Made by a program: the position numbers and the translations under genes. Shown here in pieces: positions 1-64,000 of a stretch of 64,000 bases of DNA; within the stretch, counting starts at the first letter, position 1; every line of letters starts with the position of its first letter. This DNA is from Rhizobium sp. Leaf306 (GTDB lineage Bacteria; Pseudomonadota; Alphaproteobacteria; Rhizobiales; Rhizobiaceae). The stretch lies in the NCBI RefSeq assembly GCF_001423425.1, contig NZ_LMNX01000004.1, positions 434,001-498,000 on the forward strand, in the 5' to 3' direction. Under the pieces are notes generated by a model. It did no database searches. It worked only from the letters and a program-made list of their open reading frames with translations, and was not told the DNA's origin.

Positions 1-378
1 TTCGCGGCGATCCAGATTTTCAAGCTTGAATTCGATGCGTGGTCCTGTGGACCGCTTGCGATCATGCTGGTGACCGGCGCGCTCAGCCTTGAAAAGAGCC
101 GCTCGGTCCCAAAGATCCCTGCCCTCGCCTATCTCGGCGATGCGTCATACTCAATCTACATCTGGCATACGTTTGCGGTCTCGGTCGCCGTCAAGATCCT
201 GTCGTCTGCATCCCTGCCGCCTGTCGCGGCAACCACGATCGCCGTAGTCGCCGGCACGCTGGTCGGCGTCCTCGCCTATGAAGCGCTGGAGCGGCCGATG
301 CAGGCACTGGTGAGGGGAAAGCGGACGGGCCTATGGCGCCTTCCGGCGAAGCAGACAGAAAGACAGCCGGTCCCTTGA
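1..378 (+). CDS. Acyltransferase family 3 protein, C-terminal fragment
   Basis: The reading frame is open to the left edge, so only the last 125 or so residues are present. The stretch LGDASYSIYIWH followed by hydrophobic segments and a short basic tail is typical of the C-terminal membrane part of acyltransferase-3 proteins, which O-acylate exopolysaccharide, LPS or Nod-factor type sugars at the inner membrane. A Met at position 64 is internal, not the start. The substrate cannot be inferred because the N-terminal half with the catalytic His lies outside the window. The downstream gene is on the other strand. Confidence 0.7.
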   Translation, partial: FAAIQIFKLEFDAWSCGPLAIMLVTGALSLEKSRSVPKIPALAYLGDASYSIYIWHTFAVSVAVKILSSASLPPVAATTIAVVAGTLVGVLAYEALERPMQALVRGKRTGLWRLPAKQTERQPVP

Positions 379-411
379 CCGGCCGTCCGTTCTTCGTGGT
401 GTGCCGCTAAC

Positions 412-567
412 TCAGGCGTATTGCGGCGGATCGTCGTTTTCATCCGGGTTCGGCACCGGATCTTCGTCCGGCAACCTGTCGGGCTCCGGCTCACCGATCG
501 GAGGGACCGGCGGAGCGGGTGTTGGCGGGATTGGGCCGGGTACGGGTTCAAATGGATCCTGGGCCAT
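412..567 (-). CDS. Small proline-rich acidic protein (51 aa), function unknown
   Basis: A 51-codon frame begins MAQDPFEPVPGP and ends DDPPQYA. About a third of its residues are Pro and many are Asp or Glu, so it is probably disordered. A strong GAGAGGAG ribosome site lies about 6 nt before the ATG. It follows sodB on the same strand with a 41-bp gap and could be co-transcribed with it. There is no signal peptide or membrane segment. The two longer frames on the plus strand across this region lack a ribosome site and have unlikely composition. I do not recognise the family. Confidence 0.6.
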   Translation of the reverse strand: MAQDPFEPVPGPIPPTPAPPVPPIGEPEPDRLPDEDPVPNPDENDDPPQYA

Positions 568-608
568 GGGCACTCCTCTCTCTGTTGACTAAAGGGAACA
601 TCGCAGCT

Positions 609-1304
609 TCAGGCTGCCATGCGTTCCTCGACCGAACGCCAGTTCACGAGCTTGTCGAGGACGGCGCGGATATGCTCCGGCTTTCGGTTCTCGTAATCGA
701 CGTAATAGGCATGTTCCCATATATCGATGCCGAGATAGGCGGGACGTCCGACAGCAATCGGGTTCTTGCCGTCCTCATAGCCGATCAGCGCCAGCTTGCC
801 GGCGTCATCCCGAGTGAGCCACACCCAGCCGGTGCCGAACACGGTATCCGAGATATCGACGGCGCGCTTGATGAAGCCATCATAGTCGCCGAACGTCTCG
901 TTGATCGTCGTTGCCAGCTCGCCCTGCGGCCGGTTCGGGCCACCGGGTACGAACTGATCCCAGTAGGCCACATGGTTCCAGGCCTGGGCGGCGTTGTTGA
1001 AGATCTTCTTGTCCGCATCGGCATCGGACTTGGCTGATTCCACAACGATCGCCTCAAGATCCATGTCGGCATATTTGGTGCCGGTCGACAGCGTGTTCAG
1101 CTTGTCGAAATAGGCCTTGTGATGCTTGCCGTAATGCAGGCCCACGGTCTTTGCGGAAATGACGGGTGCCAGATCGCCCTCGCCGAATGGCAGCTTCGGC
1201 TGTGCAAACGGCGCGGCGGCCCGTGCGATATTGGGAATTGGAAACACCGCAGCGGCCGCTGTGAAAGCGGTTGCGGTGAGAACGGTTCGACGGTTGAGTT
1301 CCAT
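609..1304 (-). CDS. sodB: Exported superoxide dismutase, Fe/Mn family (Fe-type)
   Basis: This 231-residue protein detoxifies superoxide. The motifs HHKAYFDKLN, AAQAWNHVAYW and DIWEHAYYVDY carry the expected three His and one Asp metal ligands, and the AQ-x-W context with FGTGWVWL favours the iron-type branch. The N-terminus MELNRRTVLTA plus a hydrophobic Ala-rich stretch ending near ARA (residue 29) looks like a twin-arginine or Sec signal, so the enzyme probably works in the periplasm; most SodB proteins are cytoplasmic. The start was chosen for the GGAAGGAGCT ribosome site, and longer upstream Met codons lack one. It lies downstream of nadE on the same strand, 109 bp away. Metal choice is inference. 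Confidence 0.9.
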   Translation of the reverse strand: MELNRRTVLTATAFTAAAAVFPIPNIARAAAPFAQPKLPFGEGDLAPVISAKTVGLHYGKHHKAYFDKLNTLSTGTKYADMDLEAIVVESAKSDADADKKIFNNAAQAWNHVAYWDQFVPGGPNRPQGELATTINETFGDYDGFIKRAVDISDTVFGTGWVWLTRDDAGKLALIGYEDGKNPIAVGRPAYLGIDIWEHAYYVDYENRKPEHIRAVLDKLVNWRSVEERMAA

Positions 1305-1413
1305 GAATTGAGCTCCTTCCCTGTTGTCTCTGGAAGGAACAACCCCGTAGGCGCTCATCGGTTTCCCGATTTCGCCGATTCCGCCTGACAATTGCGTGTT
1401 GTGACCGCCGCCG

Positions 1414-3459
1414 TCATGCGTCCGGCACGTTGTCCTTGAGCTCTTTGATCCAGATCCGGCCGTTGCCATCCGACGGCGCCCGCCAGTCGCCGCGCGGCGA
1501 GAGCGAACCGCCCGACGTCACCTTCGGCCCGTTCGGCGACGCGGAGCGCTTGAACTGGCTGATTGTGAAGAACCGGAACAGGAACGTCTCCATCCAGCGC
1601 TTGATGACGGGCAGATCGAACTGCCGCTTTTTCTCCTCCGGGAAATGCGACGGCCAGGCACCAGCGCCGGCGTCCTTCCACGCCTGCAGCGCCATATAGG
1701 CGATCTTCGACGGCTTCAGGCCGAAACGGGTGAGATAGTAGAGCGTGAAATCATGCAGATCGTAGGGGCCGATCTTGTCTTCCGTGCTCTGCATGGCGCC
1801 ATCGGCGCCCGCCGGCACCAGTTCCGGCGAAATCAGCGTATTGAGGATGCGCTGCAGCGTCGCATTGGTTTCGTCATCGAAGCTCTCGGCCTCGATGACC
1901 CAGCGGATGAGGTGCTGGATGAGCGTCTTCGGCACCGAAGCGTTGACGTTGTAATGGCTCATCTGGTCACCGACGCCGTAGGTCGACCAGCCGAGCGCGA
2001 TCTCCGACAGGTCGCCGGTACCGAGCACAAGCGCGTTGCGCTGGTTGGCGGCGCGGAACAGGAAATCGGTTCGCAGACCCGCCTGCACATTTTCAAACGT
2101 CACGTCATAGACCGGCTCGCCGCCGCTGAACGGATGTTTGAGATCGTGCAGAAGCTGGGTGGCGAGCGGCCTGATATCCACCTCTTCCGCCGTAATGCCC
2201 ATGCCGCGCATCAGCGCCCAGGCATTCGACTTCGTGTCGTCGCCGGTGGCAAAACCCGGCATGGTAAAGCCGAGAATATCGGTGCGCGGCCAGCCGAGCT
2301 GGTCATAGGCCTTGGCTGCGACCAGCAGCGCATGGGTGGAATCAAGGCCGCCTGAAATGCCGATGCAGAGCCGCTTGATGCCGGTCGATTTCAACCGCTT
2401 CATCAGGCCTTGGACCTGGATGTTGAAGGTTTCGTAGCAATCCTGGTCGAGCCGCTTCGGATCTGATGGCACGAACGGATAGCGCTGGATGGCCCGCTCC
2501 AGATCAAGCGTTTCTTGCGGCCGCTCGAAGTCGAACAGGACGCGCCGGAACGTCTTGCCTGCCGTCAGATGCAGCGTTGCGGCATCGTTGAACGTGCCGG
2601 TGCGCATTCTCTCGAGACGCAGCCGCTCGACATCGATATCGGCGACGCACATCTGCGGGCCGGCCGGAAAACGCTCGGTCTCGCCCAACAGATCGCCCAG
2701 TTCGTAGATGCAGGCCTGGCCGTCCCAGGCGAGATCGGTGGTGGATTCGCCGGGGCCTGCGGCCGAATAGAGATAGGCGGCAAAGTTGCGCGCCGACTGG
2801 GTGGCGCAAAGCAGCTTGCGCATCTCCGCCTTGCCGACGGTGATGTTGCTGGCCGACAGGTTGGTGAGGATCAGAGCACCGGCCATGGCGCCGAAATCGC
2901 TCGGCGGCGCTGGCAGCCAGACGTCTTCGCAGATCTCCACGTGGAAGATGAAATCGCGGATATTTTCAGCGGCAAACTGCAGATCGATGCCGAAGGGCAC
3001 CGATTGTCCGGCAACCGAAATCATCATGTCGCGCACGCTGCGGCCGGATGCGAACCAGCGCTTCTCGTAGAATTCGCGGTAATTCGGGATATGGGTCTTC
3101 GGCACCACACCGAGAATGCGGCCTGCATGGATGACGACGGCGCAGTTGAACAGACGTCCTTCGTGACGCAGCGGTGCGCCGACAAGAAGCACGGGAAGCA
3201 GCGCCTTGCTTTCCTCGACGATCGTTGCGAGCGCGCTTTCGACCGCATCGAGTAGAACGTCCTGGCCGAGCAGATCGTCGATCGAATAGCCGGAAATGCC
3301 AAGCTCCGGAAACACCATCAGCGCAACGCTGCGCGCGTGACCTTCACGGGCGAGGTCGAGCGTTGCACGCGCGTTGAAGTCCGGGTCGCCGAGTTCGCAG
3401 ACGGGCGTGCAGGCGGCGCCGCGAATGAAGCCGTGGCTATAGGGCGAATGGAAATTCAT
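1414..3459 (-). CDS. nadE: Glutamine-dependent NAD+ synthetase
   Basis: The 681-residue enzyme amidates nicotinic acid adenine dinucleotide to NAD+, using ammonia released from glutamine. The N-terminal nitrilase-like glutaminase domain (about 1-290) has the catalytic triad Glu52 (VFPELG), Lys121 (VPKTH) and Cys177 (EICEDVW). The C-terminal synthetase domain carries the PP-loop SGGLDST. Length and triad positions match the long two-domain type best known from Mycobacterium. The Met at 3459 has a GGAG site 7 nt upstream; an in-frame Met 8 codons earlier has none. No operon partner is obvious; sodB follows after 109 bp. Confidence 0.95.
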
Positions 3460-3655
3460 CTGGCACTCCGAAGGCATGGTCATTGGCCGCGATCGTGACG
3501 TCTCGCATTTGCGACTGCCCGAGACGCCTACCTAAATCATTGGCCTGTATAGCACCTCTGTAAACACGCGCCAGCATAGCGACATCAGAATCGGGTGACG
3601 TTGGAAATGGCGACGGCGATTGGCAAAATCGAATTTCCGTGACAGCTTGTCCGAA

Positions 3656-3671
3656 CGTGTGACCGCACACG
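3656..3671. promoter_or_regulatory. Short perfect inverted repeat, possible operator
   Basis: CGTGTG-ACCG-CACACG is a perfect 6-bp inverted repeat followed by five T residues, 64 bp before the start at 3735. It could be an operator for the small gene pair or a weak terminator. No plus-strand gene lies upstream, which favours the operator reading. The rest of the 275-bp gap between nadE and this pair shows nothing recognisable. Confidence 0.3.
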
Positions 3672-3734
3672 GTTTTTCCCGCATGCAATTTTTCAAGAAA
3701 GCCAAATTCAAACGTCATATTTTGGAGCGTTGTC

Positions 3735-3953
3735 ATGTCCGTACTGGATGATCTTCTTCGCCAGAAAGCTGAGATCGAGGCACGCATTCTCGATGCCCGG
3801 GCGCAGGAAATCGATCGCCTCAAGCTGGAATTTGCCTTCCTCGCGCTCAAGCTGCGGGAGCTGAACGGTCTGCCGAAGCCGCTTGTGGACCTGTTCACCG
3901 ACAAGGGAGGAACGTTCAACTCATTCCGGGCGCTGAACGTCAAGAAGCCATAG
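3735..3953 (+). CDS. Small coiled-coil hypothetical protein (72 aa)
   Basis: The first 45 residues are a charged heptad-like helix (LRQKAEIEARILDARAQEI), probably a coiled coil for dimerisation; a short tail with a GGTFNSF stretch follows. GGAG precedes the ATG. Codon use resembles neighbouring real genes. It sits 24 bp before the Myb-like gene and may form a two-gene operon with it. The helix faintly recalls the oligomerisation segment of nucleoid proteins, but there is no H-NS DNA-binding motif, so no function is assigned. Confidence 0.55.
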   Translation: MSVLDDLLRQKAEIEARILDARAQEIDRLKLEFAFLALKLRELNGLPKPLVDLFTDKGGTFNSFRALNVKKP

Positions 3954-3977
3954 CCGCCAGCGTCAGAGGACCCTGCG

Positions 3978-4628
3978 ATGGACCTGGCGCAGCTTGCGAA
4001 AGACTTAGCTCTCACCGAGCGGACACGACTGAAGATACTGCGTTCGGGCTTCACCGTCAGCGGACACAAGCTCTGGACGGATGAGGAAGACCTGATCTGC
4101 CGGATCTTTCATCCCGATTACTTTGCCATAAGCCAGGTTCTGCATGCCCGGTCGAAAAAGGCCATACAGACACGCTGCCAGAGACTGGGTCTTGCACCAC
4201 GCCGGCAGGCCTGGGGATGGTCGGCCCGGCAGAAATTGCGCAGGCTCTATCCCGCCGCAGACCGGAAAGAGATCTGCGACGCGTTTCCGGGCGTCAGCTG
4301 GGACCGGATCCAGGCGGCGGCCCGCTATTACGGTTTTCGCCGCAGCCGGAAGCCCTACAAGCTGACAGGCATTCCGGCGCTGGATCAGCTGCGAAGCCGC
4401 TGCTACGCGATCCGGTGGATCATGCGCGATATGGATGAAGAGGCCGGCACCGGCCAGTATTTCCAGACCCGCGGATACAAGAGCCGCTACCCGGATTTCA
4501 AAGCCATCGACAAGGGTGTCCGGGCGCTCGGCGGCCATCTGGAAGTCCGCTGGGACGACGCAAAAGGCGGGCATGTCCCGCCGGACATACCCGCCTTTCA
4601 AACCAGCCTTGGGAGGCTAACTCGATAG
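3978..4628 (+). CDS. Hypothetical protein with two Myb/SANT-like helical repeats
   Basis: In this 216-residue protein, residues about 33-72 (LWTDEEDLICRIF ... RCQRLGL) and about 82-121 (GWSARQKLRRLYP ... YYGFRR) look like two successive Myb/SANT-type three-helix units: each has an aromatic-acidic start, a central turn and a basic last helix ending in a Gly-hydrophobic pair. That suggests DNA binding, perhaps as a regulator or a phage-derived terminase-like small protein. The remainder is basic and of unknown role. AGAGGA lies upstream of the ATG. It ends 6 bp before the converging minE gene. The function is unknown and the domain reading is inference from pattern. Confidence 0.6.
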   Translation: MDLAQLAKDLALTERTRLKILRSGFTVSGHKLWTDEEDLICRIFHPDYFAISQVLHARSKKAIQTRCQRLGLAPRRQAWGWSARQKLRRLYPAADRKEICDAFPGVSWDRIQAAARYYGFRRSRKPYKLTGIPALDQLRSRCYAIRWIMRDMDEEAGTGQYFQTRGYKSRYPDFKAIDKGVRALGGHLEVRWDDAKGGHVPPDIPAFQTSLGRLTR

Positions 4629-4634
4629 AGACGT

Positions 4635-4898
4635 TCAGGCTGCGGCCTGGGCGCTCGCATTGAGCGGGATCTCGACGTCGATCTCCAGGATAGTGCAGTG
4701 CTCGTCGCGATCCATCTTTACCGTTACGCGGTCGGCGTCCAGCTGGACGTGTTTGGCGATGACGGCCAGAATTTCCTCGCGCAGCACGGCGACCAGATCG
4801 GTGCCGACAACCATGCGTTCATGAGCAAGCAGTACCTGGAGACGCTCGCGGGCCGCGGGCGCCGATTTCGGCCTGTTGAAAAGGCGGAACATGTTCAT
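4635..4898 (-). CDS. minE: Cell division topological specificity factor MinE
   Basis: This 87-residue protein binds membrane-bound MinD, stimulates its ATPase and drives the oscillation that keeps the division inhibitor away from midcell. The N-terminal amphipathic segment [10 protein letters not shown] is the membrane-targeting part, residues about 18-35 ([13 protein letters not shown]) form the MinD-contact helix, and the C-terminal half ([11 protein letters not shown] ... [11 protein letters not shown]) is the dimerising topological-specificity domain. Its ATG overlaps the minD stop by 4 bp (ATGA), so translation is coupled. It is the last gene of the minCDE operon. Confidence 0.97.
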
Positions 4899-5710
4899 GC
4901 GGCCTTCCTTCCGAAGATCTTGCCGAAGAGACCGCGCTTTTCGCCCGGGATGGTCATTGGCAGGACCTCGCCGGCGAGACGCCGCGCGGCATCGAAATAA
5001 GCCTGGGCCGGAGCGCTCTTGGCGTCGGCCAGCGTCACCGGTGCACCGATGTTGGAGGCACGCAGCACATCCATGCTTTCCGGAATGATGCCGATCAGCG
5101 GGATCGACAGGATTTCCAGAACGTCGTCCACCTTCAGCATGTCGCCACGCTCGGCACGGTTGACGTCGTAGCGGGTCAGCAAAAGATACTTTTCCATCCG
5201 CTCACCGTTTTCGGCCTTGAGCGTCTTGGAATCGAGAAGACCGATGATGCGGTCGCTGTCGCGCACCGAAGAGACTTCCGGATTGGTGACCACGACGGCC
5301 ATATCCGCATGGCGCATGGCAAGCGTTGCACCGCGCTCGATGCCGGCAGGGCTGTCGCAGATGATCCAGTCGAAGTAGCGCTTCAGATCGGCCATCACGC
5401 GCTCGACACCTTCGGATGTCAGGGCATCCTTGTCGCGTGTCTGCGAGGCGGGCAGCAGGAACAGGTTGTCGAGGCGCTTGTCGCGGATCAGGGCCTGCGG
5501 AAGCTTCGCATCGCCCTGGATGACGTTGACGAGGTCGTAGACGACCCGGCGCTCGGCACCCATGACGAGATCGAGGTTACGCAACCCGACATCAAAATCG
5601 ACGACGACGACCTTTTCGCCGCGGCTGGCGAGCGCCGCGCCGAGGGCCGCGGTCGAGGTCGTCTTGCCGACCCCTCCCTTGCCCGAAGTCACAACTATGA
5701 CTTTCCCCAT
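4895..5710 (-). CDS. minD: Septum site-determining ATPase MinD
   Basis: This 271-residue ParA/MinD-type ATPase binds the membrane as an ATP dimer, recruits MinC and is released by MinE. The deviant Walker A KGGVGKTT is at residues 11-18, followed by [13 protein letters not shown] and DSPAGIE motifs. The C-terminus ends with a basic amphipathic helix ([14 protein letters not shown]), the membrane-targeting sequence. The Met at 5710 has GGAGAG upstream; the longer in-frame extension reads through minC sequence and is rejected. It lies 53 bp after minC and overlaps minE by 4 bp. Confidence 0.97.
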
Positions 5711-5763
5711 ACCAATCTCTCCTGTGTCCTGCCGGCCCGTTATCATTTGCTTTTTTTCATTTC

Positions 5764-6567
5764 TTAACTGAGCGTTTCTGCCATGATGATGTCGCCGTCG
5801 AGCCAGAGCTGGACCGGCTGCCCGCGAAGGCTTGCGTCCATGTCCTCGGCCATCTTGTAGATGCCGTCGATCGCGACCAGTTCGGCCTCGAGCTTGCGGC
5901 AAAAGATCCGAGCCGTTGCATTCCCCAATGATCCAGCCATGACTCGGCCGCGTATTGCGCCGTAGACATGCACCGAACCGCCGGCAATCACTTCGGCACC
6001 GGAGGCAACCGAACCGATAACGGTCACGTCACCTTCCGCGAAGATGACCGACTGACCGGAGCGAACCGGCTCGTTGATCACCAGCGACTGGATGACCGGC
6101 CGGACCTCGGCAACCTTGATCGGCTCGTTGCGGAGCTGACTGTCGGTATCCGTTTCCGGCTGCTTGGCACCTTGCTTGGTAGCAACGCCAACTTGTCCGG
6201 AGCTTTCTTGAGCCGACTTATCCTCGGACTTTTCCGGGACTTCGAAATCGGATGCAGCCTTGCCGCCCCGCATCGCCGGCGGCATGCCGGGGCCAAGCAT
6301 CGACGGGCGAGCGCCTTCGATACCCATGATCCGGACATTGCGTTCGGCCAGTTGTTCGAGCAGGTCCTTCAGCTCGATCTTGTCGATCGAAACCTCGGAA
6401 ATATCGAGCACGACCGGCCGGTCGAGAAAGAAGCCGGCCGAGCGGGCAGCCAGATCGTCAAGGCGCGCGAGCCAGTTGTCGAGCGGCAGATCGGGGGACA
6501 AGACGACCGCCAAAAACGAGCGGCCCTTGATACGGATTGAGCGAGCGTCTGTTAGCACTTTGGTCAT
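5764..6567 (-). CDS. minC: Septum site-determining protein MinC
   Basis: This 267-residue inhibitor of FtsZ assembly has an N-terminal FtsZ-binding domain (about 1-110), a variable charged linker rich in Glu, Lys, Ser and Gln (about 111-160), and a C-terminal beta-helix domain (GDVTVIGSVASGAEVIAGGSVHVYG) that dimerises and binds MinD. It is the first gene of the minCDE operon. A full TTAA-N7-TTAA CtrA-type box lies 44 bp before its start, so the operon is probably under cell-cycle control. Confidence 0.96.
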   Translation of the reverse strand: MTKVLTDARSIRIKGRSFLAVVLSPDLPLDNWLARLDDLAARSAGFFLDRPVVLDISEVSIDKIELKDLLEQLAERNVRIMGIEGARPSMLGPGMPPAMRGGKAASDFEVPEKSEDKSAQESSGQVGVATKQGAKQPETDTDSQLRNEPIKVAEVRPVIQSLVINEPVRSGQSVIFAEGDVTVIGSVASGAEVIAGGSVHVYGAIRGRVMAGSLGNATARIFCRKLEAELVAIDGIYKMAEDMDASLRGQPVQLWLDGDIIMAETLS

Positions 6568-6610
6568 CTACGTAAACAAATCGTTGACGTTAGATGTAGC
6601 GCCGGGGTGG

Positions 6611-6625
6611 TTAACAAAAGGTTAA
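6611..6625. promoter_or_regulatory. CtrA-type box in the minC promoter
   Basis: TTAA at 6611-6614 and TTAA at 6622-6625 are separated by exactly 7 bp, which is the consensus of the alphaproteobacterial cell-cycle regulator CtrA. The box lies 44-58 bp before the minC ATG, where it could overlap the promoter. In Sinorhizobium, CtrA is reported to act on min genes, which supports the reading. Binding is not shown by the sequence. Confidence 0.65.
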
Positions 6626-6658
6626 CGCACCCCTCCAAAGCTTTAACGAAGACCCGTT

Positions 6659-8311
6659 CTAGGGCAATTTAAGACCGGCCGTTTCGGCAGCCTCGATCGC
6701 CTCGTCATAGCCGGCATCCGCATAGCGGATAATGCCGAGCGAGGTATCGTTGGTGATCGAATGTTCAAGCCGTTCCGCCCCCTTTTCGGTGCCATCGGCA
6801 ATGATGGTGACACCGGCAGATGTCATGTAACCCGCATATCCGCCGCCGCCCGAATGGATGACGACGAGATCGGCCATCGAGGCGCACATCGTCATCGCGT
6901 TGATCAGCGGCCAGTCGGCGATCGCATCCGATCCGTCCTTCATGTTCTCGGTCATGATATTGGGATGCGCCATGGCGCCGGCATCGAGATGATCGCGCGA
7001 AAACGCGATCGGCCCGGCAAGTTCGCCGCTTGCGACCAGTGCGTTCACGGCCAACGCGAGCCTGGTGCGTTCGCCATGCCCGAGCCAGGCGATGCGTGCT
7101 GGCAAGCCTTCGAAGGGCACGTTTTCGCGCGCCAGCCTGATCCAGTTGGTGACGATGAAATTATCCGGGAAAAGCTCGAGCACGAGATCGTCGATGCGGG
7201 CGATATCGCTCTCTTCGCCCGATAGCGCCATCCAGCGAAACGGCCCGATCGCCTTGCTAAACAGCGGCCGCAGATAGGCTTCGGTAAAGATCGGAATGTC
7301 GAAGGCGTTGGCAACGCCGCCTTCGCGTGCCTGGGTGCGGATCAGGTTGCCGTTGTCGAACACTTCCGCACCCTTTTCCTGCAGGCTCAGCATGGCGCGG
7401 ACATGATCGGCGATCGAGGCGCGGCTCGCGGCCATCAACTGGCCCCGACCTTCCTTGCGAAGACGCCGCACTTCCTCAAGGCTCATCCCCTTCGGGACGT
7501 AGCCATAGACGAGATCATGCGCCGAAGTCTGGTCGGAGACGATATCGGGCACGATGCCGCGCTTGACGATCTGCGGGTAGATGTCGGCGGCATTGCCGAC
7601 CAGACCGACCGAGACGGCGCGTTTTTCGCTGACCGCCGCATCGATCATCGCAATCGCCGTATCGAGATCCGGCGCAACCTCGTCGAGAAACCCGATCTCG
7701 CGGCGCTTGGCGACCCGCTCCGGATCGATATCGATCACCAGGATCGCAGCGCCCGCCATGCGACCGGCAAGCGGTTGCGCGCCGCCCATGCCGCCGAGGC
7801 CGGCGGTCAGGATGAAGCGACCGGCAAGCGTGCCGCCGAAGCGCTTCTCGGCAATCCGCATGAAGATCTCGTAGGTGCCCTGAATGACGCCCTGGCTGCC
7901 GATATACTGCCACGCTCCGGCCGTCAGCCCGCCCCAGCAGATCAGACCCTTTTCCTGCAGCGCGTAGAAATACTCGGCCTTCGCCCACTGCCCCACGATG
8001 TTGCAATTGGCCATGATGACGAGCGGCGCCTTGTCATGGGTCTTGAGCAACCCGACCGGCTTGCCGGACTGGATGATCAGCGTCTGATCCTCGTCCATCG
8101 TCTTCAGTGTGCGCACGATCGCCTCATGCGCCGCCCAATTGCGCGCCGCCTTGCCGAGCGCCGCATAGACGATCAAATTGTCCGGATCCTCGCCGACTGA
8201 AAGCACGTTTTCCAGAAGCCGCAGCAGAGCCTCCTGCCGCCAGCCCTTGGCGCGCAGGTCAGGCCCGCCGGGGATCGGGAATTTCGGATGGCGCGGATTG
8301 GGCTTTGGCAT
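6659..8311 (-). CDS. Urocanase-family hydratase, probably (S-methyl)thiourocanate hydratase rather than HutU
   Basis: This 550-residue protein is urocanase-like over its whole length, including the NAD-binding AGLGGMGGAQPLA (169-181), DQTSAHD, GPFRWMALSG and DGSDAIADWPL blocks. Active-site positions differ from ordinary HutU: the usual GLPARICWLG motif reads GLPARIAWLG, so the Cys410-equivalent is Ala408; the usual YGQMTAGSW reads WGGLTAGAW; and the HHGGGVG-type loop reads IHSGGGGYAG. Urocanases bind NAD+ as an electrophile and hydrate urocanate. No hutH, hutG or hutI lies nearby; instead there are a DUF917 protein, a hydantoinase and a carbamoylase. Together this points to a substituted urocanate such as thiourocanate. 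A gap of 458 bp with repeats separates it from the DUF917 gene on the same strand. The substrate is inference. Confidence 0.8.
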   Translation of the reverse strand: MPKPNPRHPKFPIPGGPDLRAKGWRQEALLRLLENVLSVGEDPDNLIVYAALGKAARNWAAHEAIVRTLKTMDEDQTLIIQSGKPVGLLKTHDKAPLVIMANCNIVGQWAKAEYFYALQEKGLICWGGLTAGAWQYIGSQGVIQGTYEIFMRIAEKRFGGTLAGRFILTAGLGGMGGAQPLAGRMAGAAILVIDIDPERVAKRREIGFLDEVAPDLDTAIAMIDAAVSEKRAVSVGLVGNAADIYPQIVKRGIVPDIVSDQTSAHDLVYGYVPKGMSLEEVRRLRKEGRGQLMAASRASIADHVRAMLSLQEKGAEVFDNGNLIRTQAREGGVANAFDIPIFTEAYLRPLFSKAIGPFRWMALSGEESDIARIDDLVLELFPDNFIVTNWIRLARENVPFEGLPARIAWLGHGERTRLALAVNALVASGELAGPIAFSRDHLDAGAMAHPNIMTENMKDGSDAIADWPLINAMTMCASMADLVVIHSGGGGYAGYMTSAGVTIIADGTEKGAERLEHSITNDTSLGIIRYADAGYDEAIEAAETAGLKLP

Positions 8312-8371
8312 GGCGTGATCTCCTGTCTCGTGAGGATTGCCTCACCCAATGTAGTGCCGGGCCAAGAAAGC

Positions 8372-8690
8372 CCCCCTCTGGCCTGCCGGCCATCTCCCCC
8401 ACAAGGGGGGAGAAAACCAGCGGCACGCTCCCTGCCCCAATCGAGGCACGTCCCATCTCCCTGCTCGCGGGGAGAGGGTTAGGGTGAGGGCAGCCACCCC
8501 CTCTGGCCTGCCGGCCATCTCCCCCACAAGGGGGGAGAAAACCAGCGGTACTCTCCCTACCCCAATCGAGGCACGTCCCCTCTCCCTGCTCGCGGGGCGA
8601 GGGTTAGGGTGTGAGGGCAGCCAGGCCCCCTCTGGCCTGTCGGCCATCTCCCCCACAAAGGGGGAGAAGATCTGCGGCACTGTCGCGTCC
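8372..8690. repeat. Tandem intergenic palindromic repeat, about 2.5 copies of a 125-129 bp unit
   Basis: The same GC-rich unit, beginning CCCCCTCTGGCCTG, starts at 8372, 8497 and 8626. Each unit contains inverted repeats: CTCCCCCACAAGGGGGGAG and CTCCCTGCTCGCGGGGAG-like hairpins. The third copy breaks off near 8690, and a related hairpin (CCCCTCCCCCTTGTGGGGAGGGG) follows at about 8723. This fills the 458-bp gap between the urocanase-like and DUF917 genes, and no gene is seen in it. It resembles rhizobial mosaic intergenic elements; exact family naming would need a repeat search. Short plus- and minus-strand frames here are artefacts of the repeat. Confidence 0.85.
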
Positions 8691-8769
8691 TATATCCAGC
8701 GCTGTCGGTGCGGCAGGTTAAGCCCCTCCCCCTTGTGGGGAGGGGTTGGGGGCGGGGTTTTGTTCGACC

Positions 8770-9858
8770 CTACCCCAGCGCATAATCCGCAATCCTGATC
8801 CCCAGCGCCGCCTCGCAGATCGGATAGACCGATGGGTCCTTGACGCTCGACGACAGCGGGATGAGTGTCTTTGGCACATGCAGCAGAAACACCGGCATGC
8901 CGACCTGCAACTGACCGACGCTCATCGGTTCGCCCTGCGGAGACAGCGTCGCGATGATATCCGGGAAGGTGGCGAGGCGGTTGCCGCCGGCATCGTCCAC
9001 CGCCATGTATTCGTTCATGACATGCAGCGTGATCGCCCCGTCGCCGCGCCCAAGCGTGATCGTGCCGACATCGAAGGCTTCCTTGGTATAGACCACGGAT
9101 TTGGCGGTCACCTCGGCCTCGACCAGGATAGTGCCGCCGGTGGTCCTGACGATCGCGTCGATGATGGCAGATCCGCCCTTCGCATCGGCCTCGATAATCG
9201 CCTCGCCAAGCGTCAGCGCCAGACTGATGCCGCCGAGCGCTGCATTGTTGCGCACATAGGACGCGCGCAGCGGATTGCGGCAGGAGGCGATGAAGCCGCC
9301 GGACATGTCCGAGGCGGTGCGAAGGATCGGCGAGACCTTGGCGGTGGCGCCGCGCACGACGAGTTCGATGTAGCGGTTTTCCGCCCGGTTGCCGCCGACT
9401 GCCGTCTGGATCATCTGTTCGGGCGAATTCGCCATGCCGATCGAGCCCATGTCGCCGGTCGGATGGGCGCGCACGTCGCCCACGGCATCGAGCACCTTGG
9501 TCCCGAGGATGGCCGATGGCAGCCAGCCGTTGAGCGTCGAGGATTTGCCGTTCTGGCCGATCATCAGCGCCGCAACCTTTTCGCCGAGCGCATCCTGCAG
9601 CAGCTGCACGGCCTTGACGTAGTCGATGCCCTGCATTTCCCAGGCGGTGGTCGAGGCCGGTGCGCCGATCGCGGCAGCCGTCGCCACCCAGTCGTCGTCG
9701 GACAGTTCGTCGATGGTCACGAGTTCGGGCCTGCCGACCGAGACGGCCGCATAGCCGAGCATGCGGCCGTGATCCGACCAGCCGCCGCCGCCCGCCGCAT
9801 AGACCGAGCCGCCGCGCACCGCCGCCTCGACATCGTTCTCCGTCAGTATGCGACCCAT
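8770..9858 (-). CDS. DUF917-family protein, candidate S-methyl-thiohydantoin desulfurase
   Basis: In this 362-residue protein, the N-terminal block (LTENDVEAAVRGGSVYAAGGGG) and the GDMGSIGMANSPEQ region fit DUF917 (COG3535). I recall that this family has been linked to S-methyl-thiohydantoin desulfurase and to a desulfhydrase step in ergothioneine breakdown; that would turn the thiohydantoin propionate made by the hydratase into hydantoin-5-propionate. The start was chosen at the Met beginning MGRILTEND, 10 bp after the M20 gene, because the upstream frame extension overlaps that gene and lacks coding character. It belongs to one transcription unit with the M20 hydrolase and the hydantoinase. 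The exact substrate is inferred from context. Confidence 0.8.
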   Translation of the reverse strand: MGRILTENDVEAAVRGGSVYAAGGGGWSDHGRMLGYAAVSVGRPELVTIDELSDDDWVATAAAIGAPASTTAWEMQGIDYVKAVQLLQDALGEKVAALMIGQNGKSSTLNGWLPSAILGTKVLDAVGDVRAHPTGDMGSIGMANSPEQMIQTAVGGNRAENRYIELVVRGATAKVSPILRTASDMSGGFIASCRNPLRASYVRNNAALGGISLALTLGEAIIEADAKGGSAIIDAIVRTTGGTILVEAEVTAKSVVYTKEAFDVGTITLGRGDGAITLHVMNEYMAVDDAGGNRLATFPDIIATLSPQGEPMSVGQLQVGMPVFLLHVPKTLIPLSSSVKDPSVYPICEAALGIRIADYALG

Positions 9859-9868
9859 GCCCTCGCCC

Positions 9869-11107
9869 CTATTGTTTGTCGAGTGCCAAGACCGCCTCGT
9901 AGAGAACGGCAGCGCCCAGTGCGATATCGTCGTTGTCGGACCATTCCTCCGCCGCGTGGCTGCGGCCATCCTTGCTGGCAATGAAGATCATCGCAGCCGG
10001 CGCCACCTTGGACAGAAACGCCGCATCGTGACCGGCGCCCGACACCATCGGCCGGCTGGTCGCGCCGATCCGCTGCGCACTTTCGGCAAGCACACCGGTC
10101 ACCATGTCCGACATCGGCGTCGGCGCCGCATGCGACACCCGCCGCGGGTCGGCGATCGTCACGCTGCGCTCCGAGGCCGTCTGTGCACAAAGCGCGGTGA
10201 CGGAAGCGACGAATTCGTCCATCACCGCGTCATCGACGGCGCGCGCATCGATCAGCATGCGGACATGCGAGGGGATGACATTGGCGGCGTTCGGCTCCAT
10301 CGAGAACTCGCCGACGGTGCCGGCAAAATAGCTTTTGCCCGACGCAAGCTCCCGGGCGATCTCTTCGATGCCGAGCACGATGATCGATGCGGCCCCCAGC
10401 GCATCATAGCGTGCATTCATCGGGGTGGTGCCGGCATGATCGGCACGGCCTTCCACCAGGATTTCGAAACGGGAAATGCCGGTGATGGCGCCGACGATGC
10501 CGATATCGACGTTTTCGCGCTCCAGCACCGTGCCCTGCTCGATATGCAGTTCGAGGAAGGCTTTGATATCGGTGCGCGTGAATACGGTGTCCGGATCGCC
10601 GCCGACCTGACGGATGCCGTCTGCGAGCGTGACACCATCGGTGCTGCGCTCCAGCCATTCGGGCGGCCGAACGCCGGTCATGCCGCGGCTGCCGATGCAG
10701 GACACACCGAAGATCGAGACTTCCTCGGCGAGAAAATCGACGATTTCCAGATCGTGTTCCAGCGCGATGCCGGCATCCTTGAGCGAACGCGCCACTTCGA
10801 GACCAGCAATCACCCCGGCAATGCCATCGAACCGGCCGCCGTTCGGCACCGTATCCGTATGCGAGCCGAGCATGATCGTGCCCTTGCCCTCCACCGTTCC
10901 CCTGCGCCGCCCGGTCATGTTGCCGGCGGCATCGATGTGGGTTTCGAGCCCGGCCTCGCGAAAGATCTTCTCGACGTAAGCGCGGCCCTTCAAGAACATC
11001 GGCGTGAAGGCCCGGCGCGCCCAGGGCCTGTCCGGTTCGGTGATAGCAGCCAGCGCCTCGATATCGGCTGCGATCCGGTCGGCGTTGACGGCGAGATTGG
11101 AGGTCAT
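9869..11107 (-). CDS. M20-family amidohydrolase, probable N-carbamoyl-L-amino acid hydrolase
   Basis: This 412-residue zinc hydrolase belongs to the HyuC/allantoate-amidohydrolase branch. LGSHTDTVPNGGRFDG gives the first metal ligands, AEEVSIFGVSCIGSRGMTG contains the catalytic Glu pair, LELHIEQG another ligand, and SGAGHDAAFLSKVAP the C-terminal motif. The family splits carbamoyl amino acids into amino acid, CO2 and ammonia. Next to a hydantoinase, N-carbamoyl-L-glutamate is the logical substrate and L-glutamate the product. It lies 4 bp after the hydantoinase gene. Allantoate is an alternative substrate, but no ureidoglycolate gene is present. Confidence 0.85.
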   Translation of the reverse strand: MTSNLAVNADRIAADIEALAAITEPDRPWARRAFTPMFLKGRAYVEKIFREAGLETHIDAAGNMTGRRRGTVEGKGTIMLGSHTDTVPNGGRFDGIAGVIAGLEVARSLKDAGIALEHDLEIVDFLAEEVSIFGVSCIGSRGMTGVRPPEWLERSTDGVTLADGIRQVGGDPDTVFTRTDIKAFLELHIEQGTVLERENVDIGIVGAITGISRFEILVEGRADHAGTTPMNARYDALGAASIIVLGIEEIARELASGKSYFAGTVGEFSMEPNAANVIPSHVRMLIDARAVDDAVMDEFVASVTALCAQTASERSVTIADPRRVSHAAPTPMSDMVTGVLAESAQRIGATSRPMVSGAGHDAAFLSKVAPAAMIFIASKDGRSHAAEEWSDNDDIALGAAVLYEAVLALDKQ

Positions 11108-11111
11108 GCGA

Positions 11112-12488
11112 TCAAAAATCCTGAAGTGAAAGGTTGGCCGGGGGCCGCACGAACCGGCCGGTGCCGGGCTGCGCCAGCACCTTCGATCCGTCATAGGCGA
11201 GTGTGCCGCGAAGATAGGTTCCGGCCACCTTGTAGGGCAAGGTCATTCCGTCATAGGGCGACCATCCGACGACGTTGTTGCCGGTCTTCGACGCGTCGAA
11301 CACATGCTCTTCCGCCGTCAGCACCGCGATATCGGCGTGCTTGCCGACTTCCAGCGCGCCCTTGACGTGATCGATGCGGAAATGCCGGGCGGGATTGAGC
11401 GCCATCAGCCTTGCTGCCCAGGTGAGCGATACGCCGCGCTCCAGCGCGCCTTTGATGAACAGCGGCACCATGGCTTCGAGACCCGGCAGGCCGGAGGCAT
11501 TGGCAAGCATGTCCGGATTGGTCTTGCGGTCGAGCGACCAGCTGACGTGATCGGTGGAGAGAAGCGTGACATTGCCGGCCGCCAGATGTCGCCAGAGCTT
11601 TTCCACCTCCGCCCGCGGCCGGATCGGCGGATTGCATTTCGACTTGCCGCCGAGCCGTCTCGCATCGGTTTCCTGGTCGAGCGTCAGGTAATGAATCAGG
11701 CATTCGACCGTGGCGCGATGCCCTTGCGCGCGGTAGCCGGCGGCGATCTCGTAACCGCGACCGAGCGAGCAGTGCACCACATGGGCCGGACAGCCGGTGG
11801 CCGCACCGATCTCGTAGATCTCGGTCATCGCCAGAAGCTCGGTCAGCGGCGGACGCGACATCTCGTGGGCACGGTAATCGGTAATGCCGGAGGCCTTCAC
11901 CTCAGCCATCGCCCAGCGGACATATTCGTCGTTCTCGTTGTGGACGCCGGCCGTCAGTCCGGTTGGCGCGATGGCGGCAAAGCACTCAGCCATCAGCGGC
12001 GCAAAAATGCGCGGAAAACGCTTCGGATCGGTCCCGAACGTGGAGAACTTGAAGGCCGCGACGCCGGCATCCACCTGTTCGCGAATGCGCACCGCGCCCT
12101 CCTGCGGATCGACGGTGCCATAAAGCGCGAAATCGACCCGCGCTTGGCTTTCCGCATGAGCAACTTTGCTTCGCACCGCATCCGCCGAGCAGACCAGATT
12201 GCCCTCGTCATAGGGCATGTCGACAATGGTGGTGACGCCACCGGCAGCTGCCGAGCGGGTCGACCAGATGAAATCCTCCTGGTTTTTCTGCGAAAGCGAA
12301 TGAACCTGCGCATCCACGGCACCCGGAAGGATCAGCGACGCGCCGAGATCGTGGCTTTCGCGCGCGGACGGCATCTGGCCCTGACCGACTGACGCAACCA
12401 GCCCGTCGCGGACCGCCACATAACCTTCGGGAACGATGCGGTCGGCAAGGACCAGCGTGCCTTTCAGAACAAGATCGAAATCCGACAT
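11112..12488 (-). CDS. Hydantoinase/dihydropyrimidinase-family amidohydrolase with an altered metal motif
   Basis: This 458-residue cyclic amidohydrolase probably opens a hydantoin ring to a carbamoyl amino acid. The expected ligands include carboxylated Lys147 (AAFKFST), His183 (GVHNEN), His239 (HVVHCS) and Asp313 (STDHVSW). The first metal motif, normally D-x-H-x-H, reads DAQVH (59-63), so one His is replaced by Gln61. AAGGAGA lies 8 nt before the ATG. It is the first gene of the catabolic unit and is divergent from the double-HTH LysR gene. In this context hydantoin-5-propionate is the best substrate guess; allantoin is possible. Confidence 0.82.
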   Translation of the reverse strand: MSDFDLVLKGTLVLADRIVPEGYVAVRDGLVASVGQGQMPSARESHDLGASLILPGAVDAQVHSLSQKNQEDFIWSTRSAAAGGVTTIVDMPYDEGNLVCSADAVRSKVAHAESQARVDFALYGTVDPQEGAVRIREQVDAGVAAFKFSTFGTDPKRFPRIFAPLMAECFAAIAPTGLTAGVHNENDEYVRWAMAEVKASGITDYRAHEMSRPPLTELLAMTEIYEIGAATGCPAHVVHCSLGRGYEIAAGYRAQGHRATVECLIHYLTLDQETDARRLGGKSKCNPPIRPRAEVEKLWRHLAAGNVTLLSTDHVSWSLDRKTNPDMLANASGLPGLEAMVPLFIKGALERGVSLTWAARLMALNPARHFRIDHVKGALEVGKHADIAVLTAEEHVFDASKTGNNVVGWSPYDGMTLPYKVAGTYLRGTLAYDGSKVLAQPGTGRFVRPPANLSLQDF

Positions 12489-12601
12489 CGGCCTGTCTCC
12501 TTGAAGCCTTGAAGCCTTGAGCCCTTTAGCCTTGGGGCGCGCGTTCGATCGGAACCGCTTGGGGGCAGACTAGGAGAATTTGATCGGCAGAGGGATATCC
12601 C

Positions 12602-12621
12602 ATATCGTGAACGCACGATAT
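12602..12621. promoter_or_regulatory. Perfect 20-bp palindromic operator candidate
   Basis: ATATCGTG-AACG-CACGATAT is a perfect 8-bp inverted repeat with a 4-bp spacer. It lies 40 bp before the LysR start and 114 bp before the hydantoinase start, in the 173-bp divergent promoter region, and matches the position of an autoregulatory LysR site. A small tandem repeat of CTTGAAGC lies at about 12502-12520 on the hydantoinase side. Confidence 0.6.
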
Positions 12622-12661
12622 CATTGCTGTCATCCTCTTATATGCTCACCCGGAAGCCGTC

Positions 12662-13876
12662 ATGGACCTTGCCTCGCTGCTGATCGCCCATCATGTGCTC
12701 GCCTTGGGCGGCATCCGCGAAACGGCGAAGGTGCTGGACCGACCGGTCTCCAGCGTCTCTGCCGCGCTGGCAAGGCTGCAGTTTCATATCGCCACACCGC
12801 TGACGACGACATCCGGCAACCGCATCCAGCCAACGCTTGAGGGCGTCAGGATCGGTCGCGATCTGCAGCGAGCTGCCATGCTGGTCGGCGAGCTCTCGGG
12901 TCTCGGCGACAAGGACGGCTCGCCCGAAGACGGAGCCCGGCTTTCCGTACCGCTTCTGGCGCTGCAGCGTTTCCTCGTGGTCGGCCGCAGCGGCAGCATA
13001 AGGCGGGCGGCGCAGGAGATCGGCATCGGCCAGCCGCAGCTGACGCGGCAGATCCGCAGTCTGGAGCGCGATCTCGGCCTTCCCCTTCTCGACCGGGCGG
13101 CCGCCGGCGCCGTTCCCAATGCGAGCGGGCAACGGGTGATCGCTCTCGGAGAAGAGCTCGAAGCGATCTGGCTGAAAATTTCTGACCATGCCGGCGACCG
13201 TTTCCGGCGTGCCGCATCGACGACCCGCGTCGGCTCGGTGACGCCGCTCGGACGCGAAAGCCTGATTGCCCGGATCCTCGCAAAACTTGCCGCCGACTGG
13301 CCGAAGCACATGCCGCGACGGCCGCTCTATATCTCCAGCACCAATGCCGAGGAGCTGCTGTCCGGCATTACCGACCGGACCTACGATCTCGTGCTGGTCG
13401 ACACGCTCGACATGCCGCCCGGCGTCGAACACCGGGTGATTTCGCGGAGCGGACTTGCCATGGTTGGAGCCGCTGATGTGATCGCTGACCATCGCGGCGA
13501 TCTGCGGCAACTGCTGCTGCGTCATCCGATCGCGCTGCCGAGCCTCAAAAGCGGGTTGCGGCAGAAATTCGGGGCGCTGACCGAGGACATCCTAACTGCG
13601 GACGAACGGGCGGCACTGACCTTCGTCGAAATCGATTCCATTCCCGTCATCGCCAACCTCGTCAGCGATCACGGCTATATCGCGCTTCTGCCGCTCTGGG
13701 CCATTCCACAGCCGGACGAGCGGATGGCGGCGATCGCGCTTCCCGAGGCCTACGACATGCATCTGTCGCTTGCCTGGAAAAAGGGAGCGGCCGCCGAGAC
13801 GATTGCCCGCACGGCCGAGCACATTCTGGGCTCGATGACTTTTCCGGTTACAGGACGAAATCCACCAGCAGCTTGA
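12662..13876 (+). CDS. LysR-type regulator with two N-terminal HTH domains
   Basis: This 404-residue protein is about 100 residues longer than a normal LysR protein. Residues 3-62 ([37 protein letters not shown] pattern) form one winged-HTH unit, and residues about 95-155 ([31 protein letters not shown] pattern) form a second, more canonical one. A substrate-binding domain from about 190 on follows. It is divergent from the hydantoinase unit and almost certainly controls it. Its 3' end overlaps the converging mntH gene by 29 bp. The frame is continuous with no sign of a sequencing join. Confidence 0.85.
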
Positions 13877-15185
13877 TGTTGAGGGCGCCGATGACGATGG
13901 CGATCAGCCAGGCAAAGGCGCGCAGCCAGAGAGGTGCGACGAAGACGCCCATTTTGCGCTTGTCGGACGTGAACATCACCAGCGGGAAGACCGCGAAGGA
14001 GAGCTGCAGGCTGAGCACGACCTGCGTCAGGATCAGAAGCTCCGCCGTGCCGCCATCGCCGTAGAAGATGGTGACCGCTGCCGCCGGAATGATGGCGATG
14101 CCGCGGGTGATCAGCCGCCGTACCCAGGCTGCGAGCCGGATATGCAGGAACCCTTCCATGACGATCTGGCCCGCCAAGGTCGCTGTCACCGTGGAATTCA
14201 GGCCGCAGCAGAGGAGTGCGATCCCGAACAGCGTCGGCGCGATGGCATAGCCGAGAACCGGTGAGAGAAGATTGTGCGCGTCGCCGAGTTCCGCCACCGC
14301 CGTATGGCCGTTGGCATGAAAAGCGGCGGCCGCCAGAATGAGGATCGATGCGTTGATCAGAAGCGCGAACATCAAGGCGACGGTGCTGTCGATCGTCGCG
14401 AACTTGATCGCCTCCCGCTTCTCCTCGACGCTGTCCCCGTAATTACGGGTCTGGACGATGCCGGAATGCAGATAAAGGTTATGCGGCATGACGGTGGCGC
14501 CGAGAATACCCAGCGCCAGATAGAGCATGTTGGGATTGGTGACGATCTCGGTGGTCGGCGCAAAGCCACGAATGACCTCGCCCCAGTTCGGGTCCGCCAT
14601 GGCGATCTGGATGGCGAAACAAGCGGTAATGACGCCCAGCAAACCGATGACGAAGGCTTCCAGGAACCGGAATCCGAGCTTCTGCAGGTAGAGAATGAGG
14701 AAGACATCGAGCGCGGTGATGAGAACGCCGATTTCCAGCGGAATGCCGAAGATCAGGTTGAGGCCGATCGCGGTGCCGATCACCTCGGCGATATCGGTGG
14801 CGATGATGGCGATTTCGGCAAACAGCCAGAGCATGTAGGCGACGGGACGCGGGAATGCGTCGCGACAGGCCTGAGCGAGATCGCGGCCGGAAGCGACCGC
14901 CAGCCGCGCGCAGAGCGATTGCAGCACGATCGCCATGATGTTCGACAAGAGTGCGACCGACAGGAGCAGGTAACCGAACTGCGAACCGCCGGCGAGCGAC
15001 GTCGCCCAGTTGCCCGGATCCATATAGCCGACCGCAACGAGATAACCGGGACCGAAGAACGCGAACGCCCGCCGGAGCTTCGATCCCTGGCCGCGCACCG
15101 GGATCGAGCGATGAACATCCATCAGCGAGGCATCACCGCCGCTTTTGAGCCAGCCGCTGGAATTCATTCGGGATCGGATATCCAT
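13848..15185 (-). CDS. mntH: Nramp-family manganese transporter
   Basis: This 445-residue proton-coupled divalent metal importer of the inner membrane has about 11 membrane segments. The metal-binding motifs are DPGNW (56-60) in helix 1 and [12 protein letters not shown] in helix 6. Two 16-bp Mur/Fur-like boxes lie just upstream, so manganese repression is likely. An in-frame Met at 15167 is an alternative start; neither has a strong ribosome site. Mn supply fits with the oxidative-stress genes elsewhere in the window. Confidence 0.93.
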
Positions 15186-15211
15186 CGTCGATCGTGCTCT
15201 CGTTGTTGCAA

Positions 15212-15257
15212 TTGCAATTCATTCGCACATAAAGATCGTAGTTGCAAATTATTCGCA
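15212..15257 (-). promoter_or_regulatory. Two Mur/Fur-type boxes upstream of mntH
   Basis: TTGCAATTCATTCGCA (15212-15227) and TTGCAAATTATTCGCA (15242-15257) are near-identical 16-mers repeated exactly 30 bp apart, about three helix turns. Each is an imperfect inverted repeat, TTGCAA/TTCGCA. They lie 27-72 bp before the mntH start. In rhizobia the Fur homologue Mur represses manganese uptake genes through TGCAA-rich sites, so these are the likely operators. Confidence 0.6.
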
Positions 15258-15389
15258 ATAAGAAATCCGGAAAACGGGAAACTGTTCCGCGCAGCTTCAC
15301 ATTTTGCGAAACAGCAGTATTTCAGCCATGCTGGGGAGATCTGGTTGCTTCGCGAAACGTGGAGCAGAACCAGTTGATCGGAGAACGAC

Positions 15390-15917
15390 ATGGCGCACGA
15401 TAACGGCATCCGCGAGAACGAGGTTCAGGTCACGCCGCCGGAGGCGAACGATGCGGGGCTGATCTTCATCGGACGCATTTCGACCCCCTGGACTGCACGC
15501 AGCGAAACGCCGCGTCAGGGCAGCCATACCGGACCGATCTGCCGGATCGAGATATTCGAGCCATGGGTTGCGGCCCTGAAGGGCGTTGAGAAATTCGAGA
15601 GGCTGGAAGTCCTCTACTGGCTGCATCAGGCGCGGCGCGATCTGGTTCTGCAGAGCCCCGCCAGCAGCGGCAAGGTGCACGGCACCTTCTCGCTGCGCTC
15701 CCCTGTCCGGCCGAACCCGATCGGGACGTCGATTGTGGTTCTTGAAGGCGTCGAGGGCAATGTGCTTCTGGTGCGCGGCATGGACTGCCTCGATGGCACG
15801 CCACTTCTTGATCTAAAGCCCGACCGGAGCCTGTTCAAGCCGATCGTGTCGCCGCAGCCAGGCGAAGCCGAGCCTGACAGCAACGCACCGACGGCGCATT
15901 ACTGTCAGAAGGCTTAG
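15390..15917 (+). CDS. trmO: tRNA m6t6A37 methyltransferase-family protein (TrmO/TsaA)
   Basis: This 175-residue protein is of the UPF0066/TsaA type. Motifs IGRISTPW (near the N-terminus), RIEIFEPWVAAL, LEVLYWLHQARR and the signature FSLRSPVRPNPIG are all present. Family members use S-adenosylmethionine to methylate N6-threonylcarbamoyladenosine at tRNA position 37. It is somewhat shorter than E. coli TrmO and lacks its C-terminal extension, as in many alphaproteobacteria. It is divergent from mntH and ends 3 bp before the converging ureohydrolase gene. Confidence 0.85.
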   Translation: MAHDNGIRENEVQVTPPEANDAGLIFIGRISTPWTARSETPRQGSHTGPICRIEIFEPWVAALKGVEKFERLEVLYWLHQARRDLVLQSPASSGKVHGTFSLRSPVRPNPIGTSIVVLEGVEGNVLLVRGMDCLDGTPLLDLKPDRSLFKPIVSPQPGEAEPDSNAPTAHYCQKA

Positions 15918-15920
15918 AGG

Positions 15921-16973
15921 TCAGCCCTTCAGTGCAGGGCTGAAGCGGATCAGGCTGAGGATCTCGAACAGCATCTGGGCGCCCGCATGCGCCGTGTTGG
16001 TGGTCGTATCGTATTGCGGCGCCACTTCGACGACATCGCCGCCGACGAAGTTCAGACCTTTGAGCCCGTGCAGGATATCGAGCGCCTGACGGCTGGTGAG
16101 CCCGCCGATCTCAGGCGTGCCGGTGCCCGGCGCATAGGCCGGATCGAGGCTGTCGATATCGAAGGAGAGATAGGTCGGGCCATCGCCGACGATTTCGCGC
16201 GCCTTGGCAATGACGGCGTCGATGCCCATCTTGCCGATCTCCTCGGCATGAATGACGGTCATGCCGCTTTCGAAGGAGAACTCCCACAGATATTCGGCCG
16301 CACCGCGGATGCCGATCTGGATGACCCGTGTCGGATCAAGCACGCCGTCGAGAACCGCGTTGCGGAACGGGCCGCCATGGTGGAACTTGGTGAGATCGTA
16401 GGCGCCGCCCGTATCGCAATGGGCGTCGATATGGATCATTCCGACCGGACGGTCGCGGCCGACCGCCTTGAGGATCGGATGCGTGATCGAATGGTCGCCG
16501 CCGACCGACAAGGGGATCACGCCCGCATCGACGACCTTGTTGAAATGCGCCTCGATATCGTCATGGCTCATTTCCAGCCGGTAACGGCTGCGGAACGGCA
16601 CGTCGCCGATATCGGCCACCTTCATCTCGAAGGTCGGCGCGGTCTTCAGCACGTGATTATAGGGACCGACGCGCTCGATCGTGCGCAGTGCCCGCGGCCC
16701 AAAGCGGGAGCCCGGACGGTTGGTGACGCCGAGATCCATCGGCACGCCGATCAGCGCTACCTGAAGATCGCCGAAATCCGGATTGTCCGCATCGATGTGG
16801 ACGAGCGGCGCATCGAGAAGCGTCGGAACGCCCGCATAGGGGGCCGAGCGCGTGCCGCTTGCGGAAAAGATCCGGTCGGCGACGGCGCGAAATTCCGGAT
16901 CATGGATGCTGCCGCCGTGGCCTTCGCCGTATTTTGCTCGAAGCTCTTCCAGCTTTTTCGTGTCGAACGTCAT
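15921..16973 (-). CDS. Agmatinase-family ureohydrolase
   Basis: This 350-residue binuclear manganese hydrolase releases urea from a guanidino compound. Metal motifs: VGGDHSIT, HIDAHCDT and SFDIDSLDPAYAPGTGTPE. The Asp-His pattern is complete, though a Cys stands where a Thr or Ala is common in IDAHxDT. Agmatine, guanidinobutyrate and guanidinopropionate hydrolases all share this scaffold. It is the last gene of a unit with a polar amino-acid ABC transporter and an argininosuccinate-lyase paralogue, which suggests a guanidino amino acid as the imported nutrient. Confidence 0.85.
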   Translation of the reverse strand: MTFDTKKLEELRAKYGEGHGGSIHDPEFRAVADRIFSASGTRSAPYAGVPTLLDAPLVHIDADNPDFGDLQVALIGVPMDLGVTNRPGSRFGPRALRTIERVGPYNHVLKTAPTFEMKVADIGDVPFRSRYRLEMSHDDIEAHFNKVVDAGVIPLSVGGDHSITHPILKAVGRDRPVGMIHIDAHCDTGGAYDLTKFHHGGPFRNAVLDGVLDPTRVIQIGIRGAAEYLWEFSFESGMTVIHAEEIGKMGIDAVIAKAREIVGDGPTYLSFDIDSLDPAYAPGTGTPEIGGLTSRQALDILHGLKGLNFVGGDVVEVAPQYDTTTNTAHAGAQMLFEILSLIRFSPALKG

Positions 16974-16994
16974 GTCGGTTTCTCCAGGTCTTTC

Positions 16995-17873
16995 TTAAAG
17001 CTCTGCGCGGGCCGCTTCCAGCGCGTCGAAATGGTCCGATATCTCGGCGCCCGTGGCAATCCAGACATCGGTTCTGCTTTGCACATGGATCAGGAAATCG
17101 CGCAGCAGATGCCAGCGCATCGGCCGTCCCGAAACCTGCGGATGGAGGACCAGCGTCGTGACGCCGCCCCAAGCATGTGTCGCCTCGAATTCGTCAATCC
17201 ACAGCTGCAGCACCGCGTCGCGTCCGAAGATCGGGCGTGAACTGGTGCGGCTCGTCATGCCGAAATTCCAGTCGTCGAAGGCGAAGTTGACCGGGATCTC
17301 GATCAGACCGCGCTCGCCGCCATGATCCGCATGCCTGTAAGGCAGGATATCGTCGCGGAAGGAGCTGGAATAGCGCATGCCGGATTTCGAGAGATAGGCG
17401 AGCAGTTCCGGGAAATTCTCACCCGATGGTGCGCGGTAGCCGATCGGCCGCACGCCTAGCACCTGGTGCAGCGCCTCATAGCCGCGATCGATTTCCTCGA
17501 AGGCCTCATCCAGCTTGTCGCGGTCGGGCAGCTTGTGGAGATAGCCGTGATGGCCGATCTCGTGGCCAGCCTTCAGGATCGCTTCGCACTGGGCGGGATG
17601 CGCAAGCGCCGTCCAGCCTGGAATAAAGAAGGTCGCCGGTAGCGACAGTTCATCCATCAGCGACACGATTTTTGAAATGCCGACGCGGGCGTCGTAGCCG
17701 CCATGCGAGGTCGTCACCATGCGGTCGACATTGGAAGGGTTGTTGCCGATCCAGGCGGTTTCCGCATCCACGTCGAAGCCGATGAAGAGAGCGCTTTTCG
17801 CGCCGTTCGGCCAGACCATGGCGGGTGTGGGAGGCGCCGGATTGAGCGGACGGGGGGTAAGGTCGAAGGGCAT
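16995..17873 (-). CDS. Polysaccharide-deacetylase-fold hydrolase, PuuE-like
   Basis: This 292-residue NodB-fold protein (FIGFDVDAETAW, FFIPGW, GHEIGHHGYLH, GYRAPSGE, LHPQVSGRP) resembles the metal-dependent amidohydrolase branch that includes PuuE allantoinase, not chitin deacetylases. There is no signal peptide, so it is cytoplasmic. It lies 21 bp before the ureohydrolase gene and 145 bp after the ABC binding-protein gene, with two hairpins in that gap. It probably hydrolyses a C-N bond of the nutrient taken up by the transporter. The substrate is unknown. Confidence 0.78.
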   Translation of the reverse strand: MPFDLTPRPLNPAPPTPAMVWPNGAKSALFIGFDVDAETAWIGNNPSNVDRMVTTSHGGYDARVGISKIVSLMDELSLPATFFIPGWTALAHPAQCEAILKAGHEIGHHGYLHKLPDRDKLDEAFEEIDRGYEALHQVLGVRPIGYRAPSGENFPELLAYLSKSGMRYSSSFRDDILPYRHADHGGERGLIEIPVNFAFDDWNFGMTSRTSSRPIFGRDAVLQLWIDEFEATHAWGGVTTLVLHPQVSGRPMRWHLLRDFLIHVQSRTDVWIATGAEISDHFDALEAARAEL

Positions 17874-17901
17874 TACAAAACCTCCGGTCGGAAAGAATGC
17901 A

Positions 17902-17991
17902 AAGCCGGGCCACCGCTGAACAGATAGCCCGGCTTCCGATGCAAAACGGACTGGTCCGCCGACCGTCCGGCCTGAAGGAGATCAGGCCGGA
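17902..17991 (-). terminator. Two stem-loops between the binding-protein and deacetylase genes
   Basis: AAGCCGGGC (17902-17910) pairs with GCCCGGCTT (17927-17935), a perfect 9-bp stem. TCCGGCCTGA (17966-17975) pairs with TCAGGCCGGA (17982-17991), a perfect 10-bp stem with a 6-nt loop. On the transcribed strand they follow the binding-protein gene. They probably act as partial terminators or 3' stabilisers giving the binding protein more mRNA than the downstream enzymes. No long U-tract is seen. Confidence 0.55.
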
Positions 17992-18018
17992 GGCACCCGT
18001 TCTGCGACACGTGAAAGA

Positions 18019-18852
18019 TTACTTCTGGGCTTCGCTGTTGACGTAGATGCCGTCGAGGGCAGCCGATTCCAGGTTCCACTTGGCAAGGATCGTCTTGTAT
18101 TCGCCGCTGGCCATCAGGGCCTTCATCGCGCCGATATAGGCGTCACGCAGCTCGGTATCCTTCTTGGAGAAACCGATGCCCTGGTAGATGGCAGTGAACG
18201 GCGCGCCGATCGACACATACGCACCCTTCTCAAGCGTCATCAGGTAGGGAACGGTTTCCGAACCCTGGACGGCGGCATCGACGCGGCCCTGCTTCAGCTG
18301 GGTGCGGGCATCGGCCGAACCTTCGGTGCCGACGACCTTGACGGCCGGCAGGCCCTTGGCTTCGCAGTTGGCAGCGCTCCACTTCGCCGTTTCGTCCGGG
18401 AAGGACGTGCGGCGGCTCATGCCGACATTCTTGCCGCAGAGATCGGTTTCGGACTTCAGTTCGTCCTTGCGGGCCGCCGTCGTGTAGAACTGGGCGCCGG
18501 ACTTCATGTAGTCGACGAAATCGAGAGCATCGCGGCGCTTCGGCAGATCGCTCATGCCCGAATGGATGATGTCGACGCGGCCCGTGGCAACCGACGGCAC
18601 CATCTGTTCAAAGCCGATATCCGACCATTCGACAGTCACGCCGAGCTGCTTGGCAAGCGCCAGGCTGAGATCGATATCGAGGCCCATCAGCGTGTTGGTG
18701 GCCGGGTCCTTGTATTCCATCGGCGGATAGTTCGGCGTGTTGGCAACGACGATCTTGCCGGCGGTCTTGATACGCTCCGGCAGGGCCTGAGCGGAAACCG
18801 AGCTGGCGGCAGCAACGGCTGCGAGGGCGACGATTGCGAATGTCTTGGTCAT
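18019..18852 (-). CDS. Polar amino-acid ABC transporter substrate-binding protein
   Basis: This 277-residue periplasmic protein has a clear Sec signal (MTKTFAIVALAAVAAASSVSA, cleavage near residue 22). The mature part is of the SBP-bac-3 type: GKIVVANTPNYPPMEY, GLDIDLSLALAKQLG and FEQMVPSVATGRVDIIHSGMS. The conserved Arg and acidic pockets of this class bind the alpha-amino and carboxyl groups of amino acids. It belongs with the ATPase and permease genes directly upstream. Confidence 0.92.
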   Translation of the reverse strand: MTKTFAIVALAAVAAASSVSAQALPERIKTAGKIVVANTPNYPPMEYKDPATNTLMGLDIDLSLALAKQLGVTVEWSDIGFEQMVPSVATGRVDIIHSGMSDLPKRRDALDFVDYMKSGAQFYTTAARKDELKSETDLCGKNVGMSRRTSFPDETAKWSAANCEAKGLPAVKVVGTEGSADARTQLKQGRVDAAVQGSETVPYLMTLEKGAYVSIGAPFTAIYQGIGFSKKDTELRDAYIGAMKALMASGEYKTILAKWNLESAALDGIYVNSEAQK

Positions 18853-18902
18853 GATATCCCCTGTTCTCTTGTTTTTGGTCGACTGGTTGAACGTGAAGGC
18901 GG

Positions 18903-19673
18903 TCAGTTATGGACTGCCCGGATGAATTCCGCGGTGCGCGCGCTTTTCGGCGCCGACAACACTTCCGAAGCAGGGCCGGTTTCGACGACCTTGCCCGCTT
19001 CCATGAACGTGACGGTGTTGGCAACGTTGCGTGCAAATCCCATTTCGTGGGTGACGACGATCATGGTCATGCCGGACGCGGCCAGATCCTTCATCACGTC
19101 GAGCACTTCAGATACCAATTCCGGATCGAGCGCAGACGTCGGCTCGTCGAACAGGATGAGGTCTGGCTGCATGCCCATGGCACGGGCGATCGCGACGCGC
19201 TGCTGCTGGCCGCCGGAGAGTTCTGAAGGGTAATGGTTCGCCTTTTCAGACAGGCCGACGCGGGCCAGAAGCGCAAGCGCATCCTCGCGCGCCTTGGCGG
19301 CCGGCTGGCCGAGAACCTGGATCGGCCCTTCCATGACGTTTTCGACAGCCGTCAGATGCGGGAACAGGTTGAAGCGCTGGAACACCATGCCGATGCGGCG
19401 ACGCTGGCGGGAGATTTCCTTGTCGGCCAGTTCATGCAGGTTGTCGCCTTCGCGGCGATAGCCCATCAGCTCGTCATTGACCCAGATCGCACCTTCGTCC
19501 ATCCGCTCGAGGAGGTTGATGCAGCGCAGGAACGTGCTCTTGCCGGAGCCGGACGGGCCGACGATGCACGCGACTTCGCCGCGCCGGACTTCGAGGCTCA
19601 CCTTGTCGAGCGCCTTGAACGCATCGAAGCTCTTGGTGACGTCGATTGCCTTGACCAGAATATCTTTCGTCAT
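18903..19673 (-). CDS. Polar amino-acid ABC transporter ATP-binding protein
   Basis: This 256-residue GlnQ/HisP-type ATPase has Walker A GPSGSGKST, Q-loop VFQRFNLFPH, signature LSGGQQQRVAIARAM, Walker B LILFDEPTSALDP and H-loop VVTHEM. The ATG at 19673 follows a GAGG sequence. An in-frame GTG at 19685 overlapping the permease stop (GTGA) is an alternative start that would add four residues. It energises uptake together with the permease and binding protein; only one permease gene is present, so the permease presumably forms a homodimer. Confidence 0.93.
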   Translation of the reverse strand: MTKDILVKAIDVTKSFDAFKALDKVSLEVRRGEVACIVGPSGSGKSTFLRCINLLERMDEGAIWVNDELMGYRREGDNLHELADKEISRQRRRIGMVFQRFNLFPHLTAVENVMEGPIQVLGQPAAKAREDALALLARVGLSEKANHYPSELSGGQQQRVAIARAMGMQPDLILFDEPTSALDPELVSEVLDVMKDLAASGMTMIVVTHEMGFARNVANTVTFMEAGKVVETGPASEVLSAPKSARTAEFIRAVHN

Positions 19674-19681
19674 GTCCAACC

Positions 19682-20554
19682 TCACATCGATGCTCTGATA
19701 GATTTCGATCCGCGGCCATAATAGCGCTCGATGCGCTGCTGGATGACGGACAGAACGGACACCACGACGAGATACCAGAAGCTTGCCACCAGCAGCAGTT
19801 CGAGAACGCGGGTGTTGGCGTAGTAGATGACCTGCGCATTGTGCAGGATTTCGGAAAACTGGATGACGCTGGCAAGCGAGGTGAGCTTGACCATGCCGAT
19901 CACCTCGTTGCCGACAGGCGGCACCATGACACGCATGGCCTGCGGCAGAACGATGCGGCGCAGCATCTTCATCTGCGTCATGCCGATCGTGCGGGCCGCT
20001 TCGTACTGGCCGCTATCGACCGACAGAAGACCGCTTCGCACAACTTCCGACGTGTAGGCGCCCTGCTGGATACCGAGACCGAGCATGGCCGCCACAAACG
20101 GCGTCATGATATCGACAGTGCGGAATTCGAACAGGCCGGGAATGCCGAGCGTTGGGAAGATCAGCGCCAGATTGAACCACAGCATCAGTTGCAGCAGTGC
20201 CGGCGCGCCGCGGAAGATCCACAGATAACCGATCGCGATCCACGACAGAACCGGGTTGCCCGAGATCCGCATGATGGCGATCACGACGCCGAGCACGATG
20301 CCGATCGCCATGGCAGCAACTGTCATGACCAGCGTGTTGACGAGGCCCTGCAGAATGACGGGCGCAAACAGGAAGTCGCGCACATAGGACCATTCGATCT
20401 GACCGACGCTGAAGGCGCGGATAAGCGCTGCCATCAGCAGAATGACGATGCCGGCGGCCACGTTGCGGCCGATATGCCGCTTCGGCACCAGCTTCAGATG
20501 GGCAACCTCGTATTTGGTGCTGTCGTCTGCAGCAACGGTCGTGGATGCACTCAT
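19682..20554 (-). CDS. Polar amino-acid ABC transporter permease
   Basis: This 290-residue inner-membrane protein of the His/Glu/Gln/Arg/opine permease family has an N-terminal cytoplasmic stretch of about 30 residues and then roughly five membrane segments. The EAA loop QYEAARTIGMTQMKMLRRIVLPQA-type sequence contacts the ATPase. Its ATG overlaps the stop of the lyase gene by 4 bp (ATGA), tying the lyase to the transporter. Confidence 0.92.
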   Translation of the reverse strand: MSASTTVAADDSTKYEVAHLKLVPKRHIGRNVAAGIVILLMAALIRAFSVGQIEWSYVRDFLFAPVILQGLVNTLVMTVAAMAIGIVLGVVIAIMRISGNPVLSWIAIGYLWIFRGAPALLQLMLWFNLALIFPTLGIPGLFEFRTVDIMTPFVAAMLGLGIQQGAYTSEVVRSGLLSVDSGQYEAARTIGMTQMKMLRRIVLPQAMRVMVPPVGNEVIGMVKLTSLASVIQFSEILHNAQVIYYANTRVLELLLVASFWYLVVVSVLSVIQQRIERYYGRGSKSIRASM

Positions 20555-22011
20555 CGCGTGCCAGCCTCCGCAGCGTTTGCGGCAACTGCCGTCTTTGCGC
20601 CGATATCTTCCAGCGCGAACTGACGGCGGGCGTCGATCGCTGCCTCGAACCGGCCGATCTGGTCGCGCACCGCATCGGGTGCCGTGCAGCCGTATCCGGT
20701 GCGGCTGGCAAGCGCATGTTCGAGCGTGATCGCCTCAAGCAGGCCGGGGCCGAGACGCGGATCGATCTTGGGCAGATCTTCGACGGTGAGCCCTTCAAGA
20801 TCATGGCCGCGCTCTTCGCAGTAGCGCACCACAGCGCCGGTAATTTCGTGGGCTTCGGCAAAGGTGACGTTCTGGCTGACCAGCCAGTCGGCCACTTCCG
20901 TTGCGAGGGTAAAGCCGCGCGGCGCCTCTGCCCTCAGCTTCTCGACGTCGAACTCCAGTGTCGCGACCATGCCGGCAAAGGCAGGCAGGATGAGCTGCAG
21001 CGTATCGATCGTCTCGAACAGGACCTTCTTGTCCTCGGCGAGATCGCGGTTATAGGCGAGCGGCATCGCCTTCATCGTGGCAAGAAAGCCGGTGACATTG
21101 CCAATCAGCGTGCCGGACATGCCGCGCGTCAGCTCGGCGATATCAGGGTTCTTCTTCTGCGGCATGATCGAGGAGCCGGTGGAATAGCTGTCGTGCAGGC
21201 GCACCCAGGAGAACTGCTTGGAGCTCCAAATGCAGATCTCTTCAGCCAGACGCGACAGGTTGACGCCGATCAGCGAGGCGATGAACAGGAATTCGGCGAC
21301 GATATCGCGCGATGCGACCGAGTCGATCGAGTTTTCCGCAGCTGCCGAATACCCGAGCTCAAGTGCCGACAGGTCCGGCCGGTTGACGATGCCGGAACCG
21401 GCAAGCGCTGCCGCGCCGAGCGGCGACCGGTCGAAGCGGCGGTCGAAATCGCCAAAGCGCTCCAGATCGCGCAACAGCGACTGCGCATGCGCCATCAGGT
21501 GATGACCAAGCACGACGGGCTGCGCCGGCTGCAGATGCGTGAAACCGGGCATGACGGTTTCGACATGGCGTGCCGCCTGCTCGCGGATCGCGTCCTCGAC
21601 GTCGATCAGGCCGGCGGAGAGCTCACGCGCCATGCGGCGGAGATAGAGACGGGTGTTGTTGGCGGTCTGGTCGTTGCGCGACCGACCGGCGCGCAGCTTG
21701 CCGCCGAGAGCGCCGAGACGGGCCATCAGCAGCCGCTCGAGAAACGTATGCACATCCTCATCGCCGGCTACAGGCGTTTCGCGGCCTGCCGCGACATCGA
21801 CCTCGATCGTGTCGAGCGTCGAGCGGATGGCCGAAAACTCGGCCGCATCGAGCACGCCGGCGCGCTTCAGTTCGGACGCATGCGCCCGGGAGCCGGCGAT
21901 GTCTTCGCGATAGAGACGGAAATAGGAGGCAGGTGCCCGTGAAAGATTGGCCAGAGCTTCGGAAGGACCGGACTTGAAACGTCCACCCCAGAGCTGTGCG
22001 GATGCCGACAT
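20551..22011 (-). CDS. Argininosuccinate-lyase paralogue, probable catabolic 1,2-elimination lyase
   Basis: This 486-residue protein of the aspartase/fumarase superfamily has ASL landmarks: LWGGRF (7-12), GDEDVHTFLE (83-92), GRSRNDQTANNTR (109-121), [13 protein letters not shown], and the catalytic loop [12 protein letters not shown] (278-289, Ser281). It is not the biosynthetic ArgH, which lies at 50152-51552. Around residues 205-220 the usual GTxFPIDRxxTAxxLGF block is replaced by AGSGIVNRPDLSALELGY, so substrate contacts probably differ. AGAGGGG precedes the ATG. It is the first gene of the transporter unit. Candidates are argininosuccinate-like, aspartate-N-substituted (EDDS-lyase-like) or betaine-type substrates. 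A long in-frame N-terminal extension is non-coding and was rejected. Confidence 0.8.
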   Translation of the reverse strand: MSASAQLWGGRFKSGPSEALANLSRAPASYFRLYREDIAGSRAHASELKRAGVLDAAEFSAIRSTLDTIEVDVAAGRETPVAGDEDVHTFLERLLMARLGALGGKLRAGRSRNDQTANNTRLYLRRMARELSAGLIDVEDAIREQAARHVETVMPGFTHLQPAQPVVLGHHLMAHAQSLLRDLERFGDFDRRFDRSPLGAAALAGSGIVNRPDLSALELGYSAAAENSIDSVASRDIVAEFLFIASLIGVNLSRLAEEICIWSSKQFSWVRLHDSYSTGSSIMPQKKNPDIAELTRGMSGTLIGNVTGFLATMKAMPLAYNRDLAEDKKVLFETIDTLQLILPAFAGMVATLEFDVEKLRAEAPRGFTLATEVADWLVSQNVTFAEAHEITGAVVRYCEERGHDLEGLTVEDLPKIDPRLGPGLLEAITLEHALASRTGYGCTAPDAVRDQIGRFEAAIDARRQFALEDIGAKTAVAANAAEAGTR

Positions 22012-22034
22012 GAGCAAACCCCTCTGTTCAGATA

Positions 22035-22068
22035 ATGGGCAGGGATCCCATGTGCACCACGAATGGGC
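22035..22068. promoter_or_regulatory. Candidate LysR operator between lyase and lysR genes
   Basis: ATGGG (22035-22039) and CCCAT (22047-22051) form an inverted repeat with a 7-bp spacer, and ATGGGC recurs at 22063-22068, one 28-bp step away. The region lies 24 bp before the lyase start. The arrangement resembles paired recognition and activation half-sites of LysR regulators. It is weaker than the palindrome at 12602. Confidence 0.35.
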
Positions 22069-22170
22069 AAGCGAACTTATTTCCTTGGCCCTATGACAAA
22101 AACGACTAGCGCACAACGGCGCGCTGGCGATAATGGATCGAACGCATCCCGACAAAACAGCGAGACCCTG

Positions 22171-23076
22171 ATGGAGCAACGTCGCAGGCGCCTGCCGTCC
22201 ACCGCATCGCTTCAGGTTCTGCTGGCGGTGGCCGAACGCGGATCGACGAGTGCTGCCGCGGAAACGACGGCGCTGTCCCAGAGTGCTGTGAGCAAGCAGC
22301 TGCTGGCACTTGAGGAACTGATCGGCAGCCCCGCCTTCCTGCGCACGCCGCGCGGCATGGTGGCAACCGAGGCCGGCCGCATCTATATCGACCACGCGCG
22401 CACGGCCCTGAAAGCAATGGAAGACGCCGCGCTTCTGGTGGCCCGGCTGAAACCCGGCCCCGGCGTGCTGCGCCTGCAGGTCCTGCCGATTTTCGGCGAT
22501 CGCTGGCTGTTGCCGAAGTTTCATCTGTTTGCGGAACAGCATCCTGACATCGAGGTGCAGTTCACGACCTTCATCTCGCCATCGCAGTCTGAAGTCCCGG
22601 ACGGCATTTTCGAGTTTGCGGCGACGCCACAACACCGAGACAACAGCACCTATCTCTTCGGTCAAGACGTGCTTCTGGTGAGCGCACCGAACTATTTCGC
22701 CAAGGCCGGAACGCCTTGTGACATCGACGACCTTGCCGAACACGTGATGCTCGAACATCCCCAGACGCCGTTTCACTGGCAACATTTTGTAGCTCATCAC
22801 AACCGCGACGGGGCCACTGTTCGCCACATTACCCGCTTCGGCTATTACACGATGGTGATCCGCGCCGCACTTGCCGGCCAGGGCTTGGCACTGATCCCAC
22901 GCGGCCTGATCCTCGACGAGATTGCTACCGGCAGGCTCATCAATCCGGCCGGCCTCGGTTACCGGAGCGATTTCGGCTACTGGTTCAGCACGCCCCATAT
23001 CCATTCCAGCCCGTCCATGCTGACATTCAAGACATGGCTGACCGCGCAGCTGGGACCTGAACTGGACCGCCCGTAA
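22171..23076 (+). CDS. LysR-type regulator of the GcvA group
   Basis: This is about 301 residues from the Met of MEQRRRRLPSTASL, which fits the typical RRLPS-x-x-x-L start of GcvA-like regulators. An in-frame Met at 22093 would add 26 poorly conserved residues. The HTH covers about 7-66 (FLAVAERGST-type, AVSKQLLALEELIG), and the effector domain follows. It is divergent from the lyase/transporter unit across about 160 bp and so is its likely activator. It ends LGPELDRP. Confidence 0.85.
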   Translation: MEQRRRRLPSTASLQVLLAVAERGSTSAAAETTALSQSAVSKQLLALEELIGSPAFLRTPRGMVATEAGRIYIDHARTALKAMEDAALLVARLKPGPGVLRLQVLPIFGDRWLLPKFHLFAEQHPDIEVQFTTFISPSQSEVPDGIFEFAATPQHRDNSTYLFGQDVLLVSAPNYFAKAGTPCDIDDLAEHVMLEHPQTPFHWQHFVAHHNRDGATVRHITRFGYYTMVIRAALAGQGLALIPRGLILDEIATGRLINPAGLGYRSDFGYWFSTPHIHSSPSMLTFKTWLTAQLGPELDRP

Positions 23077-23304
23077 CCGCGACTGTCCACAGCCAGATCT
23101 GGCATGCCTGCCCCATACCCGCACACTTCTGTCGCAAAAAAGGACGGCACGAACAGTCGTGTCCAGAAATGGGAGCAGCTTGTTCAGCCCGCCAGCGGTT
23201 CGCGCTGTGCGGTGCAGCATCGACGCGGTAGCCTGAAACAGGGAGCTCTAACGAAACGGAGGAGAAGACCAAAGGTCAACGTTTTTCAAACAGGAGACAC
23301 TTTG

Positions 23305-24738
23305 ATGACCAAAACCGTTTTGAACGCCCTTGGCGAAACCTTGTATTACAGCGGCACATCCAAAGCCTGGATTTCGGCGACGGGTGCCGGCACCGCACTC
23401 TCAGGCACAGCGGCCAATGACTCCATGTACGGCGACAGCGCCGTCAACGTGACCATGAGCGGCGGCGCCGGCGACGACGTCTATTACCTCTATTCCAGCA
23501 TCAACCGGGCCGCTGAAGCGGCAGGCCAGGGCATCGACACGGTCGATACCTGGATGAGCTACACGCTGCCGGACAATATCGAAAACCTGCGCGTCACCGG
23601 TGACAACCGCTTCGCCTTCGGCAACGATCTCGACAACATCATCTCGGGCTCGTCCTCGCGCCAGACCTTCGATGGCGGTGCGGGGAACGACGTGCTGACC
23701 GGTGGCGGCGGGGCCGACACATTCATCGTCGCCAAGGGCAATGGCAGCGACCTGATCACCGATTTCAGCGCCGACGACAAGATCCGCCTCGATGGCTACA
23801 GCTTCACCTCCTTCGAACAGGTGGGCAACAGCCTGACCCAGGAAGGCGCCAATCTGCGGCTTGACTTCGGGGACGGCGACAGCCTCGTATTCGCCGGAAC
23901 GACAGCCGATGACCTGTCTGCCGACCAGTTTGCGCTCAGCCTCGACCGCTCGGTCCTGACGAAGACATTCGGCGACGAGTTCAACGCGCTTTCCCTGAAT
24001 AACGGCACGAGCGGCACGTGGGACGCAAACTTCCACTGGGCGCCGGACCAGGGCAGTTCCCTGCCGACGAATGGCGAAAGCCAGTGGTACGTGAACCCGC
24101 TTTATTCGCCGACCGCCGGCTACAGCCCGTTCTCGGTCTCAAACGGAGCGCTGACGATCACCGCCAAGAATACGCCGGATGCGATCTCGGACGCGGTCAA
24201 CGGCTACGACTACGTGTCTGGAATGTTGAACACCCATTCGACATTCTCGCAGACCTACGGCTATTTCGAAATGCGCGCCGACATGCCGACCGACCAGGCG
24301 ACATGGCCAGCCTTCTGGCTGCTGCCTGAGGATGGCTCATGGCCGCCGGAAATCGACGTGGTGGAAATGCGCGGCCAGGACCCGAACACGGTGCATGTTT
24401 CGGTGCATTCCAACGAGACCGGCAAGCAGACCACCCAGACCTCTGCAATCAGCGTTCCCAGCACCGAAGGCTTCCACACCTACGGCATGCTGTGGACCGA
24501 AGAGGAAATCGTCTGGTATTTCGACGACGTGGCAATCGCCAGCGCCGAGACACCGTCAGACATGCATGACCCGATGTACCTTCTGGTCAATCTGGCCGTC
24601 GGCGGCGCGGCCGGCAAGCCGGGCGATCTGTCCGGCGGAGCCAAGATGGTCATCGACTATATCCATGCCTACGAAATCAACGACGATGCAGCGCCTACGT
24701 CGTCGATCTCAAGCGCATCGGACGACGGCCTCGTATAG
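23305..24738 (+). CDS. Secreted RTX/GH16 beta-glycanase, ExsH-like exopolysaccharide depolymerase
   Basis: This 477-residue protein cuts beta-1,3/1,4-type linkages, probably in succinoglycan-like exopolysaccharide. Residues about 30-210 are an RTX region with glycine-rich calcium-binding repeats (GGAGDDVYYLY, GGAGNDVLTGGGGAD). Residues about 217-460 are a glycoside hydrolase 16 domain with the catalytic EIDVVE at 349-354. There is no N-terminal signal; export is expected through a type I (PrsDE-like) system. AGGAGA lies 8 nt before the ATG. Domain order matches ExsH of Sinorhizobium as I recall it. Its last 70 bp overlap the converging oxyR gene. A 228-bp gap upstream holds its promoter; no motif was recognised there. 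Confidence 0.88.
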   Translation: MTKTVLNALGETLYYSGTSKAWISATGAGTALSGTAANDSMYGDSAVNVTMSGGAGDDVYYLYSSINRAAEAAGQGIDTVDTWMSYTLPDNIENLRVTGDNRFAFGNDLDNIISGSSSRQTFDGGAGNDVLTGGGGADTFIVAKGNGSDLITDFSADDKIRLDGYSFTSFEQVGNSLTQEGANLRLDFGDGDSLVFAGTTADDLSADQFALSLDRSVLTKTFGDEFNALSLNNGTSGTWDANFHWAPDQGSSLPTNGESQWYVNPLYSPTAGYSPFSVSNGALTITAKNTPDAISDAVNGYDYVSGMLNTHSTFSQTYGYFEMRADMPTDQATWPAFWLLPEDGSWPPEIDVVEMRGQDPNTVHVSVHSNETGKQTTQTSAISVPSTEGFHTYGMLWTEEEIVWYFDDVAIASAETPSDMHDPMYLLVNLAVGGAAGKPGDLSGGAKMVIDYIHAYEINDDAAPTSSISSASDDGLV

Positions 24739-25661
24739 GCCGTCTGCTGCTGCCGCATGATGGCGGCCGCACCAAGCACCACGTCGGCCACCTGCAGCAA
24801 CTGCTTGGCAAGCGGCGTCGAATTGCGCCAGATCATGCCGATGCTGCGGGCCGGTGGCGGTGAATCGAACCGCGAAATAGAGACCCGCGCGGAGCGGGTC
24901 TCGACCGGCACCGCCATTTCCGGAATGAGCGTGACGCCGATGCCGGCACCGACCATCTGCACCAGCGTCGACAGCGAGCTTCCCTCCATGATTTCCCGCG
25001 ACAGGATCTCGCGCGGGCGGTTCGACCCGATGCCGCAGAAGGACAGCGCCTGATCGCGGAAACAATGTCCCTCCTCAAGAAGGAGAAGCCGCATTTCCTT
25101 GAGCGCATCCGGCTCCGGCACCGGTTTGTCGCCATCCTCACGGCTGCGCACCAGCACGAATTCCTCGTCGAACAGTTTGAGCTCCGTCAGTGACGGCTCG
25201 GAGACCGGCAGCGCGACGATCGCCACATCGAGCCCGCCCTGCATCACTTCCTGCACCAGTCTGGTCGTCTGCGTTTCGCGGATCTCGACCCGGATCCCGT
25301 CGAATGCCCGGTTGAGCTCGTTGATAACAGATGGAAGCAGATAGGGTGCAACGGTCGGGATGACGCCGATGCGAAGCCGCGACAGAAACCGGTCCCGCGA
25401 CGCGCGCGACAGATCCGCGAGTTCGTCGGCGGCCCGCACGATGTCGCGCGCCCGGAGCGCAAAAAGCTCTCCGAACGCGGTCAGCCGGACGTCGCGCGTG
25501 CCCCGGTCGAACAGGGCGCGACCGACTTGATCCTCGAGTTCCTTGATCTGCATCGACAGCGCAGGCTGAGAGATGGCGCAGGCTTCAGCCGCCTTGCGGA
25601 AACTCGCGTCGCGCGCCAAAGCCTCGAAATAGCGGAGCTGTTTGAGAGTAAAATTGGTCAT
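24669..25661 (-). CDS. oxyR: Hydrogen peroxide-sensing LysR regulator OxyR
   Basis: In this 330-residue protein, the HTH lies at residues about 5-64 (RYFEALARDASFRKAAEACAISQPALSMQI pattern). The two redox cysteines Cys200 and Cys209 sit in GHCFRDQALSFCG, matching Cys199 and Cys208 of E. coli OxyR, so peroxide would oxidise them to a disulfide. It is divergent from katG, the usual target. The C-terminal tail beyond about residue 305 is a low-complexity extension encoded antisense to the end of the glycanase gene. Confidence 0.94.
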   Translation of the reverse strand: MTNFTLKQLRYFEALARDASFRKAAEACAISQPALSMQIKELEDQVGRALFDRGTRDVRLTAFGELFALRARDIVRAADELADLSRASRDRFLSRLRIGVIPTVAPYLLPSVINELNRAFDGIRVEIRETQTTRLVQEVMQGGLDVAIVALPVSEPSLTELKLFDEEFVLVRSREDGDKPVPEPDALKEMRLLLLEEGHCFRDQALSFCGIGSNRPREILSREIMEGSSLSTLVQMVGAGIGVTLIPEMAVPVETRSARVSISRFDSPPPARSIGMIWRNSTPLAKQLLQVADVVLGAAAIMRQQQTAYTRPSSDALEIDDVGAASSLIS

Positions 25662-28004
<2,343 letters not shown>

Positions 28005-28012
28005 AACAAAAC

Positions 28013-28044
28013 CGGCCGGACGCAACACACGTTGCGCCCGGCCG
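28013..28044 (+). terminator. Terminator hairpin after katG
   Basis: GGCCGGACGCAAC pairs with GTTGCGCCCGGCC across an ACAC loop, a 13-bp stem with one mismatch, closed by one more C-G pair. It begins 9 bp after the katG stop and is followed by a modest T-rich stretch (ATCTCTTTCT). It also lies 15 bp before the end of the converging cytochrome gene, so it may serve both strands. Confidence 0.8.
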
Positions 28045-28058
28045 ATCTCTTTCTGGCG

Positions 28059-29111
28059 TCAGCGCTGGCTGAAGAACGCCGAGAGAGCATCGATATCGTC
28101 GTCCTGAAGATATTTTGCGGCATTCACCATCAGATGGCTCGATGACGTGCCGCCACGAACGGCGCCTCGAAACAGATCGAGCTGCTGCTTCAGATAGGCG
28201 GCATTCTGCCCCGAAAGTTTCGGATAGGCAGGGTTCGCACCCCCCTTGTCATGACAGCTGAGACAGACGGGAATTTTGTCCGCTGACCGTCCCTTCTCGG
28301 CAAGCTCGCGGCCTCTTTCCACAAGCGCCTGGTCCTTCGACGGCAGATCGCGTTTCGGACTTTGCTGACCGGCATAATAGCGCGCCAGCTCCGGCAGGCT
28401 TTCCTCCGGGAGCGTGCCGACTGCGACACCCATGATCCCGCTCGGCCGCCTGTTGTCGTGATAGGCCTTGAGGCTTTCCAGCAGATAGGTCTCCGACTGT
28501 CCTGCGAGACGCGGGATTATGCTGCCATCGTTGAGCTTTGCTTCCGCATGACAGCTTTCGCAGGTGATCGGCAGCGGCGACACTTCGCCCGCGGTTCCCA
28601 TGCCGTGCAGCCCTGACGCGGCGATATAGGCCATGCCATCCATCTCAGGCAGTTTGCGCAGAAACGCCACCATCGCCCAGATTTCGTCGTCGCGCGTCTG
28701 CACCGGCCAGGCCGGCATGCCGGTAAAGCGAACGCCGTGCTTGACGATCTCGAACAGTTGCGCGTCGGTCCAGGTCGGCACGACTACTTTCAGATCCGGC
28801 GGCGGCGGCAGCATCGACAGCACGGCATCGGACCGGCCCTGCGCCGGCGACCCGTGACAGGTGGCGCAGCCGCTTTCGAAATGGCCGGCGCCCGCAGGCA
28901 CCAGGGCCGGATTGTCGAGCGGTGGCGGATCGACGGACATTGAGGCAGTGCTGACCGAATTGCGCATCACCCAATGCAGGAACCAGTCGGTCGCTGCCCA
29001 GTGTCCCGTCGAGGCGCGCACGCTGATCAGGCCCGACCACGCGACGCCGAGGCCGAGGATCGGCGCAAGTATGGCAAGAATGATCAGATGCTTCCAGCGG
29101 ATCGTCATCAT
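28059..29111 (-). CDS. Membrane-anchored three-haem cytochrome c
   Basis: In this 350-residue protein an N-terminal hydrophobic segment (about 7-32) acts as signal/anchor. Three haem c sites follow: CATCH at 82-86, CESCH at 184-188 and CLSCH at 283-287, the last two within domains like paired cytochrome c553/c4 units. It probably delivers electrons to the oxidase encoded upstream. The first Met overlaps the ctaG stop as ATGA. It is the last gene of the five-gene oxidase operon. Confidence 0.87.
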   Translation of the reverse strand: MMTIRWKHLIILAILAPILGLGVAWSGLISVRASTGHWAATDWFLHWVMRNSVSTASMSVDPPPLDNPALVPAGAGHFESGCATCHGSPAQGRSDAVLSMLPPPPDLKVVVPTWTDAQLFEIVKHGVRFTGMPAWPVQTRDDEIWAMVAFLRKLPEMDGMAYIAASGLHGMGTAGEVSPLPITCESCHAEAKLNDGSIIPRLAGQSETYLLESLKAYHDNRRPSGIMGVAVGTLPEESLPELARYYAGQQSPKRDLPSKDQALVERGRELAEKGRSADKIPVCLSCHDKGGANPAYPKLSGQNAAYLKQQLDLFRGAVRGGTSSSHLMVNAAKYLQDDDIDALSAFFSQR

Positions 29112-29749
29112 GCGTTCCCCTCAAGCTCAGGAGCCGGATCATGCCTCAGCATTCCGGCGAGCAGCGCCACGCCGCCTGCAAGATAGACGATAGCACCGAC
29201 CAGCAGCATCACGACACCGCCTGTCTGCTGATCGGCGAGTGCCGTCAGCGGAACGCCGAAACAGCTGACCTCGCCGCCCCCATAAAGCGGCCGCGGCGAC
29301 AGCGACAGAAGCGCGCCAAGCAGCGTCATATGCATCGAGGTAAACAGCAGGCCGAACGTGCCGGCGAGACGGCGCGCCTCGCGCCCGGATGCAGCACCGC
29401 CCAGACAGGAGAGCCACAGTGTCAGCCCGGCGCCAAGAAACACCAGCTGCTCGAGAGCTGCGAACGGGACTGACCCTTCCGATAGCTCCCGCATGGCCGG
29501 AATATGCCAGCCCCAGACGGCAAACAGTTCCAGAACCGAGGCGAGCATCGGTGTGAGCCAGAGATGACCGGCCGTGAAATCGAAGCGCGTTCCGGACATG
29601 CCAAACGCAATCAGCGGCGATGCAACGGCAACCACACCCATATGCGCGACCATGTGCACCGAGAACGAGCCACGATCGGAAAACGGCAGGATGCCGAACC
29701 AGAGCAGACCGAGGACCAGCGCTCCCGAGATCAGCGCAAGGCGTTTCAT
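29108..29749 (-). CDS. ctaG: CtaG-type (caa3) cytochrome oxidase assembly protein
   Basis: This 213-residue membrane protein of the CtaG_Caa3 family has about six hydrophobic helices and characteristic His and Met residues (SVHMVAHMGVVAVASPLIAFG, TSMHMTLLGALL) that may handle copper. It is unrelated to the Cox11-type CtaG despite the name. The start at 29749 overlaps the previous stop as ATGA; a Met 3 codons upstream is less likely. Confidence 0.85.
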   Translation of the reverse strand: MKRLALISGALVLGLLWFGILPFSDRGSFSVHMVAHMGVVAVASPLIAFGMSGTRFDFTAGHLWLTPMLASVLELFAVWGWHIPAMRELSEGSVPFAALEQLVFLGAGLTLWLSCLGGAASGREARRLAGTFGLLFTSMHMTLLGALLSLSPRPLYGGGEVSCFGVPLTALADQQTGGVVMLLVGAIVYLAGGVALLAGMLRHDPAPELEGNA

Positions 29750-30129
29750 GGCTGGCACTCCGCAATGAAGATCAGCGGAATGGCCGCATAGACGACCGAC
29801 ACGAAGCTCAGGCCCGACAGAAGCAGCGTTGCAAACCCTTGGAACAGCGTGCGCGACGAGCGCGTCGGTTCGTCATGCGGCGCGTCCTTGGCACCGAACC
29901 CCCACTGGCGCCAGGCGAGATAGGCCGAAAGCACGATCATCGCGAGCGCGGCGAGTGTCACGACGACAAGCACGATCCGGACCGTGTCGAAGCTAAAGGA
30001 CGCCGGCAGACGCTTGGCGCAGAAAACCGCGACCGTCGCATAGCAGATGATGAAATGCAGCGCCCAAACCACTGGCGCCGTAAACAGGGTCCAGAGAGTT
30101 TCGACCTCGCGGGGGATAACGCTCTTCAT
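29746..30129 (-). CDS. Small membrane protein of the cytochrome oxidase operon (127 aa)
   Basis: Three hydrophobic helices (about 15-38, 48-72 and 93-118) with short charged loops are seen. The protein begins MKSVIPREVETLWTLF. It overlaps the oxidase subunit gene and ctaG by 4 bp on each side, so it is translated with them. It may be an assembly factor or a subunit-IV-like accessory; I do not recognise a named family. Confidence 0.8.
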   Translation of the reverse strand: MKSVIPREVETLWTLFTAPVVWALHFIICYATVAVFCAKRLPASFSFDTVRIVLVVVTLAALAMIVLSAYLAWRQWGFGAKDAPHDEPTRSSRTLFQGFATLLLSGLSFVSVVYAAIPLIFIAECQP

Positions 30130-32642
30130 GATGCCACCAGCGGAAAGAGACCGAGCACGCCGAACGTGACGACGGCGGTAAACGCCATGAAATGCCAGTA
30201 GAGCGTGACGTTGCGGATATCCTGATCGTATTCGCCGGTCATGTTGCCGGTGAGGCTGCGGGCAAGGCAGTAGAGCTGCATGACGACGCCGACCACGCCG
30301 TGGACGACGGTCCAGAGAGCAATCACCCAGACGGTGGCCGGATAGACGTTGGAAGTCGGGTCCATGCCGGTAAGATATGGACCGGCGAGACCGGCAAGCG
30401 AGGCGGCGATGGTAACGGCTGCGGCTGCAACGAGGGCAAAGCGGCAACCCGTTGGGCCCTTCTCGTTCAGCTGCCGGGCCAGCATCGTCAGGCCCCAGGC
30501 CGCTAGATAAAGCAGTAGTGCCACCATCGGCCAGAACACGCCGGGCCCGGCACTGACGCCGGTATAATCGTCATGCACCGTCCAGTAGAAGAAATAGCCG
30601 AAGATCAGGCTGGCAAAGGCGGTACCGTCACCAACCATAGTGATGAACATCGCCCACCATCCGACGGACGCGGGCCCGGAGACGTAGACCGGCAGGCTGA
30701 GGCCCAGCCCGACATCCGTCTCGGCCGCTTCAGGGATCTGCGCCGTACCCGTCCACAGCCAGTAGATGATGGCGATAAAGGTGATGATGGCGCAGATGAT
30801 GGTGGGGATCCACCAGTGGAAGGTGAGCGCGATAAACACGCCACCCAGCGACAGCGCCGCGATGATGGTGACATAGGAGACGCCGCCGACGCGCAGACAC
30901 TGGATCGGCTTTGCATCGAGCACCGACGTGACCAGCGTCTCGCGCCGACCGGATTTCGCATCCGGCAGATAGAACCGGCCAGCCTCGATATCGGCCTGCA
31001 GGTTCGGCTGGTCCCACAGCGGGTAACGGCTGGTGATGATCGGCACGGAGCGCATGCCCCAGCTCTCGTCCGGATCGTTGGTCCATTCCAGCGTTCCGGA
31101 ATTCCACGGGTTGAGATTGCGTTCCGCGGGCTTGGGTTTCGGGCGGAAGATGTCGATCACGAAGGTGGCCACACCCGCCGCAAAGATGAAGGCGCCGATG
31201 GTCGAGATAAGGTTGAAAATATCCCAGCCGAATTCTTCCGGGTAGGTAAAGACGCGCCGCGGCATGCCCCGCAGCCCGGAAAAATGCATCGGGAAGAACG
31301 CGGTGTTGAAACCCGTAAACATCAGCCAGAAGGCTACCTTGCCCCAGGTATCCGACAGCTTTTTGCCGGTCACGAAGGGGAAGTAATAGTAGATGCCGGC
31401 AACGATCGGGAAGAACATGCCGCCGATCAGCACGTAATGCAGGTGCGCCACGATGAAATAGGTGTCATGCGCCTGCCAGTCGAACGGAACGAGCGCCACC
31501 ATGACGCCGGTCAGCCCCCCGATCACGAAGATGATCAGCCCGCCGGCCCCAAACAGCATCGGCACGGAAAAGATCACCCGGCCCGCAAGCATGGTGGCGA
31601 TGAACACGAAGATCTGCACCCCGGTCGGGATTGCCACCGCTTCCGATGCCGCCGAGAAGAAGGCGAGCGAAATCTGCGGCAGGCCGGTCGCGAACATGTG
31701 GTGGACCCACAGCCCGAAACTCAGGAAACCCGTACCGACAGCCGCCAGCACGATCCAGGAATAGCCGACGATCGGGCGCTGCGAAAACGTCGGCACGATC
31801 ATTGCCATCAAGGCGATGGCCGGCAGGAAGACGATGTAGACTTCCGGATGCCCGAAGATCCAGAACAGATGCTGCCAGAGCAAGGGATCGCCGCCGCGCG
31901 ATGGATCGAAGAACGGCCAGTTGAACATCCGCTCCATCTCGAACAGGATGTCGCCGGCAATCAGCGGCGGGAAGGCAAACAGGATCATGCCCGCGACGAT
32001 CAGCAGATACCAGGCAAACATCGGCATCATGTTGATGCGCATGCCGGGGGCGCGGCATTTCATGATGCCGACGATGATCTCGACGGCTGCGGCAATCGAT
32101 GCCACCTCGATGAAGGACAGGCCCAGCAGCCAGATGTCGGCGCCGATGCCGGCATATTCCTTGTCGGTGGCAAGCGGCGGATACATGAACCAGCCGGCAT
32201 TGGGTGCCGCGTTGAAGAAGATCGAGCCGCAGACAAAGATGCCGCCGAGCAGAAAGCTCCAGTAGCCGAAAGCCGAGAGCCGCGGGAACGGCAGTTCGCG
32301 CGCGCCGAGCATGGAGGGCAGAAGAAAGATCGCGATCGCCTCGAAGATCGGCACCGCGAACAGGAACATCATGACCGTGCCGTGCAGGGTGAAGACCTGG
32401 TTGAACAGCTCGGCCGACATGAAATCATTGTTGGGAACGACGAGCTGCAGCCGGATCAGCAGCCCGAGAACGCCGGCAAACAGCATGAAGACGAATGCCG
32501 TGACGCCGTACCAGAGGCCGATCTCGCTATTGTTGACCGACGTCCAGTAGCGCCAGCCCTTGGGCGTTTCCCAGGTGTCGCGCAGCCTCTTTTCCTGGGC
32601 GGCGCGCTCCTCGGGCGAGAAATTTCCGAGTTCAACGCTCAT
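30126..32642 (-). CDS. Cytochrome c oxidase subunit I-III fusion (aa3/caa3 type)
   Basis: In this 838-residue protein, residues about 25-560 are the haem-copper oxidase subunit I, with the HPEVYI motif (His-Tyr cross-link and CuB), HHMFATGLP and HLHYVLIGG haem ligands. After a soluble linker (about 530-600) the C-terminal part from about 600 has six or more helices of subunit III type. Such CtaD-CtaE fusions occur in caa3-type oxidases of soil alphaproteobacteria. It reduces oxygen to water and pumps protons. It overlaps the genes on both sides by 4 bp. Confidence 0.93.
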   Translation of the reverse strand: MSVELGNFSPEERAAQEKRLRDTWETPKGWRYWTSVNNSEIGLWYGVTAFVFMLFAGVLGLLIRLQLVVPNNDFMSAELFNQVFTLHGTVMMFLFAVPIFEAIAIFLLPSMLGARELPFPRLSAFGYWSFLLGGIFVCGSIFFNAAPNAGWFMYPPLATDKEYAGIGADIWLLGLSFIEVASIAAAVEIIVGIMKCRAPGMRINMMPMFAWYLLIVAGMILFAFPPLIAGDILFEMERMFNWPFFDPSRGGDPLLWQHLFWIFGHPEVYIVFLPAIALMAMIVPTFSQRPIVGYSWIVLAAVGTGFLSFGLWVHHMFATGLPQISLAFFSAASEAVAIPTGVQIFVFIATMLAGRVIFSVPMLFGAGGLIIFVIGGLTGVMVALVPFDWQAHDTYFIVAHLHYVLIGGMFFPIVAGIYYYFPFVTGKKLSDTWGKVAFWLMFTGFNTAFFPMHFSGLRGMPRRVFTYPEEFGWDIFNLISTIGAFIFAAGVATFVIDIFRPKPKPAERNLNPWNSGTLEWTNDPDESWGMRSVPIITSRYPLWDQPNLQADIEAGRFYLPDAKSGRRETLVTSVLDAKPIQCLRVGGVSYVTIIAALSLGGVFIALTFHWWIPTIICAIITFIAIIYWLWTGTAQIPEAAETDVGLGLSLPVYVSGPASVGWWAMFITMVGDGTAFASLIFGYFFYWTVHDDYTGVSAGPGVFWPMVALLLYLAAWGLTMLARQLNEKGPTGCRFALVAAAAVTIAASLAGLAGPYLTGMDPTSNVYPATVWVIALWTVVHGVVGVVMQLYCLARSLTGNMTGEYDQDIRNVTLYWHFMAFTAVVTFGVLGLFPLVAS

Positions 32643-33706
32643 CGAAGCCCCTTCAGATACTGTGCAATGCGATCGGTTTCGGCTTCGGGCAACATGTTGT
32701 AATGCGGCATCCGCACGCCGGGCTTGATGCCGGCCGGATCGCGCAGGAAGCGGGCGATATCGGCGGTGGTGTTGCCAAGCGTGCCGGCCCCGACCGAACC
32801 GCGTTCGCCGAATGCAGTCAGATCCGGGCCAATGACGCCGCGCGCCTCGGTGCCTGAAATCGCATGGCAGGCGGAACAGCCGTTTTTCAGAAACAGCGCC
32901 AACCCCTCGGCATCGCCGCCACCGGACGCGCTGCGGCGGGATGCGAGCCAGGCGTCATAGGCTGGCTTTTCCATCACCTCCACGGTAAAGCCCATCAGCG
33001 CATGCGAGGTGCCGCAGAATTCGGCGCAGACTCCGCGATAGGAGCCGGGCTTGTCACCCTCCAGCGTCAGCACGTTGCGGCGGCCGGGGATCATGTCCAT
33101 CTTGCCGCCGAGCACCGGGATCCAGAACGAATGGATGACATCGGGTGAGGTCAGCTGAAACGCCACCCGCTCGCCGACCGGCATGCGGATCTCGTTGGCG
33201 GTCTCGAAGGCGACAGAGCCGTCCGGATCGAGATAACGGACGCGCCACCAGTACTGCTCGCCCGTGACATCGATCTGTTGGAGCCCCTCACCGCCGCCTG
33301 AGAAAAACGGACGGACATTCGGCATCAGCCACATGGCGTAGGATAACAGCGCGCCAAGAACGATGCAGGGCATCACGGCGCCGCCCCAGAGGATCAGCCT
33401 GCCCGCCCCTTGTTCGGAATGGGCGTTCTTCTTGCGCGCCGCATAAAACAGAAGCACCACGACGCCGACCCAGATCACCGCGCCGCCGATCAGCATCGCG
33501 AAGAACAGTGTCGCGACACCCGCGGCTTCCCGTCCCGCGGGATCAAGCACCGACAGGTCGCCGGAGCAGGAAACCAACAGCGGACAGAGGAGGAAGAGGG
33601 AGAGGATCGCTTTCGTTGCAGGCCAAAGCGTGCGGGCGATGACATCGCCTCTATGGATCTGAGATCGGGTTGGCCGGCCATCGCCGGTCAAGCGGTCATC
33701 GTTCAT
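32639..33706 (-). CDS. ctaC: Cytochrome c oxidase subunit II with fused cytochrome c
   Basis: This is 355 residues from MNDDRLTG. A hydrophobic segment ends in the lipobox LLVSC (Cys47), followed by two membrane helices (about 62-90 and 104-127). The CuA site is complete: His192, Cys227, Glu229, Cys231, His235 and Met238 (CAEFCGTSHALM). A C-terminal cytochrome domain has CSACH at 277-281 and the axial Met333. This makes it a caa3-type subunit II. A Met 11 codons earlier is an alternative start. It is the first gene of the operon; haem A synthesis genes are not in the window. Confidence 0.92.
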   Translation of the reverse strand: MNDDRLTGDGRPTRSQIHRGDVIARTLWPATKAILSLFLLCPLLVSCSGDLSVLDPAGREAAGVATLFFAMLIGGAVIWVGVVVLLFYAARKKNAHSEQGAGRLILWGGAVMPCIVLGALLSYAMWLMPNVRPFFSGGGEGLQQIDVTGEQYWWRVRYLDPDGSVAFETANEIRMPVGERVAFQLTSPDVIHSFWIPVLGGKMDMIPGRRNVLTLEGDKPGSYRGVCAEFCGTSHALMGFTVEVMEKPAYDAWLASRRSASGGGDAEGLALFLKNGCSACHAISGTEARGVIGPDLTAFGERGSVGAGTLGNTTADIARFLRDPAGIKPGVRMPHYNMLPEAETDRIAQYLKGLR

Positions 33707-33913
33707 TCTGCCATTTTCCCCCGGCTCCAACAGGCGCAATGCGCAACACCGAGTTTTGTTCCCCGCCTAGCGCAATATTTTTCGGGGAGAGCATTTGGGA
33801 CCGCATGGCCTCGAACTTCATGACAACCGCTCGCGAAAAGGAACTATCGCCCTCTGGCTCCGTTACGTCACCTTCGTTGACGATCCCGCCGTCAAGCAAG
33901 GGAGCAGGCCGAT

Positions 33914-34831
33914 ATGAGTGCACCACGTGCCAACTGGAAAGGTCATATCAAGTTCGGCGAGGTGAGCTGCCCTGTCGCGCTCTACACAGCGGTTTCATCG
34001 TCGGACCGGATCAGCTTCAACATCCTCAATCGCAAGACCGGAAATCGCGTGCGCCGCGAGTTTGTGGACAGCGAGACAGGTGACCCCGTCGAGCACGACG
34101 ACCAGGTGAAGGGCTACGAGACCGGCAGCGGCAAATACGTGGTGCTGGAGCCGGACGAGATCGCCGCCGCGATCCCCGAGAGCGACAAGACACTCGATAT
34201 CGACGCGTTCATTCCATGCTCGGAAATCGACGACATCTATTTCGACAAGCCCTATTATCTCGCGCCCCAAAAGCTCGGCGAGGAAGCCTTTGCGCTTCTG
34301 CGCGACGGCATGAAGGAGGCAGGCGTTGCCGCCATTGCCACCACCGTCCTGTTTCGCCGGCTGCGGACGGTTCTGATCCGTCCCCACGGCGACGGGCTGA
34401 TCGGCACCACGCTCAATTTCGATTACGAGGTCCGCTCGACGGACAAGGCGTTCGAAGACGTGACGGAGGTGAAGATCGACAACGAGATGCTCGAGCTCGC
34501 CTCCCACATCATCGGCACCAAGAAGGGCCACTACGACCCCACCAAGTTCGACGACCGGTATGAAGAAGCGCTGGCCGAACTGGTGAAGGCGAAGCTCGAG
34601 GGCAAGAAGATCCCGAAGCGGAAGGCTCCGACAGCCTCCAAGCCGACCGATCTTCTTCAGGCCCTGCGTGATAGCGCCGGCATGGGCGGCAAGTCCGGAT
34701 CAACGGACAAGCCGAAGGCAAAGACCAAGGCGAGCGCCAAGCCGAAATCCGCCAACACCAACAAGACGCCGCGCAAGACTGCCAAGTCAGCACCATCATC
34801 CTCGACAAGCACGCGCCGCAAGGCCGGTTAA
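33914..34831 (+). CDS. ku: DNA end-binding protein Ku (first copy)
   Basis: This 305-residue Ku bridges broken DNA ends and recruits LigD in non-homologous end joining. The core (about 6-255) has the family pattern WKGHIKFGEVSCPVALYTA ... FNILNRKTGNRV ... KGYETGSGKYVVLEPDEI. The C-terminal 60 residues are a Lys/Ser/Thr-rich tail (KPKAKTKASAKPKS), typical of Ku tails that bind DNA beyond the ring. A second ku gene follows after 14 bp. It is divergent from the oxidase operon across about 207 bp, in which no operator was recognised. Confidence 0.94.
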   Translation: MSAPRANWKGHIKFGEVSCPVALYTAVSSSDRISFNILNRKTGNRVRREFVDSETGDPVEHDDQVKGYETGSGKYVVLEPDEIAAAIPESDKTLDIDAFIPCSEIDDIYFDKPYYLAPQKLGEEAFALLRDGMKEAGVAAIATTVLFRRLRTVLIRPHGDGLIGTTLNFDYEVRSTDKAFEDVTEVKIDNEMLELASHIIGTKKGHYDPTKFDDRYEEALAELVKAKLEGKKIPKRKAPTASKPTDLLQALRDSAGMGGKSGSTDKPKAKTKASAKPKSANTNKTPRKTAKSAPSSSTSTRRKAG

Positions 34832-34845
34832 GGGAAACGACAGCC

Positions 34846-35652
34846 ATGGCGATACGTCCCTACTGGAAAGGCTATCTGAAGCTTTCGCTCGTCACCTGCT
34901 CCGTCGAGATGACACCGGCGACCTCGGAAAGCGAGAAGGTGCGCTTCCACACGCTTAACCGCGAAACCGGCAACCGCGTGCAGAGCCACTACGTCGACTC
35001 AGTGACCGGCAAGCCTGTGCGCGATGACGATGAAGTCAAAGGCTATCAGCGCGGCGAAGACGACTACGTGATGCTGGAAGACGAAGAGCTCGACAATGTC
35101 GCGCTCGAAAGCACCAAGACGATCGACATCTCGACCTTCACGCCGCGATCCGAAATCGACTGGATCTGGCTCGATACGCCCTACTATCTGACGCCCAACG
35201 AGAAGGTCAGCGAAGAGGCATTCTCGGTGATCCGTGCCGCGATGGACAGCCAGGAGATGGTCGGCATTTCGCGACTGGTGCTCGGCCGGCGCGAACGGGC
35301 CGTGATGATCGAGCCCCGCGGCAAGGGCATCGTGCTCTGGACGCTGCGCTTCGGCGACGAAGTGCGCGAGGCCAAGGACTATTTCGACGGACTGGACAAG
35401 GCCGAGCCCGAAAAGGCGACACTGCCGCTGATCCGCAAGCTGATAGAACAGCAGACCCGCCCCTGGGACGCGAAATTCGTGACCGATCCGGTGCAGGACA
35501 ATCTGCTCGACATCATCAAGGCGAAGAAGAAGCAGCGCCGCCCGGTACCGAAGAAGGCCGAAAAGGAAGAGTCGGAGAAGCCGAGCAACGTCATCGACAT
35601 CATGGATGCGCTGAAACGCTCGCTGGCGGCAGACAAGCGGAAGAGCAAGTAG
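34846..35652 (+). CDS. ku: DNA end-binding protein Ku (second copy)
   Basis: This 268-residue Ku is clearly homologous to the preceding one but diverged (WKGYLKLSLVTCSVEMTPAT, FHTLNRETGNRVQSHYVD). The tail is shorter and less repetitive (KKKQRRPVPKKAEKEESEK). The two could form a heterodimer, as proposed for rhizobial Ku pairs. It is co-directional and nearly contiguous with the first copy, and converges with ligD. Confidence 0.94.
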   Translation: MAIRPYWKGYLKLSLVTCSVEMTPATSESEKVRFHTLNRETGNRVQSHYVDSVTGKPVRDDDEVKGYQRGEDDYVMLEDEELDNVALESTKTIDISTFTPRSEIDWIWLDTPYYLTPNEKVSEEAFSVIRAAMDSQEMVGISRLVLGRRERAVMIEPRGKGIVLWTLRFGDEVREAKDYFDGLDKAEPEKATLPLIRKLIEQQTRPWDAKFVTDPVQDNLLDIIKAKKKQRRPVPKKAEKEESEKPSNVIDIMDALKRSLAADKRKSK

Positions 35653-35751
35653 GGCGACGGCTGGTGGGGAACGGCGGGGTCGGGCTGCTGACGAAGGTCT
35701 TAGCCAATACCTCTGCGGGTCATGAGGGAAATTGATCCGGTTGCCAAACAC

Positions 35752-35869
35752 TCCTCTTCCTCGCCCTTGTGGCGGGGATCCAGTCAGCTCAAGTCCTTGA
35801 GCTGAAACGAGTCTTTGACCCGACGGACGTCGGGTCGCTGGATCCCCGCCACAAGGGCGAGGATGAGGG
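35752..35869. repeat. Three-armed palindromic intergenic element
   Basis: A perfect 25-bp outer inverted repeat pairs 35759-35783 with 35838-35862 and extends a further stretch with one mismatch. Inside are two perfect 8-bp hairpins with 4-nt loops: 35785-35804 (CAGCTCAA/TTGAGCTG) and 35817-35836 (GACCCGAC/GTCGGGTC). The whole folds as a three-way junction. It occupies the 305-bp gap between the converging ku and ligD genes and may end transcription from both sides. It resembles mosaic palindromes of rhizobia. The rest of the gap shows no gene. Confidence 0.85.
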
Positions 35870-35957
35870 AGAGTGGGGTATCGCTCTCCCCAAACAAAGC
35901 TTCTTCAGGGTTTGCCAGAGGCCTCAGGCCGACGCCGGCCTACCGTTCCCACCCCCC

Positions 35958-38630
35958 TCAGCCTCGAGCCTCAACCTTCTTCAATCGCTTGATCGCCTCT
36001 GCAAGCGGCCGTTCGGCATCGCAATAGTCCTTCCACGCTTCGCTTTTCGCAATCAGCGCCGGCACCGTATGAATGGTGAAGCGCTGCGGGTCGAGGTCGG
36101 CTTTGACCTGGGTCCAGGTGAGCGGCATGGAGACCGTCGCACCCTCGCGCGCACGCGGCGAAAGCGGCGCGACGGCTGTCGCCATGCGGTCGTTTCGCAG
36201 ATAGTCGATGAAGATGCGGCCTTCACGCAGCTTCTTCGACATCTTGGTGAGATAGAGATCGGGATCGTCCTGCGCCATCAGGTTGGAAACCCGGTGCGCG
36301 AAATCCTTGGCTTCATCCCAGGTTAGTTCCTTGCGGCCGCCCGTCTTCAGCGGCACGACCACGTGCAGGCCCTTGCCGCCGGTCGTCTTGCAAAAGCTCA
36401 TCAGCCCCAGTTCGTCGAGCCGGTCGCGAATTTCCCGCGCGGCCTCGACCACTTTCGGAAAGGCGACATCGGGAGCCGGATCGAGGTCGAACACAAGCCG
36501 GCCGGGAACTTCGGGCTTGTTCGGCTGGCAGTTCCATGGGTGCAGTTCAAGCGATCCGACCTGCGCCAGCGCTGCCAGTCCCTCGATGCGATCGACCTGC
36601 AGATAGGCCTTCTTGTCGCCGTGTACCTTGACCAGTTCCAGAAGGTTCGACGTGCCTTGCATGGCATGCCGCTGGAAGAACTGCTCGCCGCCGATACCAT
36701 CCGGCGCGCGGATGACCGAGCAGGGCCGACCCTTGATATGGTCGATCATCCAGCTCGCAACCGATTCGTAGTAACGGCCAAGATCCTCCTTGGTAACAGG
36801 CGTGTCGCCGTTTTGCGCATCGCTTGGCCAGAGCGGCTTGTCGGGATTGGAGAGCATCACCCCCATCACTTCCGCCTTGCCGCCCCTGCCGCGCGGCACC
36901 TTCGTCGTCTTTGCAGCGCTGGCGGTCTTTTCCGCCTTTGGCTGCGGCGTCTCCTGATCCGGTGAAGCCGGCTTTTCCGCCTCGACCTCATCAGCTGGCT
37001 TGTCTTCGCGCAGGCCCTTGAATGCCGCCTGGCGCACCTGGCCGTCGTTGGTCCAGCCCGCGAACTGGATCTCGGCAACCAGGTCCGGTTTCACCCAATG
37101 CATGTCCTTGGTCTTCTTCGGCGCTCCGATACCGGTAAACGGACTTTTGTCGGCAGAAAGCGGTTCGAGCTTGGACATCAGATCCGCCGCCCTGCCCGCG
37201 CCAAAACCGGTTCCAACGCGTCCGACATAAACGAAATGGTTGTCGCGATAGACGCCGGCCAAAAGCGAGCGGAATTTGCCTTCGGTCGTCGCATAACCGC
37301 CGATCACCACCTCGTGGCCGGCACGGCACTTGGCCTTGACCCAGGTATCGCTTCGGCCCGACCGATAGGGTGCATCCGCCTGTTTCGAGACGATTCCTTC
37401 GAGCGAGAGACGGCAGGCGGAACGCAGAACCGCATCGCCACCGGTTTCGAAATGGTCGACATAGCGGATGCGCGCCCCCGCTTCCGCCTCGGCAATCACC
37501 TTCGAAAGTCGAGACTTCCGCTCGTCCAGCGGCATGTCGCGCAGGTCTTGGCCCTCGTGGAAGAGGAGATCGAAGGCGAAATAGACAAGGTCGTCTGTCT
37601 TGTCCTCGGAAAGTGCCGCCTGCAGCGCTGCGAAATCCGGCGCGCCGTCATGATCGAGCGCGCAGATCTCTCCGTCGATGACCGTATCCGGCAGGACTGC
37701 GGCATCCTTGGCGATCTGCGAAAACCGCTCCGTCCAGTCGAGCCCCTTGCGGGTCCTTAAGATGGTCTTGCCATCCTGCACGCGCATCTGAACACGATAT
37801 CCATCGAATTTGATCTCATGCAGCCAGCCTTCTGCCGACGGTGGCCGGTCGCGGATCTGGCAGAGCTGCGGTGCAATGAAATCCGGCATTTTTTCCGAGG
37901 CCGGTTTCGCCTTATCTGCGCTCTTGCCCTTGCCCTGGGTCTTGCCGCGCCGTTCGTCAGCCGCCAGTCCTTCGCTGCTGTCCCACACGGCATCCGCATC
38001 GACCGCGCCGCTGGTCAGCATGAAAGGCTTCGGCTTGCGTCCCTTGCCCGCAGCGATCGTTGCCATGTCGCGACCGGACGCGACCGACGTTTCGGCCTCC
38101 TTCAGGATAGCATCGCCGTCCTTGTCGACGGAATGGTCGTCGATATGCTTGATCAGCAGCCAGTTGGTGCGCTTGCCGCCATCGCGATCCTTTTTCATCC
38201 GCACCAGCACGAAGCCGCCCTGCAGCCTTTCGCCATCCAGAATGAATTTGAAATCGCCCTTGGCGAGAGCCTTCTCCAGGGAAAGCGCGCCGTCGACTTC
38301 CCAATATCCCCGATCCCAGAGCATGACCGTGCCGCCGCCATACTCGCCTTTCGGAATGGTGCCTTCGAAATCGCCGTAGTCGAGCGGATGGTCCTCGACC
38401 TCGACGGCGAGGCGCTTGTCCTGAGGATCGAGCGAGGGTCCGCGGGTCACCGCCCAGGACTTGAACACGCCATCCATTTCCAGCCGCAGATCGTAATGCA
38501 GTCGCGTCGCATCGTGCTTCTGGATGACGAAGCGGCCACGCTTGGACGGCCGCACTTCGGCGGCGCCGCTCGGCTCCTTGGTCGTCTTGAAATCACGCTT
38601 GCTGCGGTAGGTTGAAAGAGTATCGGACAT
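35958..38630 (-). CDS. ligD: Multifunctional NHEJ DNA ligase LigD
   Basis: This 890-residue protein has three domains in the order phosphoesterase (about 28-170: [34 protein letters not shown]), ATP-dependent ligase (about 250-560: adenylation Lys274 in HEIKFDGYR), and primase-polymerase (about 600-885: FDLDPAPDV with the catalytic Asp pair, [10 protein letters not shown]). It seals and fills double-strand breaks with the Ku proteins encoded next door. This PE-LIG-POL order differs from the mycobacterial POL-PE-LIG order. Lys-rich linkers join the domains. Confidence 0.96.
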
Positions 38631-38783
38631 GGAACGCTCCCTGCACGGCTAGGGAGTCCGAATGCCCTGCCGGCGCAATGGTTCCACAACGCACGGTGGA
38701 TGGATCGAAGGCGCTCGTCTTGCTGCTTAACTCTCTTTTCGATACAAACGCACTCAAGGTTCGACAGCAGGGGATACGCCACC

Positions 38784-39218
38784 ATGAGCATCCAGCAGAA
38801 GCCGGTCTTCACGGCCGACGACGTGGCGCGGGCAGAGAGCTACAAGGCGCGCGACTATCCCGACAATGTCGATCCGAAGGTGGAAGACCTCGTCCGCCAG
38901 ATGATCTCGAGCTTTGCCGACAAGTGGACGGTGGTCATCCTCGATACGCTGTGGGACGAAGGTGTTTTAAGGTTTTCCGACCTCGCCCGCCGCGTCACCG
39001 GCATCAGCCAGAAAATGCTGACCCAGACGCTTCGGCGCATGGAACGCGACGGTCTGGTCATTCGCAAGACCTATGCCTGCGTGCCGCCCAAGGTAGAATA
39101 CAGCCTATCACCGCTCGGCCTGACGCTCGGGGCTGCCTTTTGCAATGTCTGGATCTGGGCGGTCGAGAACCACGATGCGGTGGCAAAGGCTCGGACAGCA
39201 TTCGACGACGAAGGCTGA
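38784..39218 (+). CDS. HxlR-family transcriptional regulator
   Basis: In this 144-residue winged-helix protein, the HxlR core is about 40-130: MISSFADKWTVVILDTLWDEGVLRFSDLARRVTGISQKMLTQTLRRMERDGLV. No Cys suggestive of redox sensing is in the N-terminal helix. The start was chosen at MSIQQK. It converges with a short-chain dehydrogenase gene; HxlR proteins often control such oxidoreductases, so a link is possible. Confidence 0.88.
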   Translation: MSIQQKPVFTADDVARAESYKARDYPDNVDPKVEDLVRQMISSFADKWTVVILDTLWDEGVLRFSDLARRVTGISQKMLTQTLRRMERDGLVIRKTYACVPPKVEYSLSPLGLTLGAAFCNVWIWAVENHDAVAKARTAFDDEG

Positions 39219-39257
39219 AGGCGCCAGCGATACCGGCGCCTCCAGAGATTGCAGCCC

Positions 39258-40007
39258 TTAGCTCGGGTTGATCATCGCAAAGACCTGGTCGAAATTGCCG
39301 GTGGCTTCGGCCGTGCGCTGCCGCATCACCCGCTGAACCATCACTTCTGACGGCGTCGGATCGGCGCAGAGCAGCCCGACGGACTCGGACACGAAATCGG
39401 CAAGCGGCATGGCCGTCGCGAATTTCGACTGGCCGGGTGTCAGCTCCGTCGCCACCTGCGGCGGGGCAAGCTCCACCACCGCAATCTTGGTGCTGCGCAA
39501 TTCGTGCCGCAGGCTCGTTGTCCAGGAATGGATGGCTGCCTTGGTGGCGCTGTAGGTCATGGAATCGGCGCGCGGCACGAAGGCAAGACCTGAGGAGACG
39601 GTGACGATCGCCGCTTCCGGCTTCTGGCGCAGATGCGGAAGCAGGGCCGAGGTGAGCCAGATCGGTGCGAGAAGGTTGGTGGTGATGGTGCGCTCGGCCA
39701 CATCGACGTCATAGACATCAGCGAGCACGTTCTCGCGCTCCATGATCCCGGCATTGTGGATGACGACGTTGAGATCCGGATGATCATTGACCACCGAAGC
39801 GGCAAACTCGTTCAGGCCGTCCTTGTCGGTGACATCGAGCTGGTATCCGCAAAGCGCCGGATTGTCCTTCAGCGTTTCGTTCAGGCTTGCCTCGTTGCGA
39901 CCGGTAACGATCACCTTCGCGCCGCGTTCGGAAAGGGCGATGGCGAGTCCGCGGCCGATGCCGGAATTGCCGCCGGTAATCAGGATTGTTGCTTTCGTGA
40001 AATCCAT
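39258..40007 (-). CDS. Short-chain dehydrogenase/reductase (DltE-like)
   Basis: This 249-residue Rossmann protein has TGGNSGIG near the N-terminus, HNAGIM in place of NNAG, a Ser in VTVSSGLAFV, and YSATK for the catalytic Tyr-Lys. The cofactor is probably NADPH, because TGRNEASL follows beta-strand 2. The Met at 40007 is 7 nt after GGAG and fits the family start MDFTKATILITG. Substrate unknown. It converges with the HxlR gene with a 39-bp gap. Confidence 0.87.
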   Translation of the reverse strand: MDFTKATILITGGNSGIGRGLAIALSERGAKVIVTGRNEASLNETLKDNPALCGYQLDVTDKDGLNEFAASVVNDHPDLNVVIHNAGIMERENVLADVYDVDVAERTITTNLLAPIWLTSALLPHLRQKPEAAIVTVSSGLAFVPRADSMTYSATKAAIHSWTTSLRHELRSTKIAVVELAPPQVATELTPGQSKFATAMPLADFVSESVGLLCADPTPSEVMVQRVMRQRTAEATGNFDQVFAMINPS

Positions 40008-40220
40008 TTGCATTCTCCAATGCTGCTGATGCGCTTCAATATCATCCATAGTAACTTTTAGTAAGAAGGCACCTTTTCGTAAGAAATGGGAAATTGGATG
40101 GGGCCATCACGGCAATGTGCCGCACACGGCCTGCCTGACAAGGGGCACACGGTTTACAGCATGACCGGTTCTGATTTACAGCTGCGCCCGAAATCTCGTC
40201 GGGAATACAAGGATAAGCCG

Positions 40221-40736
40221 ATGGCGCTGACTGCTTCCACCACCCATGCCCGCAAGGGTCTCGGCCATGCGGTCATCGTCACGCTCGGCATGGCGGCAAC
40301 CGTCGGCACGGCGCTCGGCTTCCAGTATCTCGGCGGCTATATTCCCTGCGCGATGTGCCTCCTGCAGCGCGAACCCTATTACTACGCAATTCCGGTCGGC
40401 ATTCTTGCCATGGGTGCCCTGGCATTCGGCATGCCCGCCTGGATCGGCCGCACGCTTCTGATCCTCGTCGGCCTGATGATGCTGGTCGGTGCCGGCATGG
40501 GCGTCTATCACGCGGGCGTCGAATGGGCCTTCTGGGAAGGTCCCGCAAGCTGCGGCGGCGGCGCGGGTGTCACGACCAATGCCGGCAGCCTTCTCTCCGA
40601 TCTCAACACGGTGCACGGACCATCCTGCACGGAAGCAGCACTCCGCGTGCTCGGTCTGTCCTTTGCTGGCTGGAACGTGATCGCCAGCGTCATCCTCGCG
40701 GCTATCGCCTTGATCGGCGCCAAGAAGGCCGCGTGA
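40221..40736 (+). CDS. dsbB: Disulfide bond formation protein B (DsbB-like)
   Basis: This 171-residue inner-membrane protein has four helices and passes electrons from periplasmic thiol oxidase to quinone. The first redox pair is Cys43-Cys46 (PCAMC); the second is probably Cys111 and Cys136 in the periplasmic loop. Gln49-Arg50 follow the CxxC, as in quinone-binding DsbB. AAGGA precedes the ATG. No dsbA is nearby. It ends 10 bp before the converging HNH gene. Confidence 0.88.
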   Translation: MALTASTTHARKGLGHAVIVTLGMAATVGTALGFQYLGGYIPCAMCLLQREPYYYAIPVGILAMGALAFGMPAWIGRTLLILVGLMMLVGAGMGVYHAGVEWAFWEGPASCGGGAGVTTNAGSLLSDLNTVHGPSCTEAALRVLGLSFAGWNVIASVILAAIALIGAKKAA

Positions 40737-40746
40737 GACGTAACCC

Positions 40747-41304
40747 TTACGGCTGCAGCTCGGAATCCCAGTAGAGATAGTCCATCCAGCTTTCGTGCAG
40801 ATAGTTGGGCGGAAACAGCCGGCCGTTGTTATGCAGGTCCTGCACGGTCGGCGCATAGGGCTTCTGGTGTGGGAACATGCCGGCCTGCTTGGGAAGCTTG
40901 CTGCCCTTGCGCAAATTGCAGGGCGAACACGCCGCCACAACGTTCTGCCAGGTCGTTTCGCCGCCATGGGCCCGCGGGATGACGTGGTCGAAGGTCAGAT
41001 CGTCATGATCGCCGCAATACTGGCACTCGAACTTGTCGCGAAGGAACACGTTGAAGCGGGTAAAGGCGGGATTGCGGGTCGGCTGGATATAGGTCTTCAG
41101 GCTGACGACGCTTGGCAGTTTCATCGAGAAGCTGGGCGAACATACCGAATGATCATATTCGGCAATGATGTTCACACGGTCGAGGAATACCGCCTTGATC
41201 GCGTCCTGCCAGGACCACAACGACAAGGGATAATAGCTCAGTGGCCGATAGTCAGCGTTCAACACGAGCGCCGGTAAGGCCTGCGGGGAGACTGCAATCG
41301 TCAA
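40747..41304 (-). CDS. HNH endonuclease family protein
   Basis: In this 185-residue protein a treble-clef zinc site is formed by Cys94, Cys97, Cys126 and Cys129 (CQYCG ... CSPCN), around the HNH core Asp106-His107 (TFDHVIPRAHGG), Asn121 and Asn130. It is a conserved single-copy type in rhizobia and other bacteria, sometimes called a restriction-endonuclease-like HNH protein. Its substrate is unknown; there is no methylase or phage context here, so it may serve repair. Confidence 0.85.
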   Translation of the reverse strand: MTIAVSPQALPALVLNADYRPLSYYPLSLWSWQDAIKAVFLDRVNIIAEYDHSVCSPSFSMKLPSVVSLKTYIQPTRNPAFTRFNVFLRDKFECQYCGDHDDLTFDHVIPRAHGGETTWQNVVAACSPCNLRKGSKLPKQAGMFPHQKPYAPTVQDLHNNGRLFPPNYLHESWMDYLYWDSELQP

Positions 41305-41405
41305 ATGACGCTCCTAACGGATTCGGCATCTATCTCCTCTATATTAGGACCGTTGTTACAGGATTGTGAAGCCCTTTAAATACAGGCGGCTTCGTCACTC
41401 AAACT

Positions 41406-42059
41406 TCACAAAATCGGAGAGACGTCGCGCTTCGTCCGGACCCCGTAATAGGACCAGAAAAGCCTCGTCGCGACCGAGCGCCACGGCCGCCAGATGAGCG
41501 CGATGGCGGCGAGCTGCTTTTCTGTCGGGCGCGCTTCCATGCCAAGCCCATCGGCAACCGCTGCCTGCAGCGCCACGTCGCCTACCGGAAAGAAATCCGG
41601 GTGGCCCGCGGAAAACATCATGTAGCACTCTGCCGTCCAGGGACCGATGCCGGGAAGTGCGATCAGCTGTCGTGTCGCCTCTGATGCCTCCAGTCCCGCG
41701 ATGGCATCGAGATCGAAGCCCTTCTGCGCAATCGCCGTCGCAAGATGCATCAGCGTCGCAGCCTTGGCCCGCGATAGACCGAAGCTCGCGACAACCTCTG
41801 GATCAAGCGCTGCAAAAGCCTCGGCTTCGGTGGCACGAACAGCCGCCATGCGCTTCCAGATCGCGTCGGCGCTCGCCCGCGAAACCACTTGCGAGACGAT
41901 GATGGAGGCAAGGCCGGCAAAACCCGGCTCGATCAGCCGCAGTGGCAACTCGCCGGACATCTCGATGATGGGGGCAAGACGCGGATCAGCGACCACCAGT
42001 TCGGCAAGTCCCTCATCGATATCCGATCGGTCGCGGATGATCCGCACGGTTTTCTCCAT
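41406..42059 (-). CDS. DNA-3-methyladenine glycosylase II-type (HhH-GPD)
   Basis: This 217-residue base-excision glycosylase of the AlkA group has the helix-hairpin-helix LIALPGIGPWTAECYMMF and the catalytic Asp in FFPVGDVALQAAV. It lacks the N-terminal domain of E. coli AlkA, which is usual for the short form. The start at MEKTVRII is 33 bp from the divergent gluQ start, so the two promoters must lie close together. It removes alkylated bases. Confidence 0.88.
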   Translation of the reverse strand: MEKTVRIIRDRSDIDEGLAELVVADPRLAPIIEMSGELPLRLIEPGFAGLASIIVSQVVSRASADAIWKRMAAVRATEAEAFAALDPEVVASFGLSRAKAATLMHLATAIAQKGFDLDAIAGLEASEATRQLIALPGIGPWTAECYMMFSAGHPDFFPVGDVALQAAVADGLGMEARPTEKQLAAIALIWRPWRSVATRLFWSYYGVRTKRDVSPIL

Positions 42060-42092
42060 GGTTGCGCATCTCAAATCGTGGCAGAAGGAGGC

Positions 42093-42992
42093 ATGCCAGC
42101 CACCCAAATCGCCACCGATCCTGATAGACCAATCCTGCGTTTCGCGCCAAGCCCGAACGGACTGCTGCATCTCGGACATGCGCTTTCGGCGGTCCTCAAC
42201 CACGAAATGGCGCGGGAAATGAATGGCCGCTTCCTGCTGCGGATCGAGGATATCGACCTTGCCCGTTGCACGCCCGAGTATGAGGACGCCATCTACCGCG
42301 ACCTCCGCTGGCTGGGACTCTCCTGGGAAGAACCGCCGCGCCGCCAGTCCGAGCATTTCGAGATCTACCGGGAAGCGCTTGGTGAATTGATGGACATTGG
42401 GCTCGTCTATCCGGCCTTCATGACCCGCGGCGAGGTCAAGGCGAAGGTCGCGGATTTCGAGGCCGATGGCGCGACATGGCCACGCGACCCGGACGGGTCA
42501 CCGCTCTATCCGCAGGATGACCGGCGCTTGAGCGATAGCGAGCGGAAGAGGCTGATCGAAAGCGGCATCCGCCACAGCTGGCGGCTCGACATGGACAAGG
42601 CGATGGCGAGAGTTTCGAACCCCTTGACCTGGCGGGAAATCGGCGATGGGGCCGCAAATCTGGTCCCGGCGGATCCGGCAGCCTGGGGCGATGTCGTCCT
42701 GTCGCGCTCGGATGCTCCTTCGAGCTACCATCTCTCCGTCACCGTGGACGACGCGGCGCAGGGCATTACCCATGTGGTGCGGGGTATGGATCTCTATCAC
42801 GCAACGTCGGTTCACCGGCTTCTGCAGGAGCTGCTCGGTCTGCCGCAGCCGATCTACCACCATCATCGGCTGATCCTTGGCGAAGACGACCGGAAGCTGT
42901 CGAAAAGCGAGGGATCAACCGGGCTTGCGGCCCTGCGCGACGCGGGTCTCGGCCCGCTCGACATTCGCCGCCTCCTCGGCCTTGAGGGCTAG
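42093..42992 (+). CDS. gluQ: Glutamyl-queuosine tRNA(Asp) synthetase
   Basis: This 299-residue paralogue of the catalytic half of glutamyl-tRNA synthetase attaches glutamate to queuosine in tRNA(Asp). The ATP motifs HLGHA (26-30) and KLSKS are present, and the anticodon-binding domain is absent, as expected. AAGGAGG lies only 1-2 nt before the ATG at 42093, so an in-frame GTG at 42078 may be the true start. The last 78 bp overlap the converging membrane protein gene. Confidence 0.9.
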   Translation: MPATQIATDPDRPILRFAPSPNGLLHLGHALSAVLNHEMAREMNGRFLLRIEDIDLARCTPEYEDAIYRDLRWLGLSWEEPPRRQSEHFEIYREALGELMDIGLVYPAFMTRGEVKAKVADFEADGATWPRDPDGSPLYPQDDRRLSDSERKRLIESGIRHSWRLDMDKAMARVSNPLTWREIGDGAANLVPADPAAWGDVVLSRSDAPSSYHLSVTVDDAAQGITHVVRGMDLYHATSVHRLLQELLGLPQPIYHHHRLILGEDDRKLSKSEGSTGLAALRDAGLGPLDIRRLLGLEG

Positions 42993-43904
42993 AGCCGAAG
43001 CATCGCCCCGGCGGCGACGCTCTTTCCGGACGCGGGAGAAGACCGAATAGATCCGGTACTTCATCAACGCCGCATTGAACTCGGCGCCGAGCATGAAGAT
43101 CACGCCCACCATATATAGGAAGATCAGCACGATCATGATCGACGCCAGACCCGCATAGGTCGCTGCGTAATTGGCGAAGGTCGAAAGATAGGCCGCGAAA
43201 CCGAACCCAAAGCATGTCCACAAAAGCACCGTCAGCGCCACGCCCGGCATGATGTCGATCAGCCGGCGATCTCCCGCCGGAAGGTACTTGTGCGACCCGA
43301 GCAGGCCGATCATCAGGAGAAACGCCGTGCCGACGAGACCCCAGTTGGCGGCGGCATTGAGATCGCTGATCAGCCAAGGGAAACGGGTCTGAGCAAACCG
43401 CGATGCGACGGGGACGGCGAGAAGAAGAATGCTGATGACCGCAAAGATCACCACCGCCAGGATGACGTAACCCAGACTAGCAAGACGCGTCACATACCAG
43501 GGTCGCGTTTCGGTGACCCGGTAGGCGCGGTTGAGCGAGATGCGAAGGGCCTCGACGCCGTTCGACGCGAAATAGGCAGCCGCCAGCACGGATACGGTCA
43601 GCAACCCGCCGCGCGGTATCTCCAGCACCCGCTGAAGTTCGGACGCGATCGGATCGGCGACATCGGCCGGCCACGTATCAAACAGGAGGTGCACGGTCGT
43701 TTGCGAAAAGCCGCCGGCACCGAGAAAGCCGGCAAGTGCCGTGCCGAAGATCAGGAATGGAAACAGCGCCAGTAGCCCCGACAGCGCCACGTGGCTCGCC
43801 ATCGCCCATCCATCGTCCTCCGAGAAATGCCAATAGGCATCCCAGAGCACCTTGAACGCCAGTCTCGGCCACCTGACCGGGGAGTTTTCTTCCAAAGGCG
43901 GCAT
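42915..43904 (-). CDS. YihY/BrkB-family inner-membrane protein
   Basis: This 329-residue protein has about six hydrophobic helices and the family pattern DDGWAMASHVALSGLLALFPFLIF near the N-terminus, GGLLTVSVLAAAYFASNGVEAL, and a C-terminal cytoplasmic basic tail. Earlier called ribonuclease BN by mistake; the role is unknown, with suggestions of transport. The tail from about residue 300 is encoded antisense to the end of gluQ. Confidence 0.87.
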   Translation of the reverse strand: MPPLEENSPVRWPRLAFKVLWDAYWHFSEDDGWAMASHVALSGLLALFPFLIFGTALAGFLGAGGFSQTTVHLLFDTWPADVADPIASELQRVLEIPRGGLLTVSVLAAAYFASNGVEALRISLNRAYRVTETRPWYVTRLASLGYVILAVVIFAVISILLLAVPVASRFAQTRFPWLISDLNAAANWGLVGTAFLLMIGLLGSHKYLPAGDRRLIDIMPGVALTVLLWTCFGFGFAAYLSTFANYAATYAGLASIMIVLIFLYMVGVIFMLGAEFNAALMKYRIYSVFSRVRKERRRRGDASALALKAEEAANVERAETRVAQGRKPG

Positions 43905-44004
43905 CTCCCTGAGGGCTTCGGTGGAGGATGAGTTGAGGCTTGTGGCAAAATATGGAAGGTAGGCGGCAACTTGTACAGAGAGACCTTAACGGTATGCAAT
44001 CGGC

Positions 44005-44838
44005 ATGACAGACGGAAGAACGATTATTGTGACAGGCTGTTCCTCAGGGATCGGCGCTCATTGTGCCCGCGCGCTCAAATCCGAGGGATGGCGGGTGTTC
44101 GCGACCGTGCGCAAAGAGGCCGATCTGGCAGCGTTGGAACAGGACGGCATCGAAGCCCTGGTGATGGACTACACCAAGCCTGAAACGATCGAGGCTCTCG
44201 TCGACACCGTTCTCGCCCGCACCGGCGGCCGCATCGATGCGCTCTTCAACAATGGCGCCTATGGTCAGCCCGGCGCTGTCGAAGACCTTTCGACCGACGT
44301 GCTGCGTCTCCAGTTCGAGACCAATCTGTTCGGCTGGCATGACCTGACAACCCGCATCATCCCCGTGATGCGGAGACAGGGCCATGGACGCATCGTCAAC
44401 TGCTCCTCCATCCTCGGCATCGTTCCCTACCGCTACCGGGGCGCCTACACCGCCTCGAAATTCGCGCTGGAAGGTCTGACCGTGACGATGCGGATGGAGC
44501 TTTACGGAAGCGGCATTCATGTGAGCCTGATCGAGCCCGGACCGATCGACACGCAGTTCACGGCCAATGCGCTTGCCAAGGTCAAAGAGAATATCGACCT
44601 CATCAATTCGCCGCATGCCGAACAATACAAGCGGCAATTGCAGCGCCTGGACGGGAGCGGGCCGGTCAACCGCCACAAGCTGGGGCCGGACGCCGTTCAC
44701 ACGGTACTGAAACATGCCTTGACCGCCGACAACCCGAAGCCACATTATCTGGTGACGAAGCCGGCCAAGCAGGGCGCGTTCCTGAAACGTATCCTGCCGG
44801 CAGCGCTCTTCTACAAATTGATGCAACGGATCGACTGA
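44005..44838 (+). CDS. SDR-family oxidoreductase
   Basis: This 277-residue classical short-chain dehydrogenase has TGCSSGIG (10-17), FNNGAYGQ for NNAG, catalytic Ser in NCSSILGIV and Tyr-Lys in YTASKFAL. The C-terminal extension (AGAFLKRILPAALFYKLM-like) is of the 17-beta-hydroxysteroid dehydrogenase-like cytoplasmic group often found in rhizobia. It is followed after 28 bp by the HIG1 gene on the same strand. Substrate unknown. Confidence 0.87.
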   Translation: MTDGRTIIVTGCSSGIGAHCARALKSEGWRVFATVRKEADLAALEQDGIEALVMDYTKPETIEALVDTVLARTGGRIDALFNNGAYGQPGAVEDLSTDVLRLQFETNLFGWHDLTTRIIPVMRRQGHGRIVNCSSILGIVPYRYRGAYTASKFALEGLTVTMRMELYGSGIHVSLIEPGPIDTQFTANALAKVKENIDLINSPHAEQYKRQLQRLDGSGPVNRHKLGPDAVHTVLKHALTADNPKPHYLVTKPAKQGAFLKRILPAALFYKLMQRID

Positions 44839-44866
44839 TCGCGAGCAAGCGGAAAGCAAAAACTCG

Positions 44867-45070
44867 ATGGCCACCTTTACCACCGTTCTGACCGTGATCG
44901 TCATCGGCCTGGTCGTACTCGTTCTGATCAAGGGCCTGTTCAACATGGTAAAGGGCACCGATGCCAACCGGTCGAACAAGCTGATGCAGCTGCGTCTGCT
45001 GCTCCAGGCCGTGGCCGTCATCCTCATCATGTTCACGCTCTGGCTGACCGGCGGCGGCCGGCCGAGCTAG
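44867..45070 (+). CDS. Twin-transmembrane HIG1-domain protein
   Basis: This 67-residue protein has two membrane helices (about 5-27 and 44-61) joined by a basic loop MVKGTDANRSNKLMQLRLLLQ, the signature of the HIG_1_N domain. In mitochondria, HIG1 proteins modulate cytochrome oxidase supercomplexes; in alphaproteobacteria a similar role has been proposed. It lies between the SDR and the cobalamin adenosyltransferase genes, probably in one unit. Confidence 0.88.
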   Translation: MATFTTVLTVIVIGLVVLVLIKGLFNMVKGTDANRSNKLMQLRLLLQAVAVILIMFTLWLTGGGRPS

Positions 45071-45102
45071 AGAAATGCCGAACTAAGGAAATTACAGTCT
45101 TC

Positions 45103-45675
45103 ATGGTCAAGCTCAACAAGATCTACACGCGCACCGGCGACGACGGGACGACAGCACTGGTATCCGGCCCGCGGCGCGACAAGCACGACATCAGGGTCGA
45201 GGCCTATGGCACGGTCGACGAGGTCAACTCGACAATCGGCATGGCAAGGCTTCATACGGCCGGCATGGGCGAGGTCGACCAGATGCTGTTTCGCATCCAG
45301 AACGACCTGTTCGATCTCGGTGCCGATCTTGCAACGCCAGATACCGGCGAAAAGCCCGAATACGAGCCTCTGCGGATCATCGAAGCGCAGGCGACACGTC
45401 TGGAAACCGAAATCGACACGCTGAACGCGGATCTCGAACCGCTGAAATCCTTCGTGCTGCCCGGTGGTTCGCCGGCATCCGCCTATCTGCATCTCGCCCG
45501 CACCGTGTCGCGGCGTGCCGAACGGCTGATGGTCGAGCTTTCGCGGCATGAGGCGATCGGCCCGGCTGCGCTCAAATATATCAACCGCCTGTCGGATTTC
45601 CTGTTTGTCGCGGCGCGCGTCGCCAACGAGAATGGCAGGACCGACATTCTGTGGGTGCCCGGCAAGAACCGCTAG
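45103..45675 (+). CDS. PduO-type cob(I)alamin adenosyltransferase
   Basis: This 190-residue enzyme transfers adenosyl from ATP to cob(I)alamin to make coenzyme B12. Motifs: IYTRTGDDGTTAL (ATP site), EAYGTVDEVNS, FVLPGGSPASAYLHLARTVSRRAER and a C-terminal NRLSDFLFVAAR. It is unlike the CobO/BtuR type. It starts 32 bp after the HIG1 gene and is followed by the rhomboid gene after 48 bp. Usually in rhizobia it precedes etfBA-hbd, as here. Confidence 0.93.
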   Translation: MVKLNKIYTRTGDDGTTALVSGPRRDKHDIRVEAYGTVDEVNSTIGMARLHTAGMGEVDQMLFRIQNDLFDLGADLATPDTGEKPEYEPLRIIEAQATRLETEIDTLNADLEPLKSFVLPGGSPASAYLHLARTVSRRAERLMVELSRHEAIGPAALKYINRLSDFLFVAARVANENGRTDILWVPGKNR

Positions 45676-45723
45676 GCGAAAGCGCGACCAAGGCGCGACG
45701 GACGGGAGGAGAGGAAGCGACGC

Positions 45724-46470
45724 ATGTTCATTCCGCTGCATGATGCCGTCGCGCTGAAATATATCCGTGTCCAGTGGGTGACGATCTCGCTGATCGCCGC
45801 GAACGTGCTCATGTGGGTATTCACGACGCTTGCTCCGTCGGAAACGACGGAGATCGCCTCGCTGGGTCTCGGCTTCATTCCGGCGATCATCTTCGACTAT
45901 GCGGTGCTAGACCCCTCTGCCATCCTCGTCCCCGAAGACGCGACCTTCGTCACCTACGCCTTCCTGCATCTGGATTTCTGGCACCTTGCATCGAACATGC
46001 TGTTTCTCTGGGTGTTCGGCGATAATGTCGAGGATGCACTGGGGCATGTCCGCTTCCTGATATTCTACCTGCTTTGTGCCGCGGCCGGCGCGCTGCTGCA
46101 CGGCCTGGTCGGCCCGATGTCCGAGGGGCCGCTGATCGGCGCATCGGGTGCGATCTCCGGTGTCGTCGCCGCCTATTTCATTTTGCATCCGCGCGTCCGG
46201 GTATGGGTGCTGGTTCTGTTTCGAATTCCGCTGCCGCTGCCCGCTTTCGTTCCGCTGACACTGTGGATCGTTCAGCAATTCGTGATGCTTTGGCTCGAAG
46301 CCGATAGTGCGGTGTCCTGGGGCGCGCATGTCGGCGGAATTCTGGCGGGTGCCGCACTCGTCATCGTGATGCGGCGCCGGGGCGTGCCCCTGTTCGACCG
46401 CGAGATCGTCACGCCGAAGGCCGTGCTGCACAAGCCGAGCGTATCGCAAGAGACCCGACCGGCCGAATAG
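45724..46470 (+). CDS. Rhomboid-family intramembrane serine protease
   Basis: This 248-residue protein has about six helices. The catalytic pair is Ser in GASGAISGVVAAY and His in SWGAHVGGILAG, with the HxxxN of FWHLASNMLFLWVFGDNVED as oxyanion elements. It cleaves membrane proteins within helices; the substrate is unknown. GGAGGAGAGGAAG-like purines precede the ATG. It belongs to the same strand cluster as the adenosyltransferase and etfBA. Confidence 0.9.
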   Translation: MFIPLHDAVALKYIRVQWVTISLIAANVLMWVFTTLAPSETTEIASLGLGFIPAIIFDYAVLDPSAILVPEDATFVTYAFLHLDFWHLASNMLFLWVFGDNVEDALGHVRFLIFYLLCAAAGALLHGLVGPMSEGPLIGASGAISGVVAAYFILHPRVRVWVLVLFRIPLPLPAFVPLTLWIVQQFVMLWLEADSAVSWGAHVGGILAGAALVIVMRRRGVPLFDREIVTPKAVLHKPSVSQETRPAE

Positions 46471-46610
46471 GCCTATGAGAAAACCGCAACCCAGATGGGA
46501 TAATCCACGTTGTCATCAGGGCAAAAATGGGTATCCATGTCGCCCACTGACAAATGGATAAGCCGCAAATATCTCAATCTGCGGCTGGAGAAAAGTCAAG
46601 GAAGGACCCC

Positions 46611-47357
46611 ATGAAGATCCTGGTGCCTGTAAAGCGCGTCGTCGACTACAACGTGAAGATCCGCGTCAAGCCGGATGGATCCGGTGTCGAGCTTGCCAAC
46701 GTCAAGATGTCGATGAACCCGTTCGACGAGATTTCCGTCGAGGAAGCCCTGCGCCTGAAAGAGGCCGGCAAGGCCGAGGAAGTGATCGTCGTGTCGATCG
46801 GTCCGGCAAAGGCTGAAGAAACGCTGCGCACGGCGCTTGCAATGGGCGCCGATCGGGCGATCCTGATCGAGACCGACGAAACGGTCGAACCGCTTGCCGT
46901 TGCCAAGCTGCTGAAGGGCGTCGTCGACGCCGAACAGCCGGGCCTCATCATCGTCGGCAAGCAGGCGATCGACGACGATTCAAACCAGACCGGCCAGATG
47001 CTGGCGGCATTGCTGGGAACCGGGCAGGCAACCTTTGCCTCGAAGATCGAACTTTCCGCCGACAAGGCTGTGGTTACCCGCGAAGTCGATGGTGGCCTGC
47101 AGACCGTCGAGGTCAAGCTTCCAGCCGTCGTCACCACGGACCTTCGCCTGAACGAGCCGCGCTACGCGTCCTTGCCGAACATCATGAAGGCAAAGAAGAA
47201 GCCGCTCGACAAGAAGACGGCAGCGGATTTCGGCGTCGACATCGCTCCTCGCCTCAAGGTTCTGAAGACCGAGGAGCCGGGCGGCCGCAAGGCAGGCATC
47301 AAGGTAAAGTCCGTCGAGGAACTGGTCGGCGCCTTGAAGACCGCCGGCGTGATCTGA
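46611..47357 (+). CDS. etfB: Electron transfer flavoprotein beta subunit
   Basis: This 248-residue AMP-binding subunit of ETF accepts electrons from acyl-CoA and other dehydrogenases and passes them to ETF-ubiquinone oxidoreductase. It begins [14 protein letters not shown] and has the conserved ETF beta block [22 protein letters not shown] and [23 protein letters not shown] precedes the ATG; an upstream in-frame Met at 46554 is rejected. etfA follows after 18 bp. Confidence 0.96.
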
Positions 47358-47375
47358 TTTTAGGGAGATAAACTC

Positions 47376-48305
47376 ATGGCCATTCTTCTTCTGGCAGAAC
47401 ACGACAATGCCAGCCTCAACGACCAGACCGCCAAGGCGCTGACGGCAGCTTCGCAGATCGGTGGCGAGGTCCACGTTCTGGTTGCCGGGTCCGGCGCGCA
47501 GGCCGCAGCAGACGCCGCAGCGAAACTTACCGGCGTCTCGAAGGTCCTGCTTGCCGACGACGCAAGCCTTGCCAACAGCCTTGCCGAACCACTTGCAGCA
47601 CTGATCGTGTCGCTGGCCGGCTCCTACGATGTCATCATGTCCTCGGCAACAGCGTCCGCCAAGAACGTCATGCCGCGCGTTGCCGCGCTGCTCGATGTGG
47701 CGCAGGTTTCGGAAATCATCGAGGTGATTTCGCCGGATACATTCCGTCGTCCGATCTACGCCGGCAACGCCATCCAGACCGTCCAGGCGACCGATGCCAA
47801 GAAGGTGATCACTGTGCGCACGGCATCTTTCGCGGCAGCGGATGAAGGCGGTTCCGCTTCCGTGGAGACAGTGGCGGCCGCAGCAAACCCTGAAGTATCG
47901 TCCTTTGTCTCCGATGCGCTTGCCTCCTCGGACCGTCCTGAACTCGCATCCGCCAAGATCATCATCTCCGGTGGCCGTGCACTCGGTTCCTCGGAAAAAT
48001 TCCAGGAAGTCATCCTGCCCGTCGCCGACAAGCTGGGTGCGGCCGTTGGCGCTTCGCGCGCAGCGGTCGACGCAGGCTATGCTCCGAACGACTGGCAGGT
48101 CGGCCAGACCGGCAAGGTGGTTGCTCCGCAGCTCTACATCGCGGTCGGGATTTCCGGTGCCATCCAGCATCTGGCCGGCATGAAGGATTCCAAGGTCATC
48201 GTTGCGATCAACAAGGACGAGGAGGCCCCGATCTTCCAGGTGGCCGACTTCGGTCTCGTGGGCGATCTCTTCGAGATCCTGCCGCAGCTCGAAAAGGCCC
48301 TGTGA
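47376..48305 (+). CDS. etfA: Electron transfer flavoprotein alpha subunit
   Basis: This 309-residue FAD-binding subunit has an N-terminal domain (1-190) and then the FAD motif region [18 protein letters not shown] (here ISGGRALGS), [27 protein letters not shown] and [21 protein letters not shown]. It pairs with EtfB in one operon. A clear terminator lies about 75 bp after its stop. Confidence 0.96.
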
Positions 48306-48377
48306 GGCCAACCGGCTTTTTCGCACCGCAGTTCGGCGACGCGAAAATGCTGGCAAAAAACACGCTAGCAGACTAGA

Positions 48378-48412
48378 AAAATGCCGGGCTGTCTCACGCA
48401 ACCCGGCATTTT
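48378..48412 (+). terminator. Rho-independent terminator after etfA
   Basis: AATGCCGGG (48380-48388) pairs with CCCGGCATT (48402-48410), preceded by an A-run and followed by TTTTG, so it can work in both directions but fits etfA. A 13-nt loop is in between. It separates etfBA from the hydroxyacyl-CoA dehydrogenase gene. Confidence 0.85.
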
Positions 48413-48485
48413 GCTGTGAGACGCCGTACGGTTATGATGAATGCGAGACGCGGGCGAAAACCGCACCCAGGGAGCGAGTGAGATC

Positions 48486-49355
48486 ATGAAGAATATCGGC
48501 GTCATCGGCGCAGGCCAGATGGGCTGCGGAATTGCACATGTTTCGGCGCTCGCCGGCTATCACGTGCATATCTATGATCTCTCCAAGGACCGGATCGAAG
48601 GCGCACTTGCAACGATTAACGGCAACCTCGCCCGCCAGGTTTCCAGCAACAAGCTTTCCGACGAGGATCGCAACTCAGCCCTGTCCCGCATCACCGGCTC
48701 CGCCGATGTCAACGACCTCGCACCGATGGACATGGTCATCGAAGCTGCGACCGAAGACGAAAGCGTCAAGCGCAAGATCTATGCGCAGGTCTGTCCGGTT
48801 TTGAAGCCCGAAGCGCTTCTCGCCACCAACACCTCGTCGCTGTCCATCACCAGGCTTGCCGCCGCGACCGACCGGCCCGAGCGCTTCATGGGCATCCATT
48901 TCATGAACCCGGTGCCGCTGATGAAGCTGGTGGAACTGGTGCGCGGTATCGCCACCGACGAGCCGACCTTCCGGGCCGCCAAGGAATACGTGGTCGCGCT
49001 GGAAAAGACCGCCACCGTTGCCGAGGATTTCCCCGCCTTCATCGTCAACCGCATCCTGCTGCCGATGATCAACGAGGCGATCTATACGCTGTATGAAGGC
49101 GTTGGCTCGGTCGAGGCGATCGATACGGCCATGAGGCTTGGCGCCAACCATCCGATGGGACCGCTGCAGCTTGCCGATTTCATCGGCCTCGACACCTGTC
49201 TGTCGATCATGCAGGTGCTGCATGACGGTCTCGCCGACAGCAAATACCGCCCCTGCCCGCTTCTCGTCAAATACGTCGAAGCCGGCTGGCTCGGCCGCAA
49301 ATCCGGCCGCGGCTTCTACGACTACCGCGGCGAGGTTCCAGTCCCAACCCGGTAA
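48486..49355 (+). CDS. hbd: 3-hydroxybutyryl-CoA dehydrogenase
   Basis: This 289-residue NAD(P)-dependent enzyme interconverts 3-hydroxyacyl-CoA and acetoacetyl-CoA. Rossmann motif GVIGAGQMGCGIA; catalytic His in GIHFMNPVPLMKLVELV; FIVNRILLPMINEAI; GANHPMGPLQLADFIGLD in the C-terminal domain. The start at MKNIGVIG is chosen over an upstream Met. Placement after etfBA fits fatty-acid or polyhydroxybutyrate metabolism. Confidence 0.94.
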   Translation: MKNIGVIGAGQMGCGIAHVSALAGYHVHIYDLSKDRIEGALATINGNLARQVSSNKLSDEDRNSALSRITGSADVNDLAPMDMVIEAATEDESVKRKIYAQVCPVLKPEALLATNTSSLSITRLAAATDRPERFMGIHFMNPVPLMKLVELVRGIATDEPTFRAAKEYVVALEKTATVAEDFPAFIVNRILLPMINEAIYTLYEGVGSVEAIDTAMRLGANHPMGPLQLADFIGLDTCLSIMQVLHDGLADSKYRPCPLLVKYVEAGWLGRKSGRGFYDYRGEVPVPTR

Positions 49356-49448
49356 GGATCAGCCTTGTGGCGGTTCGCTCCTCACCCGCTTGACTGGACG
49401 CTAGAAGGGGTCGACTGAGGTGAAGGGCAAGCCCTTCATCCGCAGCCC

Positions 49449-50132
49449 TCAAGCGCCCTTGGCGGCCGTCACCAGCGCCTTTGCATCGTCGCTATCCCAG
49501 GCCGCGGGGCCGTTCATGGCGCCGATCAGGCAGCCCTTCTTGTCGAGGATCAGCGTTGCAGGCAGGCCGAAGGCGAGGCCTTCCTTTTTCAGAGCGTTGA
49601 ACGTGCCCATTGAACTGTCGCGGTAAAAGCCGAGCTTGTCGATCTTGTACTCCTCAAGGAAGGTTTTCGGCTTCTCGTCGCTGCCGGTGTCGATGTTGAT
49701 GGCGACGACTTCGAAGTCAGGCCCGCCCATCGCCGCCTGCAAACCGTTCAGCGCGGGCATCTCTTCGCGGCAGGGCACGCACCAGGTGGCCCAGAGGTTG
49801 AGGAGCACGGTTTTGCCAGCTAGATCGTCCGTCGTCATGTCCTGCCCAGCCGGTCCCTTGAAGGACAGGGAGAGCGGGCGCGGCGGCTGTGCCTCGACCA
49901 TGGCGGCAACCTGGCCCTTGGAAAAGGCGCCGACGGACTTTGCGAGTTCGGCCGAGCCCTCGCATTGCCCGGCAGAGGCGGACATCGAGGCGTCCCCAGC
50001 CCCATCCAAACCATTGCCAGACCCCATGTTCGTCACGTATACGGCGACGGTGCCGGCGACGATCCCGAGGACGGCGGCAATCAGGATCAATCGGACAGAC
50101 GGAAGGCCAAGCGGTCTTTTGGACGTCATCAA
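49449..50132 (-). CDS. tlpA: Membrane-anchored thiol:disulfide oxidoreductase TlpA
   Basis: This 227-residue protein has an N-terminal anchor (about 13-36) and a periplasmic thioredoxin fold with the active site WCVPC. The periplasmic TlpA of rhizobia reduces copper-chaperone and oxidase subunit II cysteines for CuA assembly, which may serve the oxidase encoded at 28-33 kb. It is divergent from argH with only 19 bp between starts, so promoters overlap coding sequence. Confidence 0.92.
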
Positions 50133-50151
50133 CTACTCCAGGACTGAATTC

Positions 50152-51552
50152 ATGGCCGACACGAAGGACGCGACATCTTCCAACCAGATGTGGGGCGGAC
50201 GCTTCGCTTCCGGGCCGGATGCGATCATGGAGGAGATAAATGCCTCGATCGGTTTCGACAAGAAGCTGTTCGCCCAGGATATCCGCGGTTCGATCGCCCA
50301 TGCGACGATGCTGGCGGAACAAGGCATTATTTCGCACGAAGATAAAGACAAGATCGTTTCCGGCCTGAACACGATCATGTCAGAGATCGAAAGCGGACAG
50401 TTCCAGTTCTCGCGCAAGCTCGAGGACATTCACATGAACATCGAGGCGCGGCTGGCAGACCTGATCGGTCCAGCCGCCGGTCGCCTCCACACCGCCCGCT
50501 CCCGCAACGACCAGGTCGCGCTCGACTTCCGCCTCTGGGTCAAGGAAGAACTCGTCAAGACCGAGAAGATGCTGACGGGCCTGATCGCCGCGTTTCTTGA
50601 CCGCGCCGAAGAGCATGCGGATACGGTGATGCCCGGCTTTACCCATCTGCAGACGGCACAGCCGGTCACTTTCGGCCATCACTGCATGGCCTATGTCGAA
50701 ATGTTCGGCCGTGACCGCGCCCGCGTTCGCCACGCGATCGACCATCTGGACGAAAGCCCGATCGGTGCTGCGGCGCTTGCCGGCACGCCCTACCCGATCG
50801 ACCGCCACATGACGGCAAAGGCCCTCGGCTTCCGCGAACCGACCCGCAACTCGATCGACACCGTTTCCGACCGCGATTTCGCGCTGGAATTCCTGTCGGT
50901 TGCTGCCATCTGCGCCGTGCATCTGTCGCGTCTTGCCGAAGAAATCGTCATCTGGTCGACGCCGCAATTCGGCTTCGTGCGCCTGTCCGACGCGTTTTCG
51001 ACCGGCTCCTCGATCATGCCGCAGAAGAAGAACCCGGATGCCGCCGAACTGGTGCGCGCCAAGACCGGCCGCATCAACGGTTCGCTGGTCGCGCTGCTGA
51101 CAGTCATGAAGGGTCTGCCGCTCGCCTATTCCAAGGACATGCAGGAAGACAAGGAGCAGGTGTTCGACTGCGCCGAGAACCTGGAACTGGCGATTGCCGC
51201 CATGACCGGCATGATGCGCGACATGACCATCCGCGCCGACAAGATGCGCGCCGCAGCAGGCGCCGGCTTCTCGACCGCGACCGACCTTGCCGACTGGCTG
51301 GTTCGCGAAGTCGGCCTGCCCTTCCGCGAAGCGCACCATGCGACCGGCCATGCCGTGGCGCTGGCGGAGAAAAAGGGCTGCGACCTTTCCGAACTCACGC
51401 TTGAAGAACTGCAAGCGATCAACCCTGCCATCACCGACAAGGTCTTCGACGTGCTTTCGGTGGATGCATCGGTTGCGAGCCGCGTCAGTTTCGGCGGTAC
51501 GGCTCCCTCCGAGGTGCGCAAGCAGATCGCCTGGTGGCGCGAGAGAAACTGA
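50152..51552 (+). CDS. argH: Argininosuccinate lyase (biosynthetic)
   Basis: This 466-residue enzyme splits argininosuccinate into arginine and fumarate, the last arginine step. Motifs: [49 protein letters not shown], the substrate block [17 protein letters not shown], and [13 protein letters not shown]. The intact PIDR block separates it from the paralogue at 20.5-22 kb. The Met at 50152 follows GGACTGAATTC, a weak site; the frame upstream is antisense to tlpA and not coding. Confidence 0.95.
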
Positions 51553-51644
51553 CGCCTGCGCGACGAATGAAGCGGCAAGGATACTGCACAAGCGCGCGGA
51601 ACTTCGCTATGAAGTCTGCGTGACCGTGCCGGAGAAGGAAGAGA

Positions 51645-51851
51645 ATGTCGAAATCCCTGGTGAAAATCGCCCATGTCAGCCTGATCCTGGGCGTCGTCAG
51701 CCTCGTTGTCGCCGGCTGCGGCCGCAAGGGCGACCTCGACCGCCCCAGCACGCCCGTCGAACAGCAGAACATCCGCAAGAGCAGCAAACCCGGTGACGCC
51801 AACAAGGATCCGGTTGCCGAGCGGCCGTTCGTCCTCGACCCGCTTCTGTAA
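51645..51851 (+). CDS. lptM: LptM-like small lipoprotein
   Basis: This 68-residue protein has a signal with lipobox VAGC and the short mature motif CGRKGDLDRPSTP that marks LptM-type lipoproteins, which aid disulfide maturation of the LPS translocon LptDE. GGAAGAG precedes the ATG. The lptM-lysA order is widespread in proteobacteria and supports the naming. The C-terminal part is Lys/Asp-rich and probably disordered. Confidence 0.82.
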   Translation: MSKSLVKIAHVSLILGVVSLVVAGCGRKGDLDRPSTPVEQQNIRKSSKPGDANKDPVAERPFVLDPLL

Positions 51852-51884
51852 TTTCCAGACCCCTTCAGTTTTCCGAGTTTTGAC

Positions 51885-53153
51885 GTGAATCATTTCCATT
51901 ACATCGACGGCGTCCTTCACGCCGAAAACGTCGCCATCCCGGAAATCGCAAAAGCCGTCGGCACGCCATTCTACGTCTATTCGACCGCCACGCTGGAGCG
52001 CCACTACAAGGTGTTCGCGCAGGCGTTTTCCGATGTGGACGCGATGGTGTGCTACGCCATGAAGGCGAACTCCAATCAGGCCGTTCTGAAAACCCTGGCA
52101 AAGCTCGGCGCCGGCGTCGATGTCGTCTCGGGCGGCGAATTGCGGCGTGCGCTGGCGGCCGGCATCCCCGCATGCCGCATCATGTTTTCGGGCGTCGGCA
52201 AGACCGTCGCCGAAATGGATCTGGCGCTCGAGGCCGGCATCTACTGCTTCAACGTCGAATCCGAGCCGGAACTGGAAGTGCTGAACCTGCGCGCTCTCAA
52301 AGTCGGCAAACGCGCGCATGTGTCCTTCCGCATCAACCCGGATGTGGATGCGGGCACCCATGCCAAGATTTCGACGGGGAAGAAGGAAAACAAGTTCGGC
52401 ATCGCCTATGATCGGGCCCGCGCCGTCTATGCCCATGCGGCAACGCTTCCCGGCATCGAAGTCACCGGCATCGACATGCATATCGGCAGCCAGATCACCG
52501 AGCTTCAGCCGTTCGAGGATGCCTACCGGCTGCTGCGGGCGCTGGTGGATCTGCTGCGCGGCGATGGCCACACGATCAGCCACGTCGATGTCGGCGGCGG
52601 TCTCGGCATTCCCTATAAGGACGACAACACTCCGCCGCCGCTGCCGGACGCCTATGCGGAAACGATCAAGAAGCAGCTGCGCACGCTCGACTGCAAGATC
52701 GTCACCGAGCCCGGCCGGCTGATCGTCGGCAATGCCGGTATTCTCGTGACCGAAGTCATCTATGTGAAGGATGGCGGCGAAAAGACTTTCGTGATCGTCG
52801 ACGGCGCGATGAACGACCTGATCCGCCCGACGCTCTATGAGGCCTATCACTCGATCCGCCCGGTCGTGGTGCCGCCAGCCGATGCGCCGCGGATCAAGGG
52901 CGACGTGGTCGGCCCCGTCTGCGAGACCGGAGACTATCTGGCGCTCGACCGCGAGATGGCGGAACCGAAGCCCGGCGATCTGATCGCCGTCGGTTCTGCC
53001 GGTGCCTATGGCGCCGTGCAGGCCGGCACCTACAATTCCCGCCTGCTGGTGCCGGAAGTGCTAGTGAAGGGCTCCGAGTTCCACGTGATCCGCCCGCGCG
53101 GCTCCTATGATGACCTGATCGGACTGGATTCCGTGCCTGCATGGCTCGGCTAG
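51885..53153 (+). CDS. lysA: Diaminopimelate decarboxylase
   Basis: This 422-residue PLP enzyme makes L-lysine from meso-diaminopimelate. The PLP Lys is in VCYAMKANSN; HIGSQI, DVGGGLGIPY and the C-terminal CETGDY block, which supplies the substrate-contact Cys and Glu, follow. The start is a GTG at 51885 (MNHFHYIDGVLHAENV), fitting the family N-terminus. It lies 33 bp after the lptM-like gene. Confidence 0.95.
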   Translation: MNHFHYIDGVLHAENVAIPEIAKAVGTPFYVYSTATLERHYKVFAQAFSDVDAMVCYAMKANSNQAVLKTLAKLGAGVDVVSGGELRRALAAGIPACRIMFSGVGKTVAEMDLALEAGIYCFNVESEPELEVLNLRALKVGKRAHVSFRINPDVDAGTHAKISTGKKENKFGIAYDRARAVYAHAATLPGIEVTGIDMHIGSQITELQPFEDAYRLLRALVDLLRGDGHTISHVDVGGGLGIPYKDDNTPPPLPDAYAETIKKQLRTLDCKIVTEPGRLIVGNAGILVTEVIYVKDGGEKTFVIVDGAMNDLIRPTLYEAYHSIRPVVVPPADAPRIKGDVVGPVCETGDYLALDREMAEPKPGDLIAVGSAGAYGAVQAGTYNSRLLVPEVLVKGSEFHVIRPRGSYDDLIGLDSVPAWLG

Positions 53154-53289
53154 CCCCGCGCAGAAACGTTCACTTTTGCGGCAAACCGCCTGGAAATATC
53201 GGGGCCGGCATGTCGCCGCCCTCGTCTTCGCCACAAACATTGTTATGTTGATAGCTTGATTTGGGCCGCCACGATCGGAGACGGACCGC

Positions 53290-56097
53290 ATGAGCTTGAT
53301 CCGCAAAGGTGCATTCGAAACACATCCGGCGCTCGCAAGACGCGTTGCGCTGAAACGGTCGTTTGCCCGTTTCGTGCTGTTTTCCGAGCGCCTTCTGCCG
53401 AAGCTTCTGGCCCCGCTCGCGGTCGTCGCCCTGTTTTTCTCCGTCTCCTGGTTCGGACTTTTCCGCGTCACGCCTGATCTGCTGCGCTGGATACTGCTCG
53501 GCTTTTTCACCTTCGCGTTCCTGACCTCTCTCCTTCCCTTGGCGAGACTTCGCTGGCCAGACGCCGCCGATGCGGATCGGCTGCTGGAAGATCGCAACGG
53601 CCTGCCGCACCAGCCCGTCGCCGTGCAGGAAGACCAGCCGGCATTCGAGACACCGTTTGCCCGCGCGCTCTGGAAAGAACACCAGATCCGCATGGCCGAG
53701 CGGATCGCGGCGCTCGATACGGGCATGCCGCGGCCCGATATTGCCAGCCATGACCGGTTCGCGCTGCGCGCCGTGCCGGCGCTCGTGTTTGCCGTGGCGC
53801 TCGGCTATTCCTTCTCGAATGGCGGCGGTTCGCCTGCGGACGCATTCCGTCCGGCACCGCTTGCGGCAAGCACCAACCCTGACCTGCGCATCGACGCCTG
53901 GCTGACACCACCATCCTACACCGGCCGCGCCCCGATATTCCTGACCGGCCGCGACACGGCGCCCGCAGCCGCGGGCGATACGGCCGGCAACACGGCATCT
54001 GTGCCGCAGAATTCCGGCCTGACCGTGCGCGTAACCGGTGGCGAGGGCGAGGAAGCGGTCGTCTTCACGCCGAAATCCGGCGGAGAGCCGCTGACGCTGA
54101 TCAACGAGGAAGCGCGCAAGGCGGCTGAAGACGCAAGCAAGCAGGCACAAGGTAAGGCACCAGGCACGCCATTGCCCGAGGGCCAGCAGGCCAAGCCGCA
54201 GCCACCCGTCAAACAGCCGCAGACCGCACAGACTGTGCCGCCGCGCAGCTACGCCTTCAATGTGGACGAAAGCGGCGAACTCACCGTCAACGGTCAGACA
54301 TGGACCTTCGACGTCATTCCCGACCGCCCCCCGGAAATCGCCTTCGACGGCCAGCCGAAGCGGTCCGTCAATGGCGCGCTCGAAATCGGTTTCCGCGGCA
54401 AGGACGATTACGGCATTCGCGAAGCCCATGCGCTGATCGAGCCCGTCGGCCCGGTCGACCCGGCCGCGACGCCGCTTTACCCGGCGCCAGAATACCGCCT
54501 CGACCTGCCGCGCCAGAACCGCGGCCAGGAGGTGAAGGCCCTGACCAGCCGCAGCCTGATCGAGCATCCGCTGGCCGGCAAGCGGGTCAGGATTACGTTG
54601 ATTGCCAAGGACGGCGCCGGTCAGACCGGCCGCAGCCCCGCCCATGAAATGGTGATGCCGGGCCGCGGCTTCTCGGAACCGCTGGCGGCCGCCGTTGCCG
54701 AACAGCGCCAGGTTTTCGCGCTCGACACGCGCCAGGTGCCGCGCGCGATCGAGCTCAACGACGCGCTGGCGATCCGTCCCGACGAGACCATTCCGAACCT
54801 TGGCCACTTCCTGGCAATCCGCTCTGCCCGCGAGCGCATGAAGATTGCCCGCAACGAGGAACAGCTGAAGGACGCCGCCGACTACCTCTGGGAAATCGCG
54901 CTCGGCATCGAGGACGGCGATCTTTCCGCCGCCGAACGCCGTTTGCGCGATGCCCAGCGCAATCTTTCTGAGGCGCTCGAAAAAGGTGCCGGGGATCAGG
55001 AAATCGCCGCCCTCATGAAGGAACTGCGTGAGGCCATGCAGCAATTCATGAACGAGCTTGCGCAGCGCATGCAGAACGCACCGCCGGGCCAGCAGAACAT
55101 GCAGGCGCAGAATGTCATTCGCCAGCGCGACCTGCAGAACATGATGGACCAGATCGAAAACCTCGCTCGATCCGGCAATCGCGACGCTGCCAAGGAGATG
55201 CTGTCGCAGATGCAGCGGATGATGAACAACCTGCAGGCCGGACGCCCGCAGCGCGGTCAGCAGGGTCAGCAGCAGCAAAACAGTCAGATGCGCCAGCAGA
55301 TCGACAAGCTCGGCCAGATCATGCAGGAACAGCAGCGGCTGATGGACCAGACATTCAAGCTGGACCAGGCATTGCGCGATCGCATGCAGCGCGGCGACCC
55401 CGATCCGCAGAGCGGCGAACAGGGCGAGCAGCAGCAGGGCCAGAACGGCCAACAGGGTCAGCAGGGCCAACCGGGTCAGCAAGGCCAGCAGGCACAGCGC
55501 GGGCAGCAGGGCCAGCAAGGTCAGGGTCAGAACGGCCAGGGCGGCGAACAGAACACCGACCAGATGACAGCCGAACAGCTGCGTGAGGCGCTGAAGAACC
55601 TGCGTGCCCAGCAGGAAGGCCTCGGAAAACAGCTCGGCGAGCTACAGCAGGCGCTGAAGGGCATGGGCATGGACCCAGGCCAAGGCTTCGGGGAGGCCCA
55701 GAGTGAAATGGGCAGCGCCGGCAAGGCGCTCGGTGACGGCCAGGGCGAACAGGCCGTCGAAGGCCAGGGCAACGCACTTAACGCGCTTCGCCAAGGCGCC
55801 CAGAGCATGATGCAGCAGATGATGCAGGCGATGCAGCAGGGTCAGGGCCAAGGCGAAGGCCAGCAGGACGGCCAGGGACAGGGCATGGCCAACCAGGGCG
55901 GCCAGAACGGTCGCGATCCCCTAGGGCGCCCCCGCGCAACGTCAGGTCCGGACTTCGGCGATCAGGTGAAGGTGCCCGACGAAATCGACGTGCAGCGCGC
56001 CCGCGAGATCCTCGATGCCATCCGCGAGAAGCTGGGCAACGCCCTATCAGGCGATGCCGAGCGGCAGTATCTCGAGCGGCTGCTCGAGATCCGCTAA
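53290..56097 (+). CDS. Large Gln/Gly-rich membrane protein, DUF4175 (TIGR02302) family
   Basis: In this 935-residue protein two N-terminal membrane helices (about 38-58 and 65-85) and perhaps a third near 158-175 precede a large soluble part. A beta-rich region (about 190-470) is followed by a helical region (about 500-640) and a strongly biased tract of Gln, Gly and Met from about 645-757 and 840-877, then an acidic end PDEIDVQRAREILDAIREKL. The length and order fit the rhizobial DUF4175/TIGR02302 family. Function unknown; the location next to cpdR is conserved in relatives as I recall. Repetitive GGCCAGCAG codons make the tract prone to copy changes. Confidence 0.88.
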   Translation: MSLIRKGAFETHPALARRVALKRSFARFVLFSERLLPKLLAPLAVVALFFSVSWFGLFRVTPDLLRWILLGFFTFAFLTSLLPLARLRWPDAADADRLLEDRNGLPHQPVAVQEDQPAFETPFARALWKEHQIRMAERIAALDTGMPRPDIASHDRFALRAVPALVFAVALGYSFSNGGGSPADAFRPAPLAASTNPDLRIDAWLTPPSYTGRAPIFLTGRDTAPAAAGDTAGNTASVPQNSGLTVRVTGGEGEEAVVFTPKSGGEPLTLINEEARKAAEDASKQAQGKAPGTPLPEGQQAKPQPPVKQPQTAQTVPPRSYAFNVDESGELTVNGQTWTFDVIPDRPPEIAFDGQPKRSVNGALEIGFRGKDDYGIREAHALIEPVGPVDPAATPLYPAPEYRLDLPRQNRGQEVKALTSRSLIEHPLAGKRVRITLIAKDGAGQTGRSPAHEMVMPGRGFSEPLAAAVAEQRQVFALDTRQVPRAIELNDALAIRPDETIPNLGHFLAIRSARERMKIARNEEQLKDAADYLWEIALGIEDGDLSAAERRLRDAQRNLSEALEKGAGDQEIAALMKELREAMQQFMNELAQRMQNAPPGQQNMQAQNVIRQRDLQNMMDQIENLARSGNRDAAKEMLSQMQRMMNNLQAGRPQRGQQGQQQQNSQMRQQIDKLGQIMQEQQRLMDQTFKLDQALRDRMQRGDPDPQSGEQGEQQQGQNGQQGQQGQPGQQGQQAQRGQQGQQGQGQNGQGGEQNTDQMTAEQLREALKNLRAQQEGLGKQLGELQQALKGMGMDPGQGFGEAQSEMGSAGKALGDGQGEQAVEGQGNALNALRQGAQSMMQQMMQAMQQGQGQGEGQQDGQGQGMANQGGQNGRDPLGRPRATSGPDFGDQVKVPDEIDVQRAREILDAIREKLGNALSGDAERQYLERLLEIR

Positions 56098-56113
56098 ATC
56101 CACCTGCGAGAGA

Positions 56114-56491
56114 TCAGGCCGCGCAGGAAGTCTGCACGGCAAGCGCCATGGCGACAGCCTTGCGGATTTCTGGCAATGCGAAAGGCTTCTGCACCACATC
56201 GACGATCTTCGACGACAGGTCATCGGCGCGTTCGCGCTGTTCGGCATAGCCGGTCATCAGCAGGATCTTCATGTCGGGATACTGGGCGGCGGCTTCGTGC
56301 GCCAGCGCAATGCCATCCATGACAGGCATGCGTATGTCGGAAAGCAGAAGATCGAACGCGCCCTGCTCGAGCTTTTCGAGGCCTTCGGCGCCATCGCCGG
56401 CCTCATGCGTCTCATGGCCATCCATCCGGAGAGCGCGCGCAACAAACATGCGCAGCGTGTGTTCATCCTCGGTAATCAGGATCTTGGCCAT
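56114..56491 (-). CDS. cpdR: Single-domain response regulator CpdR
   Basis: This 125-residue receiver domain has Asp9-Glu10 acidic pair (ILITEDE), phospho-acceptor Asp52 (LLLSDIRMP), Thr in LMTGYAE and Lys in QKPFAL. Stand-alone CpdR controls ClpXP-dependent removal of CtrA and other cell-cycle proteins in alphaproteobacteria when unphosphorylated. The start at MAKILITEDE matches the family; an upstream GGGAG could also serve an earlier Met. A CtrA-controlled cycle agrees with the box before minC. It converges with the DUF4175 gene. Confidence 0.9.
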   Translation of the reverse strand: MAKILITEDEHTLRMFVARALRMDGHETHEAGDGAEGLEKLEQGAFDLLLSDIRMPVMDGIALAHEAAAQYPDMKILLMTGYAEQRERADDLSSKIVDVVQKPFALPEIRKAVAMALAVQTSCAA

Positions 56492-56646
56492 AGCGATCAT
56501 CGCTCCCATTTTGTGTATCAATCCGGGAGCAATTCACCAGAGTTTGGTTGTCGAGGAGTAAACAGACGAGGCTCAAACCGCGCCATGGTTAACACCTTGC
56601 GACCGGATGGCGGCAGATTTCTGCCCCCATCCGAACCAAAATCAAC

Positions 56647-57189
56647 TCACGCGTCGCCAGTCACGACGCCGACGAAAGGCAGTTCGCGGAACGCGTAGGC
56701 GACGTCCATGCCGTAGCCGACGACGAAGTAGTCGGGGCATTCGAAGCCGACGTAATCCGCCTCAAGCTCTTCCTTGCGCTTCACCTTCTTGTCGAGAAGA
56801 ACGGCCAGCGAAACATGGCGGGCGCCGCGCTCATAGAGCAGTTCCTTGGCGAATTTCAGCGTGCGGCCGGATTCCAGGATGTCGTCGATCAGAAGAACAT
56901 CGCGGTCCTTCACGTCGCTGTCGATATCCTTGACGATGCGAACGCCCTGCGAGACCGTGCCGGTGCCGTAGCTCGAAAGTGTGATGAACTCCACTTCCGG
57001 TGCAAGGCCCGTCTCATGCAGCGCGCGCAGAAGATCCGCTGCGAAAATGAACGAGCCCTTGAGGACGGCGATGACGAGCAGATCCTTCGTGGGACCGGTC
57101 GCGATCTGCGCTGCGATTTGGTGATTGCGCTCGGCGATCTGTTCGGCAGTGAAAAGCGGCTCGATGTTTTTGCCGCGGACGACGGGCAT
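56647..57189 (-). CDS. hpt: Hypoxanthine phosphoribosyltransferase
   Basis: This 180-residue purine salvage enzyme makes IMP or GMP from base and PRPP. The PRPP loop VLLIDDILESGRTL, VAVLKGSFIFAADLLR and the C-terminal FECPDYFVVGYGMD are diagnostic. AGGAG lies 7 nt before the ATG at 57189; the extra upstream Met is rejected. It follows the 57231 gene on the same strand after 41 bp. Confidence 0.94.
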   Translation of the reverse strand: MPVVRGKNIEPLFTAEQIAERNHQIAAQIATGPTKDLLVIAVLKGSFIFAADLLRALHETGLAPEVEFITLSSYGTGTVSQGVRIVKDIDSDVKDRDVLLIDDILESGRTLKFAKELLYERGARHVSLAVLLDKKVKRKEELEADYVGFECPDYFVVGYGMDVAYAFRELPFVGVVTGDA

Positions 57190-57230
57190 ACGGATACTCC
57201 TGATAGATCGGAAGCGCCGCGATAGCACAA

Positions 57231-57932
57231 TCAGAGGCGGGACGCATCCCGTTCCGCAAAGGTCAGGCGCAAATCCGGGAGTTTTCCGCCGGGATGCGGC
57301 ACGCGCGCAGAAAACCCGCGGCTGTGGCCGGCAGCAATGGCGGAAGCCGGCGGGGCAATCAACGTCGAGGCGACCAGCGTGTCGCCGGCCATCAGTTCGG
57401 CCCGGATCGCGGGCATGGTCTTTGCGTTACTGGTCCGGTTCTCGACGATTCCGTTGATCAGTAGAACCCGCATGCCATCCGCATCGCGTGGCGTCATGGT
57501 GATGTGAGTGATATCGAGCGATGGCTCGGCTTGGGCTTCTCCGCTGTCGTTGAACAGGAACGAGAAGCCGCCGGCACTCGCAAAGACCAGCACGAAAGCG
57601 GCAGCCACAAGAGCGCAGAACAGATCGGCCGAAAGCGTATTCAGCACGCGCTCGACCTTGCCGACGAAGCCATTCGGCACCAAGGCCGGAGCACCGGACC
57701 TCACCCTCTCTGCAGGCTTACCGGTCGCCCGGTTCTTGGTCCTGTTGTCTGAATTGTCGTTGTGCGAACGCGGTCTGGACCGCTGCCACCCGCCATCAGT
57801 CACAGGCACGAACTGCGCATCGACCGCGGGTCCACGCGTCTTCACCCGGGCCTTCGGGCCTGTTGTGGGTTCGGGCGGCAGGATGTCCATGCGGACGATC
57901 GTCTTGCCGGCGCGGCTGCTGAACGTGTTCAT
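57231..57932 (-). CDS. Hypothetical single-pass membrane protein, DUF3426-like
   Basis: This 233-residue protein has a basic, disordered N-terminal half (about 1-105, with KARVKTRG and SRPRSHNDNSD) and one membrane helix (about 108-128, LFCALVAAAFVLVFASAGGF). A C-terminal soluble domain of beta type (ITHITMTPRDADGMRVLLINGIVENRTS) is the sort found after MJ0042 zinc-ribbons in other alphaproteobacteria. No zinc-ribbon Cys is present here, a difference from the usual form. It is divergent from ftsE across about 207 bp. Function unknown; the neighbourhood suggests envelope or division. Confidence 0.75.
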   Translation of the reverse strand: MNTFSSRAGKTIVRMDILPPEPTTGPKARVKTRGPAVDAQFVPVTDGGWQRSRPRSHNDNSDNRTKNRATGKPAERVRSGAPALVPNGFVGKVERVLNTLSADLFCALVAAAFVLVFASAGGFSFLFNDSGEAQAEPSLDITHITMTPRDADGMRVLLINGIVENRTSNAKTMPAIRAELMAGDTLVASTLIAPPASAIAAGHSRGFSARVPHPGGKLPDLRLTFAERDASRL

Positions 57933-58139
57933 CGGACCTCTTCGGCGCCGCTTGTCCCCCGATATCGAAAGAGGCGGCCATTGAAACGAATCCCCCCTAG
58001 TCGTAAATTCGATTGGTTAACCGTTTGCAAACAGCGCCCGAAATAAGCCCTTTTTGACCGGCGTTTTACCTTTCGTTTACCTTCATCGTTAAGAGATGGT
58101 CAGGTGCGAATCTGAAGGGTTCAGGGATTTGGTCTTCCG

Positions 58140-58799
58140 TTGATTCATTTCGAAAATGTTGGGTTGCGATACGGCATGGGCCCGGAGATTCTCCGGGACA
58201 TGACGTTCGACATCCCGAAACGGTCATTTCAGTTCCTGACCGGCCCGTCCGGTGCCGGCAAGACGACGCTTCTGCGCCTGCTTTTCACCTCGCTCTACCC
58301 CACCCGCGGCATCATCCGCATGTTCGGCCGTGAGCTGTCGCAGATCCCGCGGAGCGAGCTGCCGATGCTGCGCCGGCGAATCGGCATCGTCTACCAAGAC
58401 TTTCGCCTGCTCGACCATCTGACCACCTATGAGAACGTCGCCCTGCCGCTTCGGGTGCGCGGCAAGGACGAGGCGTCCTATCGCAATGACGTGATCGAGC
58501 TCCTCAAATGGGTCGGCCTCGGCGAGCGCATCAACGTCCTGCCCGCCGTGCTTTCAGGCGGCGAAAAGCAGCGCGCGGCGATTGCCCGTGCGCTGATGGA
58601 CCGTCCGGAAATCCTCCTCGCCGACGAACCCACCGGCAATGTCGACCCGCCCATGGCCCGCCGTCTGCTCAGCCTGTTTCTCGAGCTCAACCGGCTCGGC
58701 ACCGCCGTCGTCATCGCAACGCACGATCTGGCGCTGATGGATCAGGTCGATGCGCGGCGGATGATCCTCACCGAAGGGCGGCTCGATATCTATGAATGA
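58140..58799 (+). CDS. ftsE: Cell division ATPase FtsE
   Basis: This 219-residue ABC ATPase works with FtsX to control septal peptidoglycan hydrolases. Walker [10 protein letters not shown], signature [15 protein letters not shown], Walker [13 protein letters not shown] and H-loop ATHDLAL are all intact. The start is a TTG at 58140 ([12 protein letters not shown]), which fits the family start; no better ATG exists in frame near it. It overlaps ftsX by 8 bp. Confidence 0.94.
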
Positions 58800-59868
58800 G
58801 CCGCGGCCTCCCACGAAGACCAAACCGGCTAAGACGGAGAAAGCCCCCGCCGGGGCCACCGCATGGCAGGAGAAAAGCGCCGAGGCAGCGCCCGATCAGG
58901 GACCGCGCCGCGCGGCAATGCGCGTGCGCCCGACGGCGCCGATCCTGCCGCCCTCCAACATCCAGGGCAATGCACTGATGGTGGTGATTGCCATCATGGC
59001 GTTTCTGGCCTGCCTGACGCTTGGCGGCGTCAGCATGGTGCGCGCCACCGCCGCCGGCTGGCAGAGCGAGATTTCCCGCGAAATCACCATCCAGATCAAG
59101 CCGGATGAAGGCCTCGACATGGATGCGGCGCTGAAGAAGGCCCGCGATGTGGCGCTTACCTTCGTCGGCACCCGCGACGGCACGATCATGGACGACAGCG
59201 CGACAGCCCGGCTGCTGGAACCGTGGCTCGGCACCGGCCTCGATCTTGCCGACCTGCCCGTGCCGCGGCTGGTGATCATCACGATCGACGAGCAGAACCC
59301 GCCGGATTTTGCAGCCATGCGCGACCTCCTGAAGACCGAGGTGCCCCAGGCCTTTCTCGATGACCACCGCACCTGGGTCGATCGTCTGGTCTCGATGGCG
59401 CGCACCACCGTGCTGATCGGCATGGGCGTGCTGATCCTGGTCTTTACCGCGATGATCCTGACTGTCGTCTTTGCCACCCGCGGCGCCCTGTCCGGCAACC
59501 GGCATATCATCGAAGTCCTGCATTTCGTCGGCGCCGAAAGCGGCTTTGTCGCGCGCGAATTCCAGAAGCATTTCCTCAAGATCAGCATCAAGGGATCGGC
59601 AGCCGGCGGCGCGCTCGCGGCACTGCTGTTTGCGGCCGCCAATCTGTGGCAGTCGAATTCGCGCGCGACGCCCCAGAGCGAGCAGGCGACAGCCTTGTTC
59701 GGATCCTTCACGATCGGATTCGGCGGCTATCTCGGGATCTTTGCGACGATCCTGGTGATCGCCCTTCTGACGACGCTGACCGCCCGCCTGACGGTGATGA
59801 AAACCATCGACGAGATCGACCTGATCCGCTCCGATCCGGCACGGGCGGATGGCGCGCCGAAATCATAA
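58792..59868 (+). CDS. ftsX: Cell division protein FtsX
   Basis: This 358-residue protein has a long cytoplasmic N-terminal extension (about 1-55, Pro/Lys/Ala-rich) and then four membrane helices with a periplasmic loop of about 100 residues (ITIQIKPDEGLDMDAALKKARD ... ) between the first two. The last helix pair (FGGYLGIFATILVIALLTTLTARLTVMKTIDEIDLI) is typical. It is the membrane partner of FtsE, translationally coupled to it. Confidence 0.93.
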   Translation: MNEPRPPTKTKPAKTEKAPAGATAWQEKSAEAAPDQGPRRAAMRVRPTAPILPPSNIQGNALMVVIAIMAFLACLTLGGVSMVRATAAGWQSEISREITIQIKPDEGLDMDAALKKARDVALTFVGTRDGTIMDDSATARLLEPWLGTGLDLADLPVPRLVIITIDEQNPPDFAAMRDLLKTEVPQAFLDDHRTWVDRLVSMARTTVLIGMGVLILVFTAMILTVVFATRGALSGNRHIIEVLHFVGAESGFVAREFQKHFLKISIKGSAAGGALAALLFAAANLWQSNSRATPQSEQATALFGSFTIGFGGYLGIFATILVIALLTTLTARLTVMKTIDEIDLIRSDPARADGAPKS

Positions 59869-59941
59869 CCCGAACGTGTTTTTTGAAGTGAACCCGTTGT
59901 GGGACTAGGCGACAACGAAATCTAGGTCTATCAACGAAATC

Positions 59942-60676
59942 ATGACACTCGGCCAGACCCCTCCCGATGTGACGGACGACCGGACTTCGGACCGGAGACG
60001 AAGGGCTTTGCTCTCGCGCCGGAGCACGTTTAGACGAATAGCAAGACGGATCGTCATGGTGGCGTTTATCTGCGTTGCGATCGTCGTCGGCGGCTTCCTC
60101 TGGTTCGCGGACGCGGTCACATCGTTGCGAGCGCCCGATGGCGTCAAGGCCGATGCAATCGTTGTTCTGACAGGTGGATATCTGCGCATAGAACAGGCGC
60201 TCGGTCTGCTGCGCGACGGGGCCGGCAGGCGGCTTCTGATTTCCGGCGCGCATCCATCCACCACGCCAACGCAGATCCGCAAGGTCACGCAGGCCTCGCC
60301 CGACCTTTTCAAGTGCTGCGTCGATATCGGCTATGATGCGATCGATACAATCGGCAATGCCAACGAGATCTCCCGCTGGATCCACGACAAAGACTACAAA
60401 TCCGTGCTCGTCGTGACCAACAACTACCACATGCTGCGCAGTCTGCACGAACTGCGCCGCGCCGATCCCGCGACGGAATTCATTCCCTATCCGGTCATCA
60501 ATGCAGATCTCGCCCGCCGCGCCTGGTTCGCCGAGCCGGATACTCTGCGCACGATGCTGTCGGAATACGTCAAGGTGGTGCTGGCAACCATTCGCGACTG
60601 GGTGGGCATGCAGAAGGGCAGCGGCCTTCGAACCGACGGCGATTCGACCGGGTCGGTGCCGAAAAAATCTCCCTGA
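59942..60676 (+). CDS. YdcF-family protein (DUF218)
   Basis: This 244-residue protein has an Arg-rich N-terminus and one membrane helix (about 38-58) leading into the DUF218 fold: ADAIVVLTGGYLRIEQALGLLRDG, ISGAHPSTT, SVLVVTNNYHMLRSLHELRR. Such proteins are linked to cell-envelope or vancomycin-related (SanA/ElyC) functions. It follows ftsX by 73 bp on the same strand and precedes the PlsC-type gene by 82 bp, a conserved group in rhizobia. Confidence 0.88.
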   Translation: MTLGQTPPDVTDDRTSDRRRRALLSRRSTFRRIARRIVMVAFICVAIVVGGFLWFADAVTSLRAPDGVKADAIVVLTGGYLRIEQALGLLRDGAGRRLLISGAHPSTTPTQIRKVTQASPDLFKCCVDIGYDAIDTIGNANEISRWIHDKDYKSVLVVTNNYHMLRSLHELRRADPATEFIPYPVINADLARRAWFAEPDTLRTMLSEYVKVVLATIRDWVGMQKGSGLRTDGDSTGSVPKKSP

Positions 60677-60758
60677 TCTGAGCAGGCCGTCGATCTCGCG
60701 CTTTTTTCCGCTCGAGTTCTCGTGTAGGCAACGGGCAGTCTGCAAGAAAGCCCGTTCC

Positions 60759-61565
60759 ATGCTTCTCATCCGCTCCGTCGTGTTCAATACCGCCTTCTAC
60801 GCCAACATGATCCTGCGGATGATCGTGTTTGCTCCCTACTACTTCCTGGCTTCGCGAAAGGCCGCCTTCAGCGTCCCCAAGGGCTGGGCTTCATCCAGCA
60901 ACTGGTTGATGGGCAAGATTGTCGGCGCGACCTTCGAAATCGAGGGGCTCGAGAATATTCCGGAAGGCGGCTGCATCTTTACGCCCAAGCACCAGTCGGT
61001 GTGGGACACATTCGCGCTGATGCCCCACTATCCCGACCCGGTCTATATCCTGAAGCGCGAGCTTCTGTGGATCCCGCTGTTCGGATGGTATCTGGCCAGG
61101 CAACGGATGATCCCGGTCAATCGCGGCGCCCGCGGCAAGGTCATGGTCGAGGTGATGAAGCGCACCAAGGAAGAGATGGACAGCGGCCGCCAGCTGATCA
61201 TCTACCCTGAGGGAACCCGTCGCTCGCCTGGCGCCGAGCCGGACTATCGCTACGGCATCGCCCGCATCTATCGCGATGCGAAGGTTCCGGTCGTGCCGGT
61301 CGTCGCCCATTGGGGGCTGTTCTGGGGACGCCGCAAGCTGGTGAAATACCCCGGCCATTTCAAGGTCCGGATCCTGCCGGCCATCCAGCCGGGAATGCAG
61401 CCGGATGCCTTCTACAAGCACCTGATCGAAACGCTGGAAACGGCAAGCGATCAGCTGCTGGTCGAGACCGTGGCGGCAAACCCGCATGTGCCGCTGCCTC
61501 CGACTGCTGTAAAACGACTGGCGGAACTGAAGGCCGAACAGAAGGCAGAGCAACCGCCGGTTTGA
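60759..61565 (+). CDS. plsC: 1-acyl-sn-glycerol-3-phosphate acyltransferase (PlsC family)
   Basis: This 268-residue membrane-bound acyltransferase for phosphatidic acid or ornithine lipids has the catalytic HQSVWD (H-x4-D type) and YPEGTRRSPG motifs, with an N-terminal hydrophobic anchor. The Met at 60759 begins MLLIRSVVFN; the in-frame region upstream overlaps the YdcF gene and is not coding. Lyso-ornithine lipid is also a possible substrate, as in the OlsA group. Confidence 0.88.
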   Translation: MLLIRSVVFNTAFYANMILRMIVFAPYYFLASRKAAFSVPKGWASSSNWLMGKIVGATFEIEGLENIPEGGCIFTPKHQSVWDTFALMPHYPDPVYILKRELLWIPLFGWYLARQRMIPVNRGARGKVMVEVMKRTKEEMDSGRQLIIYPEGTRRSPGAEPDYRYGIARIYRDAKVPVVPVVAHWGLFWGRRKLVKYPGHFKVRILPAIQPGMQPDAFYKHLIETLETASDQLLVETVAANPHVPLPPTAVKRLAELKAEQKAEQPPV

Positions 61566-61575
61566 CCGGATAGCC

Positions 61576-62106
61576 TCACGCGGCAAGCGCTCTAGCGACC
61601 CCTTCCAGCCACAGGTCGCGAATGCCGATCTGGGCGAGATGCTCGACGGTGTTGAACACATAGGCATCGTTTGGGCCGGACTGGCCGGCCGCCTGACGCA
61701 CGATGCCAGCTGCTTTCTCGACATCCATCGCACCGGCATATTGCCGGTGCGAACGATCGACCACATAGGTGACGGCCTTCACCTGCCGCCCGTCCATCAG
61801 CGTGATCGGCACGATCTTTTCGAGATAGACATTGGTGACAAGTTCGCGACGACGCAGATACTCGATCGCATCGTCCCATTCGCCGCCAGCTACCCGGAAG
61901 GCCGCGCCCCTGCACGATCCGCCACGATCGAGCCCCATGACCAGACCCGGACGATCCGGCGTTCCACGGTGCACTGTCGACCAGATGCACAGCGACCGGC
62001 GAAAGCCGTAAACGCGGGCCTGCGCCTTCTCTTCGAACGGAAAGCCCGGGTTCCACATCAGCGATCCGTAGCCAAACACCCAAAATTCGTCCATATCGCA
62101 CGCCAT
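61576..62106 (-). CDS. chaC: Glutathione-specific gamma-glutamylcyclotransferase (ChaC-like)
   Basis: This 176-residue protein begins with the ChaC signature WVFGYGSLMWNPGFPF, with RRSLCIWSTVHRGTPDRPGLVMGL following. ChaC splits gamma-glutamyl compounds, mainly glutathione, giving 5-oxoproline. The Met at 62106 is chosen, with another in-frame Met at 62094. It is divergent from the DUF2125 gene with a 41-bp gap. Confidence 0.88.
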   Translation of the reverse strand: MACDMDEFWVFGYGSLMWNPGFPFEEKAQARVYGFRRSLCIWSTVHRGTPDRPGLVMGLDRGGSCRGAAFRVAGGEWDDAIEYLRRRELVTNVYLEKIVPITLMDGRQVKAVTYVVDRSHRQYAGAMDVEKAAGIVRQAAGQSGPNDAYVFNTVEHLAQIGIRDLWLEGVARALAA

Positions 62107-62147
62107 GCCGTCATCGAGATTTGCGAAAAGACCTTTGGGAGAACAAC

Positions 62148-63152
62148 ATGGCAGCGTCAAGCCGAAGCGGCGTCAGCAGAAAACTATGGATCCTGGCGAG
62201 TGCCGTCATTCTGGCGATAGCCCTTTATACGGCAGGCTGGTTCTATGCCGCATCGGTTCTGAAACAGAACACGCTGGCACTGCTGGGCAGCCAGCAGAAG
62301 CGCGGCATCGTCGCCGAATGCACCGATGCCGAATATCGCGGCTATCCTTTCCGGATAGGCCTGTTCTGCTCCAAGGTGACGGTAGATGACCGTGAAAACG
62401 GCATTTCGGGCACGTTCGGCGCTTTGCGCTCGGCAGCGCAGGTCTATGCGCCTGGTCACGTCGTCTGGGAACTCGACGCACCCTCTGAAGTCCGCACCAG
62501 CCATGGCTTCTCCGTATCCACCACCTGGAAATCGCTGCAATCCAGTATCGCTGCCAAGCTGAAAGGCGTCGAGCGGGCGTCGATGGTCATCGAGGGCTCG
62601 CGCGCAAGCGTCGTTTCCGCGACGAACACCCAGCCCTTCGACATCACCACCGACCGGACGGAAATCCATCTGCGCCAGAACGGCGACGATCTCGATGCCG
62701 CGATCTCGCTCGACGGCACCTCGACGACGGCCGAGGGCATGGCAGAGCTTCTGCCCAAGCTCAACGCACTCGTGGACGTGACGCTTGCCGGTCGCGCCGG
62801 TATGATCGACGGCAGCGATCCGAACGGCACCGCACTCTACAATACCAAGGGCGAGCTTCGTTCCCTGAAGGCCGATCTCGGCGAGGGACGGGTTGCCACT
62901 ATCTCCGGCCCCTTCTCCTTCGATGACGAAGGGCGCATGTCAGGCAAGCTCAAACTGCGCGTGGAAAAGATCGACGCGTGGCAGCAGAGCCTCGGCGAAG
63001 TGTTTCCGGATCTCGCATCGACCATCAAGACCGCGGCAAACATGCTGGCAGCGCTCGGCGGTGGTGAAAATGCCTCACTCGACATCACCATCCGGCGCGG
63101 CAAGGTTCTGGCGGGCGGGCTGATCCAGATCGGCGAAATTCCGCGGATCTGA
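62148..63152 (+). CDS. DUF2125 domain protein
   Basis: This 334-residue protein has one N-terminal membrane helix (about 12-33) and a periplasmic domain rich in beta-strands. Gly-Tyr-Pro-Phe-Arg (GYPFRIGLFC) near residue 65 and the repeated disulfide-capable Cys are typical of DUF2125 proteins of alphaproteobacteria, which belong to a larger group with AsmA-like membrane-spanning tubular folds. GGGAG lies 6 nt before the ATG. Function unknown; possibly envelope lipid handling. It converges with tyrC. Confidence 0.85.
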   Translation: MAASSRSGVSRKLWILASAVILAIALYTAGWFYAASVLKQNTLALLGSQQKRGIVAECTDAEYRGYPFRIGLFCSKVTVDDRENGISGTFGALRSAAQVYAPGHVVWELDAPSEVRTSHGFSVSTTWKSLQSSIAAKLKGVERASMVIEGSRASVVSATNTQPFDITTDRTEIHLRQNGDDLDAAISLDGTSTTAEGMAELLPKLNALVDVTLAGRAGMIDGSDPNGTALYNTKGELRSLKADLGEGRVATISGPFSFDDEGRMSGKLKLRVEKIDAWQQSLGEVFPDLASTIKTAANMLAALGGGENASLDITIRRGKVLAGGLIQIGEIPRI

Positions 63153-63167
63153 GGCCGAGAGGCCTGC

Positions 63168-64000
63168 TTATTTCTTCACATCCAGTGCGTGCCGGCCAAA
63201 GTCCGGCGCGTCCACATCCTGGCCGGCCTGAACGATGGAGCGGCGGATGGTGCGGGTGCGGCTGAACAGTTCGAACAGCTTGTCGCCCTCGCCCCAGCGG
63301 ATTGCCCGCTGCAGGTAGGCAAGATCTTCCGAAAACCGGGCCAGCATTTCCAGGATCGCATCCTTGTTGTGCAGGCAGACGTCCCGCCACATGGTGGGAT
63401 CGGAGGCCGCAAGACGCGTGAAATCGCGAAAGCCGGAGGCGGAATACTTGATGACTTCCGATTCGGTGACCGTTTCCAGATCATCCGCCGTGCCGACGAT
63501 GTTGTAGGCGATGATATGCGGCAGATGCGAAACGATGGCGAGCACCTTGTCGTGGTGTTCGGGATCCATCTCGTCGATGCGCGAGCCGAGCGCCACCCAG
63601 AAGGCCTTCAACTGGTCGAGCGCCGCCTGATCTGTGTCCGGCAGCGGCGTGAAGATGCACCAGCGATCGCGAAACAGACCCGGAAAGCCCGCATCCGGAC
63701 CGGACTTCTCGGTGCCGGCCAGCGGGTGACCGGGAATGAAATGCACGCCTTCAGGCATATGCGGCGCCATCTGCGCAATGACGGAGGCTTTGGTCGAGCC
63801 GACATCGGTGACGATGGCACCCGGCTTCAGGCTGCCCGCGATCTGCTTGGCGACCGTTTCCGACGCACCAACAGGCACAGAGACAATGACGAGGTCGGCA
63901 TCCTTCACCGCATCGGCTGCAGACGCGGTGTATTCGGTGCCAAGCTCCAGCTCTTCCGCCCGCTTCAGCGTCTCGCTACTGCGTGTCGAGATGACGACGT
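63168..64000 (-). CDS. tyrC: Prephenate/arogenate dehydrogenase, N-terminus beyond the window
   Basis: The frame stays open to the right edge, giving 277 residues of a protein that likely has about 310. Missing is the N-terminal GxGxxG of the NAD-binding fold; the visible part starts VVISTRSSETLKRAEELELG and continues through AVKDADLVIVSVPVG, VTDVGSTKASVIAQM, HFIPGHPLAGTEKSGPDAG and the helical dimerising domain. It makes tyrosine from prephenate or arogenate. A GTG at 63906 is internal, not the start. Confidence 0.9.
   Translation of the reverse strand, partial: VVISTRSSETLKRAEELELGTEYTASAADAVKDADLVIVSVPVGASETVAKQIAGSLKPGAIVTDVGSTKASVIAQMAPHMPEGVHFIPGHPLAGTEKSGPDAGFPGLFRDRWCIFTPLPDTDQAALDQLKAFWVALGSRIDEMDPEHHDKVLAIVSHLPHIIAYNIVGTADDLETVTESEVIKYSASGFRDFTRLAASDPTMWRDVCLHNKDAILEMLARFSEDLAYLQRAIRWGEGDKLFELFSRTRTIRRSIVQAGQDVDAPDFGRHALDVKK

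Follow-up and report, generated by a model that had tools for sequence, protein, structure and literature searches.

We analysed a 64,000-nucleotide stretch of Rhizobium sp. Leaf306 (the window) and found a gene module which, in this soil bacterium, very probably encodes the lower half of ergothioneine catabolism, from thiourocanate to glutamate, with a lyase encoded on another contig as the likely entry enzyme. Protein families, membership in curated models, gene order, co-occurrence, and tree placement are the basis of this reading, and from them we infer what each enzyme acts on, what the lyase does, and how the module is regulated. The order of reactions is that of the published ergothioneine pathway, reportedly described by Beliaeva and Seebeck as a five-step utilisation pathway. 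In the proposed scheme, the lyase would convert ergothioneine to thiourocanate and trimethylamine, a thiourocanate hydratase would form thiohydantoin-5-propionate, a thiohydantoin desulfurase would exchange sulfur for oxygen with release of H2S, ErtD would open the ring of hydantoin-5-propionate to give N-carbamoyl-L-glutamate, and ErtE would convert the latter to L-glutamate, CO2, and ammonia. The original prediction of a lower ergothioneine pathway is supported by four pathway-specific models passed, the tree and motifs of the hydratase, and the co-inheritance of the module with an ergothionase-like lyase.

Layout and conservation of the module

The predicted neighbourhood of four minus-strand enzymes and a divergent LysR-type regulator was confirmed by coordinates and Pfam domains, all five genes standing where they had originally been placed (Table 1). 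The Pfam scores in bits were 272 for Urocanase, 69/60 for S-Me-THD_C/N, 100 for Peptidase_M20, 56 for Amidohydro_1, 74 for HTH_1, and 57 for LysR_substrate. The start codons of the M20 and DUF917 genes are internal ATGs picked by us.

Table 1. Features of the module, in positions of the window
Feature	Positions	Strand	Predicted identity or content
Urocanase-like hydratase gene	6659..8311	-	putative thiourocanate hydratase (NF058530, 7ned, motifs)
Intergenic gap, 458 bases, three repeat copies	8312..8769		dispersed ~115-125-base repeat
DUF917 / S-Me-THD family gene	8770..9858	-	putative thiohydantoin desulfurase (NF058529)
M20 family gene	9869..11107	-	putative N-carbamyl-L-glutamate amidohydrolase ErtE (NF058540)
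Amidohydrolase family gene (hydantoinase)	11112..12488	-	putative hydantoin-5-propionate amidohydrolase ErtD (NF058538)
LysR-type regulator gene	12662..13876	+	two HTH_1 stretches + LysR_substrate

We sampled 70 loci in relatives, a set in which at least two contigs were entered twice; in 66 the hydratase was encoded in a single frame with at least 65% identity, and the others, two with HutU only and two with a broken hydratase frame, were left out. In the stretch around each of these 66 hydratase loci, DUF917 and M20 genes were present in 63 each and the hydantoinase in 56. This conservation indicates that the gene arrangement of the module is not due to chance. LysR homologues of more than 35% identity were found around 27 of the 66. 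The LysR protein of the window carries its two HTH_1 stretches at the N-terminus, and this tandem-HTH protein adjoining the cassette is likely its regulator.

The repeat copies in the gap between desulfurase and hydratase lie at 8372, 8497, and 8626, the third being 63% alike, and 19 further partial matches, some of them neighbours, occur in the genome. The equivalent gap in Devosia marina (L086) is 3 bases long. No promoter- or terminator-like site was found in the 458-base gap, and there were no Rfam matches between positions 6000 and 23000 of the window.

A specific importer was not found for this genome. Its own OsmF-type substrate-binding protein, encoded on contig C3, is 77% identical to a counterpart inside the Devosia operon; the betaine importer was present in 7 of 16 genomes with the hydratase and in 36 of 135 without it (p 0.13), and the OsmF-type system was rejected as the uptake system for want of an association with the hydratase across these 151 genomes of the family.

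Assignment of the four enzymes

That the urocanase-family protein is a thiourocanate hydratase is supported by curated model, tree, and motifs. It passes NF058530 (thiourocanate hydratase) with 1037 bits against a cut-off of 930, and its best PDB match is 7ned (807 bits), followed by 1x87 (631 bits). The PDB labels 7ned a urocanate hydratase; we take it to be the characterised Paenibacillus thiourocanate hydratase. Comparison with characterised hydratases, which had been proposed as a check, placed the window protein in a clade with 7ned and outside HutU (support 100/100), and it shares the motifs HPNIMTE and HSGGGGYAGY with 7ned. The motifs of HutU in the narrow sense, NRETE and HHGGGVG, are absent, NIMTE and HSGGGGY taking their place. 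A HutU identity was ruled out by this placement and these motif changes, although the protein also passes the broad HutU model TIGR01228 (703 bits, cut-off 375). A separate hutU adjoins hutH on C3, and its product shares 50% identity with the window hydratase; the HutH-HutU pair of histidine utilisation draws on the same two superfamilies for its first two steps.

The original prediction allowed for a thio- or an S-methylthio-substituted substrate, of which the former held and the latter did not. The DUF917 protein, the only match in the genome to either desulfurase model family, passes the thiohydantoin desulfurase model NF058529 (595.7 bits, cut-off 440). Its originally suggested link to S-methyl-thiohydantoin desulfurase agrees with the Pfam name S-Me-THD, which is also what speaks for a module that degrades S-methyl-ergothioneine via S-methyl thiourocanate and releases methanethiol, but the protein reaches only 273 of the 450 bits of the S-methyl model NF058532, and the hydratase 753 of the 880 bits of NF058531. 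The S-methyl-ergothioneine-type module of Agrobacterium tumefaciens plasmid pAtAF1_95 (L192), which like the window holds Urocanase-like, DUF917, ErtD, and ErtE genes together, scores 976 and 536 bits on the same two models. Because the window proteins fail models that the plasmid module passes, we regard the S-methyl alternative as very improbable. The plasmid hydratase is closest to 8q9v/8q9u and differs in its motifs from that of the window, and the plasmid module has in addition a glutathione transferase, a molybdopterin S/N-oxide reductase, importers of betaine and branched-chain type, and a different lyase. In a search for S-methyl hydratases in 200 genomes of Trinickia's order, the 30 loci typed by motif comprised 29 of HutU type, one of thio type, and none of S-methyl type, with six further matches outside this count. 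Matches between the desulfurase and gasdermin (E 0.003 and 0.02) were regarded as chance.

The hydantoinase passes the ErtD model NF058538 (783.6 bits, cut-off 600), and in all 58 family rows the first metal motif reads QxH in place of HxH. Activity of the hydantoinase and M20 proteins on allantoin or pyrimidines alone had been named as grounds against the pathway, an outcome that did not occur. For the hydantoinase the scores point the other way, with allantoinase (266 of 358 bits) and dihydropyrimidinase (198 of 393 bits) well below cut-off. The M20 protein passes the ErtE model NF058540 (576.4 bits, cut-off 520) but scores a little higher on the generic Zn-dependent hydrolase model NF009531 (603.6 bits, cut-off 486), passes the broad hydantoinase/carbamoylase model TIGR01879 (360 bits, cut-off 204), and falls 1.4 bits short of one allantoate amidohydrolase subfamily model (397.6 of 399). 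Its sequence thus fits ErtE less exclusively than that of the hydantoinase fits ErtD. A second histidine-urocanate branch, or breakdown of hydantoin, allantoin, or pyrimidines beside a urocanase paralogue, could draw on these M20 scores and on the broad HutU match, but given the position of the hydratase outside HutU, the ErtD scores, and the persistence of the module genes together in relatives, we give it hardly any weight.

A distant lyase as candidate for the entry step

No ergothionase-type lyase had been noticed nearby, which holds for the neighbourhood only and not for the entire genome. The genome-wide search for ergothionase proposed at that time yielded a HAL-family lyase without MIO on another contig, between ubiB and coaBC (G000:C1:1097417-1099000), bearing out the suggestion that entry may be from elsewhere. 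In many relatives, homologues of this lyase sit in the same operon as the hydratase module; homologues of more than 40% identity occur upstream of the hydantoinase in the stretch around 37 of the 66 hydratase loci, those without one including seven loci on short or draft contigs (L066, L081, L084, L085, L092, L098, and L100). Of the 151 family genomes, 16 have the hydratase, and 13 of these also have the lyase, which was found in none of the 135 others; one of the three exceptions carries another kind of MIO-less lyase close to the operon. In a comparison of 20 genomes, two had only matches of 30-34%.

The lyase has the HAL fold, seen on an 86% identical orthologue, and lacks the ASG tripeptide for MIO, features shared with the Treponema denticola ergothionase (6s7j). 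The two have 29 columns in common against HutH, and 19 are common to both and two periplasmic lyases, yet they are only about 29% identical and fall in separate clades, the lyase standing apart from the T. denticola and periplasmic enzymes in a midpoint-rooted tree with long branches. None of the lyases tried had an ergothionase match in NCBIfam, and histidine ammonia-lyase models were matched only below cut-off.

Operon linkage and co-occurrence with the hydratase tie the lyase to thiourocanate, and it most likely performs the entry step. We consider it unlikely that the lyase of an otherwise identical pathway uses a related betaine (hercynine, ergothioneine sulfonate, or S-methyl-ergothioneine) with thiourocanate supplied by neighbours. 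The low identity to the characterised ergothionase, the position of the lyase outside the window's operon, and the ergothioneine sulfonate pathway of A. radiobacter mentioned in PMC13405746 favour such a substrate; the linkage, the co-occurrence, and the 19 common columns argue against it. PMC13405746 also treats MIO absence as an ergothionase trait and reports ergothionase from few genera only, leaving divergent homologues unaccounted for. The so far unnamed lyase clade is probably a second ergothionase type and, as such, a concrete candidate for the divergent homologues mentioned there.

A probably split pathway and its significance

Compared with the ergothioneine utilisation pathway (Ert) of NCBIfam, the window shares all four lower enzymes, each identified by its curated cut-off and all encoded in the same direction; in contrast, its operon is without a lyase, the likely one belonging to a divergent clade and lying on a different contig, and its desulfurase-hydratase junction is interrupted by repeats. 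Sister lineages have the whole operon at ubiB-coaBC, the site at which the lyase would have been retained here. In tree tests with three ubiB-site operons (L071, L076, and L082), the lyase grouped with them (alternative rejected, p-AU 0.002), whereas such grouping was rejected for the hydratase (0.0006), desulfurase (0.031), hydantoinase (0.00006), and M20 gene (0.008), values which are optimistic since the groups were defined after the first trees had been seen. That the four genes simply moved away from ubiB-coaBC is not supported, all four cassette trees being against it. The trees suggest that the window cassette differs from the one that ubiB-coaBC lost, and the pathway may therefore be a mosaic. 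The hydratase tree (97/95) speaks for a Martelella- or R. wuzhouense-like cassette donor, as does, weakly, that of the M20 gene (93/91); the desulfurase is neutral (0.41), and the hydantoinase comes close to rejecting such a donor (0.052).

Taken jointly, we lean towards an operon-linked, MIO-less HAL branch of Hyphomicrobiales, with GCADI in the tripeptide region, as an unrecognised second ergothionase type, and towards a pathway rebuilt from two sources in the Neorhizobium-like lineage, namely a lyase resident at ubiB-coaBC and, at a different place, a four-gene cassette that has been replaced.

The route as such had been described before, and the novelty is modest, consisting of the unusual split and the unnamed lyase clade. 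A literature search on the pathway enzymes and DUF917, with the primary pathway papers outside its reach, returned no paper on these genes. Public records that name the hydratase call it urocanate hydratase, and one plasmid record labels the genes next to it allantoinase and N-carbamoyl-beta-alanine amidohydrolase; because of such labels, and of lyase scores below the histidine ammonia-lyase cut-offs, the pathway is hidden under other names. With the newest NCBIfam models, the four lower genes would now receive new names. In essence, a pathway gene missing from an operon need not be missing from the genome, and, if the second ergothionase type is real, conversion of ergothioneine to trimethylamine would be far commoner among soil bacteria and those associated with plants than their annotation suggests.

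A predicted thiourocanate operon and its curated families

The four enzyme genes and the divergent LysR regulator lie where the original prediction had placed them in the window, which is G000:C4:434001-498000 of a 5.0 Mb draft genome in nine contigs. The hydantoinase and M20 genes are 4 bases apart and the M20 and DUF917 genes 10 bases, while 458 bases, in which a dispersed intergenic repeat occurs three times (19 more partial matches elsewhere in the genome), separate DUF917 from the urocanase-like gene. As this desulfurase-hydratase junction is 3 bases in Devosia marina and differs in length among near relatives, the gap looks like an insertion into an otherwise tight operon. A consensus scan showed no promoter- or terminator-like site within it; a minus-strand frame across the gap would read as repeated VGEMAGRPEG-like peptides. 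Neorhizobium alkalisoli and Rhizobium populisoli are among the owners of near hydratases (93-94% identity).

Using NCBIfam 20.0 models and their cut-offs, we placed the urocanase-like protein as thiourocanate hydratase (1037 bits, cut-off 930), DUF917 as thiohydantoin desulfurase (596, cut-off 440), the hydantoinase as hydantoin-5-propionate amidohydrolase ErtD (784, cut-off 600), and the M20 protein as N-carbamyl-L-glutamate amidohydrolase ErtE (576, cut-off 520). For the M20 protein, a generic Zn-dependent hydrolase model gives more than the ErtE model does (604 bits, cut-off 486). This protein also exceeds the cut-off of a broad hydantoinase/carbamoylase subfamily model (360 against 204) and falls 1.4 bits short of an allantoate amidohydrolase subfamily model (397.6 of 399); the hydratase is likewise above the cut-off of the broad HutU model (703 against 375). 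The first metal motif of ErtD is QxH in all 58 aligned rows (window and 57 related loci) and HxH in 1gkr and 3hm7, and the other metal ligands, presumably Lys, two His and Asp, are kept in every row. This His-to-Gln change at the first ligand position possibly indicates an altered binuclear metal site.

Among PDB entries the hydratase is nearest to 7ned (807 bits), which we take to be the Paenibacillus thiourocanate hydratase, followed by 1x87 (631) and 8q9u (589). A tree built from 31 urocanase-family proteins places it in one clade with 7ned and 22 others (100/100); the other clade comprises seven HutU-type proteins. HPNIMTE and HSGGGGYAG-type motifs occur in 68 of 85 aligned rows (window, 7ned and 66 relatives' loci) and the HutU motifs SPNRETE and HHGGGVGMG in the remaining 17, with no row mixing them. 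The genome's own HutU, 50% identical to the window protein, adjoins hutH on contig C3. Placement within ordinary HutU, the first outcome that had been set as a refutation, is thus not borne out.

The operon had been predicted to degrade a thio- or S-methylthio-urocanate; the lower ergothioneine pathway is supported in its thio form, and the S-methyl option is not. The window hydratase and desulfurase fall below the S-methyl models (753 of 880 and 273 of 450), which a plasmid module of Agrobacterium tumefaciens, our positive control, exceeds (976 and 536 bits) while remaining below the thio cut-offs (727 of 930 and 255 of 440). The nearest PDB entries of the control hydratase are 8q9v/8q9u, presumably S-methyl thiourocanate hydratase. 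The control module additionally carries a glutathione transferase, a betaine importer and a molybdopterin S/N-oxide reductase, the last of which hints at an S-oxide substrate.

Features located in the window and in compared genomes
Feature	Location	Strand or direction	Remarks
ErtD hydantoinase	window 11112-12488	minus	
LysR regulator	window 12662-13876	plus	
Gap between desulfurase and hydratase genes	window 8312-8769		
Neighbouring cluster	window 15921-22026	one direction	argH, polar amino acid ABC transporter, PuuE-like deacetylase, agmatinase-family enzyme
MIO-less HAL-family lyase	C1:1097417-1099000		flanked by ubiB and by genes that lead to coaBC (gene names by eye)
Third HAL-family protein, without ASG	G000:C2:463724-465097 (L006 9701-11191)		downstream of Liv-type ABC transporter and PhnD-like gene (names by eye)
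Second type of lyase, encoded close to thiourocanate hydratase operons	L107 13017-14657; L052 14603-16285		
S-methyl-ergothioneine-type module	L192 (A. tumefaciens plasmid pAtAF1_95) 6025-18709		plasmid typed as conjugative

A candidate lyase encoded on another contig

No lyase feeding the pathway had been seen near the operon, and none is there; a genome-wide search for HAL-family proteins found a candidate on contig C1, ∼620 kb or more away even were both contigs adjoining. The genome encodes three such proteins; HutH carries the ASG tripeptide of MIO, which the other two lack. The C1 lyase matches the Treponema denticola ergothionase 6s7j best in the PDB (178 bits; HutH 140). A homologue of >40% identity lies near the hydratase, within the stretch examined around each, in 37 of 66 loci, in the order lyase, sometimes importer, hydantoinase, M20, desulfurase, hydratase. 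Of 151 genomes from the family, 16 encode the hydratase (at least 69% identity; next match 53%), and 13 of these, but no other genome, also encode the lyase (E up to 1e-60; Fisher p 2.8e-16, shared ancestry ignored). Eighteen of 20 tested genomes without such a lyase at the hydratase locus encode it elsewhere (57-89% identity), 16 of them directly beside ubiB and one more beside coaBC; the other two have best matches of only 30-34%.

The C2 protein shares 55% identity with the lyase encoded in the S-methyl-type module of the Agrobacterium plasmid. As neither of the genome's two urocanase-family genes is of S-methyl type, the C2 protein may act on another betaine (e.g., hercynine).

Origin of the split arrangement

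Sister lineages provide nine loci, on eight distinct contigs, at which ubiB, lyase, lower genes and coaBC stand together, the hydantoinase being missing from two. In Leaf306, ubiB and the lyase are followed by two genes that precede coaBC in five of the nine loci, and no lower pathway genes are present at this site. Its lyase groups with the ubiB-site copies of three sister-lineage operons, L071, L076 and L082 (99/98), and grouping with the Martelella type is rejected (p-AU 0.002). Conversely, grouping with those operons is rejected for the hydratase (p-AU 0.0006), hydantoinase (0.00006), M20 (0.008) and desulfurase (0.031), the groups having been picked after the first trees were inspected. 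The window's cassette is therefore probably a replacement of other origin rather than the piece lost from ubiB-coaBC. Hydratases of 71-91% identity occur in nine plasmid records, and plasmids are a plausible vehicle.

Variants, regulator and neighbouring genes

Some operons, including those of Devosia, Kaistia and Martelella, have a betaine-type ABC importer between lyase and hydantoinase (its binding protein in Devosia passes the OsmF model, 491 of 400), which fits a trimethylammonium substrate. Trinickia and one family member carry another lyase type near the operon, with SIGEADI or VGEADI, GEADI replacing the MIO motif; its signal-like N-terminus and a neighbouring MFS-type transporter (both judged by eye) suggest cleavage outside the cytoplasm followed by thiourocanate uptake. 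On a Deinococcus plasmid, hydratase, desulfurase and yet another MIO-less lyase are adjacent; neither of the first two reaches its curated cut-off (767 of 930 and 395 of 440), and the hydratase has thio-type motifs despite its low score. In the LysR regulator, two HTH_1 stretches precede a single substrate domain; four of five relatives' regulators scanned likewise show two stretches, including a 605-residue form at locus L052. This unusual architecture travels with the operon. The neighbouring cluster, whose agmatinase-family enzyme passes TIGR01230, possibly serves uptake and breakdown of guanidino or arginine-related compounds.

According to PMC13405746, ergothionase has no MIO and has been reported from few genera, with divergent homologues left out of account; the paper cites the T. 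denticola structure, the Burkholderia enzyme and an ergothioneine sulfonate pathway in A. radiobacter. The large unnamed lyase clade probably represents another type of ergothionase. A five-step ergothioneine pathway and, separately, an S-methyl one have reportedly been published. In essence, the ergothioneine pathway itself is already known and curated, and what remains new is its trans-encoded, mosaic arrangement together with the lyase clade.
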